Shown: positions 1-64,000 of the stretch, piece after piece | How positions within the stretch are numbered: position 1 is the first letter of the stretch | How the letters are laid out: each line of letters opens with the position of its first letter | DNA from: an uncultured Dehalococcoidia bacterium | GTDB lineage: Bacteria; Chloroflexota; Dehalococcoidia; Lucifugimonadales; UBA1123 | Direction: 5' to 3' | Assembly: GCA_951812505.1 (NCBI GenBank) | Contig: CATOSI010000003.1 | Coordinates: 744,001-808,000 of the forward strand | DNA length: 64,000 bases | The notes under the pieces: generated by a model | Database searches by the model: none | What the model was told of the DNA's origin: nothing | The model's input: only the letters and a program-made list of their open reading frames with translations | Made by a program: the position numbers and the translations under genes

Positions 1-491
1 AAGTGGTGGTAGAATCTGGAACTGACAAGGGTTTGGGAAGCTGCGTTCTGGCGAGCGCATTGCTCCGTAATCAGCAGGAGGGATTTCCCGGAAGGCTTTA
101 CACAATAGATATTGACTCAAACGCGGGTTGGCTGATTGCCCACCCATGCAACCAGGTGGCGGAATTGATTTTCGATGACTCCCACGCTGCCCTGAATGGC
201 TTCAGTCTGCCAATAGACGTATTCATTCACGACAGTTTCCATGAATACAGCCACGAAGCGAAGGAGTATTCTCTGATCAAAGACAAGCTGGCTCCGAGCG
301 CAGTTATCATGTCAGATAACTCCCATGCGGGAACGGCGCTGATGGACTTCGCCGAGGCCAACGCCCTCGACTTTCACTTCTGGAGTGAACGCCCACAGAA
401 ACACTTCTATCCCGGAGGTGGGATTGGCCTGGCAGTTCCTCTCAAGACAGATGATCACGGCGCTCCCCGAAGAACGATCCGGGACACATGA
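1..491 (+). CDS. class I SAM-dependent methyltransferase, C-terminal part (5' truncated by window)
   Basis: The reading frame is open to the left edge and ends in TGA at 489-491. The visible 162 residues begin inside a glycine-rich SAM-binding loop (VVESGTDKGLGS), continue through an acidic strand end (TIDID) and contain HDSFHEYSHEAKEY followed by a hydrophobic strand and DNSH. This order matches the Methyltransf_24-like, cephalosporin-hydroxylase-like class I methyltransferases that often sit in glycan or lipid modification clusters. The GTG at position 3 lies inside motif I, so it is not the true start. The substrate cannot be read from the sequence, and the left neighbour is outside the window. 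A 319-bp mobile element begins 20 bp after the stop, so the insertion is in the 3' flank and does not break the gene. Confidence 0.6.
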   Translation, partial: VVVESGTDKGLGSCVLASALLRNQQEGFPGRLYTIDIDSNAGWLIAHPCNQVAELIFDDSHAALNGFSLPIDVFIHDSFHEYSHEAKEYSLIKDKLAPSAVIMSDNSHAGTALMDFAEANALDFHFWSERPQKHFYPGGGIGLAVPLKTDDHGAPRRTIRDT

Positions 492-511
492 GCCACCACC
501 GAGTGATAGCT

Positions 512-830
512 CAGGGCCTTTGCAAAGTCGTCCGCGCTTCCATTTCCACTTCACATCCATTCCGCCAATACGCTACAATATACTCATGAAGAACAAAGTT
601 TCTGGTGCTGGATACATAAACACAAATTTATGTTTTCGAAAATCGAAGCCTCGGAGATTTCAAAACACGCTAACGCAGGGCGACGCAGGGCAAACTCAGG
701 GCAAAATCGCCCCCTGTACATGCCTGTGACTTGCCTGTTCCCGCCCTGTACAATTATAAATCAGAATATATGAACCTCCGGATCCGCCAACTCGCCGGAA
801 CACATCTGACTCAACTTTGAAAAAGCCCTG
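512..830 (+). mobile_element. 319-bp MITE-like element, copy 1, with 9-bp target duplication
   Basis: The element starts CAGGGCCTTTGCAAAGTCG and ends with the reverse complement of CAGGGCTTTTTCAAAGTTG, so 16 of 19 terminal positions match. It is flanked by perfect direct repeats GTGATAGCT at 503-511 and 831-839. A second copy of exactly the same length lies inverted at 45811-46129 with a different 9-bp duplication; manual comparison gives about 30 mismatches over 319 positions. No transposase is encoded. The interior holds several CAGGGC repeats (about 676-746) and an imperfect hairpin around 610-640. This element fills most of the 415-base gap between the methyltransferase and the DUF3500 gene. 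Confidence 0.9.
731..760 (+). promoter_or_regulatory. possible outward promoter inside the 319-bp element
   Basis: TTGCCT (731-736) is followed after 18 bases by TATAAA (755-760), reading toward the DUF3500 gene whose ATG is at 907. The TATAAA is kept in the second copy of the element, but the -35-like hexamer is not. Support is pattern only. Confidence 0.25.
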
Positions 831-906
831 GTGATAGCTGCGTCTCAATTGCCGACCCATGTGATTCGTGCTATCCTCAGCCCATGAACACGAAGGAGGA
901 TTTTCG

Positions 907-1893
907 ATGACCACGGCACACAAGCATGCTTCCGCCGCCGGCATGACGAAGGCGGCCAAGAGGTTCGTGGAGAGCCTCAGCGGCGACCAGCGCGACAAGA
1001 CGATCTACGAGTATATGGACGGCGAGCGCATCTTCTGGTACTACCCTCCGGTCAACAGGCACGGCCTTCCGCTCAGGGACATGGACGACGATCAGCGGCA
1101 ACTCGCCTACTCGCTCATGGAGACCGGACTCACCGACAGGTCGTTCGACCAGGCCAAGTTGATCATCGAGCATGAGTCCGTACTAGGCCCGTTGGAAAAG
1201 GAAGCCGGTATAACTAGCTTCGTTCGTGACCCGGACCTCTACTACTGGACTGTGTTCGGCGATCCGGGCAGCGACAAGGAGCCGTGGGGCTGGCGAGTCG
1301 AGGGACATCACGTCTCCCTGAATTTCAGCCTGTGGGGTGACAAGTTCATCTCGATGACACCGTTCTTCTTTGGGTCCAATCCCGCCGAGGTCCGCAAGGG
1401 GCCGAAAAAGGGACTGCGAATTCTCGACCAGCGCGAAGACCTGGGCTACGAACTCATGAACAGCCTGGATAAGGGGCAGACAAGCAAGGCGACCATCTAC
1501 AGCGAAGCGCCGTATGACATTCTTACGTACAACGCATCCCGCGTGTCGCTTCCCCCTGAAGAGGGCCTGCCCGCGTCGAAGATGAATGACACCCAGAAGG
1601 ACATCCTCCGAAACCTGGTCAACGTCTATGTGAACCAGGTACGAACGGACATGGCACAGGAGAAGCTCCAGCGACTTGAGGACGAGGGCTTCGACGGCCT
1701 GCACTGGGCTTGGGGCGGCCCCTTGGAGCAAGGCAAGGAGCATTACTACCGGATCCACGGCGGCAACTTCGTTGTCGAGTTCGACAATCGGCAGAATGGC
1801 GCCAACCACATCCACTCGGTCTGGCGCGACGTCGAGAACGACTTCGCAAACGACGTACTGCGTGAGCACTTGCTGCTGTATCACGTTCTATAG
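907..1893 (+). CDS. DUF3500 family protein
   Basis: This 328-residue protein matches my knowledge of the DUF3500 family: a central block with EGHHVSLNFSL and FFGSNPAEVRKGP, and a C-terminal block with YYRIHGGNFVVEFDN followed by NGANHIHSVWRD. The biochemical role of the family is not established. The start is chosen at ATG 907 because AAGGAGGA at 892-899 is well spaced from it; an in-frame ATG at 868 lies upstream of that site and would add 13 residues of poor character. There is no clear signal peptide. The gene stands alone between the mobile element and a strong terminator shared with the convergent gene. The many His, Trp and Asp residues in the C-terminal block suggest a metal or substrate site, which is inference. 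Confidence 0.85.
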   Translation: MTTAHKHASAAGMTKAAKRFVESLSGDQRDKTIYEYMDGERIFWYYPPVNRHGLPLRDMDDDQRQLAYSLMETGLTDRSFDQAKLIIEHESVLGPLEKEAGITSFVRDPDLYYWTVFGDPGSDKEPWGWRVEGHHVSLNFSLWGDKFISMTPFFFGSNPAEVRKGPKKGLRILDQREDLGYELMNSLDKGQTSKATIYSEAPYDILTYNASRVSLPPEEGLPASKMNDTQKDILRNLVNVYVNQVRTDMAQEKLQRLEDEGFDGLHWAWGGPLEQGKEHYYRIHGGNFVVEFDNRQNGANHIHSVWRDVENDFANDVLREHLLLYHVL

Positions 1894-1921
1894 AACGCAC
1901 TGATAAAATCAGGTAGCGAAA

Positions 1922-1959
1922 CATGAAGAGGCCACCGAGCAATCGGTGGCCTCTTCATG
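1922..1959. terminator. bidirectional intrinsic terminator
   Basis: A perfect 17-bp stem (CATGAAGAGGCCACCGA, 1922-1938) pairs with 1943-1959 across a GCAA tetraloop. It lies between the ends of the convergent DUF3500 gene and the PLP-enzyme gene, 28 bp after one stop and 17 bp from the other. There is no long T-run, but the AAGAGG/CCTCTT arms give modest U-tracts either way. Confidence 0.8.
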
Positions 1960-1976
1960 TTCGAGGGAGGGCCTCG

Positions 1977-3158
1977 CTAAACGTATTCAAGCGCCTGTTC
2001 GAGGTCGGCGATTATGTCTTCCGCCGACTCGAGGCCACAGGACATTCGGATTAGCCCATCGGAGATGCCGGATTGGGCACGTTCGTCTTCAGACAGCGAA
2101 TGGTGCGAGGTCTTGGCAGGGTGGGATATGGTGGTGCGGGCTTCACCGAGACTGGGGGCGAATTTGATCATGTCGAGCGTGCGCACGAATTTCGACGCGG
2201 CAGCGCCGCCGCCATAAAGGTCGTAAGAGACCATACCCCCGAATCCTCCGGGCATTGTGGCTCTGGCAAGTTCGTGCTGTGGGTGACCGGGTAGGCCGGG
2301 GTAGTGGACTGCTCTTACCTTCGGATGGTCGGAGAGTAACGCGGCGACTCTCATCGCATTTCGGCAGGCCCGCTCTACCCTGAGTGGCAGCGTTCGTATG
2401 CCGCGGGCTATCAGCCAGGTTGCGAACGGGTCGGGCGTGTTGCCCCACACGCTGTTTGACTGCCGAATCTGCATGGCGATGTCTGATCTCGCGGTGGCAG
2501 CTCCACCGGTCACGTCCGAGTGTCCGCCCAGGCTCTTGGTAGCGCTGTGGATGACAACGTCCGCTCCCAACTCCATTGGCTTCAGCAAGATGGGTGTCGC
2601 GAGTGTGTTGTCAACGACGAGAAGTGTTCCACTCCTGTGGGCCATGTCCGATATTGCCCGTATGTCTGGCAGGCTGAGGAGCGGGTTGGTGATGGACTCG
2701 ATGAGCATCGCCTTCGGTCGGCTTCGGAGGGACCTCTCGACTGCGTGCAGGTTGCAAGCATCCACGAATTCAACATTGACTCCCAGGCGGGTCAGGTGTT
2801 GTCGCAGCAGGAGATTAGTGCCGCCGTAGAGCGCGTCCGCCGCTAATACGGTATCTCCCGATTCCACGAGCGCAAGCAGAGTGACGCCCACCGCGCCCAT
2901 GCCTGACGAGAATGCTACGGCGTCATCGGTGTCTTCGAGGTCGGCGACCACTCGCTCCAGGATAGAGACGTTCGGGTTGGCGTCGCGGGAGTATATGAAA
3001 CCGTCCTGCCGTCCTTCGTAAATGTCGTCCACCTGCTCGAGGCTTTCGATCTCGAAGACGGAGTTCTGGTAAATCGGCGCGGTCAGCGGTCTCGTCGCCG
3101 ATGGCATGTCCGAGCCCGCCGCGGCGCAAATCGAATCTATGGAGCGTGGAACGCGCAT
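1977..3158 (-). CDS. Cys/Met metabolism PLP-dependent enzyme (cystathionine gamma-synthase / gamma-lyase family)
   Basis: The 393-residue length is typical of the trans-sulfuration fold-type I enzymes. Visible family features are FIYSRDANPNVSILE (residues 54-68, the substrate/PLP loop), SSGMGAV (84-90), Tyr111 in LYGGTN, Asp183 in VVDNTLATP and the PLP-binding Lys208 in SATKSLGGHSDVTGG. The enzyme should form or cleave a C-S bond at the gamma position of cysteine, homocysteine or methionine derivatives; the sequence alone does not separate cystathionine gamma-synthase, cystathionine gamma-lyase and methionine gamma-lyase. It is the last gene of a leftward run rnhA-moaC-this gene, 36 bp after moaC. 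A weak AGGA precedes ATG 3158. Confidence 0.9.
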   Translation of the reverse strand: MRVPRSIDSICAAAGSDMPSATRPLTAPIYQNSVFEIESLEQVDDIYEGRQDGFIYSRDANPNVSILERVVADLEDTDDAVAFSSGMGAVGVTLLALVESGDTVLAADALYGGTNLLLRQHLTRLGVNVEFVDACNLHAVERSLRSRPKAMLIESITNPLLSLPDIRAISDMAHRSGTLLVVDNTLATPILLKPMELGADVVIHSATKSLGGHSDVTGGAATARSDIAMQIRQSNSVWGNTPDPFATWLIARGIRTLPLRVERACRNAMRVAALLSDHPKVRAVHYPGLPGHPQHELARATMPGGFGGMVSYDLYGGGAAASKFVRTLDMIKFAPSLGEARTTISHPAKTSHHSLSEDERAQSGISDGLIRMSCGLESAEDIIADLEQALEYV

Positions 3159-3194
3159 ATTGGGTCCTATGTGATGGGGATTTCGGCCAGGAGG

Positions 3195-3692
3195 CTAAAC
3201 GTCTTCCAGGAATATGTCACCGCTTTTGCCGCCGGTCTTCTGAGCCAGTCGGACGGCCTCTATGCGCATTGCTCGGTCCACGGCCTTGCACATATCGTAG
3301 ATCGTGAGCGCGGCCACGCTGACCGCAGTCAGCGCCTCCATTTCGACACCGGTCTTGCCCGTGGTGCGGGCGGTGGCGGTTATGTTGACCGCGCTGGCGT
3401 CGTCGTCGAGATCGAACTCCACGGCGACCTTGTTGAGCGGCAGCGGATGGCACAGCGGGATGAGCTGGGAGGTGTTCTTGGCGCCCATGATGCCCGCGAT
3501 TCGCGCGACGCCTAAAACGTCGCCCTTGTCGAATGCATTGTCGCGTATGAGCGCGAGGGTCTCGGGATGCATGACGACGCGACCTCTTGCAATTGCCTCG
3601 CGTCGGGTGTCGGGCTTGTCGCCGACGTCAACCATCTGGGCTTTGCCGCTCTGGTCAACGTGGGTGAGTTGGGATTCTATATTGTTGGTCAA
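3195..3692 (-). CDS. moaC: cyclic pyranopterin monophosphate synthase
   Basis: MoaC converts 3',8-cH2GTP, the MoaA product, to cyclic pyranopterin monophosphate in molybdenum cofactor synthesis. The protein shows the family order: [23 protein letters not shown] at the N-terminus, [19 protein letters not shown], the LIPLCHPL signature, [24 protein letters not shown], and the terminal [11 protein letters not shown] place the start at TTG 3692 (165 aa) because AAGGTGAG lies just upstream of it; a GTG at 3716 would add eight residues and begin 2 nt after rnhA. No other moa gene is visible. The gene fits the nearby molybdenum hydroxylase at 8.7 kb as a cofactor source, but is not linked to it in an operon. 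Confidence 0.95.
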
Positions 3693-3718
3693 AAGTCTCA
3701 CCTTGTTCGCGGGCACAG

Positions 3719-4216
3719 TCAGATAAGTGCGTGTGCGCTGGGTGTTTCGTAGCCTTCGTCAATGGCGAGATCATCGGAGTTGGCGGCGGCGACCGCGAGG
3801 GCGTCCGCCCTCTCGTTGCCTTCGTTGCCCGCGTGTCCCTTGACCCAACGAAATTCTACGTCATGGATTTTCAGAAGGTTGAGGAGACGCTCCCAGAGGT
3901 CGGGGTTGACGGCCTTCTCCTTCTTGTTTCTGCGCCAGCCGTTGGCTTTCCAGCGTCTCGCCCAGCCCTTGTTCACGGCGTCAACAATATATCTCGAGTC
4001 GCTGAAAATGGTTACCTCGCAGGGAGCTTTCAGAGTCTCAAGACCGGATATGACGGCGAGGAGTTCCATGCGGTTGTTGGTCGTCTTGCGGAAGCCGCCG
4101 CTGAGCTCTTTGGCGTTGTCTCTGTAGTTGTCTCTGTATTGGAGTATCGCGCCGTAGCCGCCGGGACCGGGGTTCCCGGAACATGCGCCGTCTGTGTAGA
4201 TGGTTACTTTCTTCAA
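3719..4216 (-). CDS. rnhA: ribonuclease HI
   Basis: RNase HI cuts the RNA strand of RNA-DNA hybrids using two metal ions. All four acidic catalytic positions are present: Asp in [16 protein letters not shown], Glu in NRMELLAV, Asp in FSDSRYIVD, and Asp in NERADALA, with the conserved KGHAGN histidine loop. I choose TTG 4216 as the start (165 aa, [12 protein letters not shown]) because GGGAG lies 8 nt upstream; the ATG at 4252 gives 177 aa with an unconserved N-terminal tail. The handle region ([18 protein letters not shown]) is the basic protrusion typical of bacterial type 1 enzymes. It is the first gene of the rnhA-moaC-PLP enzyme run. Confidence 0.93.
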
Positions 4217-4404
4217 TGTGTCTCCCAGGTCACACTGGACCAGTGGCGTCATTGTACATCAGGACGAGATCCGTTGACCTGCCTAACTGTGGCACATAGA
4301 ATCCGAGAAGGCTGAGCCTTCACCCCTATTCTGACAGAATGGTTGCAGGCCGTCCTGGATCGTAGCTCTGACGTATTTCTTAAGATTCCATAGGGAGAAA
4401 CGAT

Positions 4405-5322
4405 ATGCCGGTAGATTTCGAGAAGCGGGACAAGGTCGCTTACATCACGCTCAATAATCCGGAGAAGGCGAATATTCTGGACAAACAGATTTCTGCGGAG
4501 ATAGCCGAAATATGGAAAGAGGTGTGGGACGACCGCGACATTCGAGTCGCCATACTGACCGCTGTCGGCGACCGGCATTTCTGCGCGGGGCATAATCTGG
4601 CGACGCGTCCGGATATAACGCCCGAAGAGCGGGAACGTATTCGCGCCGAGGGTGTGTTCTGGCCACTGGGCGGGACCGTGAACGGAGCGCGCATCGGAGC
4701 GGACGGCAGGCTCGGCGACCACTACCCGCAGATCTACAAGCCGGTGATCGGGGCGATAAACGGCTGGGCGGCGGGCGCGGGGTTCTACTTGATGCTGACC
4801 TCGACAGACATACGCATCGCGTCAGCCGAAAACGCCCGGTTCAAGTTCGCTTTGCTGAGCCAGGGATGGGTCGGCGGCGGACCGGGAGCGACGTACCTGA
4901 CCCGGCAGATAGCTCATGCGGACGCAATGCGTATTCTTCTAATGGACGAGCCATTCGACGCTGAGGAGGCGCTGCGAATAAACCTGATAAACGAGGTTGT
5001 GCCGCATGAAAAGCTAATGTCTCGCGCGGAGGAACTGGCGGCGCATATCGCGGGTCTGCCGCCGCTGGCGACGCGGATGATGAAGGAATTGGTCCTGCGG
5101 TTCGGGGACATCCCTGTTACGGAGGCGTGGCGTGTGCAGACGCTTATGAATGCGCTGCTGACGCAGTTCAGCGCGGATGGGGACGAAGGCCGCGCCGCCT
5201 TCCTGGAGAAGCGGGCGCCGGAGTTCACGGGCTCGATACGCATGAAGGGAGAGCCGTACCCTGAGGCATCGCCGGAGGAGCGCGAGCGGCTGGACGAGAT
5301 CAGGCGGGAGCTACTTGGTTAG
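4405..5322 (+). CDS. enoyl-CoA hydratase/isomerase family protein (crotonase)
   Basis: The 305-residue protein has the crotonase fold signatures: KVAYITLNNPEKANILD near the N-terminus, HFCAGHNLATRPD (first oxyanion-hole segment), PVIGAINGWAAGAGFYLMLTSTDIRIAS (second oxyanion-hole segment), and GPGATYLTRQIAHADAMRILLMDEPFDAEEA. Family members hydrate, isomerise or hydrolyse acyl-CoA thioesters; the exact reaction is not clear. Residues 80-110 form an insertion relative to short crotonases. GGGAGAAACG precedes ATG 4405. The gene is alone on its strand and its stop overlaps the end of the convergent DUF2442 gene by 4 bp. Confidence 0.9.
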   Translation: MPVDFEKRDKVAYITLNNPEKANILDKQISAEIAEIWKEVWDDRDIRVAILTAVGDRHFCAGHNLATRPDITPEERERIRAEGVFWPLGGTVNGARIGADGRLGDHYPQIYKPVIGAINGWAAGAGFYLMLTSTDIRIASAENARFKFALLSQGWVGGGPGATYLTRQIAHADAMRILLMDEPFDAEEALRINLINEVVPHEKLMSRAEELAAHIAGLPPLATRMMKELVLRFGDIPVTEAWRVQTLMNALLTQFSADGDEGRAAFLEKRAPEFTGSIRMKGEPYPEASPEERERLDEIRRELLG

Positions 5323-5630
5323 GCGGATGTCGTCAGACTCGGGTCCAACGACCAATTTCGCGCCATCTCGATCATGGCTTCCGAGCGCTTATCCCAGTCG
5401 TGAAGGACGGCAGGATCGAAGTCGGCTCCGTTAGGCCAGACCAAGGTGTGAACCTCCGGGTCTATGCAGACTTGGCTGAACAGTGCTTTGTCCCTAAGCG
5501 GGCCATATAGTTCGCCTCTCAACACCGGCAGGAAGTCAATATCCTGCTGTGTTTGATCGTCGAATTCGACTCGCAGGGTGTAAGGTGCAATCGCGTCGAA
5601 CGAAGTTACACGATGTATGGGATGCTCCAT
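5319..5630 (-). CDS. DUF2442 family protein
   Basis: A 103-residue protein with the DUF2442 pattern: an N-terminal beta hairpin (APYTLRVEFDDQTQQDIDFLP), PLRDKALFSQVCIDPEVHTLVWPNGADFDPAVLHDW. DUF2442 proteins are small and of unknown function and are often encoded beside DUF4160 proteins, as here: the upstream DUF4160 gene ends 10 bp before this start. An AAGGAAC ribosome site precedes ATG 5630. The pairing resembles a toxin-antitoxin layout, but no activity has been established that I know of. Confidence 0.88.
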   Translation of the reverse strand: MEHPIHRVTSFDAIAPYTLRVEFDDQTQQDIDFLPVLRGELYGPLRDKALFSQVCIDPEVHTLVWPNGADFDPAVLHDWDKRSEAMIEMARNWSLDPSLTTSA

Positions 5631-5640
5631 GTTCAGTTCC

Positions 5641-5910
5641 TTATATCAGTGGTTGTATCCTGCTAATTGTTCGACCAGATTGCAGTAATTTCCAATTTGT
5701 TATCAACTCGTTCTGGTGCAAGGTACTCCAAGCAAGAACAAGCCTGTGCTGACGGCGTGGCAGCCTACCTGCAATCAATTCTATTTCGTCAACCGCATAG
5801 GCGCCAGATGCATTTTGATAGTAAGCGTGTAGATGCGGGCGATGGTGTGGCCCACCCGTTTCTGGATACATACGTATGATAATTCCGAAGAATCGCGCAA
5901 TCTCAGGCAT
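5641..5910 (-). CDS. DUF4160 family protein
   Basis: An 89-residue protein with the DUF4160 pattern: MPEIARFFGIIIRMYPE, then HHRPHLHAYYQN, a central GRLPRRQHRLVLAWSTLHQNELITNWKLLQSG and a short basic/hydrophobic end. The PHLHA segment and the LPRR helix are the hallmarks. It is encoded just downstream of the agmatinase gene (20-bp gap) and just upstream of the DUF2442 gene, so the three may be one transcript. Function unknown; a toxin-antitoxin-like or accessory role is conjecture from pairing only. Confidence 0.88.
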   Translation of the reverse strand: MPEIARFFGIIIRMYPETGGPHHRPHLHAYYQNASGAYAVDEIELIAGRLPRRQHRLVLAWSTLHQNELITNWKLLQSGRTISRIQPLI

Positions 5911-5930
5911 GATCTGACCGTGTCAGACGC

Positions 5931-6887
5931 CTATTCATCGGACGGCGGAAATATCTCCGTCAGGAAGTCTATGATGAGGCGGGAGGCGGTCATGGAGGTT
6001 ATGTCAGCGTGGTCGTATGGCGGGGCGACTTCAACCATGTCGAATGCGACGACCTTGTGGTTCCGCGCGAGGTGCACGAGAGAGTCTCGCAGTTCCTCGT
6101 AGAGCAGGCCCCAGACCTCGGGTGTTCCCGTGCCGGGAGCGTGTGCGGGGTCGAGGACGTCAATGTCGATAGTCACGTACAGGTTTTCAGACGACGGAAC
6201 TTCGGCCATTGCCGCCTCAGCACCCAGTTCCTTGAATCTGCGGGTGGTCATGACAAGATTACCGTCCGCTATGGCCTCGTCATAGACCTTGCGGCTCTCC
6301 TTGCGTATGCCGATGGAGCTGATGTTGCGGACGAATGGCAGTTCGCGGCAGCGTCGGATCGGGCTGCCGTGGGTGTAGAGTACCCCCTGCGTCTCGTGGG
6401 AGTAGTCCATGTGCGCATCGAAGTGGACTATGTCCAGAGGTTCGTGCGCTCCGAGTCCACGAACTACAGGAAAAGTAATGGCGTGGTCGCCGCCCACGAC
6501 TACCGGCATGGAATCCTTGGAGACTATCTTCTCCACGACGTTGGTCAACTTCTGGAAGTTGTCCAGGATGTCCGATGGGACGACTGTAATGTTGCCGCAG
6601 TCGGCCATCGTGACTCCTGCCAATAGCTCAGTCCCTCTGTCGGAGTCAAAGTAGCCCGCGGCTTCCTGGTCGAACTGCATACCCCCATACCCGACGTACG
6701 AATAGCCTCTCGCATCCCGAACGGCATCTGGGCCGAACCTCGCGCCCGGCCTGCCGAACGTGCCCTGGTCGAACGGCATTCCGACGAATGCGACTCGCGC
6801 GTCGAGCTCATCAAGATTTTCGAGCCGCGGGCAGCTGTAGAAGGTCCTAGGATTTGCCCGGATGTCAGGCCAGCGTTCTTCGGTCAT
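5931..6887 (-). CDS. speB: agmatinase / ureohydrolase family protein
   Basis: Ureohydrolases use two Mn2+ ions to split guanidino compounds into urea and an amine. The metal-ligand motifs are all present: GGDHAITFP (residues 132-140), DAHMDYSHE (157-165), and DIDVLDPAHAPGTGTPE (241-257), with THGSP after the second motif. At 318 residues it is of normal agmatinase size. The substrate could be agmatine, arginine, guanidinobutyrate or another guanidine; the longer N-terminus and the lack of arginase-specific context favour the agmatinase group. A GAGGTG ribosome site lies upstream of ATG 6887. The gene follows the VOC gene by 23 bp and precedes DUF4160 by 20 bp, suggesting one leftward transcript. 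Confidence 0.88.
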   Translation of the reverse strand: MTEERWPDIRANPRTFYSCPRLENLDELDARVAFVGMPFDQGTFGRPGARFGPDAVRDARGYSYVGYGGMQFDQEAAGYFDSDRGTELLAGVTMADCGNITVVPSDILDNFQKLTNVVEKIVSKDSMPVVVGGDHAITFPVVRGLGAHEPLDIVHFDAHMDYSHETQGVLYTHGSPIRRCRELPFVRNISSIGIRKESRKVYDEAIADGNLVMTTRRFKELGAEAAMAEVPSSENLYVTIDIDVLDPAHAPGTGTPEVWGLLYEELRDSLVHLARNHKVVAFDMVEVAPPYDHADITSMTASRLIIDFLTEIFPPSDE

Positions 6888-6910
6888 GGGAGCACCTCAG
6901 ACTCTTTATT

Positions 6911-7306
6911 CTAGACCAGTATGGGGAAGCCGGACTTGGTGCAAATCTCTATCCGGTTGCCCTCGGTGTCCTCGATGAAGAAGACGCGCTGGCCGTCGTG
7001 CCTGGTGGTGATGTCCGTGGTCTCGACGTTGTGAGCGTGCATATGCTTCTGCGCCTCGTCGATGTCCTCGACCTCGAACGCGCCGTGGTGGGACGGCTCG
7101 GAGGGCGCGTCCTCATTCTCTATCAGGTGGACCATCGTGCCGCTAGGAAGCTGGAGCCAGACGATGTGGTCCGAGTCCACCTGGCTCGGTATCTCTTCGA
7201 CTCCAAGTACGTCCACCCAGAATCTGGTGGCGCGTTCCTTGTCCTTGACGCAGTAAGTGAGATGGTTGACTCGCCTCAGCCTGATTGTTCCGGTCATTCC
7301 TGCCAT
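6911..7306 (-). CDS. VOC superfamily protein (glyoxalase / extradiol dioxygenase fold)
   Basis: The 131-residue protein has two beta-alpha-beta-beta-beta modules. The first begins RRVNHLTYCVKDKERATRFWVDVLGV with a likely metal-ligand His in NHLTY; the second contains HHGAFEVEDIDEAQKHMHAHNV and ends VFFIEDTEGNRIEICTK, where the Glu of NRIEI is the usual last ligand. Such proteins include glyoxalase I, methylmalonyl-CoA epimerase, ring-cleaving dioxygenases and fosfomycin or bleomycin resistance proteins, and the sequence does not decide between them. A good GGGAGGG site precedes ATG 7306. It lies in a leftward run between an oxidoreductase and the agmatinase. Confidence 0.88.
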   Translation of the reverse strand: MAGMTGTIRLRRVNHLTYCVKDKERATRFWVDVLGVEEIPSQVDSDHIVWLQLPSGTMVHLIENEDAPSEPSHHGAFEVEDIDEAQKHMHAHNVETTDITTRHDGQRVFFIEDTEGNRIEICTKSGFPILV

Positions 7307-7390
7307 GTTCGAACCCTCCCTTGTTCAAATCATTGAATCGCGCGACCATGATAACAGGAATTGTCCTGCGCCGAAATCCGGGCCCGAACA

Positions 7391-8470
7391 TCAGGAAGGC
7401 ACGTCGGTCAGCCTGCTGCCCTGCTGGTGGGACTTGAGGAAGCCAAGCATGATCTGGAGGGTCTTGCGCGCCTCGGCAGCCGTGGAGACCCCGGTACCGC
7501 CGTTCTCGATAACATCGATCAATTCAGTGTAAGTCGCCGCAAGACCCTGCACCTGGTACTGGACAGGATGTAGAGTATGTGTGATCGGTACTCGCGCATC
7601 GGCGTCGTACTTCCTGACGACTGCGGGACCACGCGCGTCCAGGTTGAAGCTGATCTCGCCCTCGGAGCCTCGGAGCCGCATGAAGTCGGATGAGAGGATC
7701 GTGTCCTTAGAGCCGTCGTAGAGCACCCTGATTCCATTCTCGAACAGGATCATGCCGGACGCGCTCGGGTCGTTTTCCGGCAACCTGCCTCCGTCGCCCC
7801 TGTACCTGTCCCAGTCGTCGTAGCCGTCTTCAAGCATACCGACGACCCGTGCCGGCTCCGACTCGGCGAAGAAGCAGATGGCGTCAATCATGTGAGTGCC
7901 GCTGCGGAACAGCATGGCGCGCGGTCCTCCGTGAGAGACTACGATAGAGCCCAGTGCACCTATGGCTCCCGACCGTATCTTGTCCCGAACCATGTGCATG
8001 AGCGGATTCCAGCGCCGATTGTGATTGACGTGAAGGGGAACTCCCAGTTCTCCACACACTCGAATCATCCGGTCGGCGTCTTCGAGGGACGTGGCCAGGG
8101 GCTTTTCGCACAGTATTCCCTTCACTCCTGCCTCGGCGCCGTCCACGACGATGTCGGTGTGCCTATTGTCGGAGGTCGCGACAACGAGAACGTCGAGATT
8201 CTCATTCGCCAGCATCTCCCGGTAATCGGTGTAGGTGTTTGCATTGGGAAGCTCGTTCGCCCAGGTCGTCTTGAAGTCGTCGAGTAGCTCGGGAATGAGG
8301 TCGCACACCGCTGCAAGTTCCAGATTGGGCATTGCCTGGAGAGTTGCGGCGTGTGACAGCGAGATCGCGTTGCCTATGTCATTTCGGAATGGCGGTGGCG
8401 GGGGTCCAGTGCGCCTGACCGCAATCCAGGTGGCGCCTACTATTCCTACACGATAACGCGAATCGCTCAT
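7391..8470 (-). CDS. Gfo/Idh/MocA family oxidoreductase
   Basis: The 359-residue protein begins MSDSRYRVGIVGATWIAVR, a Rossmann nucleotide-binding strand, and contains NLDVLVVATSDNRHTDIVVDGAEAGVKGILCEKPLATSLEDAD, where EKP is the signature of this family. The C-terminal half is the alpha/beta substrate domain. Members oxidise or reduce sugars, inositols or related polyols with NAD(P). The start at ATG 8470 is favoured by GGGGGAAAC just upstream; the longer frame to 8668 has no conserved sequence. It is the first gene of the leftward run with the VOC and agmatinase genes, and divergent from the molybdenum hydroxylase gene. Confidence 0.9.
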   Translation of the reverse strand: MSDSRYRVGIVGATWIAVRRTGPPPPPFRNDIGNAISLSHAATLQAMPNLELAAVCDLIPELLDDFKTTWANELPNANTYTDYREMLANENLDVLVVATSDNRHTDIVVDGAEAGVKGILCEKPLATSLEDADRMIRVCGELGVPLHVNHNRRWNPLMHMVRDKIRSGAIGALGSIVVSHGGPRAMLFRSGTHMIDAICFFAESEPARVVGMLEDGYDDWDRYRGDGGRLPENDPSASGMILFENGIRVLYDGSKDTILSSDFMRLRGSEGEISFNLDARGPAVVRKYDADARVPITHTLHPVQYQVQGLAATYTELIDVIENGGTGVSTAAEARKTLQIMLGFLKSHQQGSRLTDVPS

Positions 8471-8709
8471 GACTGTTTCCCCCGCAAGCTGAAAAGAGTG
8501 CCCATATGGTACTCCGTTCAGGCTGAGCGTCAAGCGAATCGGGCGGGATTTCTGAGTGTGTGGATTGCGCTGAGACTTACCGAATCGAAGCTTCTCAGAC
8601 CGATATGGGGGCATATGTCGGCAATAGTCTTGGTAAAGGGCCTGTGATACAATGCCCCCGAGTTCCAACCGGAACCGAAAGACGATTTTCTCAGGAGGCT
8701 CTCGACCCT

Positions 8710-10956
8710 ATGACTACCGTTGCCGAACCAGGAACATACAAGACTGTAGGTACACGCCCAATTCGCCATGACGGTTACGACAAGGTCACCGGCAAGGCGG
8801 CATACGGCGCGGACGTCAACCTTCCCGGAATGCTCCATTCAAAAGTGCTCAGAAGCCCGCACGCGCACGCGATCATCAAGTCCATTGACACCTCCAAAGC
8901 GGAGGCAGCGCCGGGCGTCAGAGCGGTGGTTACTTCCGCGGACTTTCCAGAATACGAAAACAAGAATGTCGTTGGAGCGGCGGGAGGCCCGCCGCAGAAT
9001 ATGCTGCACGTCAGCAGCAAGATACTCGCGCGCGACAAAGTCCTTTTCAAGGGGCATCCGGTAGCCGCGGTAGCGGCGGACAGCCTTCATGACGCTGAAG
9101 AAGCGCTCGACCTCATCGAGGTGGACTACGAGGTACTTCCGGTCGTTACAACTGTGGAAGATGCAATGGCGGACGGCGCGCCCCTGCTCCATCCCGAATT
9201 CGCGAACAACGTGGCCAGCCACTCGCGCCTCGAAATTGGCGACATTGACAAGGGATTCGAGGCGGCAGACATAGTCATCGAGCGCGAATTCCGCACCAAG
9301 ACAGTCCACCAGGGATACATCGAGCCTCACTCGGCAACGGCTTGGTGGACGCCGCAGGACCGCATCACTGTGTGGGGAAGCTCGCAGGGCCACTTCCAGA
9401 TCCGCGATCTGACCGCCGGGGTCGTCGGTGTGCCATTCTCTTCCGTCAAGGTTATTCCTATGGAAATCGGCGGTGGATTCGGAGGCAAGACGACGATCTA
9501 CCTCGAGCCGATTGCGGTCGCGCTCTCGAAGAAGTCTGGCGTACCCGTCAAGGTCACGATGACCAGGACCGAAGTCATGGAGGCTTCCGGCCCTACGTCC
9601 GGTTCATACATGAATGTGAAGATGGGCATCACCAACGACGGCAGGATGACCGCGGCCTACGCGGACCTGCGCTTCGAGGCGGGTGCGTATCCGGGATCTC
9701 CGGTCGGCGCGGCGGCGAACTGCATTTTCTCCCCCTACGACATCGAGAATATCCGGATTGACGCATACGACGTGGTGGACAACAAGCCCAAGACGACCGC
9801 ATACCGCGCCCCTGGCGCGCCACTTGGATCATTCGCCGCGGAGACGATCATTGACGAGTTCTGCGAGAAGCTAGATATGGACCCGATTGACTTCAGGATT
9901 CTGAATGGGGCCAAAGAGGGGACCCGTCGCGCCACCGGCATAATCAATCCGCCAATCGGAGCAATCGAGACGGCGCAGGCGGCCAAGGATCACGACCACT
10001 ATGCCCAGCCGCTCGACGGCAAATGGCGTGGCAGGGGCGTGGCCTCAGGGTTCTGGATCAACGGCACCGGCCCGGCGTGCGCCACTGCAAACTTGAACTT
10101 CGACGGCACTGTCAGCCTCACCATCGGCTCGATGGATATTGGCGGAACCCGTCCGGCGGCGGCGCAGCAGTTCGCAGAGGTGCTGGGAATACCAGTCGAG
10201 GATGTCAGCCCGCAGGTCGGAGATACCGATCAGATCGGCTATACGTCCATGACCGGTGGCTCCGGCGCGGCCTTCAAGACTGGCTGGGCGAGCTACGAGG
10301 CCGCTCAGGACGTGAAGCGCCAGATGATCGAGCGCGCCGCGCTGCTCTGGGAGACCGACGCCTCAGAGATCGAACTCGAAGACGGTGTGTTCAGGCACAA
10401 GTCCGATCCTGAACTAAGCATGGGCTTCAAGGAACTCGCCGGACGAGCATCCGAGACCGGCGGTCCCATCGTGGGCAGCGCCAACATGGACCCGGGCGGA
10501 GCGGGCAGCGCGTTCGCCACGCACATCGTGGACATCGAGGTCGATCCAGAAACCGGCAAGATCGAGATACTCAGGTACACGGCGTCGCAGGACAGCGGCA
10601 CGTCCATACACCCGAGTTATGTCGAGGGACAGATTCAGGGCGGCGTCGTCCAGGGCATTGGCTGGGCGATCAACGAGGAATACTATATGAGCGACGATGG
10701 GCAGATGATGAACTCCAGCCTGCTGGACTACAGGATGCCCACCTCGCTCGACCTTCCGATGATTGATACCGTAGTCGTGGAGGTCCCGAATCCCAACCAC
10801 CCGTACGGAGTCAGGGGCGTCGGCGAGGTGCCGATAGTTCCTCCTCTGGCCGCGCTCTCCAACGCGATCTACGACGCCACCGGCGTCCGCATGAGGGAAC
10901 TCCCCATGAACCCGGCGGCGGTCGTCAAGGCCATCGCTGAGCACAACGGGGGCTAG
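8710..10956 (+). CDS. xanthine dehydrogenase/aldehyde oxidase family molybdopterin-binding subunit
   Basis: The 748-residue protein is the large, molybdenum-binding subunit of a molybdenum hydroxylase (XdhA/CoxL type). Visible features are HDGYDKVTGKAAYGAD at the N-terminal a/b hammerhead domain, GGGFGGKT near residue 253 (molybdopterin contact), AYRAPGAP near 365, GSMDIGGTRPAAAQQ, and a C-terminal GVRGVGEVPIVPP near 700 that carries the conserved catalytic Glu. AGGAGG lies 12 nt before ATG 8710, which decides the start; the frame continues upstream to 8560 without conservation. The FAD and [2Fe-2S] subunit genes that normally accompany it are not next to it, so it must use partners encoded elsewhere or act in an unusual way. 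The substrate is unknown; it lacks the AYXCSFR signature loop of true CO dehydrogenase as far as I can see. Confidence 0.93.
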   Translation: MTTVAEPGTYKTVGTRPIRHDGYDKVTGKAAYGADVNLPGMLHSKVLRSPHAHAIIKSIDTSKAEAAPGVRAVVTSADFPEYENKNVVGAAGGPPQNMLHVSSKILARDKVLFKGHPVAAVAADSLHDAEEALDLIEVDYEVLPVVTTVEDAMADGAPLLHPEFANNVASHSRLEIGDIDKGFEAADIVIEREFRTKTVHQGYIEPHSATAWWTPQDRITVWGSSQGHFQIRDLTAGVVGVPFSSVKVIPMEIGGGFGGKTTIYLEPIAVALSKKSGVPVKVTMTRTEVMEASGPTSGSYMNVKMGITNDGRMTAAYADLRFEAGAYPGSPVGAAANCIFSPYDIENIRIDAYDVVDNKPKTTAYRAPGAPLGSFAAETIIDEFCEKLDMDPIDFRILNGAKEGTRRATGIINPPIGAIETAQAAKDHDHYAQPLDGKWRGRGVASGFWINGTGPACATANLNFDGTVSLTIGSMDIGGTRPAAAQQFAEVLGIPVEDVSPQVGDTDQIGYTSMTGGSGAAFKTGWASYEAAQDVKRQMIERAALLWETDASEIELEDGVFRHKSDPELSMGFKELAGRASETGGPIVGSANMDPGGAGSAFATHIVDIEVDPETGKIEILRYTASQDSGTSIHPSYVEGQIQGGVVQGIGWAINEEYYMSDDGQMMNSSLLDYRMPTSLDLPMIDTVVVEVPNPNHPYGVRGVGEVPIVPPLAALSNAIYDATGVRMRELPMNPAAVVKAIAEHNGG

Positions 10957-10987
10957 GCCGCTCAGTTTCATAGGAACTTAGTCATTT

Positions 10988-11009
10988 GGGGCCGGCGGAA
11001 GTCGGCCCC
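10988..11009. terminator. possible terminator hairpin after the molybdenum hydroxylase gene
   Basis: GGGGCCG (10988-10994) pairs with CGGCCCC (11003-11009) across an 8-base loop, 31 bp after the hydroxylase stop and 31 bp before the next ATG. The following bases GTTGCCTTG are only moderately T-rich. Confidence 0.45.
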
Positions 11010-11040
11010 GTTGCCTTGAATCGCCGATAGGAGTGCGGAC

Positions 11041-11829
11041 ATGACTACACTGGTCGAACCTCAAGATCAGACCGACTCGACCCGTCGCCGCTTCAACGCG
11101 GACGAATACATGAAAATGGCCGAAGTCGGAGTCTTCTCGAAATGCGGCCATGTCGAGTTGATAGATGGCGAGATACTTACCAAATCCCCGGACTCCCACC
11201 CGCAATGCTTCACGGATGCAATGCTCGCCGCCCTGCCTGATCCCTGGTTCCCCCCTCGCTACCGCTTCAGCGTGGAAGATTACTACGCTATGGCGGAAGC
11301 CGGAATACTTGGCATAGACGAGCGTGTGGAACTGATAGACGGGGAGATAATAACCATGTCGCCCATCGGCAATGAACACGCCGCAAGTGTGGACACTATA
11401 AACGACTTTCTGGTTCCACTGGTCACCAGTCGTGCCATAGTCAGAGTCCAAGCGCACTTGCGACTCTACGAACAGAATCAGCCGGAACCAGACTTAATGA
11501 TTCTAAAGCGAAGGGAAGATTACTACCGTTACAGCGCTCCTGGCCCGGACGATGTTCTGCTGATTGTGGAGGTGTCCGATACGACGCTGTCGCACGACCG
11601 GAATGTCAAACTTCCGCTCTACGCACGCTTTGGGATTCCCGAAGTGTGGATAGCGAACATACCCGCCCGCGTGGTAGAGGTGTACAGGGATCCGGTGGAC
11701 GGTGAGTACACCGACTCCCGCGTGTACTCTCCGGGCGAGACGGTATCTCCGTTGGCTTTCGAGGATGTGGAGGTGTCGGTGTCTCGGTTCATCGGCGCGG
11801 TGTCAAATGATGAGCGGACAGATGGGTAG
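11041..11829 (+). CDS. Uma2 family (DUF820) nuclease-fold protein with duplicated N-terminus
   Basis: Uma2 proteins have a PD-(D/E)XK restriction-endonuclease-like fold and are common in Cyanobacteria and Chloroflexota; their role is not settled. The core is present at residues 73-250: VELIDGEIITMSP, PEPDLMIL, DDVLLIVEVSDTTLSHDRNVKLPLYARFGIPEVWI. Unusually, the first 35 residues of the domain are present twice: residues 15-50 (RRRFNADEYMKMAEVGV ... VELIDGEILTKSP) repeat as 73-108 (RYRFSVEDYYAMAEAGI ... VELIDGEIITMSP), making this protein 57 residues longer than its neighbour. A GGAGTGCGG site precedes ATG 11041. The next gene is a paralogue with a near-identical leader and first codons, so the pair arose by tandem duplication. 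Confidence 0.88.
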   Translation: MTTLVEPQDQTDSTRRRFNADEYMKMAEVGVFSKCGHVELIDGEILTKSPDSHPQCFTDAMLAALPDPWFPPRYRFSVEDYYAMAEAGILGIDERVELIDGEIITMSPIGNEHAASVDTINDFLVPLVTSRAIVRVQAHLRLYEQNQPEPDLMILKRREDYYRYSAPGPDDVLLIVEVSDTTLSHDRNVKLPLYARFGIPEVWIANIPARVVEVYRDPVDGEYTDSRVYSPGETVSPLAFEDVEVSVSRFIGAVSNDERTDG

Positions 11830-11894
11830 AGGCTTCCAGATCAGGGAACAGGGTTAGATGAGATGCGAATTGACCTTCTGAGAGGAGCGCGGAC

Positions 11895-12512
11895 ATGACT
11901 ACACTGGTCGAACCCCGGATTCAGGCCGAACCGACCCGCCGCCGGATAAATGTGTACGAATACCACGCAATGGCTGAAGCCGGAATCCTGGGCATGGACG
12001 AGCGAGTGGAACTGATAGATGGGGAGATCATAACCATGTCGCCAATCGGGCCCGAACACGGAGCGAGCGTTGACGTGGGAACCTACTTTCTAGTTTCGCT
12101 TCTCGGACGCAGGGCCATCGTCAGGGTTCAGGGCAATGTTCGTCTGGACGAGTATAACGAGCCGCAGCCGGACTTCGCGCTGCTGAAATGGCGGGACGAT
12201 TTCTACCGCCAGCAACTCCCCGGCCCGAACGATGTTCTGCTGGTTATCGAGGTAGCGGATTCGTCGCTGTCCTACGACCGCAACACGAAACTCGCTCTCT
12301 ACGCCGGATTCGGCATTCCCGAAGTATGGATTGCCAACATTCCCGACCGAGTTGTAGAGACATACTCGGATCCTATAGACGGCCGGTACTCCACTGAACG
12401 CAAATATCAGACAGGGGAAACGGTGTCTCCCGGCGCGTTTGATGATGTGGAATTGTCAGTATCCCGATTTATAGGAGCGATGTCAGAAGAGGAGCCTAAG
12501 CGAGAGCGATAG
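11895..12512 (+). CDS. Uma2 family (DUF820) nuclease-fold protein
   Basis: A 205-residue protein of normal Uma2 length, starting MTTLVEP like the gene before it and preceded by GAGAGGAGCGCGG. It keeps the PD-(D/E)XK core: VELIDGEIITMSP, PQPDFALLKW, NDVLLVIEVADSSLSYDRNTKLALYAGFGIPEVWI, where the Glu of VIEV and the downstream Lys are the usual catalytic positions. It is a tandem paralogue of the 262-residue protein and lacks that protein's extra N-terminal half-repeat. Function is unknown; proposals of a nuclease activity for the family rest on fold. It converges on the next gene with a 13-bp gap. Confidence 0.88.
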   Translation: MTTLVEPRIQAEPTRRRINVYEYHAMAEAGILGMDERVELIDGEIITMSPIGPEHGASVDVGTYFLVSLLGRRAIVRVQGNVRLDEYNEPQPDFALLKWRDDFYRQQLPGPNDVLLVIEVADSSLSYDRNTKLALYAGFGIPEVWIANIPDRVVETYSDPIDGRYSTERKYQTGETVSPGAFDDVELSVSRFIGAMSEEEPKRER

Positions 12513-12525
12513 GCTGCATCTTGGT

Positions 12526-13539
12526 TTACTCGCCCCTCACATGAACCAACAGCTTCCCGAAGTTCTCGCCGTTCATCATGCCTATAAACGCGCGGGGCGC
12601 GTTTTCCAGGCCCTCTACCACGTCTTCTCTGTACTTGAGCTGTCCTGTGCGAATCCACTCCGCCATACGCTGACGGGCGTGTTCGTGCTTGTGGGCAAAG
12701 TTGAAGACCAGGAAGCCCTCCATCTTTGCCTGCTTCTGAATGAGGACGCCCAAGTTGCGGGGCGCGAGTTCGGGCTTGGCCAGGTTGTACTGAGAAATCT
12801 GGCCGCAGACCGAGATGCGGGCGTGTACATTGATTAGCTCCAACACCGCGTCGGTAACAGGGCCGCCGACATTGTCGAAATAGACGTCTATCCCGTCTGG
12901 ACACGCTTCGGCGAGCGTGGACGGCACATCCTGCGTCTTGTAGTTGATTCCCGCGTCGAAGCCGAGTTCGTTTACTATGAAGTCAACCTTGTCGTCGCTG
13001 CCCGCCGTTCCGACGACGCGACATCCCATAATCTTGCCTATCTGCCCGACTACTTGCCCCACCGCGCCGGACGCCGCCGACACGACGAGGGTGTCGCCGA
13101 CCTCAGGCTGTCCGACATCCAGAAGACCGAAATAGGCGGTCATACCGGGCATACCCAGCACGCCCACGGCAGTTGAGATTGGCGCGAGGCTGGGATTAAC
13201 CTTCCGCAACTGGCTGGGTCTTGCGACGGCGTATTCCTGCCATCCAAGAGAGCCGTCCACTACTTCTCCAACAGCCAGTTCGGGAGTGCGCGACTCCACA
13301 ACTCTGCCAACCACCCCGCCTGTCATGACCTCGCCGACCTGTACCGGTGTCGCGTAGGACGGGCCCTCGCGCATCCGTCCGCGCATATAGGGGTCGAGAG
13401 ACAGCCACTCGACCTCCACCAGCGCCTCGCCCTCCGCGGGCTTCGGAGTTGGGACTTCCTCCAGCCTGAAGTGCTGGGATTCCGGGTAGGCGACCGGTCG
13501 TTCTGCCATGACTATGCGTCGGTTCTTGTCGGCGGGCAT
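12526..13539 (-). CDS. NADP-dependent medium-chain oxidoreductase (CurA / prostaglandin reductase type)
   Basis: The 337-residue protein starts NRRIVMAERPVAYPESQHFRLEEVPTPKP, the N-terminal signature of the YncB/CurA and leukotriene B4 dehydrogenase group, and has VEWLSLDPYMRGRM, then the nucleotide-binding SAASGAVGQVVGQIGKIMGCRVVGTAGS, and DVYFDNVGG. These zinc-free MDR enzymes reduce the C=C bond of alpha,beta-unsaturated ketones with NADPH. The start at ATG 13539 is decided by AAGGAGA just upstream; the frame runs on to 13608 without conservation. It lies directly downstream of the amidohydrolase gene (65-bp gap), on the same strand. Confidence 0.92.
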   Translation of the reverse strand: MPADKNRRIVMAERPVAYPESQHFRLEEVPTPKPAEGEALVEVEWLSLDPYMRGRMREGPSYATPVQVGEVMTGGVVGRVVESRTPELAVGEVVDGSLGWQEYAVARPSQLRKVNPSLAPISTAVGVLGMPGMTAYFGLLDVGQPEVGDTLVVSAASGAVGQVVGQIGKIMGCRVVGTAGSDDKVDFIVNELGFDAGINYKTQDVPSTLAEACPDGIDVYFDNVGGPVTDAVLELINVHARISVCGQISQYNLAKPELAPRNLGVLIQKQAKMEGFLVFNFAHKHEHARQRMAEWIRTGQLKYREDVVEGLENAPRAFIGMMNGENFGKLLVHVRGE

Positions 13540-13604
13540 TGGTATGTCTCCTTGTTTCGTGAAGGGAAGATACTGAGAATTATGGAAGGTTGTGGGCTGC
13601 TCTT

Positions 13605-15197
13605 TCAACCCTCGTAAACAGTTTCTCCTCCAATCACTGTTTCCACTATGGGTATATCTATTATCGTAGATGGATCCACAGACGTAAGGTCTTCGGCCAG
13701 TACGACCATATCCGCCAGCTTGCCGGTCTCGATAGAGCCCTTCTTGTCTTCGTCGAATGAAGCGTAGGCGCCGTTCAGCGTATAGAGCCGCAGCGCCTCT
13801 TCGACGCTTATGCGCTGGCTAGGCCCCCACAAATTGCCGTTCATGTCTGTGCGTGTAACGCAGCTCTGGATACCCATGAGTGGCTCGAACGGTCCCGGCG
13901 GATAGTCCGTCGCTCCGGTGGAGATTACGCCGCTGTCAATGAACGAGCGCTGGGCGAACATCCACTCCAGCCTCTCTTCCCCGTAAAACTCCATCTTCTC
14001 ACCGTGATAGTAAACGTATGTGCAGAACGGCGTGGCAATCGTCCCAAGTCGGTTCATCTTCGAGAGCAGGTCGGTATTGACCAGAGTGCAGTGCTCGATG
14101 CGATGTCGCGGATCGGGACGCGGATGCTCTGTTTGAGCCTGTTCGTAGGCGTTCAGGACCGATTCGATGGCCAGGTCGCCGTTCGCGTGTATGCAGACCT
14201 GGAATCCGGCACGATGAATCTCCAGCACGGATTCGGTGATTTCCTCCTGGGACATGGCCAGTATGCCGTGGTCGCAGGTACCGATGTACGGTTCGGACAT
14301 ATACGCGGTACGAGCCGCTATCGCGCCGTCCGAGACCATCTTGATTCCGCCGAGACGCAGGCGGTCGTCGCCGAATCCGGACCGCATCCCGGCGTCGCGC
14401 AGGGCGGGGAAGTGGGGCCTGGCGGCCAGCATATAAACCCTGATGCTCAGATCGCCACTGTCGCGGCCCTCTGTATAGGTATTCAGTTGGTCGTTGGATA
14501 CCATTGCGTCGTGGACGCTGGTGAGCCCGCTCGCGGTCAGCATCCTGCAAATCGTGCGCAGACCCTCGCGGCGCACATCGGGCGTCACCTGCGGAAGAAG
14601 GTCGCTCAATGGCTCGATGGCTCGTTCGTATAGCACACCGTCCAGCGCGCCTGTGTCGGGGTCGCGGCCCAGCCTGCCGCCGTGTGGGTCTGGGCTATCG
14701 TCGTCATACCCGGACAGCTCCAGAGCCTTGGAGTTCAGATAGTAAACGTGCCCGGCGCGGTGAGATACCAGGATGGGGAGTTCCGTGGATACGGCATCCA
14801 GATCTCGTCTGTTCAGGAATCGGCGTTCGGCGGTTTTGGTATCGTCGAATTTGAAGCCTTCCACCCAGTCTCCGGGAGACGCGCGTTCCACGCGAGCGCG
14901 CAATTCGGACTGGATTGCCGTGATGGAGCGCTGATCGCAGTCCGCGGCCATGACGTGCCTGATACCGCTACTCAGCACATGGATATGGGCGTCTATGAGG
15001 CCGGGTATGATGGTCATACCGCTTACGTCTATGACCCGCGTAGTCGGACCGATGAGTCCTTCGATTTCGGCGTCGCTGCCGACTCCTACGAACTTGCCGT
15101 CCAGAATCGCCACAGCCTGCGCCCTCGGATTTTGTGGGTCAACGGTTACGACGTTTGCGTTCTTATAGACAGTTTCGGCAAATAACTGGAGTGGCAT
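13605..15197 (-). CDS. amidohydrolase family protein (YtcJ-like)
   Basis: The 530-residue protein matches the YtcJ-type metal-dependent amidohydrolases: N-terminal composite domain VYKNANVVTVDPQNPRAQAVAI, IIPGLIDAHIHVLS with the metal-binding HIH, VHDAMV, CIHANGDLAIESVLNAYE and HRIEHCTLV with histidine ligands, GATDYPPGPFEPLMGIQ with the catalytic Asp region, and a C-terminal KLADMVVLAEDL strand. The family hydrolyses amide or cyclic amide substrates; the natural substrate here is unknown. No signal peptide is evident. It is followed by the MDR oxidoreductase gene on the same strand and preceded by rluD 39 bp away. Confidence 0.92.
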   Translation of the reverse strand: MPLQLFAETVYKNANVVTVDPQNPRAQAVAILDGKFVGVGSDAEIEGLIGPTTRVIDVSGMTIIPGLIDAHIHVLSSGIRHVMAADCDQRSITAIQSELRARVERASPGDWVEGFKFDDTKTAERRFLNRRDLDAVSTELPILVSHRAGHVYYLNSKALELSGYDDDSPDPHGGRLGRDPDTGALDGVLYERAIEPLSDLLPQVTPDVRREGLRTICRMLTASGLTSVHDAMVSNDQLNTYTEGRDSGDLSIRVYMLAARPHFPALRDAGMRSGFGDDRLRLGGIKMVSDGAIAARTAYMSEPYIGTCDHGILAMSQEEITESVLEIHRAGFQVCIHANGDLAIESVLNAYEQAQTEHPRPDPRHRIEHCTLVNTDLLSKMNRLGTIATPFCTYVYYHGEKMEFYGEERLEWMFAQRSFIDSGVISTGATDYPPGPFEPLMGIQSCVTRTDMNGNLWGPSQRISVEEALRLYTLNGAYASFDEDKKGSIETGKLADMVVLAEDLTSVDPSTIIDIPIVETVIGGETVYEG

Positions 15198-15236
15198 TGC
15201 GGATACCTCATGTTTTGGTGATTTCTGACATCGGTG

Positions 15237-16136
15237 TCAATTCTCAAGACTGTCTATCAAGGACTGTAGATCTGTCGGCAGTGAAGAGTGAAAATGCACC
15301 CGCTCACCGCTGCCCGGATGGTCGAATTCCAGATACGCGGCATGGAGGAAGTGCCTGCCGATGCGTAGGTCCCTCCGACCGTACAGCGCGTCTCCGACGA
15401 CCGGGTGACCTATCGAGGCGAAGTGTACCCTTATCTGATGCGTCCTGCCGGTCTTGGGTCTGACATCCGCATAGCTACACCCCAGGAAATTGGCAACTGT
15501 CCTGTAGCGCGTAGAGGCCGGGCGACCGTCTTCCACAATTGCCATCTTCTTGCGGTCCTGCGGGTCGCGCCCAATGGGAGCGTCTATCACCGCTTCTGCC
15601 GGACTCAGCGTCCCGGCGACGAGCGCCAGGTAGCCCTTGTTTACAGTCCTGTCCCGCAGTTGACCGGTAATGGAGGAGTGAGCCCGGTCCGTCTTGGCAA
15701 TGGCGATAAGCCCTGATGTGTCCATGTCCAGCCTGTGGACCAGTCCGGGCCGCATAGTGCCGCCCACGTCCCCGATTGTCGGGTCGAGTCCGAGGACTGC
15801 GTTGACCAGAGTGGAGTCGGGATGTCCGACGCCCGGATGGACGGGCATACCGGCGGGCTTGTCCACTACGAGCAGTTCGTCGTCGTCGTAAACCACATCG
15901 AGCGGGATCTGCTGAGGGCGCATGTGAGTTGGGGCCGGCTCAGGCACGACGATGGTGACTTTCTGCCCCGACCTGAGCCTGAAACCCGCATTCTGAACAC
16001 TTCCGTCAACTGTGACTTCACCGTCCGCGATGATCCTCTTGATCCTGGTTCGGGACAGGTCGGCGCAGCGGTCGGCTAAGAACTTGTCCAGGCGCTCACC
16101 GGGACTTTCGCATGTGAAGACCCGGACGTCGCTCAT
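15237..16136 (-). CDS. rluD: RluA-family large-subunit rRNA pseudouridine synthase
   Basis: The 299-residue protein has an N-terminal S4 RNA-binding domain (residues 14-60, ERLDKFLADRCADLSRTRIKRII) and the RluA catalytic domain with GLVHRLDMDTSGLI, where Asp137 of HRLD is the nucleophile, then LRDRTVNKGYLALVAG and KTGRTHQIRVHFASIGHPVVGD. By architecture it is the RluD type that modifies helix 69 of 23S rRNA, although RluC-like specificity cannot be excluded. Its start overlaps the end of lspA by 4 bp (ATGA arrangement), and the lspA-rluD pair is a widely conserved gene order, which supports both calls. Confidence 0.94.
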   Translation of the reverse strand: MSDVRVFTCESPGERLDKFLADRCADLSRTRIKRIIADGEVTVDGSVQNAGFRLRSGQKVTIVVPEPAPTHMRPQQIPLDVVYDDDELLVVDKPAGMPVHPGVGHPDSTLVNAVLGLDPTIGDVGGTMRPGLVHRLDMDTSGLIAIAKTDRAHSSITGQLRDRTVNKGYLALVAGTLSPAEAVIDAPIGRDPQDRKKMAIVEDGRPASTRYRTVANFLGCSYADVRPKTGRTHQIRVHFASIGHPVVGDALYGRRDLRIGRHFLHAAYLEFDHPGSGERVHFHSSLPTDLQSLIDSLEN

Positions 16137-16741
16137 CTTTCATCCGAGTCCGAGGACTCAGACCCCTCCGGCATGGATGACTCTTCCGACTTGCCGCCGG
16201 TCAGTACCAGGCTCGCTATCAGCAGTGTGATTCCCACAGTGATAGACGAGTCGGCGAGATTGAATATGGGCCACGGGCCCACGTCTATGAAGTCGGTTAC
16301 CCTTCCGGCGACCAGCCTGTCAACCAGATTTCCGACTGCGCCGCCCAGAAGAAGACCGATAGTGAGTTTGGTTATCCATGTGCGGTCGCTGTGGGAGCGG
16401 TAGAAGTAGATGATGAAACCTATTGCGAAGATCGAGGCTATCGTCAGGATGACGGTCTGGTCCTGGAACAGCCCGAACGCGGAACCGGTATTCGTTCCGT
16501 GCGTCAGCCGAAAGAAACCCTGCGCCGGCCAGGATTCGCCGATTGCCATGTTTTCTCGCACAAGATACTTACTGATCTGGTCTGCTGCCAGCGCGACCAC
16601 GGCGGTAGCGGCGACAGTCCATTCACGCAGCACAGTTCTTGGCAGGTTTTCTGACTGCCTTTCTATGGTTGTCGCGCTCTCGCCGGATTCCGTTTCCAAC
16701 GTGTTGCTCCGAGGTTCGAATTCTGGATTCCAGCATAACAT
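16133..16741 (-). CDS. lspA: prolipoprotein signal peptidase (signal peptidase II)
   Basis: LspA cleaves the signal peptide of diacylglyceryl-modified prolipoproteins in the inner membrane. With the start at ATG 16741 the protein has 202 residues, with four hydrophobic segments near 41-60, 95-115, 122-142 and 163-184. The aspartic dyad is present: Asp141 in GNLVDRL and Asp164 in FNLADSSI, with NTGSAFG and DFIDVG between. The first 35 residues are hydrophilic and longer than usual, so an internal start is possible. The solute-binding lipoprotein at 41-42.7 kb would be a substrate. The gene is divergent from galE with a gap of about 90 bp, and overlaps rluD by 4 bp. Confidence 0.93.
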   Translation of the reverse strand: MLCWNPEFEPRSNTLETESGESATTIERQSENLPRTVLREWTVAATAVVALAADQISKYLVRENMAIGESWPAQGFFRLTHGTNTGSAFGLFQDQTVILTIASIFAIGFIIYFYRSHSDRTWITKLTIGLLLGGAVGNLVDRLVAGRVTDFIDVGPWPIFNLADSSITVGITLLIASLVLTGGKSEESSMPEGSESSDSDER

Positions 16742-16828
16742 AGACGGGCGATGACCTTCCTTGTCCTGCCGATTTTGAAGAAGCTCTTCTTGAGCGCCAA
16801 TACGCGCATCGTTTACGATAATCGGGCT

Positions 16829-17848
16829 ATGAGAGACGCAGAAATTGACCCTATTCCTCGCAAGGTGCTCGTTACCGGTGGGGCCGGCTACATCGGAAGC
16901 ACCATTTGCTCGGCTCTCCAGGATTCGGGACATGTTCCTGTGGTTCTCGATTCGCTTGTCAATGGTCGAGAGTCATTCGCCCGGTCGCATCCCTTCTACC
17001 GTGGGGACATTGCAGACCCAGGTGTGCTCTCGCGTATCTTCGAGGACCACCCGGACATCAACTTCGCGATTCACTGCGCCGCACTGGCTGTCGTTCCCGA
17101 CTCCGTCAGCAGGCCATACGACTACTACAAGAACAACGTAACCGGATCAGCTGAACTCTTCAGGATGCTCGCCGACTTCGGCTGCGAAAATATCGTCTTC
17201 AGTTCGTCGGCATCGGTATATGACAACGTCCAGGGTTTCATGGTGACCGAGGACTCTCCAACACGTCCTCAGAGTCCATACGCACGGAGCAAGTTGATGA
17301 CCGAGATGATGCTGGAGGACATGGCCGCAGGCTATGGCCTGAAGGCGATTTCTCTGAGATACTTCAATCCCATCGGAGCTGACCCCAGGATGCGCTCAGG
17401 ACAGGTGCAGCGGGAAGCCACCCAGATAGTAAACATCCTGGTCGCGGTCGCCAATGGCGAAAGGCCAATCTTCAACGTAACCGGCACCGACTGGCCCACT
17501 AGGGACGGCACCGGAATCAGGGACTATATTCACGTCTGGGACTTGGCCCAGGCACACGTAAAGGCCGTCGAACGCATTGACGACGTGTTTCCCGACGGTC
17601 CGGGATTCGTCATCATCAACCTGGGTACAGGCAGCGGAGTCACTGTTCGGGAAATTGTGTCCGCATTCGAGAACGTACATGGATCGCCGATTCCGCAAGA
17701 GGACGCTCCCCCAAGGCCTGGGGACGTGGCCGGAGCGTATGCCAATGCCGACAAAGCCGCCGAATTGCTGGGATGGCAAACGACAATGACGCTTGAGGAC
17801 GGCATTCGTGACGCGCTCGCCTGGGCCGAGAGTCTGTCGTTCTCCTAA
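16829..17848 (+). CDS. galE: UDP-glucose 4-epimerase / NAD-dependent sugar epimerase
   Basis: The 339-residue short-chain dehydrogenase fold protein has VLVTGGAGYIGSTI near residue 15 (NAD binding), HCAALAVVPDSV, the catalytic Ser and Tyr-x-x-x-Lys pair (SSSASVYD and YARSKLMTE), LRYFNPIGADP and RDGTGIRDYIHVWDLAQAHV, all classical for GalE. The product is UDP-galactose or a related 4-epimer. ATG 16829 is chosen because the conserved fold starts a few residues later; no strong ribosome site is seen. It lies upstream of the inositol lipid genes on the same strand (138-bp gap) and could supply sugar nucleotides for the neighbouring glycosyltransferase, which is inference. Confidence 0.92.
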   Translation: MRDAEIDPIPRKVLVTGGAGYIGSTICSALQDSGHVPVVLDSLVNGRESFARSHPFYRGDIADPGVLSRIFEDHPDINFAIHCAALAVVPDSVSRPYDYYKNNVTGSAELFRMLADFGCENIVFSSSASVYDNVQGFMVTEDSPTRPQSPYARSKLMTEMMLEDMAAGYGLKAISLRYFNPIGADPRMRSGQVQREATQIVNILVAVANGERPIFNVTGTDWPTRDGTGIRDYIHVWDLAQAHVKAVERIDDVFPDGPGFVIINLGTGSGVTVREIVSAFENVHGSPIPQEDAPPRPGDVAGAYANADKAAELLGWQTTMTLEDGIRDALAWAESLSFS

Positions 17849-17986
17849 CTTGTGAGAGGCTGCGCGCATACGCTAGAATTTCACGAGTGCGAACGAAATA
17901 CAAGTACAAGAAGCCGGAAATTGAAACAGACGGGCGCGGTCGTTTACGAACCGGCGTCCTGATGAGAATGAGGCAGGTAGGGTCAC

Positions 17987-19069
17987 TTGGCTGACATCAA
18001 CGTAGCGATTATAGGTCTCGGCAATTGCGCTTCTTCCCTGGTCCAGGGAATACACAAGTATTCAGACGCAGGACCGGATGACAGCATACCGGGAATCATG
18101 CACCCGGTACTCGGCGAATACGGAATTGGCGACATCAACGTGGTCGCCGCGTTCGACGTTGACGCGAACAAGGTCGGACTGGACATCTCCGACGCGATCT
18201 ACGCGGAGCCGAACAACACCATCAAGTTCTACGACGTTCCTCACACCGGTGTTACTGTCCAGAGGGGAATGACCCTCGATGGCGTGGGGCAGTATATGTC
18301 CGAGGTCATTGAGAAGGCCCCCGGCCCGACCGACGACATATCGGGAATCCTCAAAGAGCGCGAGGTTGACGTAGTCATTAACTATCTGCCCGTAGGCTCC
18401 GAGGATGCTACCAGGTGGTACACCGAGCAGATACTGGCGGCGGGTGCGGGCATGATCAACTGCATCCCGGTGTTCATAGCGAGCGGTGAAGGCGACTATT
18501 GGCAGCGCAGATTCAGGGACGCCGGAGCGCCCATCATCGGCGACGACATCAAGTCCCAGGTTGGCGCTACCATCGTGCATCGCGTCCTCACCAGGCTCTT
18601 CATGGATCGTGGAGTTGACCTGGAGCGCACGTACCAGCTGAACTTCGGCGGAAATTCCGACTTCCTGAATATGCTGGAACGTTCCCGCCTCACCTCCAAG
18701 AAGATATCCAAGACCAACTCCGTCCAGTCGCAGATTGACGCCGACCTGGATCCCGACAACATCCACATAGGCCCGTCCGACCACGTGCCATGGCTGTCCG
18801 ACCGCAAGTGGGCGCACATCAGGCTCGAGGGCAACAGCTTTGGCGACGTTCCTCTGAATATAGACCTGAAGCTGGAAGTGTGGGACAGTCCCAACTCCGC
18901 CGGAGTCGTGATTGACGCCATCCGCTGCGCCAAGATTGCGAAGGACAGGGGACTCGGCGGACCCATTCTCGGCCCGTCCGCGTACTTTATGAAGTCGCCT
19001 CCGGTGCAGTACACCGACTCAGTAGCGCGGGATATGGTGGAGGACTTCATAGCTGGAAGGGACAACTAG
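17987..19069 (+). CDS. ino1: inositol-3-phosphate synthase (prokaryotic type)
   Basis: The 360-residue enzyme converts glucose 6-phosphate to inositol 3-phosphate with bound NAD. It begins at TTG 17987, giving [21 protein letters not shown], the conserved NAD-binding N-terminus of bacterial and archaeal enzymes; there is no usable ATG before it. Further signatures are [53 protein letters not shown], and [13 protein letters not shown]. It is followed on the same strand by a PimA-like glycosyltransferase and a CDP-alcohol phosphatidyltransferase, the set needed to make phosphatidylinositol-type lipids and add a sugar. Confidence 0.95.
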
Positions 19070-19162
19070 ACCCTTAGACCCTCATTCCAGTCTCGCGCCC
19101 GGAACCGGCGTAACAGGCAAACAAGGCCCGAATCCGTAGCCGCGGAATCTGGCCGTTTAGTT

Positions 19163-19179
19163 CTTACCGGACCGGTAAG
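19163..19179. promoter_or_regulatory. 17-bp perfect palindrome upstream of the glycosyltransferase gene
   Basis: CTTACCGG-A-CCGGTAAG is perfectly symmetric and lies in the 249-base gap between ino1 and the GT4 gene, about 140 bp before the latter's start. The one-base centre argues against a hairpin and for a dimeric protein-binding site. No regulator is identified. Confidence 0.35.
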
Positions 19180-19318
19180 GGGTTGCGCGCCACCTGAGTG
19201 AGTCCCAAACTTCCAACTAGCCATTTTGAACATATCCATATACAATGGCGGCACAAATTCAACAAGGTGAGACATCCGGGGATACGACGATAGCAAAGAG
19301 CCAGTTGAGGTGAAGAGT

Positions 19319-20470
19319 ATGGATCGGCCACTGAAAATAGGCCTTTTTTCACCTTACGACCACGCTTTTCACGGCGGAGTGCGCAACCACATAAATCAGA
19401 TCGCCCACCAGTTCAGAAGCTGGGACCACGAGGTGAGGATAGTCGCTCCGTGTTCATCACCCGAATCTATAAAAGATCCTGATTTCATCCCGATGGGAAA
19501 GCCCGTTCCGCTTCCAACCGCCGGCTCTGTGGCCAGAGTGTCCCTGTCCGTCTGGATTACTCCCAACATAAAGAACGTCCTGGAGGACGAGGGCTTTGAC
19601 GTGGTGCATATCCATGAGCCTTGTGCCGGTATGGTGCCCCTGGGAACGCTCAGCTCGCTCAACCCACGCACGACGGTGAATGTGGCGACGTTCCACAGTT
19701 ACAGGGGAAGAAGGACCTGGTGGGCGATAGGCTCGGACAAGCTGGTAGATCCCCTGATAAGGCGTCTGCATGGCAGAATAGCCGTGTCCGAACCGGCAAT
19801 GCAGTTCATCAGCAAGCACTTCCCGGGAGACTACAAGGTTATACCCAACGGCATTGACGTTGACGAATTCGCGCTCGCTGAGCCACTGCCCGAACTCAGG
19901 GACGGAAAGATCAATCTCCTGTTCCTGGGCAGGCTGGAAAAACGAAAAGGCTTGAAGTACCTGCTGCTTGCTCATAGCAGACTGAAGTGGGACTTCCCGA
20001 ATCTGCGCCTTATAGTCGTCGGGCCGGGCGAGCCGGACGCCGAATGCTACCGCATAATGAGCGAGCGAAATCTCCAGGACGTGATTTTCACGGGCCGCGT
20101 ATCGGACGAGATGAGGGCAAGATACTTCAAGTCCGCCGACATATACTGCTCGCCCGCCGTTGACAAAGAGAGCTTCGGAATTGTCCTGCTCGAGGCGATG
20201 GCGGCCGGCGCGCCCGTAGTCGCGACCGACATCGTCGGCTACGCTAGCGTAATCGAGCACGGACGCGATGGTCTGCTTGTTCCCCCAAAGGACGAAACGG
20301 CCCTTGCGGAGACCATCCACGCGCTGCTGATGGACCCCGCGCTTCGACGTCGGCTGTCCGAACAGGGAATCCGCACCGCCGACAGCTTCCGCTGGGAGAG
20401 AGTCGCCGCTCGCGTCCTCGACTACTACAACGAGCTCGTTCCAAGCCCCTATGCTGCCGCGAAACTGTAG
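19319..20470 (+). CDS. family 4 glycosyltransferase, PimA-like
   Basis: The protein has two Rossmann domains of a GT-B enzyme: an N-terminal acceptor domain with LKIGLFSPYDHAFHGGVRNHINQIAHQF and DVVHIHEPCAGMVPLGTLS, and a C-terminal donor domain with INLLFLGRLEKRKGLKYLLLAH, FTGRVSDEMRARYFKSADIYCSPAVDKESFGIVLLEAMAAGAPVVATDI carrying the E-x7-E motif. The DHAFHGGVRNHI loop is characteristic of phosphatidylinositol mannosyltransferase PimA, and the flanking ino1 and phosphatidyltransferase genes fit that role. ATG 19319 is preferred to GTG 19310 because GAGGTG precedes it. The donor sugar (GDP-mannose in actinobacteria) is not provable here. The gene likely starts a unit with the phosphatidyltransferase 69 bp downstream. 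Confidence 0.9.
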   Translation: MDRPLKIGLFSPYDHAFHGGVRNHINQIAHQFRSWDHEVRIVAPCSSPESIKDPDFIPMGKPVPLPTAGSVARVSLSVWITPNIKNVLEDEGFDVVHIHEPCAGMVPLGTLSSLNPRTTVNVATFHSYRGRRTWWAIGSDKLVDPLIRRLHGRIAVSEPAMQFISKHFPGDYKVIPNGIDVDEFALAEPLPELRDGKINLLFLGRLEKRKGLKYLLLAHSRLKWDFPNLRLIVVGPGEPDAECYRIMSERNLQDVIFTGRVSDEMRARYFKSADIYCSPAVDKESFGIVLLEAMAAGAPVVATDIVGYASVIEHGRDGLLVPPKDETALAETIHALLMDPALRRRLSEQGIRTADSFRWERVAARVLDYYNELVPSPYAAAKL

Positions 20471-20539
20471 GCTCGTGTTGACCGCCCGACCTGATACTTT
20501 CTAATATGTCCTGATTAACCAGTCTTAGGTGGTTGAAAG

Positions 20540-21154
20540 ATGATCGGTCGGGACGAAGCCCGGCGTGCTCTTTCGAATTACGTCGAAACTCCCGTTGCCC
20601 TGCTGATGGGCCGCATGGGACTAACGCCCAATATCGTTACGATAATCGGCCTGCTGATAGCTGTCGTCGCCGCGTATCTCATAGGTGTCGGACTGTGGTG
20701 GGCAGGTGGACTCGTGACGTTGTTCGCCGGCATTTTCGATATGTTCGACGGCGCGCTGGCCAGGATGACCGGACGCGCGTCCGACTTCGGTGCGCTTCTG
20801 GATTCCACGATTGACCGTGTCTCCGAAGCGGTGGTGCTCCTTGGGGTCCTGGCATACTACATCGCTAACGACAACGACATCGGCGCGTTGCTCGTTTACG
20901 GCGCCCTTGTGGGCTCCATCATGGTCAGCTACATGAGAGCGCGTTCGGAGGGTCTGGGAATAGAATGCAAGGTCGGCGTTATGCAGAGACCCGAACGTGT
21001 AGCGCTGACCGGGCTGGGGTTGATCGTCGCGCACTGGATTCCCGTTGTCATGCTGATCGTGCTCGGCGTAATAACCGCGCTGACCATTTTCACGGCGATC
21101 CACAGGCTTACCCACAGCTGGCGGATGCTGGAGACAGAGGATCGGGGGACGTAA
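20540..21154 (+). CDS. CDP-alcohol phosphatidyltransferase (likely phosphatidylinositol-phosphate synthase)
   Basis: The 204-residue integral membrane protein has the full CDP-alcohol motif: Asp67-x2-Asp70-Gly-x2-Ala-Arg-x8-Gly84-x3-Asp88-x3-Asp92. Hydrophobic segments lie near residues 31-54, 55-68, 95-110, 115-133 and about 155-185. Enzymes of this type exchange CMP on CDP-diacylglycerol for an alcohol such as inositol phosphate, glycerol phosphate or serine. The position after ino1 and the PimA-like gene points to inositol phosphate as the alcohol, as in the actinobacterial PgsA1; that is inference. The start ATG 20540 directly follows GGTTGAAAG. Confidence 0.88.
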   Translation: MIGRDEARRALSNYVETPVALLMGRMGLTPNIVTIIGLLIAVVAAYLIGVGLWWAGGLVTLFAGIFDMFDGALARMTGRASDFGALLDSTIDRVSEAVVLLGVLAYYIANDNDIGALLVYGALVGSIMVSYMRARSEGLGIECKVGVMQRPERVALTGLGLIVAHWIPVVMLIVLGVITALTIFTAIHRLTHSWRMLETEDRGT

Positions 21155-21285
21155 TTACCAGATTCATTGAATCCCGCGCGAACGCCTCTGACGTATTAGA
21201 AAAATAGGGGAGTTCACGTTCGTCGGACTCGTGGTCTCCGGCGTAGGACTAAAAGATACTCATTGTTGCTAAAAGGTGGATCATC

Positions 21286-22803
21286 TTGAATCAAGTCGCA
21301 GGCTTTCTCAAAAAAGGCCGCGTCTCACTGATGCTGATAGTCGGACTTACGCTGATACTTGGCGTATCGAACTCCGCAAGCGTTTTCGCCGAAGGTGACG
21401 ACCATAACATCACGGTGCTTTCCTCCAGTGTCGCCAGCGAGTTCCCGGAGGGAATGCGCTTTTTCATTGAAGTTGAAAACGACAGAGAAATAGAGGAAGT
21501 CTCGGTCAGGCTGAAGGTCGGTCAGAATGAGAACTCCGTCTATGAGTATTTCGAGTTCGATCAGGCTGACCGCGTCGAGTCCGAACTGTTCTGGCGCACC
21601 GACGTGAGAGGCAAGTACATACCGCCCGGTACCATAATCAAATACCACTTCGAGGTAAGGGACGTCGAAGGCAACGAGTTTTCCACCGAAACCGCTGAGT
21701 TCATCTACTACGACGCTCGATTCGAATGGGAGGAAGTTGAGGAGGGCCCCATTGCCGTCGCCTACCACGGGCCGGTCAAGAGGCGAGCCGAGATTATACT
21801 GGAAGCAAGTATAGACACCCTGGACTTCATGGGGCCGCTTCTCGGAGCCGATACCTCTATCCCGATCCGGGTAACTATGTACAACAATGTGAAGGAGATG
21901 CTGGAAGCCCTTCCACCCGGTTCCAGCACCATCAGGCGCGAACTCATTACCGAGGGCCAGGCATTTACCGATCTGGGCACTCTTCTGGTGCTTGGCGGCG
22001 GACGCGGAGCGACCGGAACCGCTTCGCACGAACTTACTCATATCATCAACCACAGGGCGGGCGACAGCATTATTCGCCGGATCCCGTCGTGGCTCGACGA
22101 GGGTCTTGCCGAATTTGGAAACGTCGCCCCGGGATTCTCCTACGACATAGCGTTGGAGTTCGCGCTGGGCACGGACAGGCTCCTGCCTATAACCTCTATG
22201 CCCGTCCTGCCCGGAGACCCGGAAGACGTGATAATCTTCTACGGTCAGGCCCGGAGCATAGTCGAGTACATGATCGCGGCATACGGTCCCGCGAATATGC
22301 GCGAACTGCTCGCGGTCTTCAGGGAAGGCACGAACATGGACGATTCGATCCAGCAGGTCTATGGCATCAGCCGCATCGAGCTGGAGAACAGGTGGAGAGA
22401 GATCATCGGCGCGCCCGAATATATACCGCCCGAGCGCGACAGCGCCAGGCCGACGCCCATTTCACGGCCCGCGATTCAACTGTACAGTCTCACGCCGCAG
22501 GCGGGCTCCGAGGCTGTTGGGACAATTGAGTCCACGCCCACCCCGACGCCGGAACCGCCCACCCCGACCCCAGTGCCGGAGCCAACTCCGACGCAGCCGC
22601 CCGCCATGGCCAAAGTTGAGCCCACTCCGACGCCCGAGGCCGAGCCTGCCTCAGCGCCGGAGACTGACACCGAACAGCCGGATTCGGGCAGTTCGGCGGG
22701 CTGCATACTGCCCGGCAGGGAAACGCTCGGTTTGAGCGATCTTACAATGCCTCTGTTTGTCCTGGGCTTAGTCGGGCTTGCTCTGCGCAGGCGAAGAAGG
22801 TAG
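21286..22803 (+). CDS. exported MA-type metallopeptidase-like protein with C-terminal anchor
   Basis: The 505-residue protein starts at TTG 21286 after AAAGGTGGA and has a signal peptide (hydrophobic residues 14-30, cleavage probably near SVFA-EG). A beta-rich domain (38-145) is followed by a peptidase MA-like domain with HELTH at 248-252 and the third zinc ligand in WLDEGLAEF (Glu272). A Thr/Pro/Glu-rich linker (about 410-465) leads to Cys473 in SAGC, a hydrophobic helix (486-499) and five arginines at the end. That tail looks like the tripartite C-terminal sorting signals (MYXO-CTERM or JDVT-like). It probably cuts protein or modifies the cell surface outside the membrane. The next gene starts 3 bp after the stop. 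Confidence 0.8.
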   Translation: MNQVAGFLKKGRVSLMLIVGLTLILGVSNSASVFAEGDDHNITVLSSSVASEFPEGMRFFIEVENDREIEEVSVRLKVGQNENSVYEYFEFDQADRVESELFWRTDVRGKYIPPGTIIKYHFEVRDVEGNEFSTETAEFIYYDARFEWEEVEEGPIAVAYHGPVKRRAEIILEASIDTLDFMGPLLGADTSIPIRVTMYNNVKEMLEALPPGSSTIRRELITEGQAFTDLGTLLVLGGGRGATGTASHELTHIINHRAGDSIIRRIPSWLDEGLAEFGNVAPGFSYDIALEFALGTDRLLPITSMPVLPGDPEDVIIFYGQARSIVEYMIAAYGPANMRELLAVFREGTNMDDSIQQVYGISRIELENRWREIIGAPEYIPPERDSARPTPISRPAIQLYSLTPQAGSEAVGTIESTPTPTPEPPTPTPVPEPTPTQPPAMAKVEPTPTPEAEPASAPETDTEQPDSGSSAGCILPGRETLGLSDLTMPLFVLGLVGLALRRRRR

Positions 22804-22806
22804 TGG

Positions 22807-23508
22807 ATGGAAGACGAACGCGATCTGATTCGTGCAGCCGAACAGACCTGGGTAGTCAGGTATCCGAAGCAGAATCTGGCCACTTTCGGAACGACGAGCC
22901 TGTCCTACTACGTGGTCACCGAGCCCATCTATCGCGAGATCCAGCCTGAAGACCCGGAGAGCGTCGTTAGGCAGGGTAAGGTTGTCGCCGAGAAACCCGC
23001 GATTGTGACGCCCTACTACGCCATGAATCTCGAGGGATTCAGCGACGACGCATACAGCTACTTCAGGCACTTGTCGCAACAGTTTGGTCCTAACAGTCCG
23101 GGCATTCTCTACCAGTACCGCAACGAAGCGGAGAAGATGGATATACTGAGTGGTCCGCCCGCCGACATAGCGAACCGTATCAGCGACGACCTGGACGACA
23201 ACAAGGACGACCTCTCCGTAGTGATGGTCGGAGTAGATGAACTCTGGGATGTCTCGCTGCTGAAGTTCATCTACGAGTTCACATCGCGCTCCGCCGTCGA
23301 AAATGCACAGGAATTGCGAACGCGCGGTATGCTCGATCCAAGTCCGTCCGCAGGCGGACTGCCTCAGGGAGCAATCCAGCGCATCGAGCAGATGTTCAGC
23401 CAGGTCCAGCAGGGCAGGGACCCCGAAGAACTGAGACGGGAACTGGACCGCTGGGGAGTCTTCGAATACTATGAGGACAGATTCCTCAACCTGTTCCGCC
23501 GCCGATAG
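22807..23508 (+). CDS. conserved hypothetical protein, unknown function
   Basis: I do not recognise this 233-residue protein. It is soluble, without signal peptide or membrane segment, acidic in the middle (NRISDDLDDNKDDLSVV) and ends in a basic FRRR. A region around 38-80 (TEPIYREIQPEDPESVVRQGKVVAEKPAIVTPYYAMNLEGF) looks like beta strands; residues 185-225 (GAIQRIEQMFSQVQQGRDPEELRRELDRWGVF) are helical and possibly coiled. It starts 3 bp after the MA-type peptidase gene, so translational coupling is likely, and precedes another putative membrane peptidase by 41 bp. A regulatory or chaperone role for its neighbours is possible but unsupported. Confidence 0.75.
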   Translation: MEDERDLIRAAEQTWVVRYPKQNLATFGTTSLSYYVVTEPIYREIQPEDPESVVRQGKVVAEKPAIVTPYYAMNLEGFSDDAYSYFRHLSQQFGPNSPGILYQYRNEAEKMDILSGPPADIANRISDDLDDNKDDLSVVMVGVDELWDVSLLKFIYEFTSRSAVENAQELRTRGMLDPSPSAGGLPQGAIQRIEQMFSQVQQGRDPEELRRELDRWGVFEYYEDRFLNLFRRR

Positions 23509-23549
23509 CGCCCCTGCCACTTAAACTCAGAAGCGGGTATGAATATGCC

Positions 23550-24833
23550 ATGCTCTGCCGACGAACTATAGTCAGATCTCTCAAGTGGGCGGTCATCGCC
23601 TCTGCCGTTCTGTTCATGCTTCTACTCAGGGGCGATGTGTACACCTTGAACCCGGCGCAGGAAGCCTCCTCCAGGTACGCATTCGACCTGATAGGCTGGC
23701 ACCTGTCCAACTCGATGAGCAAATGGACCCACCTTGCCTTTAGAGCGATTCCTGGGCGGGCTATCTCGGACGTCGAAAAGCTCGCGCTCGTTGATGAGTA
23801 TTTCAAACTGGGCCGTGTCGAGGACGACCTCAAGAACCGGATCAACGTGGTCGCCTCGAAAGAATCTCCGATAACACCGGAGGCGAGGCGTCTCCAGGCA
23901 GAACTTGGGCGGGCGCATCGGCTCAGGCACGACATACGTAACGACGTTGAGGAGACGCTCGAATCGGAGCTCAGCTCAGTAATCCGTAGTGAGGGTATGG
24001 GGCTGCTGGGCGAAGTCGTATTCCCGCCCGTGGATATTCGTCTCATCGAGACTCCCAAGGTGCTCATAACGTCGCCGCGCGACAAGATCGAGCGACAGGA
24101 TGGCATTCTTCTCGATCCTCATATGAGTGTCGAGAGCAGAGAAGAGGTCGAAGCCAGCCTCCTGGAAGACGAGGATATATCGGCTCTTGTCCTTGATATT
24201 GGCGGAGTCGCCACCTATCCTGCATCCGTTTACAACGGGGCCGACCTCAACGCGACCCTTTCCATCATGGCCCACGAGTGGCTTCACCACTACCTCTTTC
24301 TGCGACCTCTGGGCCAGCACATGTTCGACTCTCCCGACATGCTCGTCCTGAACGAAACGGTCGCGGACTTGGGTGGCCGGGAACTCGGAGATATCGCATT
24401 CAAGCGAATTCGCTCCAGAATGCCCGAGGTCGTTCCGGTGGCATTTGGCTCGACCACTGAGATCGAGGACGCGGGTCCGACGCGGCCAGCGGACTTCGAC
24501 TTCAGGCGCGAGATGCAGGAGACGCGCCTGACGGCGGACGCCCTGCTGGCGCGGGACGAAATTGAGATCGCCGAGGCATACATGGAAACCCGCCGAAAGC
24601 TGTTCGTCGCCAACGGCCATCCGATTCGCAAGCTGAATCAGGCATACTTCGCCTTCAACGGCACCTATGCCGAGAGCCCGGCCTCTGTGAATCCCATCGG
24701 CGGGCAGGTCAGGCGCCTGAGAGAACTGTCGCCTGACCTCGGTACGTTCATGTCGCTCGTGTCCGGCGTTTCCGACTATGAGGAATTCCTGGATCTTCTG
24801 AGTGAGATCGAGGCCGCCGGACAATCCGACTGA
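23550..24833 (+). CDS. membrane-anchored zinc metallopeptidase-like protein
   Basis: The 427-residue protein has one N-terminal hydrophobic segment (residues 12-27, an uncleaved anchor or signal peptide), a charged, probably helical region (75-145) and a predicted zinc site: His242-Glu-Trp-Leu-His246 followed by LNETVADLGG (268-277), where Glu269 is a likely third ligand. The arrangement HEWxHH plus NExxA resembles gluzincin peptidases. I know of no named family for it. It ends the run that begins with the exported MA-type peptidase, and a 241-bp gap with a degenerate palindrome separates it from hflK, which encodes a regulator of membrane proteolysis. Confidence 0.75.
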   Translation: MLCRRTIVRSLKWAVIASAVLFMLLLRGDVYTLNPAQEASSRYAFDLIGWHLSNSMSKWTHLAFRAIPGRAISDVEKLALVDEYFKLGRVEDDLKNRINVVASKESPITPEARRLQAELGRAHRLRHDIRNDVEETLESELSSVIRSEGMGLLGEVVFPPVDIRLIETPKVLITSPRDKIERQDGILLDPHMSVESREEVEASLLEDEDISALVLDIGGVATYPASVYNGADLNATLSIMAHEWLHHYLFLRPLGQHMFDSPDMLVLNETVADLGGRELGDIAFKRIRSRMPEVVPVAFGSTTEIEDAGPTRPADFDFRREMQETRLTADALLARDEIEIAEAYMETRRKLFVANGHPIRKLNQAYFAFNGTYAESPASVNPIGGQVRRLRELSPDLGTFMSLVSGVSDYEEFLDLLSEIEAAGQSD

Positions 24834-24914
24834 TTTCGAGGCACGTAGATTCTAGTATGAATGGCCCGCGTTCCTAGAAAGAACCTTGTAATAACCTAGT
24901 CTGTGGGTACCGCC

Positions 24915-24943
24915 CGTCATGCCCGCGAAATCCGGTATCCAGG
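24915..24943 (+). repeat. degenerate REP-like palindrome
   Basis: This stretch resembles the window's dispersed unit GTCATTCCCGCGAAGG...ATCCAG but its right arm is decayed. It is followed by a GGGGCGTGGGTGGGTCAGG tail like those after the copies at 30.8 and 43.9 kb. It sits in the gap before hflK; a GTTAC...GTAAC inverted repeat (25021-25038) follows and then TATACAT, a possible -10. Confidence 0.5.
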
Positions 24944-25074
24944 GGCGTGGGTGGGTCAGGATCGACAAAGTTGATACAGCATCTCTGAGAAAACATCTGT
25001 CGAATGGCCTGCGTTAATGTGTTACCATTATTTGTAACCTTATACATACCCACATACCGAAAGTTTGACTGCCG

Positions 25075-26139
25075 ATGTATCGTCCAGAAGAGCCGGAAGT
25101 AAATTTTGACCAGGTGCTGGAGCGGATCCGAAACTTCTTCGGCCGCTTCCGAATTGGTGGCGGCGGTGGAAGTGGCGGCAATATAGGTTCGCTTATCGTG
25201 ATCGGGTTGTTCTTAGTCGGGATTGCGGTCTGGCTGGGCAGCGGATTCTTCACCGTTCAGCCCGGCGAGCAGGCCGCCCTCCGACGCTTGGGCAAATTCG
25301 AGAGCATACAGAGCCCCGGCCTTCACTGGTGGTGGCCTTCCCCCATAGGCGCGCGGGACATCGTCTTCGTGGACAGCGTCCGCCAGTTGGAGGTTGGAGT
25401 CGCCGGTGGTAATCCCGTCCTCAGCGAGTCCCTCATGATAACCGGCGACCCCGACGAAGAGGGACAGCCCGGCGAAGCTCCCAACATCGTTGACGTTCAG
25501 CTTCTCGTCCAGTACGACATCAAGAACATCGAAGATTACTTGTATAGAGTGTCCGACCCGGACGGCCAGACGATCAAGGACGTCACTGAAACCGCGCTCC
25601 GGCAGGTTATCGGAAGCCGTCCCATTGACGATGTTCTGACCGACAAGAAAGAGGACATCCAAGCCGAAACCAAACTCGAGCTCCAGGGTCTTCTCGATTA
25701 CTACAGCACGGGCATAAATGTGCGCGAGGTAAAGCTGCTCAACGTGTTCGCGCCTGAACAGGTCAAGGACGCTTTCGACGACGTTGTGCGCGCGCGTGAG
25801 GACAAGGCGCGCATCATAAATCTCGCCGACGCCTACAAGGAATCGGTTCTCCCCCAGGCCAGGGGTGAAGCCGCCAGACTTACGGAATCAGCCGAGGCAT
25901 ACAAGCAGGAACGCATTGCGATTGCCGAAGGCCAGGCTGAACGCTTCAAAGCCATCCTGTTCGAGTACGAAAAGGCGCCCGAAATAACGCGCCAGCGTCT
26001 CTACCTCGAAGCTATGGAGCAGATTCTCCCCGGAGTCAAGATGTACATAGTGGATGAAGGATCGGGCGGGGTTCTACCGCTCCTGCCTCTGACGGATGAC
26101 GGGCAGTTGCCAGTAAATACTCTTGGCCGAAATCAGTAA
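25075..26139 (+). CDS. hflK: FtsH protease regulator HflK
   Basis: HflK pairs with HflC to form a large membrane cage around FtsH and restrain it. The 354-residue protein has the family's glycine-rich N-terminal stretch (IGGGGGSGGNIG, about 34-45), one membrane segment (46-65), then the SPFH/band 7 domain with TVQPGEQAALRRLGKFESIQSPGLHWWWPSPIG, and a helical C-terminal part (FDDVVRAREDKARIINLADAYKESVLPQARGEAARL) typical of HflK. It is directly followed by hflC with an 11-bp gap. No ftsH is in the window. The Gly-rich stretch directly precedes the membrane segment, as in other HflK proteins. Confidence 0.95.
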   Translation: MYRPEEPEVNFDQVLERIRNFFGRFRIGGGGGSGGNIGSLIVIGLFLVGIAVWLGSGFFTVQPGEQAALRRLGKFESIQSPGLHWWWPSPIGARDIVFVDSVRQLEVGVAGGNPVLSESLMITGDPDEEGQPGEAPNIVDVQLLVQYDIKNIEDYLYRVSDPDGQTIKDVTETALRQVIGSRPIDDVLTDKKEDIQAETKLELQGLLDYYSTGINVREVKLLNVFAPEQVKDAFDDVVRAREDKARIINLADAYKESVLPQARGEAARLTESAEAYKQERIAIAEGQAERFKAILFEYEKAPEITRQRLYLEAMEQILPGVKMYIVDEGSGGVLPLLPLTDDGQLPVNTLGRNQ

Positions 26140-26150
26140 GGGCTACTAAA

Positions 26151-27035
26151 TTGAGATTCATCGCGCTCATACTCATTCTCCTAGCGGTCATAGCCGCGGT
26201 CATCGGTCCGCAGCTCTTCTTCGTTGTGGATGAAAAGCAGATTGCCATCGTCACCCGCTTCGGCGAAGTGCAGCATTCTATCAATAACCCCGGACTCTAC
26301 GTAAAGACCCCTTTCATAGACTCCACGACCTATTTCGACAAGCGGCTTCTGATATTCGACGCGCCGCCCGACTCCCTGCTCACCAAGGACAAAAAACGCC
26401 TGATAATTGACGTTTACGCCAGGGGGAAGATTGTTGACCCCAAGCTGTTCAGGGAAACCGTGCGCACCGAGGCCGGAGGCAAGGCGCGCGCCGTGGACAT
26501 AATCTCGTCCGAGCTGCGGCGAGAGATAGCCAGCGATAACCAGGCCGAGATAATAACCACCAAGCGCGAAGACATAATGAACCGCGTCAGGGACAACGTT
26601 CAACCCAAGCTGGATGAGTTCGGCCTGGACATCATTGACGTGCGCATCAAGCGCGCCGACTTCCCGCCCGAAATCGCAGAGTCCGTATATGCCCGTATGC
26701 AGGCCGAGCGTAAGCGCAAGGCCGATAAGGAACGCGCGGAGGGCGCGGAGATTGACGCGCAGGTAAGGGCCACGGTTGATAGGGACGCAACCATCATCAG
26801 GGCGAATGCCCAGAGAACCGCCGACATCACTCGCGGTGAAGGAGACGCGCAGGCAGTCCAGGTCTTCGCCGACGCTATATCGGCGAATCCGGAATTCTAC
26901 TCGTTCCAGCGCTCACTTGACGCCTACCGCAAGATATTCGAATCCAACTCCACCATGGTTCTGCCGCCGAACAGTAATCTGTTCGAGTTCCTACAATCCC
27001 CAAGCGGCCTCAGCGGAGACTTCGAGGAAAACTAG
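26151..27035 (+). CDS. hflC: FtsH protease regulator HflC
   Basis: The 294-residue partner of HflK starts at TTG 26151 (M-RFIALILILLAVIAAVIGPQLFFVVDEKQIAIVTRFGEV), with one N-terminal membrane segment and the SPFH domain. Family features are NNPGLYVKTPFIDSTTYFDKRLLIFDAPPD, RGKIVDPKLFRETV, DIRIKRADFPPEIAESVYARMQAERKRKADKERAEGAEIDAQVRA and the terminal helix ISANPEFYSFQRSLDAYRKIF. The complex acts in the cytoplasmic membrane. A 503-base gap without genes follows, containing one REP-like palindrome, a 111-bp element and a promoter-like site. Confidence 0.95.
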   Translation: MRFIALILILLAVIAAVIGPQLFFVVDEKQIAIVTRFGEVQHSINNPGLYVKTPFIDSTTYFDKRLLIFDAPPDSLLTKDKKRLIIDVYARGKIVDPKLFRETVRTEAGGKARAVDIISSELRREIASDNQAEIITTKREDIMNRVRDNVQPKLDEFGLDIIDVRIKRADFPPEIAESVYARMQAERKRKADKERAEGAEIDAQVRATVDRDATIIRANAQRTADITRGEGDAQAVQVFADAISANPEFYSFQRSLDAYRKIFESNSTMVLPPNSNLFEFLQSPSGLSGDFEEN

Positions 27036-27052
27036 GCTGCGTTGACATTTCT

Positions 27053-27080
27053 CGTCATTCCCGTGAAAACGGGAATCCAG
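27053..27080 (+). repeat. REP-like palindrome
   Basis: CGTCATTCCCGTGAAAACGG... with a CCCGT/ACGGG stem ending in AATCCAG, 17 bp after the hflC stop. It is one of about ten dispersed units in the window and reads in the same direction as the flanking genes. Confidence 0.8.
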
Positions 27081-27127
27081 TGCGCGGCTGCTGACGAGAC
27101 GACAGTAATGCCTGCCCTGCGCGACTC

Positions 27128-27238
27128 CGAGACAATTGCAAAAGTCCGTCCCGGCGTCCAATCGTCATTCCCGCGCAGGCGGGAATCCAGGAACTGGCGG
27201 CTTTGCGGCTGCTGCAAGTCCACTTCTGAAATCGTCTC
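27128..27238 (+). mobile_element. 111-bp non-autonomous element, copy A
   Basis: The element begins CGAGACAATTGCAAAA and ends in ...AATCGTCTC, so its ends are imperfect inverted repeats (CGAGACaATT against GAGACgATT). CGACTC occurs on both sides, at 27122-27127 and 27239-27244. An internal REP-like palindrome lies at about 27162-27190. Copy B at 32534-32644 has the same length and differs at one base by manual comparison, with a different flanking duplication (CGAAGT). No protein is encoded. The exact target duplication could be 4-6 bp because the CG is shared by both sites. Confidence 0.85.
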
Positions 27239-27275
27239 CGACTCCCGACGCCACTACGCAATCATCTCTTCTCTG

Positions 27276-27284
27276 TGGTACAAT
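27276..27284 (+). promoter_or_regulatory. extended -10 promoter-like site before ybeY
   Basis: TGGTACAAT is a TG-n-TACAAT extended -10 element, 38 bp downstream of copy A of the 111-bp element. No good -35 is present at the right distance, which is usual for extended -10 promoters. The nearest downstream gene is ybeY, about 255 bp away; the interval 27285-27538 holds no gene that I can support. Confidence 0.4.
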
Positions 27285-27538
27285 GCTTCATGCAAGAACA
27301 TAAGTACGTGCAGCATAAAGCCGGATAAATCCATCGGATCGGACAGCCAGGAAAAAAACCCGCTGAACTGGTGAATATTGGCTATTGCAGGTGAAATGCA
27401 GGTACCAGACCTCTCTAGCAGACCGCCTGCACACCACCTACACACTCGCTAGCAAGACGACCGAATCTATAAGCCCGGGCATATACGCCCCCACTCAGGA
27501 CCCGGAAATCATACGGTCTTTCACCGGAGCCAGGACGG

Positions 27539-28045
27539 TTGACACCGCAGGTGAACATTCACATATTCGAAGAATTCCACGACAGCGTCACGCCCGAATG
27601 GGTTCGCGCTGTCGTCACGGGCGTGCTGTCCGTCGAGCCTGAGTGGTTGGATGAGAATGTCAGCGTGGTCATAGCCGACGACGAAAGCGTCGCCGATCTC
27701 AATCGTGCTCACCGCGGCCTGAACGAGACCACGGACGTCCTCTCGTTCTCCAACCGGCATTCTGGCAAATACTACGGCGACGACGAAGAGCATACATTGT
27801 GGGACGATGAAGCGGAATTCGTCCTGCCGCCCGGTTTCAGCGCCGGCCTCGGTGAGGTCGTCGTCTCGTATCCACAGGTGGAACGACAGGCAAAAGAAGC
27901 TGGCCATACCGCCCAAAAGGAACTGGCCATCATGCTTGCCCACGGAATCCTGCATCTGCTAGGTTACGATCATGAGCGGCAGGCCGAAGCCGCCGAGATG
28001 CTCGCTTTACAGCACAAGGCAGTCGTCGCCCTCTTTAATTGCTGA
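27539..28045 (+). CDS. ybeY: endoribonuclease YbeY (16S rRNA maturation factor)
   Basis: YbeY is a zinc-dependent ribonuclease needed for 16S rRNA 3' end processing and ribosome quality control. The protein of 164-168 residues has NVSVVIADDESVADLNRAHRGLNETTDVLSFS and the zinc site HGILHLLGYDHERQAEAAEM, with three His ligands. Residues 75-100 contain an acidic insertion (GDDEEHTLWDDEAEF) seen in many members. The start is uncertain: TTG 27539 has AGGA only 3 nt before it, while GTG 27551 (MNIHIFEEFHD) matches family N-termini better but has no well-spaced site. Confidence 0.93.
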   Translation: MTPQVNIHIFEEFHDSVTPEWVRAVVTGVLSVEPEWLDENVSVVIADDESVADLNRAHRGLNETTDVLSFSNRHSGKYYGDDEEHTLWDDEAEFVLPPGFSAGLGEVVVSYPQVERQAKEAGHTAQKELAIMLAHGILHLLGYDHERQAEAAEMLALQHKAVVALFNC

Positions 28046-28165
28046 CAATCGGAGGGACAAACCCTCGCGGTTGCTCCTTACATTTTGAAGTCAAAAGATG
28101 CTCGTGGCGTGGAAAGTGACCTCCTATCGGTCATGACGACCATCAACTGAGAACCAACAACAAAC

Positions 28166-29815
28166 ATGGCAGAAGTCCTTTACAGAAAGTGGCGTCCTCG
28201 CGCCCTCGATCAGGTAGTCGGTCAGGACACTGTGACCAATACCCTGAGAAACGCCGTGTCCTCCGGCAGGCTGGCGCACGCCTATCTGTTCTGCGGGCCG
28301 CGCGGCACCGGAAAGACGAGCACCGCCCGCATTCTCGCTAAGGCGGTGAACTGTCTCGACCCGACCGACGGCGAACCGGACAATGCCTGCGACCGCTGTG
28401 TCGCGGTTAATGAGAGTCGCGCGCTCGACCTGATCGAGATAGACGCGGCCAGCAATCGCAGCATTGACGACATCCGCGACCTTAGCGACAAGATCAACTT
28501 CGCTCCCACCGAGTTCAGATACAAGGTGTATATCGTGGACGAGGTCCACATGCTCACCGACCAGGCATTCAACGCCCTTCTGAAGACGCTGGAAGAGCCC
28601 CCCGACCATGCCATATTCATTCTCGCTACCACCGAAGTTCACAGGGTGCCGCTTACCATCGTATCCAGGTGCCAGAGGTACGACTTCCGGCGCATATCGC
28701 TGGACGACATCATCGAAAAGCTCTCCGAACTGTGCCGGGCCGAGGACTTGGAAACAGAACGCGAGGCCCTCGAACTGATAGCCCGACACTCCACAGGAAG
28801 CCTGCGGGACGCCGAGAACCTTCTGGAGCAGGCAGTCGTATCCTACGACTCGCCCCTCAGGGCCGACCAGGTGCGGGATATGCTCGAACTGTCCGGCGAC
28901 GAGGACGCCCTCGACCTGTGCAAGTCCATAGTGGAAAAGAACGTTTCGGAGAGTCTGAACATCGTGAACAAGGTGGCCGCGCAGGGCTCCGACCTCAGAC
29001 AACTCCAGCGTGCCGTTACCGACTTTCTCAGATCCGTCATGCTGATGGCCGTCGGCGCGGATGATACGGTCGGATTCTCCGATGATACTACGGAACGTCT
29101 CAAGGCTATGTCGCAGGGCGTGGACCAGAGATACATACTCAGGGCGCTAAGAGCAATTTCCGAGGCCGATCTCAGGCTGGATACTGCGTCGCCGTTGCCA
29201 TTGGAACTCGCTCTGGTCGAGTCAAGTATCGAACCCGCGGCAGCTCCGCCTGCGGCCCCCGCTCAGCCGGCGCGAGGCGGAAGAGAAGCCGCCCCTCGGC
29301 AGTACGCCCAGCGACAGACGTCGCCTGCGGCCGGTCAAGCTCCGTCGAGGAGTCGTCCGCCACGCCCCAGTTCGCGACCATCCCGCGCCCCGACGCCGGT
29401 TGCCAGTGGCGCGAGCGCCGCCCCGCCTCGAAGCGGCCAGGACGGCAGCCTCGATCCGGCTACCTGGAACGAGGTGCTCCGCGCTCTCAGGACTACCGGC
29501 GCAAGATTCAAGCTGGGAGCATTGCTCCGCGGCTCACGGGAATATACTCTTGAGGACAATAAACTGGTCGTTAAGTTCGCACACGTTTCCCATGTTGAAC
29601 GCATAAACCAAGAAATTGACAATCCCAGCATTAAGCGGGAATTGAAACAGGCTCTCTCCCGTACTATGGGCGGAGAGTACGAACTTGTACCTGAACTGAT
29701 TTCAAGTGAAAATGGTTCCGACACGAGGCGGGCGAATCAGAGCCACCTTGTGGTGGCCGCCCAGAGAATGGGCGCGCGGCTCGTGGACAGATTCGAGGAG
29801 GAAACTAAACAATGA
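28166..29815 (+). CDS. dnaX: DNA polymerase III subunits gamma and tau
   Basis: DnaX is the motor of the clamp loader. The 549-residue protein has YRKWRPRALDQVVGQDTVTNTLRNA at the N-terminus, Walker A GPRGTGKTSTAR (about residues 46-57), a zinc module with four cysteines (CLDPTDGEPDNACDRC is part), Walker B VDEVHML, sensor 1 ATTEVHRVPLTIVSRC, and a collar domain to about residue 350. Residues 355-430 form an Ala/Pro/Arg-rich linker, followed by a 110-residue globular tail typical of full-length tau. No slippery A-run typical of a programmed gamma frameshift is evident. ATGA overlap with ybaB shows the start of the dnaX-ybaB-recR set. Confidence 0.96.
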   Translation: MAEVLYRKWRPRALDQVVGQDTVTNTLRNAVSSGRLAHAYLFCGPRGTGKTSTARILAKAVNCLDPTDGEPDNACDRCVAVNESRALDLIEIDAASNRSIDDIRDLSDKINFAPTEFRYKVYIVDEVHMLTDQAFNALLKTLEEPPDHAIFILATTEVHRVPLTIVSRCQRYDFRRISLDDIIEKLSELCRAEDLETEREALELIARHSTGSLRDAENLLEQAVVSYDSPLRADQVRDMLELSGDEDALDLCKSIVEKNVSESLNIVNKVAAQGSDLRQLQRAVTDFLRSVMLMAVGADDTVGFSDDTTERLKAMSQGVDQRYILRALRAISEADLRLDTASPLPLELALVESSIEPAAAPPAAPAQPARGGREAAPRQYAQRQTSPAAGQAPSRSRPPRPSSRPSRAPTPVASGASAAPPRSGQDGSLDPATWNEVLRALRTTGARFKLGALLRGSREYTLEDNKLVVKFAHVSHVERINQEIDNPSIKRELKQALSRTMGGEYELVPELISSENGSDTRRANQSHLVVAAQRMGARLVDRFEEETKQ

Positions 29816-30117
29816 ATCGTCGCATGATGCGCCAGGCTCAACAGCTTCAGAAGAGGATGACGGAACTTCAGACAGAACTGGAATCCGCCACGGTCGAGGC
29901 TACGGCGGGCGGTGGAGTGGTTAGCGTGGTCGTGACGGGCAAAATGACTATCGAGTCCATCACCATAGACCCCGAGGTCGTCTCCGCCGATGACGTGGAT
30001 ATCCTGGAAGATCTTGTGACAGCCGCCGTAAACGAAGGTCTCGCCAAGGCCCAGGAAATGGCCAATTCAAAGATGAGCGAACTGACCGGCGGACTCAACA
30101 TCCCCGGCCTGACCTGA
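29812..30117 (+). CDS. ybaB: YbaB/EbfC family nucleoid-associated protein
   Basis: The 101-residue protein has the typical layout: an N-terminal helix MNRRMMRQAQQLQKRMTELQTELE, a three-stranded sheet TVEATAGGGVVSVVVTGKMTIESITIDPEVV and a C-terminal helix EDLVTAAVNEGLAKAQEMANSKMSELTGGLNIPGL. Dimers bind DNA. Its ATG overlaps the dnaX stop (ATGA), and recR starts 1 bp after its own stop, the conserved bacterial order. Confidence 0.96.
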   Translation: MNRRMMRQAQQLQKRMTELQTELESATVEATAGGGVVSVVVTGKMTIESITIDPEVVSADDVDILEDLVTAAVNEGLAKAQEMANSKMSELTGGLNIPGLT

Positions 30118-30118
30118 T

Positions 30119-30727
30119 ATGAACAACGCCGAACACTCGTCTGACCCGATAGCCAGGCTGATAGAAGAATTCCACAAACTGCCCGGCATCGGTCCCAAGA
30201 CCGCTCAGCGTCTCGCCTACTACCTGATTCGTATGCCCGGCGAGTACGCACACGACTTGGCGAATGCAATCGTGGCCGTAAAGGACCAGGTGGCTATGTG
30301 TTCAAGGTGTTTCAATCTCACCGACACCGACCCCTGCAATATCTGCTCCGACTCACAGCGCGACGAGACGACCGTGTGCGTCGTCGAAGAGGCCCTGGAC
30401 GTGCTTGCCCTGGAACGCACTCACAGTTACGGCGGGCTCTACCACGTACTGCACGGCGCGGTCTCTCCGATGAACGGGATAGGCCCCGACGATCTCAAGA
30501 TACAGCCGCTTCTCTCCCGGATGAGTAACGAGCCCATAAGTGAGATCATCCTTGCCACCAATCCAAATCTGGAAGGGGACGCGACTGCCATGTATATACA
30601 CAGGCTGATCTCCCCGCTTGGGATCTCGATAACCAGGCCTGCGAGGGGCCTGCCGGTAGGAGGCGACCTGGAATACGCCGACGAGTCCACGCTCGGCAGG
30701 GCCATTGAGGGAAGGCAGTCGTTTTAG
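30119..30727 (+). CDS. recR: recombination mediator RecR
   Basis: RecR works with RecO to load RecA at single-stranded gaps. The 202-residue protein has the helix-hairpin-helix near the N-terminus (LPGIGPKTAQRLAYYLI), a four-cysteine zinc finger (CSRCFNLTDTDPCNIC) at about 61-76, and the Toprim domain with VCVVEEALDVLALE, GLYHVLHGAVSPMNGIGPDDL and a C-terminal ARGLPVGGDLEYADESTLGRAIEGRQ. All are normal for the family. recO follows 186 bp later on the same strand, with REP-like sequence between. Confidence 0.96.
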   Translation: MNNAEHSSDPIARLIEEFHKLPGIGPKTAQRLAYYLIRMPGEYAHDLANAIVAVKDQVAMCSRCFNLTDTDPCNICSDSQRDETTVCVVEEALDVLALERTHSYGGLYHVLHGAVSPMNGIGPDDLKIQPLLSRMSNEPISEIILATNPNLEGDATAMYIHRLISPLGISITRPARGLPVGGDLEYADESTLGRAIEGRQSF

Positions 30728-30768
30728 TACCATGCCCGGCATTCTGTGCAATAGTCACCGTCCCTCTC

Positions 30769-30845
30769 GTCATTCCCACGAAGAGAGACCTTTGCACAAC
30801 CACCGTCATTCCCGTGAAGGCGGGAATCCAGGGGTGGGGGTCAGG
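30769..30845 (+). repeat. two REP-like units, one truncated, with a GAGACC end
   Basis: A half unit (CGTCATTCCCACGAAG, 30769-30784) is abutted directly by GAGACCTTTGCACAAC (30785-30800) and then a complete palindrome (30804-30831) with a G-rich tail to 30845. The GAGACCTTTGCA end is the same as the left end of the 152-bp element at 53302. The arrangement looks like one unit inserted into or beside another. It reads toward recO, whose start is 83 bp downstream of the palindrome. Confidence 0.7.
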
Positions 30846-30913
30846 TTTGTGAATGGCAAACCTAGCTGGAAGTGGCGCTAGCCATACGACCGACAGACAT
30901 CAGTGGGTGAACC

Positions 30914-31723
30914 TTGAGGCTGCGCACTTACAAGAGCCAGGGTCTGGTTCTAAGACAATACACCCTGGGAGAAGCGGACCGTATTCTCTCGATCCTCACC
31001 CCGAACATGGGCAAAGTGCGCGTGGTCGCCAAGAGTGTACGGAGGCCGCAGAGCAAGTTGAGGGGTCATCTGGACCTCACCAACATCGTCGAATTTTCCG
31101 CCTCATACGGGCGAAACCTCGACATCGTCACCGAGGCCCAGGTGAGAGACGACCACCCCCACATACGCTCGGACCTGTCACTCCTCTCTCAGGCCGTTTA
31201 CGTCTGCGAGTTGGCTGACTCATTCGCAGAGGAACGCTCTCCCAGTCGAGACCTTTACCAATTGGCGACCGTTACCCTTGATCTGCTCCCCGACTCCGAA
31301 GATGTTTGGCTGGTGTCAAGATGGTTCGAGTCTCGGCTGCTGGAGGTCGCGGGATTCAAGCCCCAATTGGAATCCTGCGTCGAGTGCGGATCGGAACTGC
31401 AACCCGACGATCATATGCTCGATCTGGCGGCCGGCGGAGTCCTGTGCCCCCAATGTCGCGCATATAGCATCGGCGCAAGAGTACACATAACCGAGAGCGC
31501 GATGAGAGTCCTGAGGCACCTCCAGCGTTCGAGACGGTTCCGAGACGTTGGCAGTCCAAACATCGGTCGGAAGATCAAGAACCAGGTCGAGGGCGTTCAC
31601 ACGCGATACATCCGCGCTATTCTCGAACGCAGTCTCAAGAGCGAGGAATTTATACGGCGTGTGGCAGAGTCCGAACCATATTACGACAGCGGCGGTGGCG
31701 CAGCATCGTCGTCATCCGTGTAG
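30914..31723 (+). CDS. recO: DNA repair protein RecO
   Basis: RecO anneals DNA and partners RecR. The 269-residue protein starts at TTG 30914 (M-RLRTYKSQGLVLRQYTLGEADRILSILTPNMGKVRVVAKSVRRP), the conserved N-terminal OB-fold. A helical middle and a zinc module follow, with Cys pairs in ESCVECGSEL and GVLCPQCRA. Unlike the other dnaX-cluster genes it starts after a 186-bp gap with repeats. Its last 43 bp overlap the end of the convergent bicupin gene (stops at 31723 and 31681). Confidence 0.93.
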   Translation: MRLRTYKSQGLVLRQYTLGEADRILSILTPNMGKVRVVAKSVRRPQSKLRGHLDLTNIVEFSASYGRNLDIVTEAQVRDDHPHIRSDLSLLSQAVYVCELADSFAEERSPSRDLYQLATVTLDLLPDSEDVWLVSRWFESRLLEVAGFKPQLESCVECGSELQPDDHMLDLAAGGVLCPQCRAYSIGARVHITESAMRVLRHLQRSRRFRDVGSPNIGRKIKNQVEGVHTRYIRAILERSLKSEEFIRRVAESEPYYDSGGGAASSSSV

Positions 31724-32454
31724 ATGTGCGGCTGATCGGGAGTAGTCACCGCGAGCCGGAACGAAATTCCGTCCCCGACCGAGCTGATGTGATGGCGCAT
31801 TCCCTCTGGAACAAACACTATATCGGCATCTTTGGCGTGGATCACCGGCCTGCCTTCACCTACCTCCCAGGTCAGTTCCCCGCCCAGGATTGTCCACCAT
31901 TCGTTGAAGTCCGGGTGCCAGTGGGCGTTGTTGGTCATACCCGATGCATGGCAGATCAGATTCGCGCTGTTGCGGTCGTCAGTAAGAATGGACGTCGCCC
32001 ACGGCGGCTCGCCGAACTTCTCCAGCATGTATTCCAGGCTGGTGTGCAGACGGTTGGGAATATCATCCTGTGGCAGGGGCCTCAGGATATTGGAGCGAGT
32101 TCCCTTTACGTCGTGACTGGATTCCGGATGTGTGATACCCAGCCGAAGTGAGTTCTCGCTGCCGACAGTCCTGATTCCGTGTCTGCGTCCCTTGGGAGCC
32201 ATAACCACGTCGCCCTTATTGGCCCGCAGCGGAGCGTAGTTGCCTATCTCCCAGATAAGCTCACCCTGGAGCACTACCCACCACTCGTTGAAGTCGGGAT
32301 GGGCGTGGGCATCGTTCTCCTGACCGGGCGCGTTGCAGATGAGCACGACATTGTTGCGACCATCGGCAAAGAGGGCCTCGGCCCACGGCGGTTCGCCATG
32401 TCTTGCGACAACTTCGGAAATCGAGATATGCCTTGGTTCAGCGCTCGGTGTCAT
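31681..32454 (-). CDS. two-domain cupin protein
   Basis: The 257-residue protein is an internal duplication: each half begins with ISxxxxRxGEPPWA or LExMLEKFGEPPWA and contains a cupin barrel, HAHPDFNEWWVVLQGELIWEIG ... GDVVMAPKGRRHGI in the first and HWHPDFNEWWTILGGELTWEVG ... ADIVFVPEGMRHHI in the second. Both halves keep His, Glu and His residues suited to metal binding. The family holds dioxygenases, isomerases and sugar-binding proteins; the reaction here is unknown. The gene overlaps the tail of recO by 43 bp and is divergent from korA across a 487-bp gap with a mobile element. Confidence 0.85.
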   Translation of the reverse strand: MTPSAEPRHISISEVVARHGEPPWAEALFADGRNNVVLICNAPGQENDAHAHPDFNEWWVVLQGELIWEIGNYAPLRANKGDVVMAPKGRRHGIRTVGSENSLRLGITHPESSHDVKGTRSNILRPLPQDDIPNRLHTSLEYMLEKFGEPPWATSILTDDRNSANLICHASGMTNNAHWHPDFNEWWTILGGELTWEVGEGRPVIHAKDADIVFVPEGMRHHISSVGDGISFRLAVTTPDQPHIYTDDDDAAPPPLS

Positions 32455-32533
32455 AGGGGTTGTCTCCTACTGGATATCGGCTGTCTGGGATTATAGAAAG
32501 GGGTGGGAAGTTGGTCAATGCTGGACTCGAAGT

Positions 32534-32644
32534 CGAGACAATTGCAAAAATCCGTCCCGGCGTCCAATCGTCATTCCCGCGCAGGCGGGAATCCAGGAAC
32601 TGGCGGCTTTGCGGCTGCTGCAAGTCCACTTCTGAAATCGTCTC
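32534..32644 (+). mobile_element. 111-bp non-autonomous element, copy B
   Basis: This copy is the same as that at 27128-27238 except for one base by manual comparison. It is flanked by CGAAGT at 32528-32533 and 32645-32650. Its ends and internal palindrome are as in copy A. It lies in the 487-base gap between the divergent bicupin and korA genes, and the korA promoter-like sequence starts 27 bp downstream of it; the rest of the gap (32718-32941) shows no gene. Confidence 0.85.
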
Positions 32645-32670
32645 CGAAGTCTGTGCAAATCATCACAAAA

Positions 32671-32717
32671 TTGACACCCGAAAAATCTAGTTGGTATATT
32701 CATTAGGTACATATAAT
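32671..32717 (+). promoter_or_regulatory. promoter-like sequence for korAB
   Basis: TTGACA (32671-32676) and TATATT (32695-32700) are separated by 18 bp, close to the sigma-70 consensus. A second TATAAT lies at 32712-32717. A short direct repeat (AGGTACATA ... AGGTACATA) follows at about 32705-32731. The korA start would then have a leader of over 200 nt. Confidence 0.6.
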
Positions 32718-32941
32718 AGGTAGGTACATACAATAGGTGACGCTCACTATACAGGGCGACACCTCAGACCAGACCCCAAATTCAACCATTGCCCACAGAC
32801 CATCCAGGTGATCATTCTACCACCGAAGAAATCTTCGGGCGGCCGAATCGTTTTGGCGCGTCCAGTTACGCGTCGAATCCACAGTTGGTATCCCAATCCC
32901 TAGTCAACATGAAAAACATTGGCTAAGTGCGCCGTTCGGAC

Positions 32942-34687
32942 ATGAGCAAGTATAGCTCAGGGAGTATTGAATTGAAGAAGACGGATTTTGTAGTTAGATT
33001 CGCCGGAGAGGGCGGTCAGGGTGTTGTCACCTCGGCTGAGGGTTTCGCCCAGGCCAACGCCCAGGTCGGATATCACGTTCAGACCTTCTCCACATTTCCT
33101 TCGCAGATCAGAGGCGGCCCTACCTGGACGCAGACCAGGATTTCCACCGAGCCGGTTCTGAGTTCCGGCGACGAGTTGGACGTGCTCGTGGCTTTCAACG
33201 AATACGCGTATGAGAACCACAAGGACGAAGTTTCCGACAGCGGAGTCATCGTGTACAACGCTGAGGAATTTGAGCTCGAGGCTGACGGCAAGAGCTTCGG
33301 AATGAGATTCGACGAGCTTGCCAGGTCCACCGGCAACGCCAGAGCCGCTAACATGGTCGTCATGGGTGCGCTGGCGTATCTGGTCGACATTGATCAGAAG
33401 ATTCTGGAAGACTTCGTCACACACCGATTCACCAGGGGTAGGCCCAATGATCAGCAGATCATTGAGTCCAACCATGTGGCGCTGGGACTTGGCAGGGCAG
33501 AAGCCGCAAAGAGCGGATTCAATCTGGGCGAATTGGAGGAGTCCATCCCTCCTCAGATTGATCAGGTGCTTGTAAACGGCAACGTTGCCCTGGGCCTCGG
33601 AGCGCTTGCGGCGGGAGTTGACGTTTACATCGGATACCCGATTTCTCCCGCAACCTCCCTGCTCATTTGGATGGAGAACAACCTGCCCGGACCCGGGAAG
33701 TTCGTCCATCAGGCGACTTCCGAAATCGAGTCCATCACGAGCATCGTCGGCGCCGGATTCGCGGGTAAGAAGGCCATGACCGGCACTGCCGGCCCTGGAT
33801 TCTCCCTGATGGGCGAGGGCCTTGGACTCGCATGGATGGCCGAAATACCGCTCGTTGTCGCCGACATTCAGAGAGGCGGGCCGTCAACCGGTCTGCCTAC
33901 CAAGACCGAGCAGTCCGACCTCTTGACAGCGCTATACCCGGGCCATGGCGACATTCGCCTGCCCGTGATAGCTCCCGGCACGGTGGAAGAATGCTTCTAC
34001 GCATCTCTCTATGCCTTCAACTGGGCAGAGAGATACCAGGGTCCGGTAATCCTGCTGAGTGAGCACATGCTCTCTGAGCGCAACCAGAACATACCCAGGC
34101 CGGATGTGAACGCTCTTTCCGTAGAAGGCAGGGAGACCTACCGAGGTACTAATGGCTACCACCGATATGAGAGTTGGGAACGCTCCCCTATGCCGATTCC
34201 CGGCGGCCCGGGAGCGTATGTCGCAAATGGGTCCGAACATGACGGAATGGGCGACACTACTCACAGGCCGGAACGACATATTCAGATGACTACCCGCCGT
34301 TTCAGCAAGCTCGACCTGCTGACCGACGGCAGCTACGAGCGTGAGAACACGGACGCCGGCATTGTGGTGATGCCCTGGGGTGGCTCCAAGGGGCCCGCAC
34401 TCGGCGCCTGGCGTAAGTTGACTGCTGAGGGCGCGGACCTGGGCTGGTACTATACAATGTTCCTGAACCCGCTTCCCAAGGGAATGGTCGAGGAACTCAA
34501 AGAGAAGGAACTCGTAATTGTGCCTGAGCTCAATTACATGGGACAGTTCTCGTCTTACCTTCGTTCGCTTGGCATAAATGCAGAATCCGTAACTCAGTAC
34601 ACAGGGCTTCCGTTCAAGGAACGCGACCTTGTGGAGGCCATTTCTCAGAAAGCAAACATTCAGCAGAAAGAGGGTGTGACAGTATGA
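32942..34687 (+). CDS. korA: 2-oxoacid:ferredoxin oxidoreductase, fused gamma-alpha subunit
   Basis: The protein fuses the gamma domain (residues 12-190; VVRFAGEGGQGVVTSAEG, SQIRGGPTWTQTRIS) with the alpha pyrimidine-binding and transketolase-like domains (from about 205; NVALGLGALAAGVDVYIGYPISPATSLL, ATSEIESITSIVGAGFAGKKAMTGTAGPGFSLMGEGLG, VADIQRGGPSTGLPTKTEQSDL). With KorB it oxidises 2-oxoglutarate or another 2-oxoacid to the acyl-CoA and reduces ferredoxin. ATG 32942 is used, but TTG 32972 with AGGGAG 7 nt upstream gives MKKTDFVVRFAGEGG and may be the real start. The stop overlaps korB by ATGA. No ferredoxin gene is adjacent. Confidence 0.94.
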   Translation: MSKYSSGSIELKKTDFVVRFAGEGGQGVVTSAEGFAQANAQVGYHVQTFSTFPSQIRGGPTWTQTRISTEPVLSSGDELDVLVAFNEYAYENHKDEVSDSGVIVYNAEEFELEADGKSFGMRFDELARSTGNARAANMVVMGALAYLVDIDQKILEDFVTHRFTRGRPNDQQIIESNHVALGLGRAEAAKSGFNLGELEESIPPQIDQVLVNGNVALGLGALAAGVDVYIGYPISPATSLLIWMENNLPGPGKFVHQATSEIESITSIVGAGFAGKKAMTGTAGPGFSLMGEGLGLAWMAEIPLVVADIQRGGPSTGLPTKTEQSDLLTALYPGHGDIRLPVIAPGTVEECFYASLYAFNWAERYQGPVILLSEHMLSERNQNIPRPDVNALSVEGRETYRGTNGYHRYESWERSPMPIPGGPGAYVANGSEHDGMGDTTHRPERHIQMTTRRFSKLDLLTDGSYERENTDAGIVVMPWGGSKGPALGAWRKLTAEGADLGWYYTMFLNPLPKGMVEELKEKELVIVPELNYMGQFSSYLRSLGINAESVTQYTGLPFKERDLVEAISQKANIQQKEGVTV

Positions 34688-35553
34688 CGTCCAAGAACCC
34701 TGAGTATGATTTCAAATGGTGCCCCGGCTGCGGCGACTTCGGTGTGCGACGCGCATTGGAGGGGGCCATCCAGCGTCGGGTTGTAGAGACCGAAGTACCT
34801 ATGGAGAGCAACGTGGTCGTTGCGGGCATCGGCTGTTCCGGCAACATGGTTCATATGCTTGAGAGTGACGAACAACCTTACGGCTTCCACGGCATACACG
34901 GTAGATCCCTGCCAATAGCGATGGGCGTCAAAATGGCGCGACCGGACCTCAACGTAGTGGTCGTGGCCGGAGACGGGGACTTCCTCAGCATTGGTTTCGA
35001 GCACATTGCGCCGCAAGCCGCGCGAAACCTCGACGTAACCGCCGTCGTCATGGACAACGGGGTCTATGGCCTGACCAAGGGCCAGAGCTCCCCCACGACG
35101 GACTTCGGCGTAGTTACAAGCTCAACCCCGTTCGGCAAGCCGGAAGAGAAGATGAACCCGTTCCAGCTCTACCTGAGCATGGGCGTCAGTTTCGTTGCCT
35201 CCACCATGTCGAGCCAGATCAGGCCAATGACGCAGATGATAGTGGACGCAATGGAGCACCCGGGCTTCTCGATTGTGCATATCCAGTCACCTTGCACCGA
35301 GTACAACAACACCTATGACATTCTGAAGGGCAACCCGCGCAAGGGCATCCCCGGATTGGCGTACGACATCCCTGACGACTACGATTCCGCGGACGTCGAG
35401 GCGGCTTTCGAGTTGTCTTCCTCAGACGGAATACCGTTGGGTGTCATATACCAGGACAACGACCGCCCGACGTTCGACCAGCGGATAGACGACATCACGG
35501 ACAAAGCCCGTGTGAAGACTGTCCCTGGCTTGCTGGATACCTACACTATCTAG
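34684..35553 (+). CDS. korB: 2-oxoacid:ferredoxin oxidoreductase, beta subunit
   Basis: The 289-residue thiamine-diphosphate subunit has WCPGCGDFGVRRAL at the N-terminus (a cluster-binding CxxC), GIGCSGNMVHML, GRSLPIAMGVKMARPDLNVVVVAGDGDFLSIGFEH (the GDG metal/TPP motif), and YGLTKGQSSPTTDFG. A fourth Cys occurs in SPCTEYNNTYD. This is the 2-oxoglutarate/2-oxoisovalerate-type beta subunit rather than the longer pyruvate enzyme. It is translationally coupled to korA. A good terminator hairpin lies 29 bp after its stop. Confidence 0.95.
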   Translation: MTSKNPEYDFKWCPGCGDFGVRRALEGAIQRRVVETEVPMESNVVVAGIGCSGNMVHMLESDEQPYGFHGIHGRSLPIAMGVKMARPDLNVVVVAGDGDFLSIGFEHIAPQAARNLDVTAVVMDNGVYGLTKGQSSPTTDFGVVTSSTPFGKPEEKMNPFQLYLSMGVSFVASTMSSQIRPMTQMIVDAMEHPGFSIVHIQSPCTEYNNTYDILKGNPRKGIPGLAYDIPDDYDSADVEAAFELSSSDGIPLGVIYQDNDRPTFDQRIDDITDKARVKTVPGLLDTYTI

Positions 35554-35581
35554 CTCAGACACTAACAAGTAACTTTAATCT

Positions 35582-35613
35582 ATCGGGGCGGGCGTCGGTC
35601 TGCCCCGATTTGC
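35582..35613 (+). terminator. intrinsic terminator after korB
   Basis: ATCGGGGC (35582-35589) pairs with GCCCCGAT (35602-35609) across a 12-base loop and is followed by TTTGCGTTT. It lies 29 bp after the korB stop. Confidence 0.7.
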
Positions 35614-35634
35614 GTTTCGTGACCAAATGCGAGA

Positions 35635-36546
35635 ATGTTTGAAACTCTTCTTAGCGAACCGGTCGAAGCCACATTGAATATCGAACATATGCTGCGGACT
35701 AGAAATCGGGAACGGTCCAACCTTCTGAAGCTGATCGTTGAATGTCTGATTGCTGAACGTAGCGTGTGCGCCGCATGGTTGTCAGGTTCGGTGTCTCGGG
35801 GTAGCGACGACGCTTTGAGCGACCTGGACGTACACATAGTTATTGATGACCGGTCTATGGATCAGGCCATAGACAACCGTAAACTGCACGCGGCTGATCC
35901 CGCCCGCCCGATGCTATTGATGGACAACTTCAGGAACGCCCCCGTTGGCGGAGCTTACTTGTTGGCCCATTACGAGGGTGAATTTGGCCCCCAACACGTT
36001 GACTGGTTCTGGCAGCCGGAATCAAAGTCGCGTCTCCCCGATGATGAGAAAATTCTGTTTGATCGTGTTGGACTGCCTACAATGCCCGGCGGCCAATGGC
36101 GTCGTGAGGCCCATGGGCCGCAGGCGCCCCCTCTGGGTGCTGATCCCTCTGTTCACGATCTCTTGACGCACAAGATGGAGTTCTTTTGGGCGATGACTTT
36201 GATCGTAGCCAAGCATATAGCCCGTGGGAATGGCGCGGTTGTGGATAGAATGACCAGTGTAATTGCTCGCACACTTGTTGAAATCGCTGCACTTAGCGGT
36301 GCTGAGTCGGAGCTACCGGAGACGCGCGAATCACTGTCACTGCCGTCTGGCCTTGGAACGACATCGCCCAGAGTTCAATTTGATGCACTGAGAAGACTGG
36401 CTCACTATGCGGAAGCTCTATGTGAGCGGCTCGTCGCTCGGAATGTCATGGTATCTTCAGAAGCCGTTAGACAAATCTATCGCTTCTTCTGTCTTACTGA
36501 GTATTTGGCGACCAGAACGTGTCATTCTGAAACAGGGGTTGCCTAA
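35635..36546 (+). CDS. nucleotidyltransferase-domain protein
   Basis: The 303-residue protein carries the DNA polymerase beta-type nucleotidyltransferase motif: GSVSRGSDDALSDLDVHIVID with Gly51-Ser52 and Asp63-x-Asp65 as metal ligands. The C-terminal part (150-300) is helical and resembles that of aminoglycoside or other small-molecule adenylyltransferases. The substrate is unknown. It starts at ATG 35635, shortly after the korB terminator, so it is likely transcribed on its own. It ends 30 bp before the convergent toxin pseudogene. Its codon use appears less GC-rich than its neighbours, which suggests an accessory gene. Confidence 0.8.
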   Translation: MFETLLSEPVEATLNIEHMLRTRNRERSNLLKLIVECLIAERSVCAAWLSGSVSRGSDDALSDLDVHIVIDDRSMDQAIDNRKLHAADPARPMLLMDNFRNAPVGGAYLLAHYEGEFGPQHVDWFWQPESKSRLPDDEKILFDRVGLPTMPGGQWRREAHGPQAPPLGADPSVHDLLTHKMEFFWAMTLIVAKHIARGNGAVVDRMTSVIARTLVEIAALSGAESELPETRESLSLPSGLGTTSPRVQFDALRRLAHYAEALCERLVARNVMVSSEAVRQIYRFFCLTEYLATRTCHSETGVA

Positions 36547-36575
36547 AAGAGCGAGGCGCGTCGTCTGCGTTTTCT

Positions 36576-36998
36576 TTATACCAAACCGCTCAACAGAGTG
36601 ATTGTGTCTCGATGCTCTGTTGAGACTACTAGATTCATAAACCTCTCGTCCGCGGTGACCAATGTCGCATCTATCTGTCGTGCCAAAGCTAGATATACGC
36701 AGTCATATGCAGGGTGTCTAAGTGTGGCGGCAATACGAAGGGCGTCGGCGCAAACCATTTCGTCCGCCTCCCAGATAATCGCCATGCTCGAAAGAGATTC
36801 AAGTCGCGCTTGGGCCTCCTGTATTTCAATCAAGCCCTGAAGGGCCACCTTCCGCCATAGAGCGTTGGCGACCTCTGAGACCATGAGCCGGGGTGCATGA
36901 ATTTCATAATTCTCTGCAAACAGAAGATTCGCCATTTCCGAATCTTCTTCGGGGGCCATCTATTTCAGCGCCACGCTGGCGTCCACTACAAGTTTCAC
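36576..36998 (-). pseudogene. PIN-domain toxin (VapC/FitB-like) interrupted by an amber codon
   Basis: Read from GTG 36998 the protein begins VKLVVDASVALK, then meets TAG at 36960-36962, and continues in frame as MAPEEDSEMANLLFAENYEIHAPRLMVSEVANALWRK to the stop at 36576. VapC-type toxins normally read DASVALKW at this place, so a single TGG-to-TAG change explains the stop. The first catalytic Asp lies before the stop; the other acidic residues (Glu in SEVANAL, Asp in HPAYDCVYLALA and TADERF) lie after it. A reinitiation at ATG 36959 would give a 127-residue protein without the first Asp. The antitoxin gene is 19 bp upstream. Readthrough, a sequencing error or real inactivation are all possible. 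Confidence 0.8.
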
Positions 36999-37016
36999 CA
37001 GTTATGCCCATGGTCT

Positions 37017-37265
37017 TCATCGCGGTCTTGGCGTATCAACACATGAGAGGGAGGACCCAATGGGCCTGTCAGCTAATTCTTCCTGGAATTTTTTGACAAG
37101 TTCGATGGAGCGCAGGCGCTTGGCTTCCATGTCTTCGATATCCTGGGCCTCGCGTTCCAGAATGGAACGGACTTCGCTTTCTAGAGAGTGGTCTCGGCGG
37201 GCTGCGCGTTTCTTAAGCTGGCTCACAACCTCATCGTCCAGATGGTCAATACGTATGGTCGCCAT
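37017..37265 (-). CDS. ribbon-helix-helix antitoxin (FitA/VapB-like)
   Basis: An 82-residue protein with an N-terminal ribbon-helix-helix DNA-binding domain: MATIRIDHLDDEVVSQLKKRAARRDHSLESEVRSILEREA. The C-terminal part (44-82) would wrap its partner toxin. This is the FitA-type antitoxin that usually precedes a PIN toxin, and a PIN gene follows after 19 bp. FitA proteins repress their own operon. The toxin carries a stop codon, so the antitoxin may be left without a function or kept for self-regulation. Confidence 0.85.
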   Translation of the reverse strand: MATIRIDHLDDEVVSQLKKRAARRDHSLESEVRSILEREAQDIEDMEAKRLRSIELVKKFQEELADRPIGSSLSCVDTPRPR

Positions 37266-37351
37266 GTCACGCCTCCTAGTATGGATTCATAGAGACATTC
37301 TAACGCAAAGGCGCAAGGTCAGACAGGGCGGTTCTATTCTCAGGATTCCGG

Positions 37352-38344
37352 TCATCGCATAGTCAAGTCGGCCACCAGCATCTCAATCGCGAGTTGTTCG
37401 GCGATGGGCTTGGTCTTCAGCGTGAGATCTGTCTCGACAAGACGACCGTGGAAGTATTCCAGATACTCCTGCGTCATGCGTCGCTCCTGTTGGAGCGTCT
37501 TATTGAGCACCCATCCCGACAGGCGCAGTCTCTTTCCAATCTCGTCGTTTGATGCGCCGCGCGCCGACATGTCCTTAGCGATCAGCAACAGCCTCACCTG
37601 CCGTCCGAGCATGGTCAGTACGTATGCGGCCGGACTCCCGTCGTCCATTATGCGACTTATCAACCTGAGCGCGACCCCTGTCTTGCCATCTATCACCGCG
37701 TCCACCGCCTGAAAGATGTTCGCCTCTCGCACGTATGCGACCATTTCGCGCACGTCCTCTTCCCGTATGGATCGGCCATCGGCGTATAGTGCGAGCTTTC
37801 GGAGCTCGGCATCTATGAGGCGGGGTTGCCTGCCAATTGCCTCCGCAAGCGTCGCAGAGGCCCGCGGTTCGAGCGCGATGCCAAGCGTATTCGCGCGTGC
37901 CATGATCCACCCAGGCATATCTCGCTCTCTCGGAAGCGGGAACTCTCGCGCCTCCGACTGCGGCGCCAGCTTTCTCAGCATAGGGTTGCTTCTGGAAAGC
38001 GCCCCGTCAACAAACGTGAGGTTCGTAGTAGGCGGAATCGAACTGAGCTCGTCCATAGTATCGGCCCACGGACCGAGCGGGTCCCTCCGGTCGCTCCGAG
38101 TGCCTCTTGACGCCCTGACGTTGCGCTCGAATGTCGTCAGCAGTCCCCTTACTACCACTACGCGGGTATCTGTCATGAACGGAATCGTAAAGACGGCGGC
38201 TGCGAGTTGTGGCGGTGTGAGGTCTTCGGCCAGGAAAGTTGTGTGGTTTATGTCGCGCAGATCTTCCGGGCCGGAGGCGCGCGAGACCTCGGCAAGCGCC
38301 TCTTCCGCGCTGACTACATCCTCTCCATAGATCAGATGGATCAT
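37352..38344 (-). CDS. holA: DNA polymerase III subunit delta
   Basis: HolA is the wrench of the clamp loader and opens the beta clamp, so it partners DnaX at 28 kb. The 330-residue protein has IHLIYGEDVVSAEEALAEV at the start, FTIPFMTDTRVVVVRGLL, a helical middle with RLIDAELRKLALYADGRSIREEDVREMVAYVREANIFQAVDAV, and the C-terminal collar helix region ending NKTLQQERRMTQEYLEYFHGRLVETDLTLKTK. All are typical for the HolA fold. No ribosome site is strong at ATG 38344. It is in a leftward gene set but separated from its neighbours by 86 and 118 bp. Confidence 0.92.
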   Translation of the reverse strand: MIHLIYGEDVVSAEEALAEVSRASGPEDLRDINHTTFLAEDLTPPQLAAAVFTIPFMTDTRVVVVRGLLTTFERNVRASRGTRSDRRDPLGPWADTMDELSSIPPTTNLTFVDGALSRSNPMLRKLAPQSEAREFPLPRERDMPGWIMARANTLGIALEPRASATLAEAIGRQPRLIDAELRKLALYADGRSIREEDVREMVAYVREANIFQAVDAVIDGKTGVALRLISRIMDDGSPAAYVLTMLGRQVRLLLIAKDMSARGASNDEIGKRLRLSGWVLNKTLQQERRMTQEYLEYFHGRLVETDLTLKTKPIAEQLAIEMLVADLTMR

Positions 38345-38462
38345 CAGAGATCAGCTCTCCTGGAACTTGACGACCGAATTGAATCCTGGGCAAGCGGCTT
38401 GCCGGTTGGGAGGCGTCGTCCGTGTTCCCTACTCTGTACGAGTGTATATGGGGACTCGCGGC

Positions 38463-40880
38463 TTATTCCATCACTCTGAGGGTGGAGGGAACATCCATTT
38501 TGCTGAGGCGTCGGAGCGTGAGTACGGGCGCAACCGCGACCGCGGCTACCCCCAAAACCACAGCCAGGATCAGCGTAGTGGGCTTTATTATCGCTTCCAT
38601 TCCCAGGTCAGGCATCGTGGCGGGTATCAGAACGATTACAACCCACTGGAGGAGCAAGTATCCGCCAATCAGCCCCAGAACTGTTGAGATTATGCCAAGA
38701 ATCGTACTTTCGGTGATGGCCATTCCCAGGACAGTTCGAGCGGGTAGGCCGTATGCAAACATGGTAGCGTGCTCACGCCTGCGCTCGTCCATGTTGATGC
38801 TGGCGGTGTTGTAGGCAATCAGGAGCGCGAGAGCCATTACCGCTATCTGGATAAAGTACAGAATTGCCGTGAACTGGTCGAACTGGTCCCTGAATACGTC
38901 GGTTGCGGCTGTCGCCTTCTGAACCGACCCCACGCCTGGCAGTTTGAACAGGTCTTCCTTCATTGTGTTAGGGCTGACTCCGCTCCCGGGGCGGGTATGG
39001 ATTATGTTCGTCATACCCTGGATGCCCGTGATTCCTGCGTGCTCCTCGGACATATACACATTCAGCCGGAATGGATGGGCGTGGATTCCGATGACCTCGA
39101 GGTCGGTACTCTTGAGCGAGAATAGGCTCTGTCCGGCCACGACCGGATGGCGCATCGTCAGGATGTCTCCAACTTCTACGTCAAGGTCGTCTGCCGCCTT
39201 CTCAGAGATGAGGACGCCTGCCTTTTCAGTCGAGAGGCTGCCGTCTGTAAGAGTCGGCTGCCATAGCTGGCTGTCGAATGGGATGAAGTTCAGGAACACG
39301 TCGAATGACGTGTCGTTCTTGAAGAGCGTTCCGCCCACTCTGAGGCTCGTTTCCGCGTCGGCTGCGCTTGGCGATTCGAGAATGTTCCGAACCGTGGACG
39401 ACTCGTCTGGATAGAATGAGTCCAGCGTTATCTCCACTCTGTCCGGACTGCTACCCGCCGTTTCGACCTGGGCACTGTCGAACGCTCCCAGGAACGAGTC
39501 CAGCATACCCATGACCATCACCAGTATGGTGACAATCGCGGCGATTCCCAGCGCGGTCAGCAGCGTCCGTCGGGGGGCGCGGGCTACATTCCTGAACGGG
39601 ATCTGCCGTATGGTCTGGCCCGGTATCCTGACCTTGGTCAGCAGCCAGGTAAGCCCACCGGAGCGCATGGCCAGATGTCCTGTCTTAATTGCGTCTATAG
39701 GAGGAACGCTTACGGCTCTCCATACGGGTATCGCGGTTGCCAGAAACGGTATCAAGAAACCGATGACCGCTACCGTCGCGAAGAACTCGGGCTGGAATGG
39801 AGTTCTCCACACCGGAAGCGGGAGGAAATCCGTTAGAATTGCGCGGAGGGCCTGCGCCACCCCTATTCCCATCGCTATTCCGAATGCCACGCCGAGAAGT
39901 GCGACCTGCGCGCTGAAGAACAGTGGTCTTAGCGCCACCCTCAGGGGCGATACGCCAAGAGCCATCGCTATTCCTATCTCGCGCCGCTGAGAGTCCATTA
40001 TGCGGCTTGTCAGGTTGAACGCGGCGAACACCGCTCCTCCGAACACCGCAATTGCGAGAACTGTATTGAACTGCTGGTCTCCCTCCACGTCCTCCACCAT
40101 CGCCCTGATGGACGGGTCGTCGAGTCGTCTGCTAACGGTTCCGCCGAGCGGACCGAACGCCTCGCTCAATGTATTGAACAATGCGTGCTCGTCTGTGCCG
40201 GGCGCGACAGTCAGCAACAGGTCGTTGACCCTGCCTTCTTTTTCCGTGATTCGCTGCGCGGTCTCCATAGACGTGAAGACGGCGGCGAAATTCGCCTGCG
40301 CCAGCAGGCCGCCCTCGGGTGTTATCACGAAGAAGTATTCAGGTGACAGGACCTGGCCCACATATTGGACCGCGACATCTCCTGAAAGGGTAGCCATGCC
40401 GGACTCAGGCAGTTCGTAGAATTTTCCGAAGTTGCGCTCGAGCGCGATAACGTCCGTCCCGACGTCCTGTGTCGTCAGGGCGCGTCCGAGCACGGGGTGC
40501 AGCATATTTATTTGCGGGCCGTTGTCCGATACGTCCACACCTATGAGCCGACCGGGAACGATGATCGTGTCGTCTCCCGCGACTACGGACACCTGAGTAG
40601 GTACTACGAGCCGTTCCTCTGCATCGGATACGTAGTTGGATGCCGCTTCCTCGAGCGTAAGTAGCAATGTTCCTTGTTCGACGAAACTACCCGTGCCGAG
40701 TTGGACGCGCAGGTCGAAAGTATTCACGGCCTCGTAACTGGCGTCGTTCGACATGCCGCGCCATATGTTCATGCTGCGCAGACCGGAGAACAACCCTGTT
40801 CCGAAGGCAATGATGATAGCAATGGCGGCGACCTGCACCCAGCGGGAGCGGAGATCGCGCCAGGACCACCTTAGCCACAT
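38463..40880 (-). CDS. ABC transporter permease, FtsX/MacB type with two FtsX domains
   Basis: The 805-residue protein has an N-terminal membrane helix (WSWRDLRSRWVQVAAIAIIIAFGTGLFSGL), a large external domain (about 40-265), three helices in the first FtsX domain (270-410), a second external domain (490-690) and a second FtsX module near the C-terminus (700-800). This DevC/LolE-like layout serves export or extraction of lipids, lipoproteins or peptides with a separate ATPase, which is not encoded next to it. It is on the minus strand, downstream of the solute-binding lipoprotein gene (77-bp gap). Confidence 0.88.
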   Translation of the reverse strand: MWLRWSWRDLRSRWVQVAAIAIIIAFGTGLFSGLRSMNIWRGMSNDASYEAVNTFDLRVQLGTGSFVEQGTLLLTLEEAASNYVSDAEERLVVPTQVSVVAGDDTIIVPGRLIGVDVSDNGPQINMLHPVLGRALTTQDVGTDVIALERNFGKFYELPESGMATLSGDVAVQYVGQVLSPEYFFVITPEGGLLAQANFAAVFTSMETAQRITEKEGRVNDLLLTVAPGTDEHALFNTLSEAFGPLGGTVSRRLDDPSIRAMVEDVEGDQQFNTVLAIAVFGGAVFAAFNLTSRIMDSQRREIGIAMALGVSPLRVALRPLFFSAQVALLGVAFGIAMGIGVAQALRAILTDFLPLPVWRTPFQPEFFATVAVIGFLIPFLATAIPVWRAVSVPPIDAIKTGHLAMRSGGLTWLLTKVRIPGQTIRQIPFRNVARAPRRTLLTALGIAAIVTILVMVMGMLDSFLGAFDSAQVETAGSSPDRVEITLDSFYPDESSTVRNILESPSAADAETSLRVGGTLFKNDTSFDVFLNFIPFDSQLWQPTLTDGSLSTEKAGVLISEKAADDLDVEVGDILTMRHPVVAGQSLFSLKSTDLEVIGIHAHPFRLNVYMSEEHAGITGIQGMTNIIHTRPGSGVSPNTMKEDLFKLPGVGSVQKATAATDVFRDQFDQFTAILYFIQIAVMALALLIAYNTASINMDERRREHATMFAYGLPARTVLGMAITESTILGIISTVLGLIGGYLLLQWVVIVLIPATMPDLGMEAIIKPTTLILAVVLGVAAVAVAPVLTLRRLSKMDVPSTLRVME

Positions 40881-40957
40881 GAATGAATTAGAGATGATGA
40901 ACCTCGTTCGTCAACGTAGTGACAGGATAGCAGACGAGGACTAAATTCGGGTGCGAA

Positions 40958-42754
40958 TCAATTCTTGATCCACACCCTGGTCCAGTGGTGGTACTCGTTT
41001 AGAGCGAAGCTTGGGTGAAAGTCGCGGACCCGGGATTGCCACGTCCAGATGGACGTGCGAGTGAACGGCATGAACCTGTACCCCTGGCCGAGAATTCGGT
41101 TCTGGATGCTGTGGATCAACTCGGTTCTCTTTTCTGGGTCGTGCTCAATGGACTGGGCTTCAAGTAACTCATCCAGCTCCTTGTCGCTGTGCCCGGTGGT
41201 ATTCCAAATGCCTTCGCTATGGAACACGGGCAGGAGAAAGCCGTTTGGCGTGGAGACCGGAGCGGGGGGTCCCACCATCAACTGGTAGTCACCCTGCAGC
41301 CACGTGGTTTCACCGAAATGTCTCCTGTTGACTATGTCAACGCGCGTGTCGAAGCCGACGCTCTGCATACTTACCGAAACCGCATGGGCGTAGTCGAGAT
41401 GCGACTGGCCGAAGTCGCCGACAGTGATCGTGACGAGTGACCGAGACGCCATACCCGCATCGCGCAGTAGCGACCTGGCAGTTTCAGTGTCATTGAATCG
41501 GCTTGAGACCTCGGAGACTGGCAGAAGCCACTCAGCCGACGCTACCGGAAACCCTGTACCCACGAATCCGAATCCTTCCCACTGCTCTTCGATTATCCTG
41601 GCCGGATCCATAGAGAGCATGGCCGCCCTGCGCACTCGTACATCGTCGAAGGGAGAGTCTGTCGTCTTGAAGGCGACCTCGATGCCGTTTCCGGGCTGAG
41701 GGATATGTAAACTGGGGGAATTTGGCAATTGCTGGATGTGTTGTACCCACTCCGTCGGTTCCATTTCGTGAATGTCTATCATTCCGGTCTGGAACGCCGC
41801 GGCGCGGGTGGCTTTGTCAGTCAGAATGAGTATCTTGAGGTCGTCGGCGAGCGGAAGATCTGGTTCAAAGTAGTCCGGGTGGCGCGAGAACGAGTGGACC
41901 ACTCCTGGCAAACTCTCCTCAAGCATCCAGGGTCCAGTGCCGATAGTTGGGCCGTCCCTGAGGTCCCCGCCTTGTATCACCGTTTCTGGAGCTACGATCT
42001 TCGAGTGTCCGTCCGCAAGCGCCAGAAGTGCGTCCGCGTCGGGCAGGCCGAACCTCACTTTGAGCGTCAGGGGACCGAGATACTCCAGCGCTACTATGTT
42101 CCTCAGCAGTGGTGAGTTCGGAAAGTCCGGGTTGATCTGCCGCTGGTAGCTGAAGATCACGTCATCGGCATCGAGCGTCCTTCCTCCAACCGGGTCAAGG
42201 TTTTGCCATGTTACGTTGTCGCGTAGGTTGAACAGGTAGGACGTGGGAGACTCCATTGTCCAGTCGGTGCATATGTCGCACTCGACAACCATGCTGGGGA
42301 GTGTGGTGTCTGGCCCCGATTCCAGTCGCAAGAGCCTGGAATACGCGATCCCTGGACCCCACGTTGAAAGCGCGGGGGATACATCTTGGTGAACGTCTTG
42401 GTGGGCGATATTCTGGCTGCTTTCAAGATTCAGCGTGCCGCCTCGCGACCTGGAATCGGGTGTAGGAAGCGTAGCTGGCTGCGGTCGCGGTGGAGCCGGC
42501 ACGGGAGTGATTGTCAACTGTGCGACCGGTGTCGGAGTGGCGATTGGTGTCGCGGTCGGTACAGGCGTGGGCGTTCCCGTGACTGTGATGCGCGGAGTGG
42601 GTGTAGCGACGGCGTGAGGAGTAGCCGTGGCCGGCGCCGAAGTCGGCGTCGCGGCTGGATCCGGCTCCGGCGATTCCCCACACGCTGCTGACAAAAATAT
42701 GAGCAAGCCAACGGCGAGTTGCAACAGTGAGAGAAACGTGCTTTTGATCGTCAT
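40958..42754 (-). CDS. ABC transporter solute-binding lipoprotein, family 5 (peptide type)
   Basis: The 598-residue protein has a lipoprotein signal peptide with LSAAC (Cys25). It is followed by a Thr/Pro/Ala-rich tether (about residues 30-105) and a family 5 solute-binding fold: GGTLNLESSQNIAHQDVHQDVSPAL, TSYLFNLRDNVTWQNLDPVGGRTLDADDVIFSYQR, GTGPWMLEESLPG, FDDVRVRRAAMLSMDPARI and a C-terminal YRFMPFTRTSIWTWQSRV. Ligands of this family include oligopeptides, nickel and glycosides. No permease or ATPase of the Dpp/Opp type is adjacent, so the importer may be elsewhere. The gene overlaps the YbhN-like gene by 4 bp (ATGA), suggesting co-transcription. Confidence 0.92.
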   Translation of the reverse strand: MTIKSTFLSLLQLAVGLLIFLSAACGESPEPDPAATPTSAPATATPHAVATPTPRITVTGTPTPVPTATPIATPTPVAQLTITPVPAPPRPQPATLPTPDSRSRGGTLNLESSQNIAHQDVHQDVSPALSTWGPGIAYSRLLRLESGPDTTLPSMVVECDICTDWTMESPTSYLFNLRDNVTWQNLDPVGGRTLDADDVIFSYQRQINPDFPNSPLLRNIVALEYLGPLTLKVRFGLPDADALLALADGHSKIVAPETVIQGGDLRDGPTIGTGPWMLEESLPGVVHSFSRHPDYFEPDLPLADDLKILILTDKATRAAAFQTGMIDIHEMEPTEWVQHIQQLPNSPSLHIPQPGNGIEVAFKTTDSPFDDVRVRRAAMLSMDPARIIEEQWEGFGFVGTGFPVASAEWLLPVSEVSSRFNDTETARSLLRDAGMASRSLVTITVGDFGQSHLDYAHAVSVSMQSVGFDTRVDIVNRRHFGETTWLQGDYQLMVGPPAPVSTPNGFLLPVFHSEGIWNTTGHSDKELDELLEAQSIEHDPEKRTELIHSIQNRILGQGYRFMPFTRTSIWTWQSRVRDFHPSFALNEYHHWTRVWIKN

Positions 42755-43737
42755 TCCGGATCCGTAGATTCTTCCACTCGTCCGGAGAGAGCGGACTTCA
42801 ATTTGCTGATCGAGCCTATGCCCTCACGAGGCAGGAACAGCACCGCCATCAGTGTGGGAGGAAGGAAGAATACCGCGTGAGTGATAACTGCAAATCCAAA
42901 GGCTGGCTCATGGCTTACTTGGAACAGCCCTAGCAAGTACACTACGGCGAACTCGAACGAACCGATTGCAGAAGGGGCCGCTGGGATTGCCGTCGCGAAG
43001 AAGATTGTGGCCATGATTACCATTGTGGCCGTCATGGGCGTAATCGAGAGTTGAAATGAAATGGAGATTATCCAGGCCGTTACTCCTACGAACAGCCAGT
43101 AGATCACACTCAAAGCAAAAGACGCGGCCAGTCGCGCGCGTTCTCGCTCGAGATCTCTTACGGCTTTAACGAAGGACAGCACAGGTGGGAATCGTCGCGT
43201 CCACGAGATTCTGTTTCCGCTCCATGCCAGTATCCGGACCAGTACAATGCACAGAATGGCTAAACCGAGCGCTCCCCAGACATAAATTCCATAGTCGCTG
43301 ATTTCGGGAATGAATAGGAATGCAATCGCCAGGATGAGCGCGCTGGCGACTACATCCAGAACTCTTTCCATGCCGAGGGTGGCAAGGGCAACCGACGGGC
43401 GCACTTGATCCTTGATGGAAAGTATGGCGAGCTGGGCGGCCTCGCTCGCGATTCGTATTGGCACCAAGTTGTTGAGTCCGATTCCGACGTTCTGGACCAT
43501 GAAGAGCCGGTTGGTTGATACTTCTCCGTTTACAAACAGCGCTCTCCAACGGATGGCTCGCAGATAACTGGCGGCCATAAACACAGCGACGGCGAGGGTT
43601 ATCATAAGAATGGAGACGTCGCCGAAAGCATCCAATACGAGACTCCAGTCGAGCCCGCGAGCCGTCAGCCATCCCAGTCCAATGCTGATGGCTATTCCGG
43701 CTGCTATTCTTCCAGATACGAATGCCTTACTTCTCAA
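42751..43737 (-). CDS. YbhN/AglD-like (UPF0104) membrane protein
   Basis: The 328-residue integral membrane protein has about eight hydrophobic segments, with RIAAGIAISIGLGWLTARGL at the N-terminus, SYLRAIRWRALF, NVGIGLNNLVPIRIASEAAQLAIL (the conserved loop) and PAAPSAIGSFEFAVVYLLG. This pattern is that of the lysylphosphatidylglycerol synthetase membrane domain, YbhN and the dolichol/lipid-linked AglD proteins, thought to flip or move lipids. It starts at TTG 43737. The stop overlaps the start of the solute-binding lipoprotein gene. Confidence 0.88.
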   Translation of the reverse strand: MRSKAFVSGRIAAGIAISIGLGWLTARGLDWSLVLDAFGDVSILMITLAVAVFMAASYLRAIRWRALFVNGEVSTNRLFMVQNVGIGLNNLVPIRIASEAAQLAILSIKDQVRPSVALATLGMERVLDVVASALILAIAFLFIPEISDYGIYVWGALGLAILCIVLVRILAWSGNRISWTRRFPPVLSFVKAVRDLERERARLAASFALSVIYWLFVGVTAWIISISFQLSITPMTATMVIMATIFFATAIPAAPSAIGSFEFAVVYLLGLFQVSHEPAFGFAVITHAVFFLPPTLMAVLFLPREGIGSISKLKSALSGRVEESTDPE

Positions 43738-43840
43738 ATGTTGTGCTCACTATGTCTGCCCGATTTGTCGGCGCCTACTCTCGCGTTTAAGTATAATTAC
43801 CATGCATACGATTGGCTACGTTGGAGTGGAGTCACCTGTC

Positions 43841-43904
43841 CGTCATGCCGGCAAGAGTGGGCCACTGCATAATTGCCGGCATACCCGTGAAAACGGGGAT
43901 CCGG
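43841..43904 (+). repeat. REP-like palindromes, two degenerate units
   Basis: CGTCATGCCGGCAAG (43841-43855) and a palindrome GCCGGCATACCCGTG ... CGGGGATCCGG (43875-43904) are decayed copies of the dispersed unit. They lie in the 279-bp gap between divergent genes and read toward the tatD-type gene. Confidence 0.55.
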
Positions 43905-44016
43905 GTGTGGGGGCAGGCGAAGACGAATTGCCGATTGAATGTGCGAATAATGTTGTACAGCACCCGGAGCCCCAAGTCTGATTGCTTGGGCTGATTGGAT
44001 AACTGAGAGTGATGCT

Positions 44017-44844
44017 ATGTTTCTGGACTGCCATGTTCATCTTGAGCCATATACCGACGCGGAGGTCGGAGAGATTCTGAATCGAGCCGAGCAGGTGGGG
44101 GTGCGCGCTGTCATATCAGCGGGTACGACTATCGAGTCTTCGGAACGCTCTCTGCAACTGTCCGAAAAGTACGACGGTTTCTTCTCCGGGGTTGGAATTC
44201 ACCCTATGGACATTCGTGAGCCGTTCACCGACGCTACGTTTGAAGTGCTTGAGAGCATGGCGCTTTCCACGGACAAGGTGCTTGTAATAAGCGAAGTTGG
44301 CCTGGACTTCATGGAGGGCGCGCCCGACAGGGCCATCCAGTATCCGGCGTTCAGGGAGCAGATCAGGCTGGCGAGGCAGCTGAGTCTTCCGATAGTGTTC
44401 CACAGCAGGGAGTCGCACGACGAGGCATTTCGTGTACTGCGAGAAGAGCGCGCCTATGAAGTCGGCGGAGTGATGCACTACTTCCAAGCCGACTACGAAA
44501 CGGCGAGGCAGATCATTGACCTCGGATTCTACGTCTCGCTCGCCCGGCCGCTGCTGCGACTGCCCCATCTTCAACAGGCGGCGGCGAAGATTCCGCTGGA
44601 GCATATCGTTCTGGAGACTGACGCGGCTCCGCAGCCGTTCAAGGCGAAGCGGGAGAACTGGACAGAACCCAGGCACGTGGCTGTAGTTGCCCAGACACTG
44701 GCCGAACTCAAGGGCATAGATGTCGAGGAGGTCGAGGAGGTCACCACCCGAAATATGCGGCGTGTTCTTGGCGACGGCTGGGATATTGTCGAGAAGTACG
44801 TGGGAGCACAGGCTAATCCGCGGTCCTCAGCCTGTCCAGTATAA
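44017..44844 (+). CDS. TatD family metal-dependent hydrolase
   Basis: The 275-residue TIM-barrel protein has DCHVHLEPY at the start (HxH metal site), GIHPMDI, ISEVGLDFMEG (Glu ligand), FREQIRLARQLSLPIVFHSRESHDEAFRVL (His ligand), VGGVMHYFQADYETARQIIDLGFYVSLA and VLETDAAPQPF with the final Asp. TatD proteins are 3' exonucleases or deoxyribonucleases, though other family members act on other substrates. ATG 44017 has no strong ribosome site. Its last 32 bp overlap the end of the convergent nucleoside hydrolase gene. Confidence 0.9.
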   Translation: MFLDCHVHLEPYTDAEVGEILNRAEQVGVRAVISAGTTIESSERSLQLSEKYDGFFSGVGIHPMDIREPFTDATFEVLESMALSTDKVLVISEVGLDFMEGAPDRAIQYPAFREQIRLARQLSLPIVFHSRESHDEAFRVLREERAYEVGGVMHYFQADYETARQIIDLGFYVSLARPLLRLPHLQQAAAKIPLEHIVLETDAAPQPFKAKRENWTEPRHVAVVAQTLAELKGIDVEEVEEVTTRNMRRVLGDGWDIVEKYVGAQANPRSSACPV

Positions 44845-45712
44845 GTTGACGCGCGCTCTCAACCTCCACGTCAACCGCTACCTTCACCTCTGTACCCTTG
44901 TAGTCTGCGCGCGTTCTGCCCTTCTGTTCGCCTTCCTCGACCACGGTTATTCCGGCGTGCCTATACGTCAGCAGGTCGGGAGCGATGGCTGCGGCTACGG
45001 TGAGCGGGTCGCATAGGACGTATCTGTCGTATTCGGGATGGATTTCAAACCAGCCTTCGATGATTCGCGCGGCGAGACGCTCTCCGGTAGAAGTTCCCGA
45101 TCTCCAGTCCGTTTCCGCGAGCCCGAACGCGACCCTTTCGCACACGTCGAGACCGACGAGGGTGATCGGAATGCCTGAATCGAACACGACGTTGGCGGCG
45201 CGCGGGTCGTCGTAGATGTTGAATTCGGCGTATTGAGTCACATTCCCACCGACTTCGACTGCCCCTCCCATGACAAATATCTCTTTGATTCTGTCTTTGA
45301 CTTCAGGCCGTCGCTGGATGGCGACCGCCACGTTGGTGAGGGGCCCGAGCGCGATGATCGTAATGGCTTCGTCGAAAGTTGCGGCGGCGGATGAGATATA
45401 TCGGTCGGCGGGAACGGCGCTGAGCATCTCAACCGATTCCGGCAGCTCGATTGTCATACCGCCTGGGCCGTGGTAATGCTCCGCGAGTGCGAACTCTCCT
45501 GTCAGCGGCGTATCGGCGCCAATGTGAACCCTTATATCAAAGTTTCGCAAGCTGGTCAGCAGCCCCAGCGCGTTTCTAGTCGCATCTTGGAGCGACGTAT
45601 TTCCCGTAACGGTGGTCAATCCCGCGATGTCGAGCTCAGGCGAATTGAGGGCGGCGATCAACGCGATTGCGTCGTCTGTGCCCGGGTCCGTGTCTATTAT
45701 GACTCTGGTCAT
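44813..45712 (-). CDS. inosine-uridine preferring nucleoside hydrolase family protein
   Basis: The 299-residue protein starts TRVIIDTDPGTDDAIALIAALNSPELDIAGLTTVTGNTSL, where the DTDPGxDDA cluster binds calcium. IIALGPLTNVAVAIQRRPEVKDRIKEIFVMGGAVEVGGNVTQYAEFNIYDDPRAANVV follows, with the conserved Asn and Asp ligands near the ribose. The enzyme hydrolyses the N-glycosidic bond of ribonucleosides in salvage. It overlaps the tail of the tatD-type gene by 32 bp and the second copy of the 319-bp element begins 98 bp upstream of its ATG. Confidence 0.92.
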   Translation of the reverse strand: MTRVIIDTDPGTDDAIALIAALNSPELDIAGLTTVTGNTSLQDATRNALGLLTSLRNFDIRVHIGADTPLTGEFALAEHYHGPGGMTIELPESVEMLSAVPADRYISSAAATFDEAITIIALGPLTNVAVAIQRRPEVKDRIKEIFVMGGAVEVGGNVTQYAEFNIYDDPRAANVVFDSGIPITLVGLDVCERVAFGLAETDWRSGTSTGERLAARIIEGWFEIHPEYDRYVLCDPLTVAAAIAPDLLTYRHAGITVVEEGEQKGRTRADYKGTEVKVAVDVEVESARQLILDRLRTAD

Positions 45713-45810
45713 ATCTGAGTGGTCCTTAGCGTCCCTGCGGGTCAGCGCTTTTCAAATTCGGCGATTCTGTGAAGGTCGAGAGAGTCGCGCAACGCTTCGC
45801 ACTGACTTCG

Positions 45811-46129
45811 CAGGGCTTTTTCAAAGTTGAGTCAGATGTAATCCGGCGAGTTGTCGGATCCGGAGGTTCATATATCTTGGTTTATAATTGTACAGGGCGG
45901 GAACAGGGGAGTCACAGGCATGTACAGGGGGCGATTTTGCCCTGAGTCTGCCCTGCGTCGCCCTGCGTTAGCGTGTTTTGAAATCTCCGAGGCTTCGATT
46001 TCTGGATACATAAATACAAATTTATGTATCCAGTGCCAGAAACTTTGTTCTTGACGGGTGTATTGTAGCGCATTTGCGGGATAGATGTGTAGTGGAAATA
46101 GAAGCGCGGACGACTTTGCAAAGGCCCTG
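45811..46129 (-). mobile_element. 319-bp MITE-like element, copy 2, with 9-bp target duplication
   Basis: The same element as at 512-830 in inverted orientation, also exactly 319 bp, flanked by CTGACTTCG at 45802-45810 and 46130-46138. The ends are CAGGGCTTTTTCAAAGTTG (left, plus strand) and the complement of CAGGGCCTTTGCAAAGTCG. Inside is a perfect 14-bp hairpin, CTGGATACATAAAT (46002-46015) and its complement (46020-46033) with an ACAA loop; in copy 1 this arm has decayed. It fills the 460-base gap between the nucleoside hydrolase and the epimerase gene and reads with both. Confidence 0.9.
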
Positions 46130-46172
46130 CTGACTTCGAAGAGGCACCGGTCGCTGGGAGATGCAGTTGATT

Positions 46173-47129
46173 CTAATGGTTATTCATGGCGGTTGCGTAG
46201 GACTTCCACGCACTCTGCGAGGTATGGCGAAATTCGATGTTAATGGCGGATTTGATCTTATCCGTATTTACGGTCCAGCGGTAGCGGATGAAGTCGAGTC
46301 CACAGGCAGGCGAATCGTTCTGAAGTCTCAGATGCCACGCCGCGGATGTGAGTAGATACCAAATCGGCGCGGGCAGCCTGATGACGGGGCGGTTCATCAT
46401 CGCGACCATCTCGCTCCAGCGGATGGCTCCGTCTCCGGCGACGTTGTAGATTCCGCGTGGTCTGCGCTCCAGGCACCGTATCAAGGTTCGCACAAGATCG
46501 TCTTCGTGCAAAAACTGCATGGGTGGGTCCGCTGAACCGATTCCGGGCAGGAAAGGCTTTCTGAACGCACGGGCTATGAAGTTGTCGGCGTTCGGGCCCA
46601 TAACAGGACAGACGCGCAGGATCGTTACAGCGACTTCCGGGTTTCGGCTGGCGAACTCACTCACCAGCGACTCGGCGGCGACTTTGTCCCGGCTGTACTG
46701 GAATCCCTCTAGTGGACGCACAGCGTCCGTTTCCGACAGAAGTTCCGGGTGGTCGGCATGGGCGCCATAGACCGATGTGCTGCTGAGGTAGATGACGTGA
46801 CGGACTCCAGCCTGTTCCGAGGCTTGCAGCGCATTTTCGGTTCCGGCGACGTTTACCGTTCTCGCGCGCGCCTCTTGCCGCGCAGGATTCAGAACGTAAG
46901 CGAGGTGGATGACAGTATCAACTCGATGCCTCGCGAAGATGCCCGGTCTGTTCTCGGAGACACCCCAGGGCACGAACTTAACCTTGCTCGAGTATTCGAT
47001 GGAAGGCGACCTGATGTCGGTGGCGAGAATCATGTCTACAGCAGCCGACTCCTGGAGTTCACCGATGAGTCTGCCTGCTATATATCCTGAAGCCCCGGTT
47101 ATGCCGATTCTTAACGGCGAGTCACTCAT
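46173..47129 (-). CDS. NAD-dependent epimerase/dehydratase family protein
   Basis: The 318-residue extended short-chain dehydrogenase begins LRIGITGASGYIAGRLIGEL (NAD-binding GxxGxxx motif) and has VIHLAYVLNPAR, YLSSTSVYG with the catalytic Ser, and YSRDKVAAESLV with the Tyr-x-x-x-Lys pair. The substrate is probably a nucleotide sugar or small sugar. ATG 47129 is chosen because it overlaps the end of the DUF6379 gene (ATGAGTGA); the longer frame to 47183 lies in that gene. It is the last gene of a leftward cluster with aldolase and DUF6379. Confidence 0.9.
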   Translation of the reverse strand: MSDSPLRIGITGASGYIAGRLIGELQESAAVDMILATDIRSPSIEYSSKVKFVPWGVSENRPGIFARHRVDTVIHLAYVLNPARQEARARTVNVAGTENALQASEQAGVRHVIYLSSTSVYGAHADHPELLSETDAVRPLEGFQYSRDKVAAESLVSEFASRNPEVAVTILRVCPVMGPNADNFIARAFRKPFLPGIGSADPPMQFLHEDDLVRTLIRCLERRPRGIYNVAGDGAIRWSEMVAMMNRPVIRLPAPIWYLLTSAAWHLRLQNDSPACGLDFIRYRWTVNTDKIKSAINIEFRHTSQSAWKSYATAMNNH

Positions 47130-47493
47130 CTGCGACGGTGTCAGTGAAGTCGAAACTGAGCGTGCCGAGCCCGGGAACGTCAAAACCCATGCCTATCTTG
47201 TGGGGCCCGGGTTCCAGTGTCGTCCCGGCGACGCGAATGATGATGCTCCTGTTCATTGCAAGGGTGAAAGTCCTGTCCTGGGAGACTTCGTGGAATCCGG
47301 TCAATTCGCCGTCCATCCAGAACGCGGCGCTGTCCAGCGGCAACTGGCGCCCGTCCAGTGTGAGAGGCCGCATCCTGAAGGCATATCCTGAACCGAGGCG
47401 GTTGAGAAGACTGAACTCGAATCCGTCATCGGTGTTCTTCAGGCTCTGTTTCACGTACAGCCTTCTCAGCAGAAATCCGGGAACGGCTACCAT
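47122..47493 (-). CDS. DUF6379 protein (C-glycoside deglycosidase beta subunit-like)
   Basis: The 123-residue protein matches my recollection of DUF6379, the small beta subunit of C-glycoside deglycosidases: GFLLRRLYVKQSLKNTDDGFEFSLLNRLGSG, then MRPLTLDGRQLPLDSAAFWMDG and a C-terminal beta sandwich with GPHKIGMGFDVPGLGTLSFDFTDTV. In the characterised enzymes this subunit pairs with an alpha subunit of the sugar-isomerase fold to break C-glycosidic bonds. No alpha subunit is encoded in the window. ATG 47493 overlaps the stop of the upstream aldolase gene (ATGGTAG) and its own stop overlaps the epimerase start, so the three are coupled. Confidence 0.7.
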   Translation of the reverse strand: MVAVPGFLLRRLYVKQSLKNTDDGFEFSLLNRLGSGYAFRMRPLTLDGRQLPLDSAAFWMDGELTGFHEVSQDRTFTLAMNRSIIIRVAGTTLEPGPHKIGMGFDVPGLGTLSFDFTDTVADE

Positions 47494-48167
47494 GGGTCGC
47501 CGGCTCCATCGTGCAGATTCTTCAATCTGTAAATGGCTGTTTGGGCCGAGACGAATTCGGGCGCGATTGGGACGACCTGGCCGAGACTGCGAGCCATTAT
47601 GTAAATCTGACACGCACGCTCCACCAGCAGGCAGACCGAGAGGGCTTCTTCAAGCGTACTTCCGACGGTTACCGCGCCATGATTGGCTATGAATGCCGCC
47701 TTGTTGTCTCCCAGGGCTTCACACACATTTCTGGCCAGTTCAGGCGTACCGGGGAAACCGTACTTCGATACCTTTATCTCCCCGCCGACGTAGATGACCA
47801 CCTCGTCTATCACCGGCGGAAGGTTAATGCCGGAAACGGCGAGGACGCTTGAATAAACGGAGTGCGTATGGACTACGGCGTGGACGTCTGGTCGCCCTTG
47901 GTATATGCCGGTATGCAGAAGACTTTCAGACGATGGCAATAGGCTGCCTTCCACGGGCTCGATCTCGAAGTCGGTCACTACTACGTCGTTGTGGGTTAGG
48001 TTCTCATATGGCGTGTCCGACGGCGTTACCGCCATGAGGTCGCGCCCATCTTCGGGATCGAGACGGACACTGACATTGCCGGCTGTCCCGACCACCAAAC
48101 CGAGTTCTGCCATTTTGCGGGCGGTTTCAGCGACACTCTGCTTGTGTTCTTGCCACTTACTCTTCAT
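47487..48167 (-). CDS. class II aldolase/adducin family protein
   Basis: The 226-residue protein has the class II aldolase signature of fuculose-phosphate aldolase and ribulose-5-phosphate 4-epimerase: GTAGNVSVRL near residue 30, SSESLLHTGIYQGRPDVHAVVHTHSVYSSVLAVSG (the HxH zinc pair), and ANHGAVTVGSTLEEALSVCLLVERACQIY with the third His. It is expected to cleave or epimerise a sugar phosphate. It is the first gene in a set of overlapping genes with DUF6379 and an epimerase, and a kinase gene lies upstream after a gap of 209 bp, which fits a sugar breakdown route. Confidence 0.9.
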   Translation of the reverse strand: MKSKWQEHKQSVAETARKMAELGLVVGTAGNVSVRLDPEDGRDLMAVTPSDTPYENLTHNDVVVTDFEIEPVEGSLLPSSESLLHTGIYQGRPDVHAVVHTHSVYSSVLAVSGINLPPVIDEVVIYVGGEIKVSKYGFPGTPELARNVCEALGDNKAAFIANHGAVTVGSTLEEALSVCLLVERACQIYIMARSLGQVVPIAPEFVSAQTAIYRLKNLHDGAGDPW

Positions 48168-48269
48168 AGAAAGGTTCTCTTGCCAGTTGGATTGTATCAG
48201 GGTACGGCGTGACGATGCTGTACCAACTTGGTCGGTGGACTAAATCAAGACCTGCGCCGCCCCACCCCC

Positions 48270-48295
48270 GGATACCCGCCTTCGCGGGTATGACG
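48270..48295 (-). repeat. REP-like palindrome
   Basis: CGTCATACCCGCGAAGG...GGTATCC on the minus strand, in the 209-bp gap between the FGGY kinase and aldolase genes, reading with both. Similar TACGGCGTGA-containing stretches flank it at about 48195-48221 and 48317-48340. Confidence 0.7.
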
Positions 48296-48376
48296 ATGAG
48301 GTGACCGACTAGATTGATACAGGATACGGCGTGATTATGATGTCGCGCAGAAAAGGACTCATCGTGCGCCTGACAG

Positions 48377-49870
48377 CTATGACAGCATTTGACCGAGAGT
48401 ATGCTGAGTCTGGAGCCATTCCCAGTATCGGTCGTCATACTCGGCGGCGTCCCGTGTGTCCGGACTCAGCTTCAAGTTTTCCAGCGATAGCTGTATAGCA
48501 GCCTCCGGCAATGAAGATACTTGATCTGTCGCCGCCCGCGCGATTAATGAGGCCCCCAGGGCGGTTGGGCTGTGCGCCGCCGACAGTTCAACCTCCCTTC
48601 CGAGGACATCGGTAATGATCCTGTTGAATGAGGTGTTTCTCGTAATTCCGCCGCCCAGAGCTATCCTGTCGGCATCGAAGCCTGCGACTCTTTGGGTCTG
48701 CTCCACATTAGCTCGGAGCGCGTAGGCGAAACTCTCCAGCGCGGATCTGGCTATCTGGCCCCTGGTCGGTCCTCCCAGCGAGAGAGGTACCGGGAATGTG
48801 AATCCACCCAGTTTCATAGTAAGGGACGACGTGTCCATGGCCTGCGGGCCGAGAAATGCGGCCACTCCGTCAGAGCCAACGCCTATGTCCTGTGCGGCTT
48901 CATTCAAGCTCGAGAAGGGGTCGCTCTTCTCCTGGAACAGCAAGTCCGCCAGCCAGTGGAGAGAATTCCCCATGTCGCCCGCGTTGCTTTCGACTATCTG
49001 CAGGTCGGGGAGTTGGAAACATCCCAACCATGTCTTCATGCCCGGAGGAACACCTGTGTCCGACGTAAGCATCTGGACCGTAGCGCTCCAGCCCGCTATG
49101 ATTCCGGCAGACCCATGCTCGACGATGCCCATCCCCACAAGTCCGCACTGCGTGTCCGGACCCGCGTTTACCACGGGAACGAGCCACGTGATCCCAAGTT
49201 CGGGCATGGAGATCGTGCCGCGCGTGGACAGGGATTCGTGAACGGGCGGGATGGGGCAATTCAGATCAAGTCGCCTGAACAGAGGCGACGACCGAATGCG
49301 CGACTCTATGTCTATCAGACCGCTTTCCGTTGCGAGTATCCGCTCGCAGCCCAGGTTCCCGGTCAGCTTGAATGTGATCCAGTCGGCGAGCGTTAGAACA
49401 TATTCGATTCGTGTGTATGAATCCGGACGATGTTCCCTGAACCATGCCAGTTTCCCTGGCGCCGTCATGAAGGTCGGACGGTCTCCGGTGCTGGAGCTGA
49501 TGAGATGACCGTGCTCCGAATCGAGGGCAAATCCTTCGAATATAGCGCGGAGGTCTGTGTTTGGTCCCGCGTAAATTACGCTGCCGCTCTCGTCAAGAAA
49601 TACAAGAGACTGCCGTTGGGAGGTTACGGCGATTGCCGAAATGGAGCGGGGGCCCTCAGGAAGCGCCTTGACGCACTCTCTCATCGCGTCCTGTGCCGAC
49701 TGCCAGCAGGTTTCGTGGTCGAATGCCCGCGCAAGTTCCGGAGCATCCGGCTCCTCGAGGTACGCCCAGGGACGGGAGGCCGAATAAGCTACGCGGGACT
49801 GTGAGTCCACTAGATGGCAGCGTATCGAACTGCTCCCCGCATCAATAACCAGTACTTGGCCGTCGGCCAT
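48377..49870 (-). CDS. FGGY-family carbohydrate kinase (xylulokinase-like)
   Basis: The 497-residue protein has the two ribonuclease-H-like domains of FGGY kinases: VIDAGSSSIRCHLVDSQSR (phosphate 1), ISAIAVTSQRQSLVFLDESG, YVLTLADWITFKLTGNLGCERILATESGLIDI, and C-terminal FAYALRANVEQTQRVAGFDADRIALGGGITRNTSFNRIITDVLGREVEL (GGGITRN ATP loop). It phosphorylates a sugar or polyol at the hydroxymethyl end; the sugar is not known. GGAGAAAG precedes ATG 49870. It lies upstream of the aldolase/DUF6379/epimerase set on the same strand. Confidence 0.92.
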   Translation of the reverse strand: MADGQVLVIDAGSSSIRCHLVDSQSRVAYSASRPWAYLEEPDAPELARAFDHETCWQSAQDAMRECVKALPEGPRSISAIAVTSQRQSLVFLDESGSVIYAGPNTDLRAIFEGFALDSEHGHLISSSTGDRPTFMTAPGKLAWFREHRPDSYTRIEYVLTLADWITFKLTGNLGCERILATESGLIDIESRIRSSPLFRRLDLNCPIPPVHESLSTRGTISMPELGITWLVPVVNAGPDTQCGLVGMGIVEHGSAGIIAGWSATVQMLTSDTGVPPGMKTWLGCFQLPDLQIVESNAGDMGNSLHWLADLLFQEKSDPFSSLNEAAQDIGVGSDGVAAFLGPQAMDTSSLTMKLGGFTFPVPLSLGGPTRGQIARSALESFAYALRANVEQTQRVAGFDADRIALGGGITRNTSFNRIITDVLGREVELSAAHSPTALGASLIARAATDQVSSLPEAAIQLSLENLKLSPDTRDAAEYDDRYWEWLQTQHTLGQMLS

Positions 49871-50010
49871 GCTTTCTCCATTAGATGAGAGTTCTGATCG
49901 AGTAAATTCCCGATAAATCTTAACGCGAACTCAACTGCCGATACCATAAAAGCCACACCGACTCCAAGTTCTCTCCGTTTTCATGCCGACACTCCCCGAG
50001 ACTTGGGACC

Positions 50011-50168
50011 GGGATTCCCGCCTTCGGAGAGCTTTGCGTAAACTAGCTCCACTTCGATTTAGTGGCCCGGATGGGTATGGAAGGTCGCCGATTCGAAGCT
50101 GGCTGTACCCCATCCCCACCTCTGGATTCCCGTTTTCACGGGAATGACGGTAGTTGTGCAAAGGTCTC
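50011..50168 (-). repeat. REP-like units including a complete GAGACC-ended half-element
   Basis: The 364-base gap between the hydroxyacid dehydrogenase and kinase genes holds a partial unit (50011-50027) and, on the minus strand, GAGACCTTTGCACAAC (50168 leftward) leading into a complete palindrome at 50112-50140. The same GAGACCTTTGCA end occurs at 30785 and 53302. The rest of the gap has no gene that I can support. Confidence 0.65.
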
Positions 50169-50234
50169 CCTTCGCAGTAATCTGGAACGGCGCTTCTGGC
50201 TAAACTATGGTAACGTCGCCTTGGCAGGGAATCT

Positions 50235-51212
50235 CTAGGTCCAGACTTCAGGATTGACGAGGTTCAGAGGACGTTCGCCTCTGGTGAATCTGAGAATGTC
50301 GTGGGTCATCATCTCGGAGTGGCGTTGTATGGTTTCCGCCGTAGCCGCCCCGATGTGTGGTGTAAGCGCCACGTTGTCGAGTTTCAGCAACGGGTTGTCC
50401 GGCGCGATTGGATGCGTCTCGAATACGTCGAACGCGGCTCCGGCAATCCGGCCCGAAGCGAGTGCTCCCGTAACGGCCTGCTGATCCATGACGGCGGGGT
50501 CCGAACAGCTTATGAGAAACGCGCTTGGCTTCATCTTGGAGATTACAGTCGGTCCAATCATTCCGGCAGTGCCTGGTCTTGTGGGTACGTGGACGCTGAT
50601 GAAGTCCGATCCCGAAGCGAGAGCTTCCAGTGAGGTCAAACGGACGTCAGGAGGCGGGCTGCCGACATGGGGGTCGTGCGCGACTACGTTCATGTCTAAT
50701 GCGATGCACATCCGGGCGAGTTCGGCGCCAATTGCGCCGAGTCCGACTATCCCAACCGTGCGGCCTCGCAACTCTATGCCGCGCATCGAGATATATGCCT
50801 CCGCGGGGCTGCTCCACTGGCCGGACGTGACGTAGGTGTGTGCCCGCGGTATATTCCGCGCAAGAGAGAACATGAGGCCTAGCGCGTGCTCGGCGACCGC
50901 GCGAGCTGTTCTCGCCGGTGTGTTGACTACTGCGACTCCGCATCGTGTGGCCGCTTCTATGTCAACGTGGTCGGTGGTTGCGCGGCATACTCCAACGAAC
51001 CGGAGGCTTGGGGCGTCGTCGAACGTCTCCTCAAAGACGAAGTCGGCTTCCACGACTAGAATCGAGATGCCGGACGCGCGGATGCGGTGCGCTAATTCTT
51101 CGGGGTCGGTCAGCTTTCGAGTGTCCAGCCAACTCTCGTGCTCGACGGCCATCTCTTTGCGAAGACGGGCGAGTTGGGTTGGATCGAAGGGCGCGAGAAT
51201 GAGGGTCCGCAT
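50235..51212 (-). CDS. D-isomer-specific 2-hydroxyacid dehydrogenase family protein
   Basis: The 325-residue protein has the family's catalytic Arg in VGVCRATTDHVDIEAAT, the NAD loop GRTVGIVGLGAIGAELARM, a Glu in FDVFETHPI, and the catalytic His in ALTPHIGAATAETI. It reduces a 2-oxoacid or oxidises a 2-hydroxyacid with NAD(P)H. The start at ATG 51212, after the end of the nucleosidase-like gene by 4 bp, is taken because the conserved MRTLILAPFD begins there. It probably shares a transcript with that gene. Confidence 0.92.
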   Translation of the reverse strand: MRTLILAPFDPTQLARLRKEMAVEHESWLDTRKLTDPEELAHRIRASGISILVVEADFVFEETFDDAPSLRFVGVCRATTDHVDIEAATRCGVAVVNTPARTARAVAEHALGLMFSLARNIPRAHTYVTSGQWSSPAEAYISMRGIELRGRTVGIVGLGAIGAELARMCIALDMNVVAHDPHVGSPPPDVRLTSLEALASGSDFISVHVPTRPGTAGMIGPTVISKMKPSAFLISCSDPAVMDQQAVTGALASGRIAGAAFDVFETHPIAPDNPLLKLDNVALTPHIGAATAETIQRHSEMMTHDILRFTRGERPLNLVNPEVWT

Positions 51213-51216
51213 TCGA

Positions 51217-51993
51217 TCAGTTCGCTCCCATGGCGACCCGGGTTCTGCCCAGTCGGTACAGGAACTGGGCAAGCGATCTTCTGGCCTTGCCGGCTTGGGA
51301 GGACAATTTTGCCACTTCTGCCAGTCTTGCGGGATTGCCCGCAACGTACCCCAGCGAGTGGAGCGCTCTTCTGGCTGGCGGCTGACGCAGAGCCTCGACT
51401 GCGCGAAGTGTAACGTCCTGTTCCATCGTGTCCACTATTGCCATGACGGGTACGCACGGAAGGCGAAACTCCTGGACGACGCTGGCTGTCCAGTATCCTC
51501 CCAAGTCCGCGGCCGAGGCATCGAATGTTCTGCCGAGCCACTCCTTCATGGGCGAATTTACGATAGTCTGCGGTAGAGTGATGCAAGCGCCCACCTCGAA
51601 TGTCACGCCCGCAACGGTCATCTGGCGATGAACTCTCTCGACGATGGAAGGGTCGGTTTCAATCTCCAGCGCGTCCGACATACGCCATGAATAAGCTGGT
51701 CCGTCCACTGCCATTATACGGTCGCAGATGACTATTCCACCGGCAGCCAGGCTCTTATTCGCTGATGATGCGAATCCCGCAGAGACGATTAAGTCCGGAT
51801 TGAAACGACCCACAAGAGCGCCGACGCTCCGCTCCGCCTCTTCTCTCGAGAACCCTCCGGTGGCTGCGACCACGTGCGGCATGAAACCCGAAGAGTAGAA
51901 TCGCAGATCACCCTCTCGGTCCGATTCACTGAAGCGGCCCATATTGAGAAATCGGGCAATATCCCGGTGCAGGTCAGCGACTACCGCCATCAT
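51217..51993 (-). CDS. phosphorylase-superfamily nucleosidase-like protein
   Basis: The 258-residue protein looks like a member of the purine nucleoside phosphorylase/MTA-SAH nucleosidase fold: VVADLHRDIARFL at the start, HVVAATGGFSREEAERSVGALVGRFNPDLIVSAGFASSANKSLAAGGIVICD, and a C-terminal FDASAADLGGYWTASVVQEFRLPCVPVMAIVDTM where the SxxDxxxxx segment of nucleosidases is partly changed. Some family members act in the hopanoid pathway (HpnG-like); the neighbouring polyprenyl synthase makes that worth asking, but no other hopanoid gene is here. The next gene starts 4 bp after its stop. Confidence 0.75.
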   Translation of the reverse strand: MMAVVADLHRDIARFLNMGRFSESDREGDLRFYSSGFMPHVVAATGGFSREEAERSVGALVGRFNPDLIVSAGFASSANKSLAAGGIVICDRIMAVDGPAYSWRMSDALEIETDPSIVERVHRQMTVAGVTFEVGACITLPQTIVNSPMKEWLGRTFDASAADLGGYWTASVVQEFRLPCVPVMAIVDTMEQDVTLRAVEALRQPPARRALHSLGYVAGNPARLAEVAKLSSQAGKARRSLAQFLYRLGRTRVAMGAN

Positions 51994-52100
51994 TGCGATA
52001 CTCTCCCGCGAAAGCGTTCTCGCGATGCTATGTCCCTGGCGACAACTTCCGCGTCGCTTAGTAACGGGTCGCTCTCCCCTTACTTCATATCATAGATAAA

Positions 52101-53150
52101 CTATCTGTCTCGCACCAAGAGGAAGTGAGTGAACTCTTCTATCTGCTCGCGGTGCTGGTGGGACAGTTCCAGCGCAGCGATTGACTGCATCCCGGAATCC
52201 GCCCACTTGGATGCTTCGGTCTGAGCGTGTTCTCTGACGCCTACCTTTTCCATGATTGTCAGCACGGAGTCCACATCCTCTTCATCCAATTCGGGCTTAA
52301 GGTATATGGATGATATATAGTCCCTATCCTGGTCGGTTGCAGCCTCCATAGTATAGACGACGGGATACGAATTTTTCTTCCGCCGTATATCGGCTCCGAC
52401 GGGCTTGCCCGTTATCTCTTCCTCTCCCCATACCCCCAGCACGTCGTCCCTTATCTGAAATACGTAGCCCAGCGCCCTGCCGCACTCCCGTATTGCGGCA
52501 ATTGTCTCCTGGTCGTCGGTGCCGACGGCCGCGCCCAGATTCAGGGAGCATCGAAGGAGCGCTCCCGTCTTTCGGGAGATCATGCGAAGATAGTCGTCCA
52601 TGCTGATATCGGGCCTGCCCTCGTACGAGAGGTCAAGGTACTGTCCCTCGATCATCTCTAGGTATGACTCTGTGAGCAGTCCGACGGCAGTTAGCGAACG
52701 TTTCGGCTCGAGTCCCTCTCCCTCAAGGGCGTGCAGAGCGATGTCGGCGACCACTCTGAGTACGTTTCCGGCGACCAGCGCCTTGGGCTTCCCCCAGACG
52801 GCCCACAGTGTCTTACGATTGTGTCGTGTCACGTCCTCGTCCTGGATGTCGTCGTGGACCAGGGAAAAGTTGTGAATGAACTCCAGCGCCACGGCAGCGG
52901 GTATCGCGAGTTTCACTGATCCGCCGACTGCTTCGCATCCGAACAGACATAGGGTCGGACGGACCGCTTTTCCTGTCATTGCCGCGATTGGCGCGCCGTC
53001 TTCGTCGGCCCAGCCCATGTAGTATCTCAGCAGATCGTAAACCGCGAGACCATGTAGGTCGAGGTTGCTCCTGAGCGCGTCCTGCACATAGTCGCCGTAT
53101 CGGTCGAACATCGAGGGCAGGGTTGTAGGGTGGTGGTTGTCGTTTGACAC
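52101..53150 (-). CDS. polyprenyl diphosphate synthase (GGPP/FPP synthase family)
   Basis: The 349-residue trans-prenyltransferase has the first Asp-rich motif in FSLVHDDIQDEDVTRHNRKTLW (DDIQDED), and the second in QIRDDVLGVWGEEEITGKPVGADIRRKKNSYP. It condenses isopentenyl diphosphate onto an allylic primer to give a linear polyprenyl diphosphate of 10 to 20 or more carbons; product length is not decided here. It begins at GTG 53150. The gene is divergent from the nuo operon across a 444-bp gap that holds a mobile element and the nuo promoter-like site. It lies upstream of the nucleosidase-like gene by 107 bp. Confidence 0.93.
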   Translation of the reverse strand: MSNDNHHPTTLPSMFDRYGDYVQDALRSNLDLHGLAVYDLLRYYMGWADEDGAPIAAMTGKAVRPTLCLFGCEAVGGSVKLAIPAAVALEFIHNFSLVHDDIQDEDVTRHNRKTLWAVWGKPKALVAGNVLRVVADIALHALEGEGLEPKRSLTAVGLLTESYLEMIEGQYLDLSYEGRPDISMDDYLRMISRKTGALLRCSLNLGAAVGTDDQETIAAIRECGRALGYVFQIRDDVLGVWGEEEITGKPVGADIRRKKNSYPVVYTMEAATDQDRDYISSIYLKPELDEEDVDSVLTIMEKVGVREHAQTEASKWADSGMQSIAALELSHQHREQIEEFTHFLLVRDR

Positions 53151-53301
53151 CGCTTGGAATCCGTGAGATGTTGATTTGGAACGTCGGGAATCGCTTAGTA
53201 CCGGCGAAGTTTCGGTATTATGTCATAGTATGTGACTGGTTGTGTAGAGAACACAGGGAAATAACTCATTCGACGCTCAAGCACCGGTAGCGCTGAAGTT
53301 G

Positions 53302-53453
53302 GAGACCTTTGCATAACTACTGCCATTTCCACACTCCTATTATCCATTTGCATGACTACCGTCCCGCGCTCCCTATGGTCATTCCCGCGAAGGCGGGAAT
53401 CCAGGAATTTGCCACTTCAAGAATGTTGCAATTTCACTTATGCAATCCTCTCC
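53302..53453 (+). mobile_element. 152-bp non-autonomous element related to the 111-bp elements
   Basis: The element begins GAGACCTTTGCATAA and ends with the complement of GGAGAGGATTGCATAA, an imperfect terminal inverted repeat. GAAGTTG occurs on both sides (53295-53301 and 53454-53460), a likely 7-bp target duplication. An internal REP-like palindrome is at about 53379-53404. It lies in the 444-base gap upstream of nuoA; the rest of that gap to 53594 holds the nuo promoter-like site, and 53151-53294 shows no gene. Confidence 0.75.
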
Positions 53454-53468
53454 GAAGTTGATATTCGC

Positions 53469-53497
53469 TTGCAGATTTGGACGCTACCTGCTATATT
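53469..53497 (+). promoter_or_regulatory. promoter-like sequence for the nuo operon
   Basis: TTGCAG (53469-53474) and TATATT (53492-53497) with a 17-bp spacer match sigma-70 spacing. The -35 hexamer starts 8 bp after the right target duplication of the 152-bp element. nuoA starts about 100 bp downstream. Confidence 0.55.
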
Positions 53498-53594
53498 TCA
53501 GCCGACATCCGAGCCTGCATAGCTTGCGCTTTGCACCCTGTTTCCATTGTTGACGCCGCCTTTAAGTTGAGCTTGAGGAGCTGTTCCCAGCGAG

Positions 53595-53990
53595 ATGCTT
53601 GACGAGTATTTTAGGCAGTATGCCCTGATCGCGATATTCGTGCTTGTCGCAACCGTAGTGCCTTTGGGGATGCTGCTGGCGGGTTGGGCGCTCTCGATCC
53701 TCAAAATCAGGCCGTATGCCCCCGATGGCGTCAAAAAGGCGATCTACGAATGCGGCTTCGAGACGCTTACGGGCCGGTGGAGTCAGTTTAATTTCAGGTT
53801 TTACGCTTTCGCGCTGATTTTCGTGGTGTTCGACGTAGAAGTCGTATTCCTGTTTCCTTGGGCGGCGAGTTTCGGCTATCTGTCGGCGGAGTTCGGGCTG
53901 TTCGTTCTGTTGGAGATGGTGGTTTTCGTAGCTATCCTGGTCGTCGGATGGCTGTATGCCTGGCGCAAGGGCGCTCTGGAGTGGAGTTGA
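53595..53990 (+). CDS. nuoA: NADH-quinone oxidoreductase subunit A
   Basis: The 131-residue membrane subunit of complex I has three helices (near 12-35, 68-95 and 95-120) and the loop PYAPDGVKKAIYECGFETLTGRWSQFNFRFYAFALIFVVFDVEVVFLFPWA, with the conserved YECG Cys and DVE acidic residue. It is the first gene of the operon and starts with ATG 53595, 14 nt after GAGGAG; the spacing is long. nuoB starts 3 bp after its stop. The complex couples electron transfer to ion pumping in the cytoplasmic membrane. Confidence 0.96.
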   Translation: MLDEYFRQYALIAIFVLVATVVPLGMLLAGWALSILKIRPYAPDGVKKAIYECGFETLTGRWSQFNFRFYAFALIFVVFDVEVVFLFPWAASFGYLSAEFGLFVLLEMVVFVAILVVGWLYAWRKGALEWS

Positions 53991-53993
53991 GAC

Positions 53994-54617
53994 ATGATGC
54001 AGGACGCGAATCTGATTGAGCATTCTCCCGACTTACTTCTCCACCAGACGACTTGGGAACTGGACAGGGAAGAGGGTGAGTACGTCAATCATCTCAAAAC
54101 GACGCACACCGAGGCGCTGGCGGAGCCGCTGATCGAGGTGCCGGAAGAGTTCGACCGGAACGTCGCTATTACCAGCGTGGACGCCCTCATCAATTGGGGG
54201 CGGAAGTCGGCTGTGTGGCCCCTGTCATTTGGCCTGGCGTGCTGTGCGTTCGAGATGATGGCAAGCGCCATGTCCAGATTCGATATTTCCAGGTTCGGCA
54301 TGGAGGTATTCAGACCCTCGCCCAGGCAGGCCGACCTGATTATCATCGCCGGCACCGTAACCTGGAAGATGGCCCCCGCAATCGAGCGCGTCTATCAGCA
54401 GATGGCAGAACCGAAATGGGTCATCTCGATGGGGGTCTGCGCGACCAGCGGCGGCCCCTATTACGGTTCATACAGCGTGGTGCCTGGAGTGAACCACATA
54501 ATTCCCGTTGACGTGTACGTCCCGGGCTGTCCACCCAGGCCGGACGCGCTGCTCTACGGCATCATGCAGTTGCACGAGAAGATCAAGCGTTACTCTATCC
54601 AGCAGGGCAGTAGATAG
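53994..54617 (+). CDS. nuoB: NADH-quinone oxidoreductase subunit B
   Basis: NuoB carries the terminal N2 [4Fe-4S] cluster that passes electrons to quinone. The four ligands are visible: Cys83-Cys84 in [11 protein letters not shown], Cys149 in MGVCATSGG and Cys179 in VPGCPPRP. At 207 residues it has an N-terminal tail of about 55 residues (rich in Glu, His, Leu) before the conserved [15 protein letters not shown]. The tail is longer than in the minimal bacterial form. It is followed by nuoC after 48 bp. Confidence 0.96.
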
Positions 54618-54665
54618 GTTTCGGCTCACCCCGGACAGATAGACTGGAAAAGGAAAAGCCTCCGA

Positions 54666-55109
54666 ATGACAAGGGCACACTCCGGTGAGGATGCCGCCAG
54701 GCGCATAAACGATGCTATTCCGGGCGCCGCCGTTGACTTCGATCAGACTGCTGTCTGGGTGAAGCCGGAGAGTATTCTTGAATCTGCCCGACTACTAAAA
54801 CATGACGAATCCCTCGATTTCTCCTTCCTGAACGCGATATCCGCGGTGGACTACATCGAATACTTCGAGATGGTCTATCATCTTCTCTCGCTGCGCCGAA
54901 ACAGTAGTCTGGTCGTCAAGTCCAGGGTGCCTGGCAGGGAGAACCTGGAAGTGCCGTCGGTGTACGATGTCTGGAAGGGCGCAGACCTCCAGGAGAGGGA
55001 GGTCTGGGACCTCATGGGAATACATTTCGACGGGCATCCAAACCTGAAGAGGATACTGCTGTGGGAGGGATTCCCCGGCCATCCTCTGAGAAAGGACTTC
55101 CTGGGCTAG
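54666..55109 (+). CDS. nuoC: NADH-quinone oxidoreductase subunit C
   Basis: The 147-residue peripheral subunit has the 30-kDa subunit motif EREVWDLMGIHFDGHPNLKRILLWEGFPGHPLRKDF at the C-terminus and FLNAISAVDYIEYFEMVYHLLSL in the middle. It is a separate protein here, not fused to NuoD as in Escherichia coli. A ribosome site AAAGGAAAA precedes ATG 54666. Confidence 0.95.
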   Translation: MTRAHSGEDAARRINDAIPGAAVDFDQTAVWVKPESILESARLLKHDESLDFSFLNAISAVDYIEYFEMVYHLLSLRRNSSLVVKSRVPGRENLEVPSVYDVWKGADLQEREVWDLMGIHFDGHPNLKRILLWEGFPGHPLRKDFLG

Positions 55110-55127
55110 CGCAAGGCCTGAATCCAG

Positions 55128-56231
55128 ATGGCTATCAAGACCGAGCCAGTTACCATAAATCTGGGACCTCAGCATCCCAGCACCCACGGAGTCTTCAGGC
55201 TTCGCGTCACGTTCGATGGCGAAGTTGTGCTCGATGTGGAGCCGGTGTTCGGATACCTGCACAGGGGCACTGAGAAACTGGCTGAGTCCAGGTCCTACGT
55301 CCAGATTGTCACGCTAACCGACCGGATGGACTATGTCGCGAGTATGTCGAACAACCTAGCCTACGTTCGGACGGTGGAGAAGCTGGCGGATATAGAAGTG
55401 CCGGAGCGGGCGCAGTACCTGAGAGTTATAAGCGCGGAGCTCCAGAGGATTGCCAGCCATCTCATGGCTACGGGATTTCTTCTGAACGACTTGGGCGCGT
55501 TCGCCACGCCGCTCATGTACTGCTTCAGAGAACGCGAACGTATTCTGGACCTGTTCGAGATGCTCTGCGGAGCGCGGATTACCCTGAGCTACATGCGTCC
55601 AGGCGGACTGTTGCAGGATGCGCCGGATGAATTCTGGCCTGCGCTCGACAGGGTCGTCGAGGACTTGCCCGGCTACATAGATGAATTGGAAAACTTGATT
55701 ACCGGTAACGAAATCGTCCTGACACGAACGCGCGGAGTGGGTGTCCTGACCGCCGAGGAAGCGATTGACTGCTCGGTAAGTGGACCTATGCTCCGGGCCA
55801 GCGGCGTGCAGTGGGACCTCCGCAGGGCAGACCCCTACGAGGTGTACGACAGGCTCGATTTCGACGTGCCAATAGGCGTCGGAGGGGACAACTTCGACCG
55901 CTACACCGTGCGAATCCAGGAGATGCGAGAGAGCGTCAAGATAATCAAACAGTGCATAGAGCAGATACCCGGTGGTCCCATACGTGCCGAGACTCCCTTC
56001 TTCATGCGGGCCCCGGTTGGAGACGCTTATGCCGCCGTCGAGGGACCCAAGGGCGAACTCGGCTTCTACATGGTAAGCGATGGCGGAATCTCCCCCTATC
56101 GCTGCAAGGTTCGCGCGCCTTCTTTCATGAACCTTACTCCCCTGCGCCAGATGCTGCTGGGAGGAAAGATGGGCGACCTGATTACTACATTCGGGTCGGT
56201 TGACATCGTTCTTGGAGAGGTGGACAGGTGA
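55128..56231 (+). CDS. nuoD: NADH-quinone oxidoreductase subunit D
   Basis: NuoD (49-kDa subunit) forms the quinone site with NuoB. The 367-residue protein has LGPQHPSTHGVFRLRVTFDGE at the start (the conserved quinone-site His), GYLHRGTEKLAESR, DRMDYVASMSNNLAY, and the C-terminal RCKVRAPSFMNL and GSVDIVLGEVDR. It is somewhat shorter than E. coli NuoD but within the range of stand-alone forms. The stop overlaps the GTG start of nuoH (GTGA). Confidence 0.96.
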   Translation: MAIKTEPVTINLGPQHPSTHGVFRLRVTFDGEVVLDVEPVFGYLHRGTEKLAESRSYVQIVTLTDRMDYVASMSNNLAYVRTVEKLADIEVPERAQYLRVISAELQRIASHLMATGFLLNDLGAFATPLMYCFRERERILDLFEMLCGARITLSYMRPGGLLQDAPDEFWPALDRVVEDLPGYIDELENLITGNEIVLTRTRGVGVLTAEEAIDCSVSGPMLRASGVQWDLRRADPYEVYDRLDFDVPIGVGGDNFDRYTVRIQEMRESVKIIKQCIEQIPGGPIRAETPFFMRAPVGDAYAAVEGPKGELGFYMVSDGGISPYRCKVRAPSFMNLTPLRQMLLGGKMGDLITTFGSVDIVLGEVDR

Positions 56232-57415
56232 GCCTGGACTTCGGAAGCATATATCGCTTTTTCGATGGCTTTCTGCCCGAAGGCTTGGAATGGGTGGCGT
56301 TCATTATCGCCGCCGGAGCGCTCTCCTTCCTCGTAATAAATGTCATGATGCTGTCCACCGCGGTCTATACTTGGTTCGAGCGCAGGGTGTTGGGCAGGTT
56401 CCAGAACAGGCTTGGGCCCAACCGTTGGGGACCGTTCGGGATTCTCCAGCCGATAGCGGACCTCGTAAAGCTGATTACCAAGGAAGACACGATGCCGGAT
56501 GAGGCCGACCGCTGGGTTATGACTTTCGCGCCCCTCGTGCTCGTGGTTCCGACCCTGTTGGTGGTGGCCGTCATCCCGTTCGGGACGGACAGCTTTCTCG
56601 GACGTCTGAACATTGGCATCCTGTTCGTGCTCGGCGTCACTTCGGTCAACACGATTGCGATATTCATGGCTGGCTGGGGTTCTGCCAACAAGTACGCGAT
56701 GCTGGGCGCCATGCGAGGCGTGGCGATGCTTGTGAGCTACGAGGTCCCAATGGCGCTGGGCGTGGTCGGAGTCCTGATTCTGTCTGGCTCGATGGCGCTG
56801 TTCGATATAGTGGAAATGCAGACCGTACCGTTCCTGCTGGTTCAGCCGCTTGGGTTCCTGATATTCGTTGCGGCTGCGTCAGCCGAAATGAGTCGGACCC
56901 CGTTCGACCAGATAGAGGCGGAATCGGAGTTGGGTTCCGGCTACAACACGGAGTACAGCGGAATCAAGTTCGCTATACTCTTCCTGGCCGAATTCATGGC
57001 TCCAATCATCACCGCATTGGTAATAACGACTCTGTTCCTCGGTGGTACGAAAGGGTTCGACCCGATTCCGGGACAGGTATGGTTCGTGTTGAAGACCTTC
57101 GTGGTTATTTTTGCCCTTCTGTGGGTGAGAGCCACATGGCCGCGCCTGCGCGTTGACCAGATCATGGGATTCGCCTGGAAAGGCTTGTTCGCCCTCTCGT
57201 TGGTGAACATATTCGTGGTGGCGGCGGAGGTTGTTATACTCCAGGATGACGCGGGAAATATCTCAGCGACTTCTCTCTGGATAATGGCTGCGATAAACTG
57301 GGTCATAACGATAGTGGCGATTGTAGTAACTGCCAAGATACTCGGCCAGAGAAGGCTGGAGCGTCCCGCTCCGACGCCTTCACCGCTGGCCAATATGTAC
57401 GCGGAGGCTGATTAG
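56228..57415 (+). CDS. nuoH: NADH-quinone oxidoreductase subunit H
   Basis: The 395-residue membrane subunit has about nine helices and the family loop FERRVLGRFQNRLGPNRWGPFGILQPIADLVKL, then AEMSRTPFDQIEAESELGSGYNTEYSGIKFAILFLAEF, and RATWPRLRVDQIMGFAWKGLF. These line the quinone channel. The start is GTG 56228, overlapping the nuoD stop. nuoI begins 2 bp after its stop. The C-terminal extension of 30 residues (GQRRLERPAPTPSPLANMYAEAD) is hydrophilic. Confidence 0.96.
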   Translation: MSLDFGSIYRFFDGFLPEGLEWVAFIIAAGALSFLVINVMMLSTAVYTWFERRVLGRFQNRLGPNRWGPFGILQPIADLVKLITKEDTMPDEADRWVMTFAPLVLVVPTLLVVAVIPFGTDSFLGRLNIGILFVLGVTSVNTIAIFMAGWGSANKYAMLGAMRGVAMLVSYEVPMALGVVGVLILSGSMALFDIVEMQTVPFLLVQPLGFLIFVAAASAEMSRTPFDQIEAESELGSGYNTEYSGIKFAILFLAEFMAPIITALVITTLFLGGTKGFDPIPGQVWFVLKTFVVIFALLWVRATWPRLRVDQIMGFAWKGLFALSLVNIFVVAAEVVILQDDAGNISATSLWIMAAINWVITIVAIVVTAKILGQRRLERPAPTPSPLANMYAEAD

Positions 57416-57417
57416 AT

Positions 57418-58092
57418 ATGTATGGCCTCTCAATGGTCAAGGGTCTGGGCGTAACGATGAAGAACCTGGTGACGCCCGGGCGCATGTTCACCGTAAACCA
57501 GTACCCGGACCGCAAGGTAAGCATCCTCGGTCTGGCGAAGATCAACAACCAGAATCCGGTGTCGTTCGCGCTGAAGCAGCCGGGCCAGGCCTTCAAGGCC
57601 CTGGTCGGCCTCGCGTCTGTCCCAGACAGGCAGTACCAGCATCCCAGGTTCAGGGGCGAGGAGTTCTCCTGGTACGAGAACCGCTGCACGGGATGCGCGT
57701 CGTGCGCCAAATACTGCCCTCTCGGGATAATCAAGATAGTCACCGATCCCGCGAAGACCGACATTCAGGAAGGCGACAAATACTTCCTGGAAGTCTTCGA
57801 TATAGACATCGGGCGGTGCATGTTCTGCGGCCTGTGCGTCGAAGCGTGTCCGTATGATGCGCTCCACATGGGCAGCGGATTCGAGGAAGGCAGATATAAG
57901 CGCTCCGACCTTGTAATAGACAAGGCCAGGCTCGTCGCGTCGCCCAAGCGTCCAAGCCACTGGTACAGGCCGCAGCTCGCCGCGGCGCGGGAGTACAATC
58001 CGCTGGACGGAGACGAGGCCGATTGGCGTGAAGTCCATCGGCACGAAAAGCCTTCGCTGACCGAGCAGCAGAGCAGGTGGGGGCAGCGCTAA
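57418..58092 (+). CDS. nuoI: NADH-quinone oxidoreductase subunit I
   Basis: The 224-residue ferredoxin-like subunit holds two [4Fe-4S] clusters: Cys90, Cys93, Cys96, Cys100 (CTGCASCAKYC) and Cys134, Cys137, Cys140, Cys144 (CMFCGLCVEAC). It has an N-terminal basic segment and a C-terminal tail of about 60 residues rich in Arg, Trp and Glu. In complexes without NuoEFG this subunit may take electrons directly from a ferredoxin-like donor. Its stop overlaps the nuoJ start (TAATG). Confidence 0.96.
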   Translation: MYGLSMVKGLGVTMKNLVTPGRMFTVNQYPDRKVSILGLAKINNQNPVSFALKQPGQAFKALVGLASVPDRQYQHPRFRGEEFSWYENRCTGCASCAKYCPLGIIKIVTDPAKTDIQEGDKYFLEVFDIDIGRCMFCGLCVEACPYDALHMGSGFEEGRYKRSDLVIDKARLVASPKRPSHWYRPQLAAAREYNPLDGDEADWREVHRHEKPSLTEQQSRWGQR

Positions 58093-58649
58093 TGCTGGGA
58101 CAGGGAACAGAGGGTTCGCTATTCGTTGACGTAGCGTTCTGGATGCTGGCGATTTCAAGTATCGTCGCGGCTGTCGCGGTCGTTCAGATGCAAAATCTGT
58201 TCAGGGCGGCTCTCTTCCTGATAGTGTCGTTCATCGCGGTCGCTGGAATGTTCGTGTTGCTGCGGGCCGAATTCATCGCTGCGGTACAGGTACTCATCTA
58301 CGTCGGCGCGATTTCGGTTCTCATCATCTTCGCCATTCTCATGACCGGCGAGGTAGAGCGCGGAAGCGTGGCCCACACGATGAGAATTCCGGTGGCCATT
58401 CTGTCCGCGCTTTTTGGCGCGGCTGCGATTTTCGTCGCGGTCAATACCAACTGGCTCGTTCTCGATACCGTCCTTCAGAATGGAAGCCTGAGCGCGGCGA
58501 CTACGAGTCAGATTGAAAAGGTGTTCTCGAACACAATCCCGTGGATAGGAAGGCTGCTGGTGCAGGACTTCGTTCTGGCGTTCGAAGTGGCGTCGGTCGT
58601 CCTTCTCGCAGCCATCATTGGCGCGCTTGCGCTGATCCGGGAAAGGTGA
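58092..58649 (+). CDS. nuoJ: NADH-quinone oxidoreductase subunit J
   Basis: The 185-residue membrane subunit has five helices, with MLAISSIVAAVAVVQMQNLFRAALFLIVSFIAVAGMFVLLRAEFIAAVQVLIYVGAISVLIIFAILM in the first half, the conserved AEFIAAVQVLIYVGAI segment being the family signature. ATG 58092 overlaps the nuoI stop; an in-frame ATG at 58077 lies inside nuoI. nuoK starts 4 bp after the stop. Confidence 0.95.
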   Translation: MLGQGTEGSLFVDVAFWMLAISSIVAAVAVVQMQNLFRAALFLIVSFIAVAGMFVLLRAEFIAAVQVLIYVGAISVLIIFAILMTGEVERGSVAHTMRIPVAILSALFGAAAIFVAVNTNWLVLDTVLQNGSLSAATTSQIEKVFSNTIPWIGRLLVQDFVLAFEVASVVLLAAIIGALALIRER

Positions 58650-58653
58650 CGCG

Positions 58654-59004
58654 TTGAGCCTCGAGAATTTTCTGATAGTATCCGCGATCCTGTTTTCCAT
58701 CGGGCTCTACGGTGCGCTGTCCAAGCGAAACGCCATTGCCGTGCTTATGTCCGTTGAGCTTATGTTCAACGCGGTGAATCTGGCGGCGGTGGCATTCTCC
58801 CGCTACACGGTTCCCGCCACGCTGGCCAACACCGGCTCCAGGGCGTCGGATATAGCGCAGTCCCTTCTCACAGGTCAGATATTCGCCATATTTATCATCA
58901 CGATAGCGGCGGCGGAGGTCGCCCTGGGACTGGCTATCGTCATCGCGATTTACAGAAGCCGTTCGACCGTCTTCGTGACGGACGCAGCCCAGATGAAGAA
59001 CTAA
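58654..59004 (+). CDS. nuoK: NADH-quinone oxidoreductase subunit K
   Basis: The 116-residue subunit has three helices with ALSKRNAIAVLMSVELMFNAVNLAAVAFSRY, where the Glu of VELM is a conserved proton-channel residue, and QIFAIFIITIAAAEVALGLAIVIAIYR with a second Glu. It starts at TTG 58654. A run of small residues between (ATLANTGSRASDIAQSLLTG) is a little longer than usual. It is followed by a small unknown gene and not directly by nuoL. Confidence 0.95.
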   Translation: MSLENFLIVSAILFSIGLYGALSKRNAIAVLMSVELMFNAVNLAAVAFSRYTVPATLANTGSRASDIAQSLLTGQIFAIFIITIAAAEVALGLAIVIAIYRSRSTVFVTDAAQMKN

Positions 59005-59016
59005 GGGAACCTTCTT

Positions 59017-59211
59017 ATGTGGGTTGAATACAGAACCGCGCCAAATCTGATGATGGCTGAGATGTGGAAAGACGTCTTGGAAGGGGACGGGCTTCCCACC
59101 AAGATTCTTCCGGTCGGCGACATAATCGAGTGGGGCGAGCGAGTGTCGTACAAGATTTACGTCCCCAAGGGTCGGGAACACGTGGCCGACGAAATTCTGA
59201 GGAAGCTGTAG
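59017..59211 (+). CDS. 64-residue unknown protein between nuoK and nuoL
   Basis: A short protein, MWVEYRTAPNLMMAEMWKDVLEGDGLPTKILPVGD..., ending IYVPKGREHVADEILRKL. It has an N-terminal helix, two beta strands and a C-terminal helix in prediction by eye, no Cys and no membrane segment. It starts 12 bp after nuoK, near AAGGGAACC, and its stop is directly followed by the nuoL ATG, so it is surely co-translated. It resembles DUF2007-type putative signal-transducing proteins in the pattern of a small alpha-beta fold with a C-terminal ADEILRKL. A role in complex I assembly or regulation is inference. Confidence 0.85.
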   Translation: MWVEYRTAPNLMMAEMWKDVLEGDGLPTKILPVGDIIEWGERVSYKIYVPKGREHVADEILRKL

Positions 59212-61305
59212 ATGATATCCGAATCGCTGGTATGGCTTACTCTGTTCGCCCCGTTGGCGTCGTTTCTGGTAATTGCCTTCATCATATGGCCCGCATCCCG
59301 TATTCGTACCTACGGTGGATTTTTGGCATCCGGCTCGCATGAGTCGGCAGACGACTCCCACGACTCATCTCCCTCCGGCAGTCACGAGTCCCCCAGGGAC
59401 ATCTTGGGCTTCTCTGCGAGCCTTGTAACGATAATCGCTGTGGGTGCCGCTTTCGTCATATCGCTGATGGCGCTGTCCGCGACGATCACCGGACACGGGC
59501 ACGTAGAGTTCGAACCTCACCACTGGCTCACGGTAGGGACTTTCGAGCTCAACGTCGGAATCCTGATGGACCCGCTCACCGCGGTCATGCTGGTCGTAGT
59601 AACCGGCGTGAGCCTGATGGTGCAGATATACTCCGTGGGTTACATGAGCGAAGAAGACAACCCGGCCTACGCCCGATACTACGCTTACATGTCCCTATTC
59701 ACCGCTTCGATGGTCGGCCTCGTGTTGGCGTCGAGCATAATCCAGATCTTCGTATTCTGGGAGTTGGTAGGGCTATGTTCCTACCTTCTGATAGGCTTCT
59801 GGTACGGACGCACATCCGCGGCGAACGCGGCCAAGAAAGCGTTCATCGTAACCCGCGTGGGCGACTTTGGCTTCCTGCTTGCTATTCTGTACCTTTTTAC
59901 GAACCAGGACCTGCTGGCAGCTTCCGGCTTGAACGGCCTCGACGTTATAGACCTCTACAAGGCAGTTGAACTCGGACTGATTTCGGGCGCGATTGCCACC
60001 TGGGTGGCCGCTGGCATATTCGCCGGCGCCATCGGAAAGTCGGGACAGTTCCCGCTGCACACCTGGCTGCCTGACGCGATGGAAGGCCCGACTCCCGTTA
60101 GCGCGCTCATTCATGCCGCGACGATGGTCGCTGCGGGTGTGTTCCTTGTTGCTCGTTTCTTCCCCGTGTTCCAGGCTTCCAGCGAGATGATGATGGTCGT
60201 CGCGCTTATCGGCGGCTTCACTGCCATATTCGCGGCTTCCATGGGACTGGTCGCCAACGACATCAAGCGAGTTCTCGCATACTCAACCGTCAGCCAGCTT
60301 GGGTACATGATGCTGGCGTTGGGAGTGGGCGCCTACGCATTCGCCATTTTCCACCTGTTCACCCACGCCTTCTTCAAGGCGCTGCTCTTCCTGGGGTCGG
60401 GGTCGGTCAATCACGCTTCCGGCACATTCAATATGAAATATATGGGAGGTCTGCGGCGATATATGCCCTGGACGTATATTACGTTCCTGTCCGGCAGCGT
60501 TGCGCTGGCGGGCATCTTCCCGACTTCGGGATTCTGGAGCAAGGACGAGATTCTCGCGAGCGCATTCCACGCCGGCGACGCGGTGGGATATCTGGTGTAC
60601 GCGCTCGGACTTGCGGCGGTGTTCATGACGGCGTTCTATATGTTCCGCGCCCTGTTCATGACTTTCGACGGCGATTTCAGGGGTGGAGCGGACTCCGAAA
60701 CGCAGGATACACGCGAGGAAGAGGTCGAGGAACTACACTTGGGACACGTAAGCCTGCACGAGTCCCCTTGGGTGATGGTCGTTCCCATGGCGATTCTTGC
60801 CGTTCTCGCGATTCTGGTGGGTTTCATATCGAACCCTCTGGTTGACCTCGGCATCGTGCCCGCTCACTGGTTTACTCACTTCCTCGGCGAAGGATGGGTG
60901 GCGGTCAAGATTCCGAGCTTCGACATCGTGCTTGCCATTATCTCCACGGCCGTAGCGGTTGCGGGCATATTCGTAGCCTACATGATGTACTATCGGCAGC
61001 AATGGTCTGCTGAGGCTATGGGGCAGCGATTCAGGTCGGCCTACACCACGCTCAGTAGGAAATACTATTTCGACGAGTTGTATGAGGATGTTCTTGTACG
61101 CCGCGTGTTCTATAACGGCGCGGCCCGCATACTGGACTGGGGTGACAAGAACGTCGTTGACTGGGTTGCGGACAGGATCGGATGGCTTGGAGCCAATGTG
61201 GGAACGCCCCTGCGTCAACTCCAGACCGGTCAGCTTCAACAGTATGGAGCGGCCATATCGGTCGGCATATTGATAATGCTGGGCCTGTACTTGTGGTTCC
61301 TCTAG
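59212..61305 (+). CDS. nuoL: NADH-quinone oxidoreductase subunit L
   Basis: The 697-residue antiporter-like subunit has the core FELNVGILMDPLTAVMLVVVTGVSLMVQIYSVGYM, VFWELVGLCSYLLIGFWYGR with the essential Glu, GKSGQFPLHTWLPDAMEGPTPVSALIHAATMVAAGVFLVAR, and KDEILASAF. Residues 41-61, between the first two helices, form a Ser/His/Asp/Glu-rich loop with two SHES units (GSHESADDSHD ... SGSHESP), not usual in this place. A second hydrophilic segment (about 490-515, GGADSETQDTREEEVEELHLGH) lies in the late loop. The C-terminal half carries the long lateral helix. A REP-like palindrome lies between this gene and nuoM. Confidence 0.96.
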   Translation: MISESLVWLTLFAPLASFLVIAFIIWPASRIRTYGGFLASGSHESADDSHDSSPSGSHESPRDILGFSASLVTIIAVGAAFVISLMALSATITGHGHVEFEPHHWLTVGTFELNVGILMDPLTAVMLVVVTGVSLMVQIYSVGYMSEEDNPAYARYYAYMSLFTASMVGLVLASSIIQIFVFWELVGLCSYLLIGFWYGRTSAANAAKKAFIVTRVGDFGFLLAILYLFTNQDLLAASGLNGLDVIDLYKAVELGLISGAIATWVAAGIFAGAIGKSGQFPLHTWLPDAMEGPTPVSALIHAATMVAAGVFLVARFFPVFQASSEMMMVVALIGGFTAIFAASMGLVANDIKRVLAYSTVSQLGYMMLALGVGAYAFAIFHLFTHAFFKALLFLGSGSVNHASGTFNMKYMGGLRRYMPWTYITFLSGSVALAGIFPTSGFWSKDEILASAFHAGDAVGYLVYALGLAAVFMTAFYMFRALFMTFDGDFRGGADSETQDTREEEVEELHLGHVSLHESPWVMVVPMAILAVLAILVGFISNPLVDLGIVPAHWFTHFLGEGWVAVKIPSFDIVLAIISTAVAVAGIFVAYMMYYRQQWSAEAMGQRFRSAYTTLSRKYYFDELYEDVLVRRVFYNGAARILDWGDKNVVDWVADRIGWLGANVGTPLRQLQTGQLQQYGAAISVGILIMLGLYLWFL

Positions 61306-61322
61306 GCCATGTTGATATTTAT

Positions 61323-61350
61323 CGTCATTCCCGCGAAGGCGGGAATCCAC
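61323..61350 (+). repeat. REP-like palindrome within the nuo operon
   Basis: CGTCATTCCCGCGAAGGCGG... with a CCCGC/GCGGG stem, in the 126-bp gap between nuoL and nuoM, 17 bp after the nuoL stop. It may act as an RNA stem inside the operon transcript. Confidence 0.8.
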
Positions 61351-61431
61351 TAGCCTCAGGTGTCTGGGGCGTGGCAAAAATATAACTGGATGCAACGTTA
61401 GTTTTCAGATAGTCGCAAGGGAAAGAAAAAC

Positions 61432-62949
61432 TTGTTCGAAGGTTGGCTGACAATCGCGGTATTCTTGCCGATAGCGGCAGCGGTCCTGATAGCGCTGTTC
61501 GGGCGGAATGCCGTCATGGTGAAATGGTTCGCGGCGATTGTTTCGCTGGTCGAACTCGTGCTGACGTTCGTGATATTTCTCCTATATGACACGTCTCACG
61601 GCGCAGCGCAGTACCAGCTTGTTGACAAAGCCACCAACTGGATTCCAATCGAGTCGTTCAGGGTGCAGTACTTCCTTGCCGTTGACGGACTGAGCGCGCC
61701 GCTGGTCCTGCTCACCGGTCTGCTCGGAATGGTGGCGATATTTGCCTCATGGAGCATCGCCCACCGGGTCAGAGAGTATTTCGTCTGGCTGCTCGCGCTG
61801 CAGGGCGTTGTCATGGGAGTGTTCACCTCGTTGGACTTCTTCCTGTTCTTCCTGTTCTGGGAACTGGAACTCATCCCCATGTTCTTCCTCATATCCATAT
61901 GGGGAACCGGACGGCGTGAATACTCCGCGATGAAGTTCCTCATATTCACGATACTCGGCAGCGCGTTTATGCTGGTCGGCATCCTCGTTCTGTTCTTCTC
62001 TACTGGAACGTTCGACATGACCGAACTGCCCGCGGCTATAAGCGAAAGCAGACTGTTGCTCCCTTCGCTCGTCGTCTTCGCGATGCTGTTCGTGGCATTC
62101 GCGGTCAAGCTCCCGATTTGGCCCCTGCATACCTGGCTGCCGGACGCTCACACCGACGCGCCGACAGCGGCAAGCGTAATGCTCGCCGGCGTACTCCTTA
62201 AGATGGGTGCCTACGGGATGTTCCGAGTGTCGGCGGCGATGTTCCCCGACGTGCTGAGAGACGTATCCTGGCTGCTCGCCGTGGCGGGCGTAGTGAATAT
62301 CCTGTACGGCGCGTCCGTAGTCCTGCGACAGACGGATATGAAGAGGCTGATCGCCTTCAGCTCGATAAGCCATATGGGATTCGTAGTGCTCGGGTTGTCG
62401 TCCGCGGTAGGCGTCGCCGGACAAATATCGCCGCTCGGACTGACGGGAGCGTCGCTCCAGATGTTCACGCACGGCGCGATAACGGGACTGCTGTTCCTCC
62501 TCGTCGGTTACGTATATGAAAGGGCGCACACCAGGCACATACCGGACCTCGGCGGACTCGCGGTGAATATGCCGGTGCTCTCGGCGTCGCTTGCGGTCGC
62601 CGGGCTCGCGTCGCTGGGCCTTCCGGCGACGGCGGGTTTCGTCTCCGAGATTCACGTCTTCCTTGGAACATTCCCCGTCTGGAGTTGGCTGACCGCGATA
62701 GGCGCGTTCGGCGTGGTACTTACGGCAGGATACATACTGTGGATGCTGCAGCGCGTTATGTTCGGTCCGCGCAATTCGAGGCTGGACGATCTGACCGACG
62801 CCACTCCCTTGGAAATGGTCCCCGTGGCGGCCCTGATAATAGCGATAATGGTTGTCGGGATATTCCCCTCGACTATAGCGGACGTATTCTCGACCGGCGT
62901 GGCCCCCATAGTAGATTCCCTGCAAAATGCAGTAACCGGCGTCCAGTAA
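61432..62949 (+). CDS. nuoM: NADH-quinone oxidoreductase subunit M
   Basis: The 505-residue antiporter-like subunit starts at TTG 61432 after AAGGGAAAG. Features are YFLAVDGLSAPLVLLTGLLGMVAIFASW, LFWELELIPMFFLISIWGTGRREYSAMKFLIFTILGSAFMLVGI (with the key Glu residues), KLPIWPLHTWLPDAHTDAPTAASVMLAGVLLKMGAYGMFR and DMKRLIAFSSISHMGFVVLGL. It has about 14 helices. It is separated from nuoL by 126 bp with a palindrome. Confidence 0.96.
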   Translation: MFEGWLTIAVFLPIAAAVLIALFGRNAVMVKWFAAIVSLVELVLTFVIFLLYDTSHGAAQYQLVDKATNWIPIESFRVQYFLAVDGLSAPLVLLTGLLGMVAIFASWSIAHRVREYFVWLLALQGVVMGVFTSLDFFLFFLFWELELIPMFFLISIWGTGRREYSAMKFLIFTILGSAFMLVGILVLFFSTGTFDMTELPAAISESRLLLPSLVVFAMLFVAFAVKLPIWPLHTWLPDAHTDAPTAASVMLAGVLLKMGAYGMFRVSAAMFPDVLRDVSWLLAVAGVVNILYGASVVLRQTDMKRLIAFSSISHMGFVVLGLSSAVGVAGQISPLGLTGASLQMFTHGAITGLLFLLVGYVYERAHTRHIPDLGGLAVNMPVLSASLAVAGLASLGLPATAGFVSEIHVFLGTFPVWSWLTAIGAFGVVLTAGYILWMLQRVMFGPRNSRLDDLTDATPLEMVPVAALIIAIMVVGIFPSTIADVFSTGVAPIVDSLQNAVTGVQ

Positions 62950-62971
62950 TCAAGCGCACCGCGAGCCCATA

Positions 62972-64000
62972 ATGACGTTACACGACATATACCTGCTATC
63001 CCCCGAAATATCGCTCGCAGCGATAGCGATGGCGCTCATTCTGCTCGATCTCTTCGTCTCTCGAAAGAGCATTCTGGCAGTATTCGGTGTTGTAGGACTG
63101 GCGGTTCCCGTAATTCTCAGCGTTGTACTGTGGTTGGATCTGGACAACTCCTCCACAAGTCAGATGCAAGGCGTTTTCGGAACGCTCGTTGTGGACAAGT
63201 TCAGCCTGTTCTTCAAGTTCCTGCTTTCGGCGGCGGCCGCGCTCGTCATTCTCATGTCGAACGGTTACGTCCAGCGAATCCGACGATTTCAGGGCGAATT
63301 CTACGGGCTGGTCCTTCTGGCGACGACCGGGATGATGCTTCTCCCGTCCGCGACGGAGCTAATCTCCATTTACGTCGCGCTCGAACTCACCGCGCTTCCT
63401 TCAGCTGCGCTCGCGGCGTTCCTGCGAGATGGTAGGTCTGCCGAATCCGGCATGAAGTTCCTGATACTGAGCGCCATAAGCTCCGCCGTGCTGCTCTACG
63501 GAATGGTGTTCATCTACGGATTCACAGGCACGACATCTCTCGAAGGCATAGCGGCGCAGATCGAGCGACTGCTCTCATACGGCGTGCTCGATCCGCAGGC
63601 TGCGTTCGGGGACAACAAGGCGTTGCTGTTTGGCATCATTCTTCTGATAGCGGGCTTCGGCTTCAAGATTTCGAGTGTGCCGTTCCAGTTCTGGGCCCCC
63701 GACGTATATGAAGGCGCGCCCACCCCGATCACGGCGTTCCTCTCGGTCGCTTCCAAGGCTGCCGGTTTCGCGGTCATTCTTCGCCTGTTCTACATATCGT
63801 TCCCGTTCGACGTTTTCAGCGAAAACTGGGCGGCCATATTCGCGATTCTGAGCATCGCTTCCATGACTTTCGGCAACCTTGTTGCCATCAGGCAGAACAA
63901 CATCAAGCGAATGTTGGCCTACAGCACGATAGCCCACGCGGGATACGTGATGGTCGGACTCGCCGCCTTCGCCGCCCGCGCGCAGACCGGCAGCATGGAC
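62972..64000 (+). CDS. nuoN: NADH-quinone oxidoreductase subunit N (3' end outside window)
   Basis: The frame starts at ATG 62972, 22 bp after nuoM, and stays open for 343 codons to the window edge. It encodes IYLLSPEISLAAIAMALILLDLF at the start, FGTLVVDKFSLFFKFLLSAAAALVILMS, LELTALPSAALAAFLRDGRSAESGMKFLILSAISSAVLLYGMVFIYG, GFGFKISSVPFQFWAPDVYEGAPTPITAFLSVASKAAGFAV and NIKRMLAYSTIAHAGYVMVGL. These are NuoN core elements, with the LELTALP acidic residue and the SVPFQFWAPDVYEGAP motif. It is the last classical subunit of the operon. Confidence 0.95.
   Translation, partial: MTLHDIYLLSPEISLAAIAMALILLDLFVSRKSILAVFGVVGLAVPVILSVVLWLDLDNSSTSQMQGVFGTLVVDKFSLFFKFLLSAAAALVILMSNGYVQRIRRFQGEFYGLVLLATTGMMLLPSATELISIYVALELTALPSAALAAFLRDGRSAESGMKFLILSAISSAVLLYGMVFIYGFTGTTSLEGIAAQIERLLSYGVLDPQAAFGDNKALLFGIILLIAGFGFKISSVPFQFWAPDVYEGAPTPITAFLSVASKAAGFAVILRLFYISFPFDVFSENWAAIFAILSIASMTFGNLVAIRQNNIKRMLAYSTIAHAGYVMVGLAAFAARAQTGSMD

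Follow-up and report, generated by a model that had tools for sequence, protein, structure and literature searches.

Introduction

MITEs that bear promoters are already known, Correia, MITEAba12 and BrickBuilt among others (review: PMC10969869). Correia repeat enclosed elements of Neisseria are high-copy MITEs located just upstream of genes, with sigma-70-type promoters and an IHF site (PMC10969869). BrickBuilt of Porphyromonas gingivalis is a MITE with a trapped repeat array, a 23-nt tandem minisatellite of 19 copies, and with promoter activity in both directions; the idea of a mobile promoter was raised by its authors (PMC4596501).

The 319-bp element described below resembles Correia as a high-copy MITE upstream of genes with a promoter and a putative protein-binding site, the analogy being one of function only; it differs in its host and in a phased array of 7-8 CWGG words, which is also present without transposon ends. 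The ends of Correia differ from those of the present MITE. With BrickBuilt it shares the combination of a repeat array and a promoter in a MITE; here, however, the words are 10-12 bp apart and in converging orientations, co-orientation with genes is strong, and the modules number about 90. Near-identical promoter sequences are reportedly found before unrelated genes within one genome (putative mobile promoters, or promoter propagation); the present case differs from these in that the carrier, an ISAs1-type MITE with target-site duplications (TSDs), is known for part of the copies, and that the promoter travels together with an operator-like array. By analogy only, the element may be called a mobile promoter, a recognisable promoter (TTCACA-18-TACAAT in copy 1) being found inside the mobile unit. 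From the known MITE promoters it differs in the phased CWGG operator-like array, the larger population devoid of terminal inverted repeats (TIRs), the strong co-orientation and the turnover between species.

Results

The window, i.e. the whole stretch of 64,000 nt that was analysed, belongs to a genome of 3.8 Mb in 6 contigs (G000) and contains two copies of the element (Table 1), which is why the original prediction reported two copies only. Its reading of both as exactly 319 bp was repeated directly on the sequence; BLAST gave 90.6% identity over 319 positions, 30 differences and 0 gaps (about 30 mismatches had been counted); the TIRs (CAGGGCCTTTGCAAAGTCG vs CAGGGCTTTTTCAAAGTTG) match at 16 of 19 positions; and the flanking 9-bp repeats are perfect and different (GTGATAGCT at copy 1, CTGACTTCG at copy 2). 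No transposase is present in either copy (319 bp, no conserved reading frame). The view of a MITE-like, transposed and non-autonomous element was upheld by sister copies with TSDs, and that of moderate age by further copies with TSDs of 8/9 or 7/9, as expected for ageing insertions. The prediction was sound as to the element and had overlooked the promoter/array module of its interior, present in about 90 places. A tool scan of copy 1 gave two promoter candidates, TTCACA-18-TACAAT and GTGACT-17-TACAAT.

Table 1. Features of the two 319-bp copies and their downstream genes (positions in the window).
Feature	Position	Strand	Evidence
9-bp TSD left, copy 1, GTGATAGCT	503..511	.	sequence
319-bp ISAs1-type MITE, copy 1	512..830	+	sequence, BLAST
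Left TIR of copy 1, CAGGGCCTTTGCAAAGTCG	512..530	+	sequence, end-pattern scan
Promoter P1 of copy 1, TTCACA - 18 bp - TACAAT	550..579	+	promoter scan, motif statistics
Forward CWGG words of copy 1, CAGGGC at 676, 686, 697 (spacing 10, 11)	676..702	+	
Reverse words of copy 1, CCTG at 713, 723, 734, 745 (spacing 10, 11, 11)	713..748	-	
Possible second promoter P2 of copy 1, -10 TATAAA or TACAAT	in 755..773 (TATAAA) or 749-754 (TACAAT)	+	
TATAAA-N5-ATATATGA of copy 1, invariant module end	755..773	+	
Right TIR of copy 1, CAGGGCTTTTTCAAAGTTG	812..830	-	sequence, end-pattern scan
9-bp TSD right, copy 1, GTGATAGCT	831..839	.	sequence
Downstream gene of copy 1, DUF3500 protein, co-oriented	907..1893	+	
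Downstream gene of copy 2, nucleoside hydrolase, co-oriented	44813..45712	-	
9-bp TSD of copy 2, CTGACTTCG	45802..45810	.	sequence
319-bp ISAs1-type MITE, copy 2	45811..46129	-	sequence, BLAST
TATAAA-N5-ATATATGA of copy 2	45868..45886	-	
CWGG array of copy 2	45893..45965	-	
Promoter P1 of copy 2, TACACA - 18 bp - TACAAT	46062..46091	-	
9-bp TSD of copy 2, other side, CTGACTTCG	46130..46138	.	sequence

The genome search proposed with the original prediction was carried out with the 319-bp element and yielded 29 BLAST matches in G000; complete or nearly complete 319-bp sister copies number about a dozen, several of them flanked by 9-bp duplications that agree at 7, 8 or 9 positions (pairs include GGTATGCGA/GGCATGCGA, GAATCAGGT/GAATCAAGT and ATTGTCGGC/ATTGTCGGT). 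The 19-mer end pattern was matched 76 times in this genome vs 2 times for a reversed control pattern and is thus far above chance. The same ends also bound elements of ca. 329-350 bp with diverged interior, in G000 and in its sister species, and MITEs of ca. 111-146 bp in G000, mostly 121-125 bp (the ca. 122-bp family; L302-L320, e.g. C1:937685-937807 and C2:292868-292990).

The interior of the ca. 122-bp MITEs is mostly a REP-like palindrome (GTCATTCCCGCGAAGGCGGGAATCCAG); the promoter/array module is absent. Their flanking 9-mers match at at least 7/9 in 14 of 18 element reports (one nested element being reported twice among the 18), while 0 of 306 mismatched pairings reach at least 7/9; orientation relative to genes is without bias. 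One copy is nested within a 319-bp-type element (C2:203422-203862). In REPIN/RAYT systems REP hairpins are mobilised by a RAYT transposase, whereas these MITEs combine a REP-like palindrome with ISAs1-type ends and TSDs. Since they transpose without the array, transposition does not depend on it and the array is cargo.

Full-length ISs: No full-length IS with these ends was found in G000; other genomes of the same order contain them. In G194 (another family of the order) a 1197-bp IS has perfect CAGGGCCTTTTCAAAGTC ends, ISAs1 transposase reading frames inside and a TSD of 8/9 (CCATTCCAC/CCATTCCAA); a second IS of 1241 bp in the same genome has more diverged ends, ISAs1 transposase frames and an exact TSD of 9/9 (CGTGAGCGC). 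In G189 (likewise another family of the order) a 1198-bp IS with these ends overlaps ISAs1-transposase matches; no TSD was found. In G185 (L350) a 1336-bp IS with the same ends holds an intact 409-aa transposase, 219 bits with NF033564 (ISAs1 family; cut-off 70) and matching PF13808 and PF01609 as well; again no TSD was found. The full-length IS with 9-bp duplications that had been proposed for search exists in these genomes, the duplication being present at some copies only.

The ends, which the original prediction had assigned to no family, are of ISAs1 type by these full-length ISs. The 319-bp element derives from an IS of the ISAs1 family and is a non-autonomous MITE: the same ends surround ISAs1 transposases, the TSDs are of 9 bp, and a transposase is absent. 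It has in common with the family the TIR CAGGGC(C/T)T(T/G)T(T/G)CAAAGTC and TSDs of 8-9/9 bp, as in the transposase-bearing full-length ISs of the order, and differs in that it is a MITE without transposase, the interior of these MITEs being the promoter/array module or, in the ca. 122-bp family, the REP-like palindrome. The ISAs1 transposases of G000 are truncated or stop-interrupted remnants only, without these TIRs; with no active one there, the 319-bp MITE may be immobile in this genome today. The same TIRs are very numerous in G196 (58 forward, 65 reverse), G190 and G187 (same order, another family), so that ISAs1-type ends have multiplied in genomes without the module.

A pair of ends ca. 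1.2 kb apart in G000 (C1:435290-436524) was rejected as the parent IS: it is a module into which an unrelated IS, not sharing these ends, has inserted. This unrelated IS (L066:996-1880; C1 about 435,500-436,380) has ends of GAGGGTGTCTGAGAAGTG type and an open reading frame resembling a transposase, and sits inside the CWGG array; a near-identical stretch adjoins the module at L162.

Promoter/array module: The module occupies positions ca. 39-262 of the element and recurs without TIRs upstream of other genes; about 40% of modules carry TIRs and about 60% do not. It consists, in this order, of P1, a leader, GCTAA, forward CWGG words, reverse words and TATAAA-N5-ATATATGA. P1 is of sigma-70 type, consensus CTACACA-N~18-TGCGCTATAATAC; its -10 motif is found in 110 of 119 modules (92%) vs 2.5% of shuffles. 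The forward C(A/T)GG words are usually three, and in 200 of 211 instances neighbours are spaced by 10 or 11 bp; the reverse words are four or five per module, mostly 10-12 bp apart. The words read CAGGGC in the 319-bp family of G000, like the TIR tips, and CAGGTG in the sister species (G002, Dehalococcoidia bacterium SB0664_bin_33), although the TIRs there stay CAGGGC.

A search with a profile built on the end of the array (A1/R1) gave 90 modules in G000 and 81 in G002. It found none in the congeneric genomes G001 and G003 or elsewhere among 250 genomes of the order, and among 400 genomes of the phylum no module beyond one weak partial match (E 3e-4); pattern matches in an acidobacterial contig and in a Vibrio contig proved not to be modules. 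In a tree of 90 modules every CAGGGC-type module (the type occurs in G000 only) belongs to a single group (support 98), and TIR-bearing modules are mostly confined to two shallow groups; the TIR-less modules are more diverged than the TIR-bearing ones.

Placement relative to genes: Genes were called with a home-made, simple codon-usage caller and contexts were read from fetched stretches. The next downstream gene lies on the strand of the module in 150 of 161 cases. Tandem settings comprise 63 co-oriented and 8 opposite modules, 2 modules are convergent, and divergent settings are uninformative on orientation; for TIR-bearing modules alone the numbers are 37 divergent, 18 co-oriented, 0 opposite and 0 convergent. 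The downstream genes are mutually unrelated (nusA, recA, lexA, dinB, apt, rplI, aroC, tig and sucC among them), and some begin 11-40 bp past the module end, e.g. dinB and a pcm-like gene. We infer that the orientation bias comes from selection rather than from insertion preference; with the ratio of 18:0, a small sample, a preference for upstream regions alone is an insufficient explanation. At copy 1 and at recA a native promoter intervenes before the gene, and any contribution of the module there is putative.

A link to LexA and the SOS response, suggested by modules at recA, lexA and dinB, was rejected: at recA a separate palindrome stands between the module and the start codon, and the majority of genes with modules lie outside the SOS response. 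This palindrome (CGAATGTATTTACATTCG in the G002 form, one mismatch in G000) lies just upstream of recA in both species (L148 and L178) and is possibly an SOS box of the lineage. In G000 and G002 alike, one module (L163 and L089) is directly preceded by a conserved, tRNA-gene-like stretch (GGTGGGCCCGGCAGGGATCGAACC...).

Comparison between species: The original prediction would have been contradicted by the same sequence at these loci in all related genomes; the orthologous loci of both copies in G001 and G003 are devoid of the element. The comparison of empty sites gave this absence and no exact site with a single 9-mer, because the gene upstream of copy 1 differs in the relatives and the spacer of copy 2 is too diverged. 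Between copy 1 and the start codon of the DUF3500 gene lies that gene's native promoter, TGCTATCCT; gene and promoter are conserved in G001-G003 without the element; at the copy 2 locus G003 and G001 have short spacers. The nucleoside hydrolase orthologue of G002 has a TIR-less CAGGTG-type module upstream.

Thirty orthologous genes have a module in both G000 and G002. At L118, L144, L149, L156 and L164 identity between the species is 92-100% for the -10, 63-97% for the array and near 40% for far-upstream DNA, these values being indicative since upstream alignments with indels are rough; by such resemblance the module appears clearly inherited at part of the 30 genes, e.g. these five. At others, among them L002, L004, L013, L129, L132 and L136, the modules differ between the species at a gene identity of 77-96%, and part of the 30 genes have module sequences that are clearly unrelated; this resembles turnover, or acquisition more than once by one and the same gene. 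At four genes with a 319-bp element in G000, another module stands before the G002 orthologue (L013/L180, L002/L095, L004/L262 and L003/L278); these coincidences seem to exceed expectation from independent insertion.

Discussion

Taken as a whole, the element is probably an ISAs1-type MITE that spreads a captured host promoter/operator module, as judged from sequence comparison. The simplest account would be that ISAs1 ends took up a module of the host and then spread it, which would make the element a mobile promoter with cargo of a new type; capture and then amplification is made the most likely course by the tree and by the absence of TIR traces in TIR-less modules. The module would have pre-existed at host genes as a larger, older TIR-less population; ISAs1 ends would have captured this cis-regulatory promoter/operator unit, and an ISAs1 transposase supplied in trans would have moved it to new sites, with amplification as the 319-bp CAGGGC family in G000 and the ca. 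329-350-bp CAGGTG family in both species. Copies upstream of a gene and pointing inward would have been kept, giving the gene a second promoter farther upstream, which is probably controlled by a host protein that binds the phased array.

A wider and more tentative proposal, possible yet well short of probable, is a transposon-propagated regulon of about 90 unrelated genes under one host protein or two paralogues (for CAGGTG-type and CAGGGC-type words), the array having been captured and re-delivered by ISAs1-type ends and orthologues swapping arrays. Genes carrying modules, and hence included in it, are nusA, recA, lexA, dinB, rplI, sucC, aroC and apt. If this were true, the phased CWGG array would be a new kind of operator.

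The main rival for the capture step is the loss of TIRs in all other modules: the TIR-less modules would be old MITE insertions with decayed ends, and the module would have been born in the transposon, not in the host. The core and the orientation rule are indeed common to both classes, and TIR-bearing and TIR-less CAGGGC modules stand on one branch. Residual TIR similarity, however, is nil (mean best TIR mismatches 8.16 vs 8.26 shuffled on the left, 7.79 vs 7.67 shuffled on the right), and TIR-less modules lie nearer to genes (median distance 80 bp vs 138 bp for TIR-bearing ones, p 6e-6); decay of the ends is thus considered unlikely.

It is rather improbable that the element is an ordinary, neutral ISAs1 MITE with an incidental interior, its upstream placement reflecting tolerance of intergenic insertions. 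MITEs are commonly intergenic, and the same-ended ca. 122-bp MITEs, with their REP-like palindrome and lack of orientation preference, are ordinary in this sense. A neutral insertion is difficult to reconcile with the absence of opposite and convergent TIR-bearing modules, the conservation of P1 in 92% of modules, the fact that two species have kept modules at orthologous genes (some of these modules with conserved -10 and array and diverged far-upstream DNA), and the share of modules, about 60%, that are entirely without TIRs.

A structured RNA leader starting from P1 (attenuator, protein-binding leader or riboswitch) in place of a DNA operator array is about equally improbable. P1 lies ahead of the array and is directed through it towards the gene, the distance from module end to gene start is short in some cases (dinB and pcm-like), and arrays fold better than shuffles (mean z -2.5), a value which the inverted repeats of the array alone would yield. 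On the other side, Rfam, searched with 10 loci, matched no module at E values up to 1, RNAalifold of 20 sequences yielded four conserved pairs only, the variable middle base of the words is without covariation between the arms (F3=T with R1=T in 28 cases), and the strict phasing of 10-12 bp suits DNA helical repeats. A DNA operator is therefore the favoured reading of the phased array, owing to the spacing near one DNA turn and the lack of arm covariation.

That the transposase binds the CWGG array as a subterminal region required for transposition, as the CAGGGC words shared with the TIR tips in G000 might suggest, is hardly credible in view of the ca. 122-bp MITEs, which move with the same ends and TSDs and without an array, of the different words and unchanged TIRs in G002, and of the position of the array, which is central rather than subterminal.

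Conclusion

Earlier proposals of mobile promoters in bacteria relied mostly on near-identical upstream sequences and named no carrier. In the present case the carrier family, the TSDs, the cargo, an older, unmobilised population of that cargo, same-ended MITEs that lack it and serve as a control, and two congeners likewise lacking it may be compared with one another, which makes transposon-driven regulatory rewiring in bacteria directly testable. The comparisons suggest that, in a little-studied, uncultured branch of Dehalococcoidia, transposons have carried a regulatory switch through the genome, to positions upstream of some 90 genes and directed into them.
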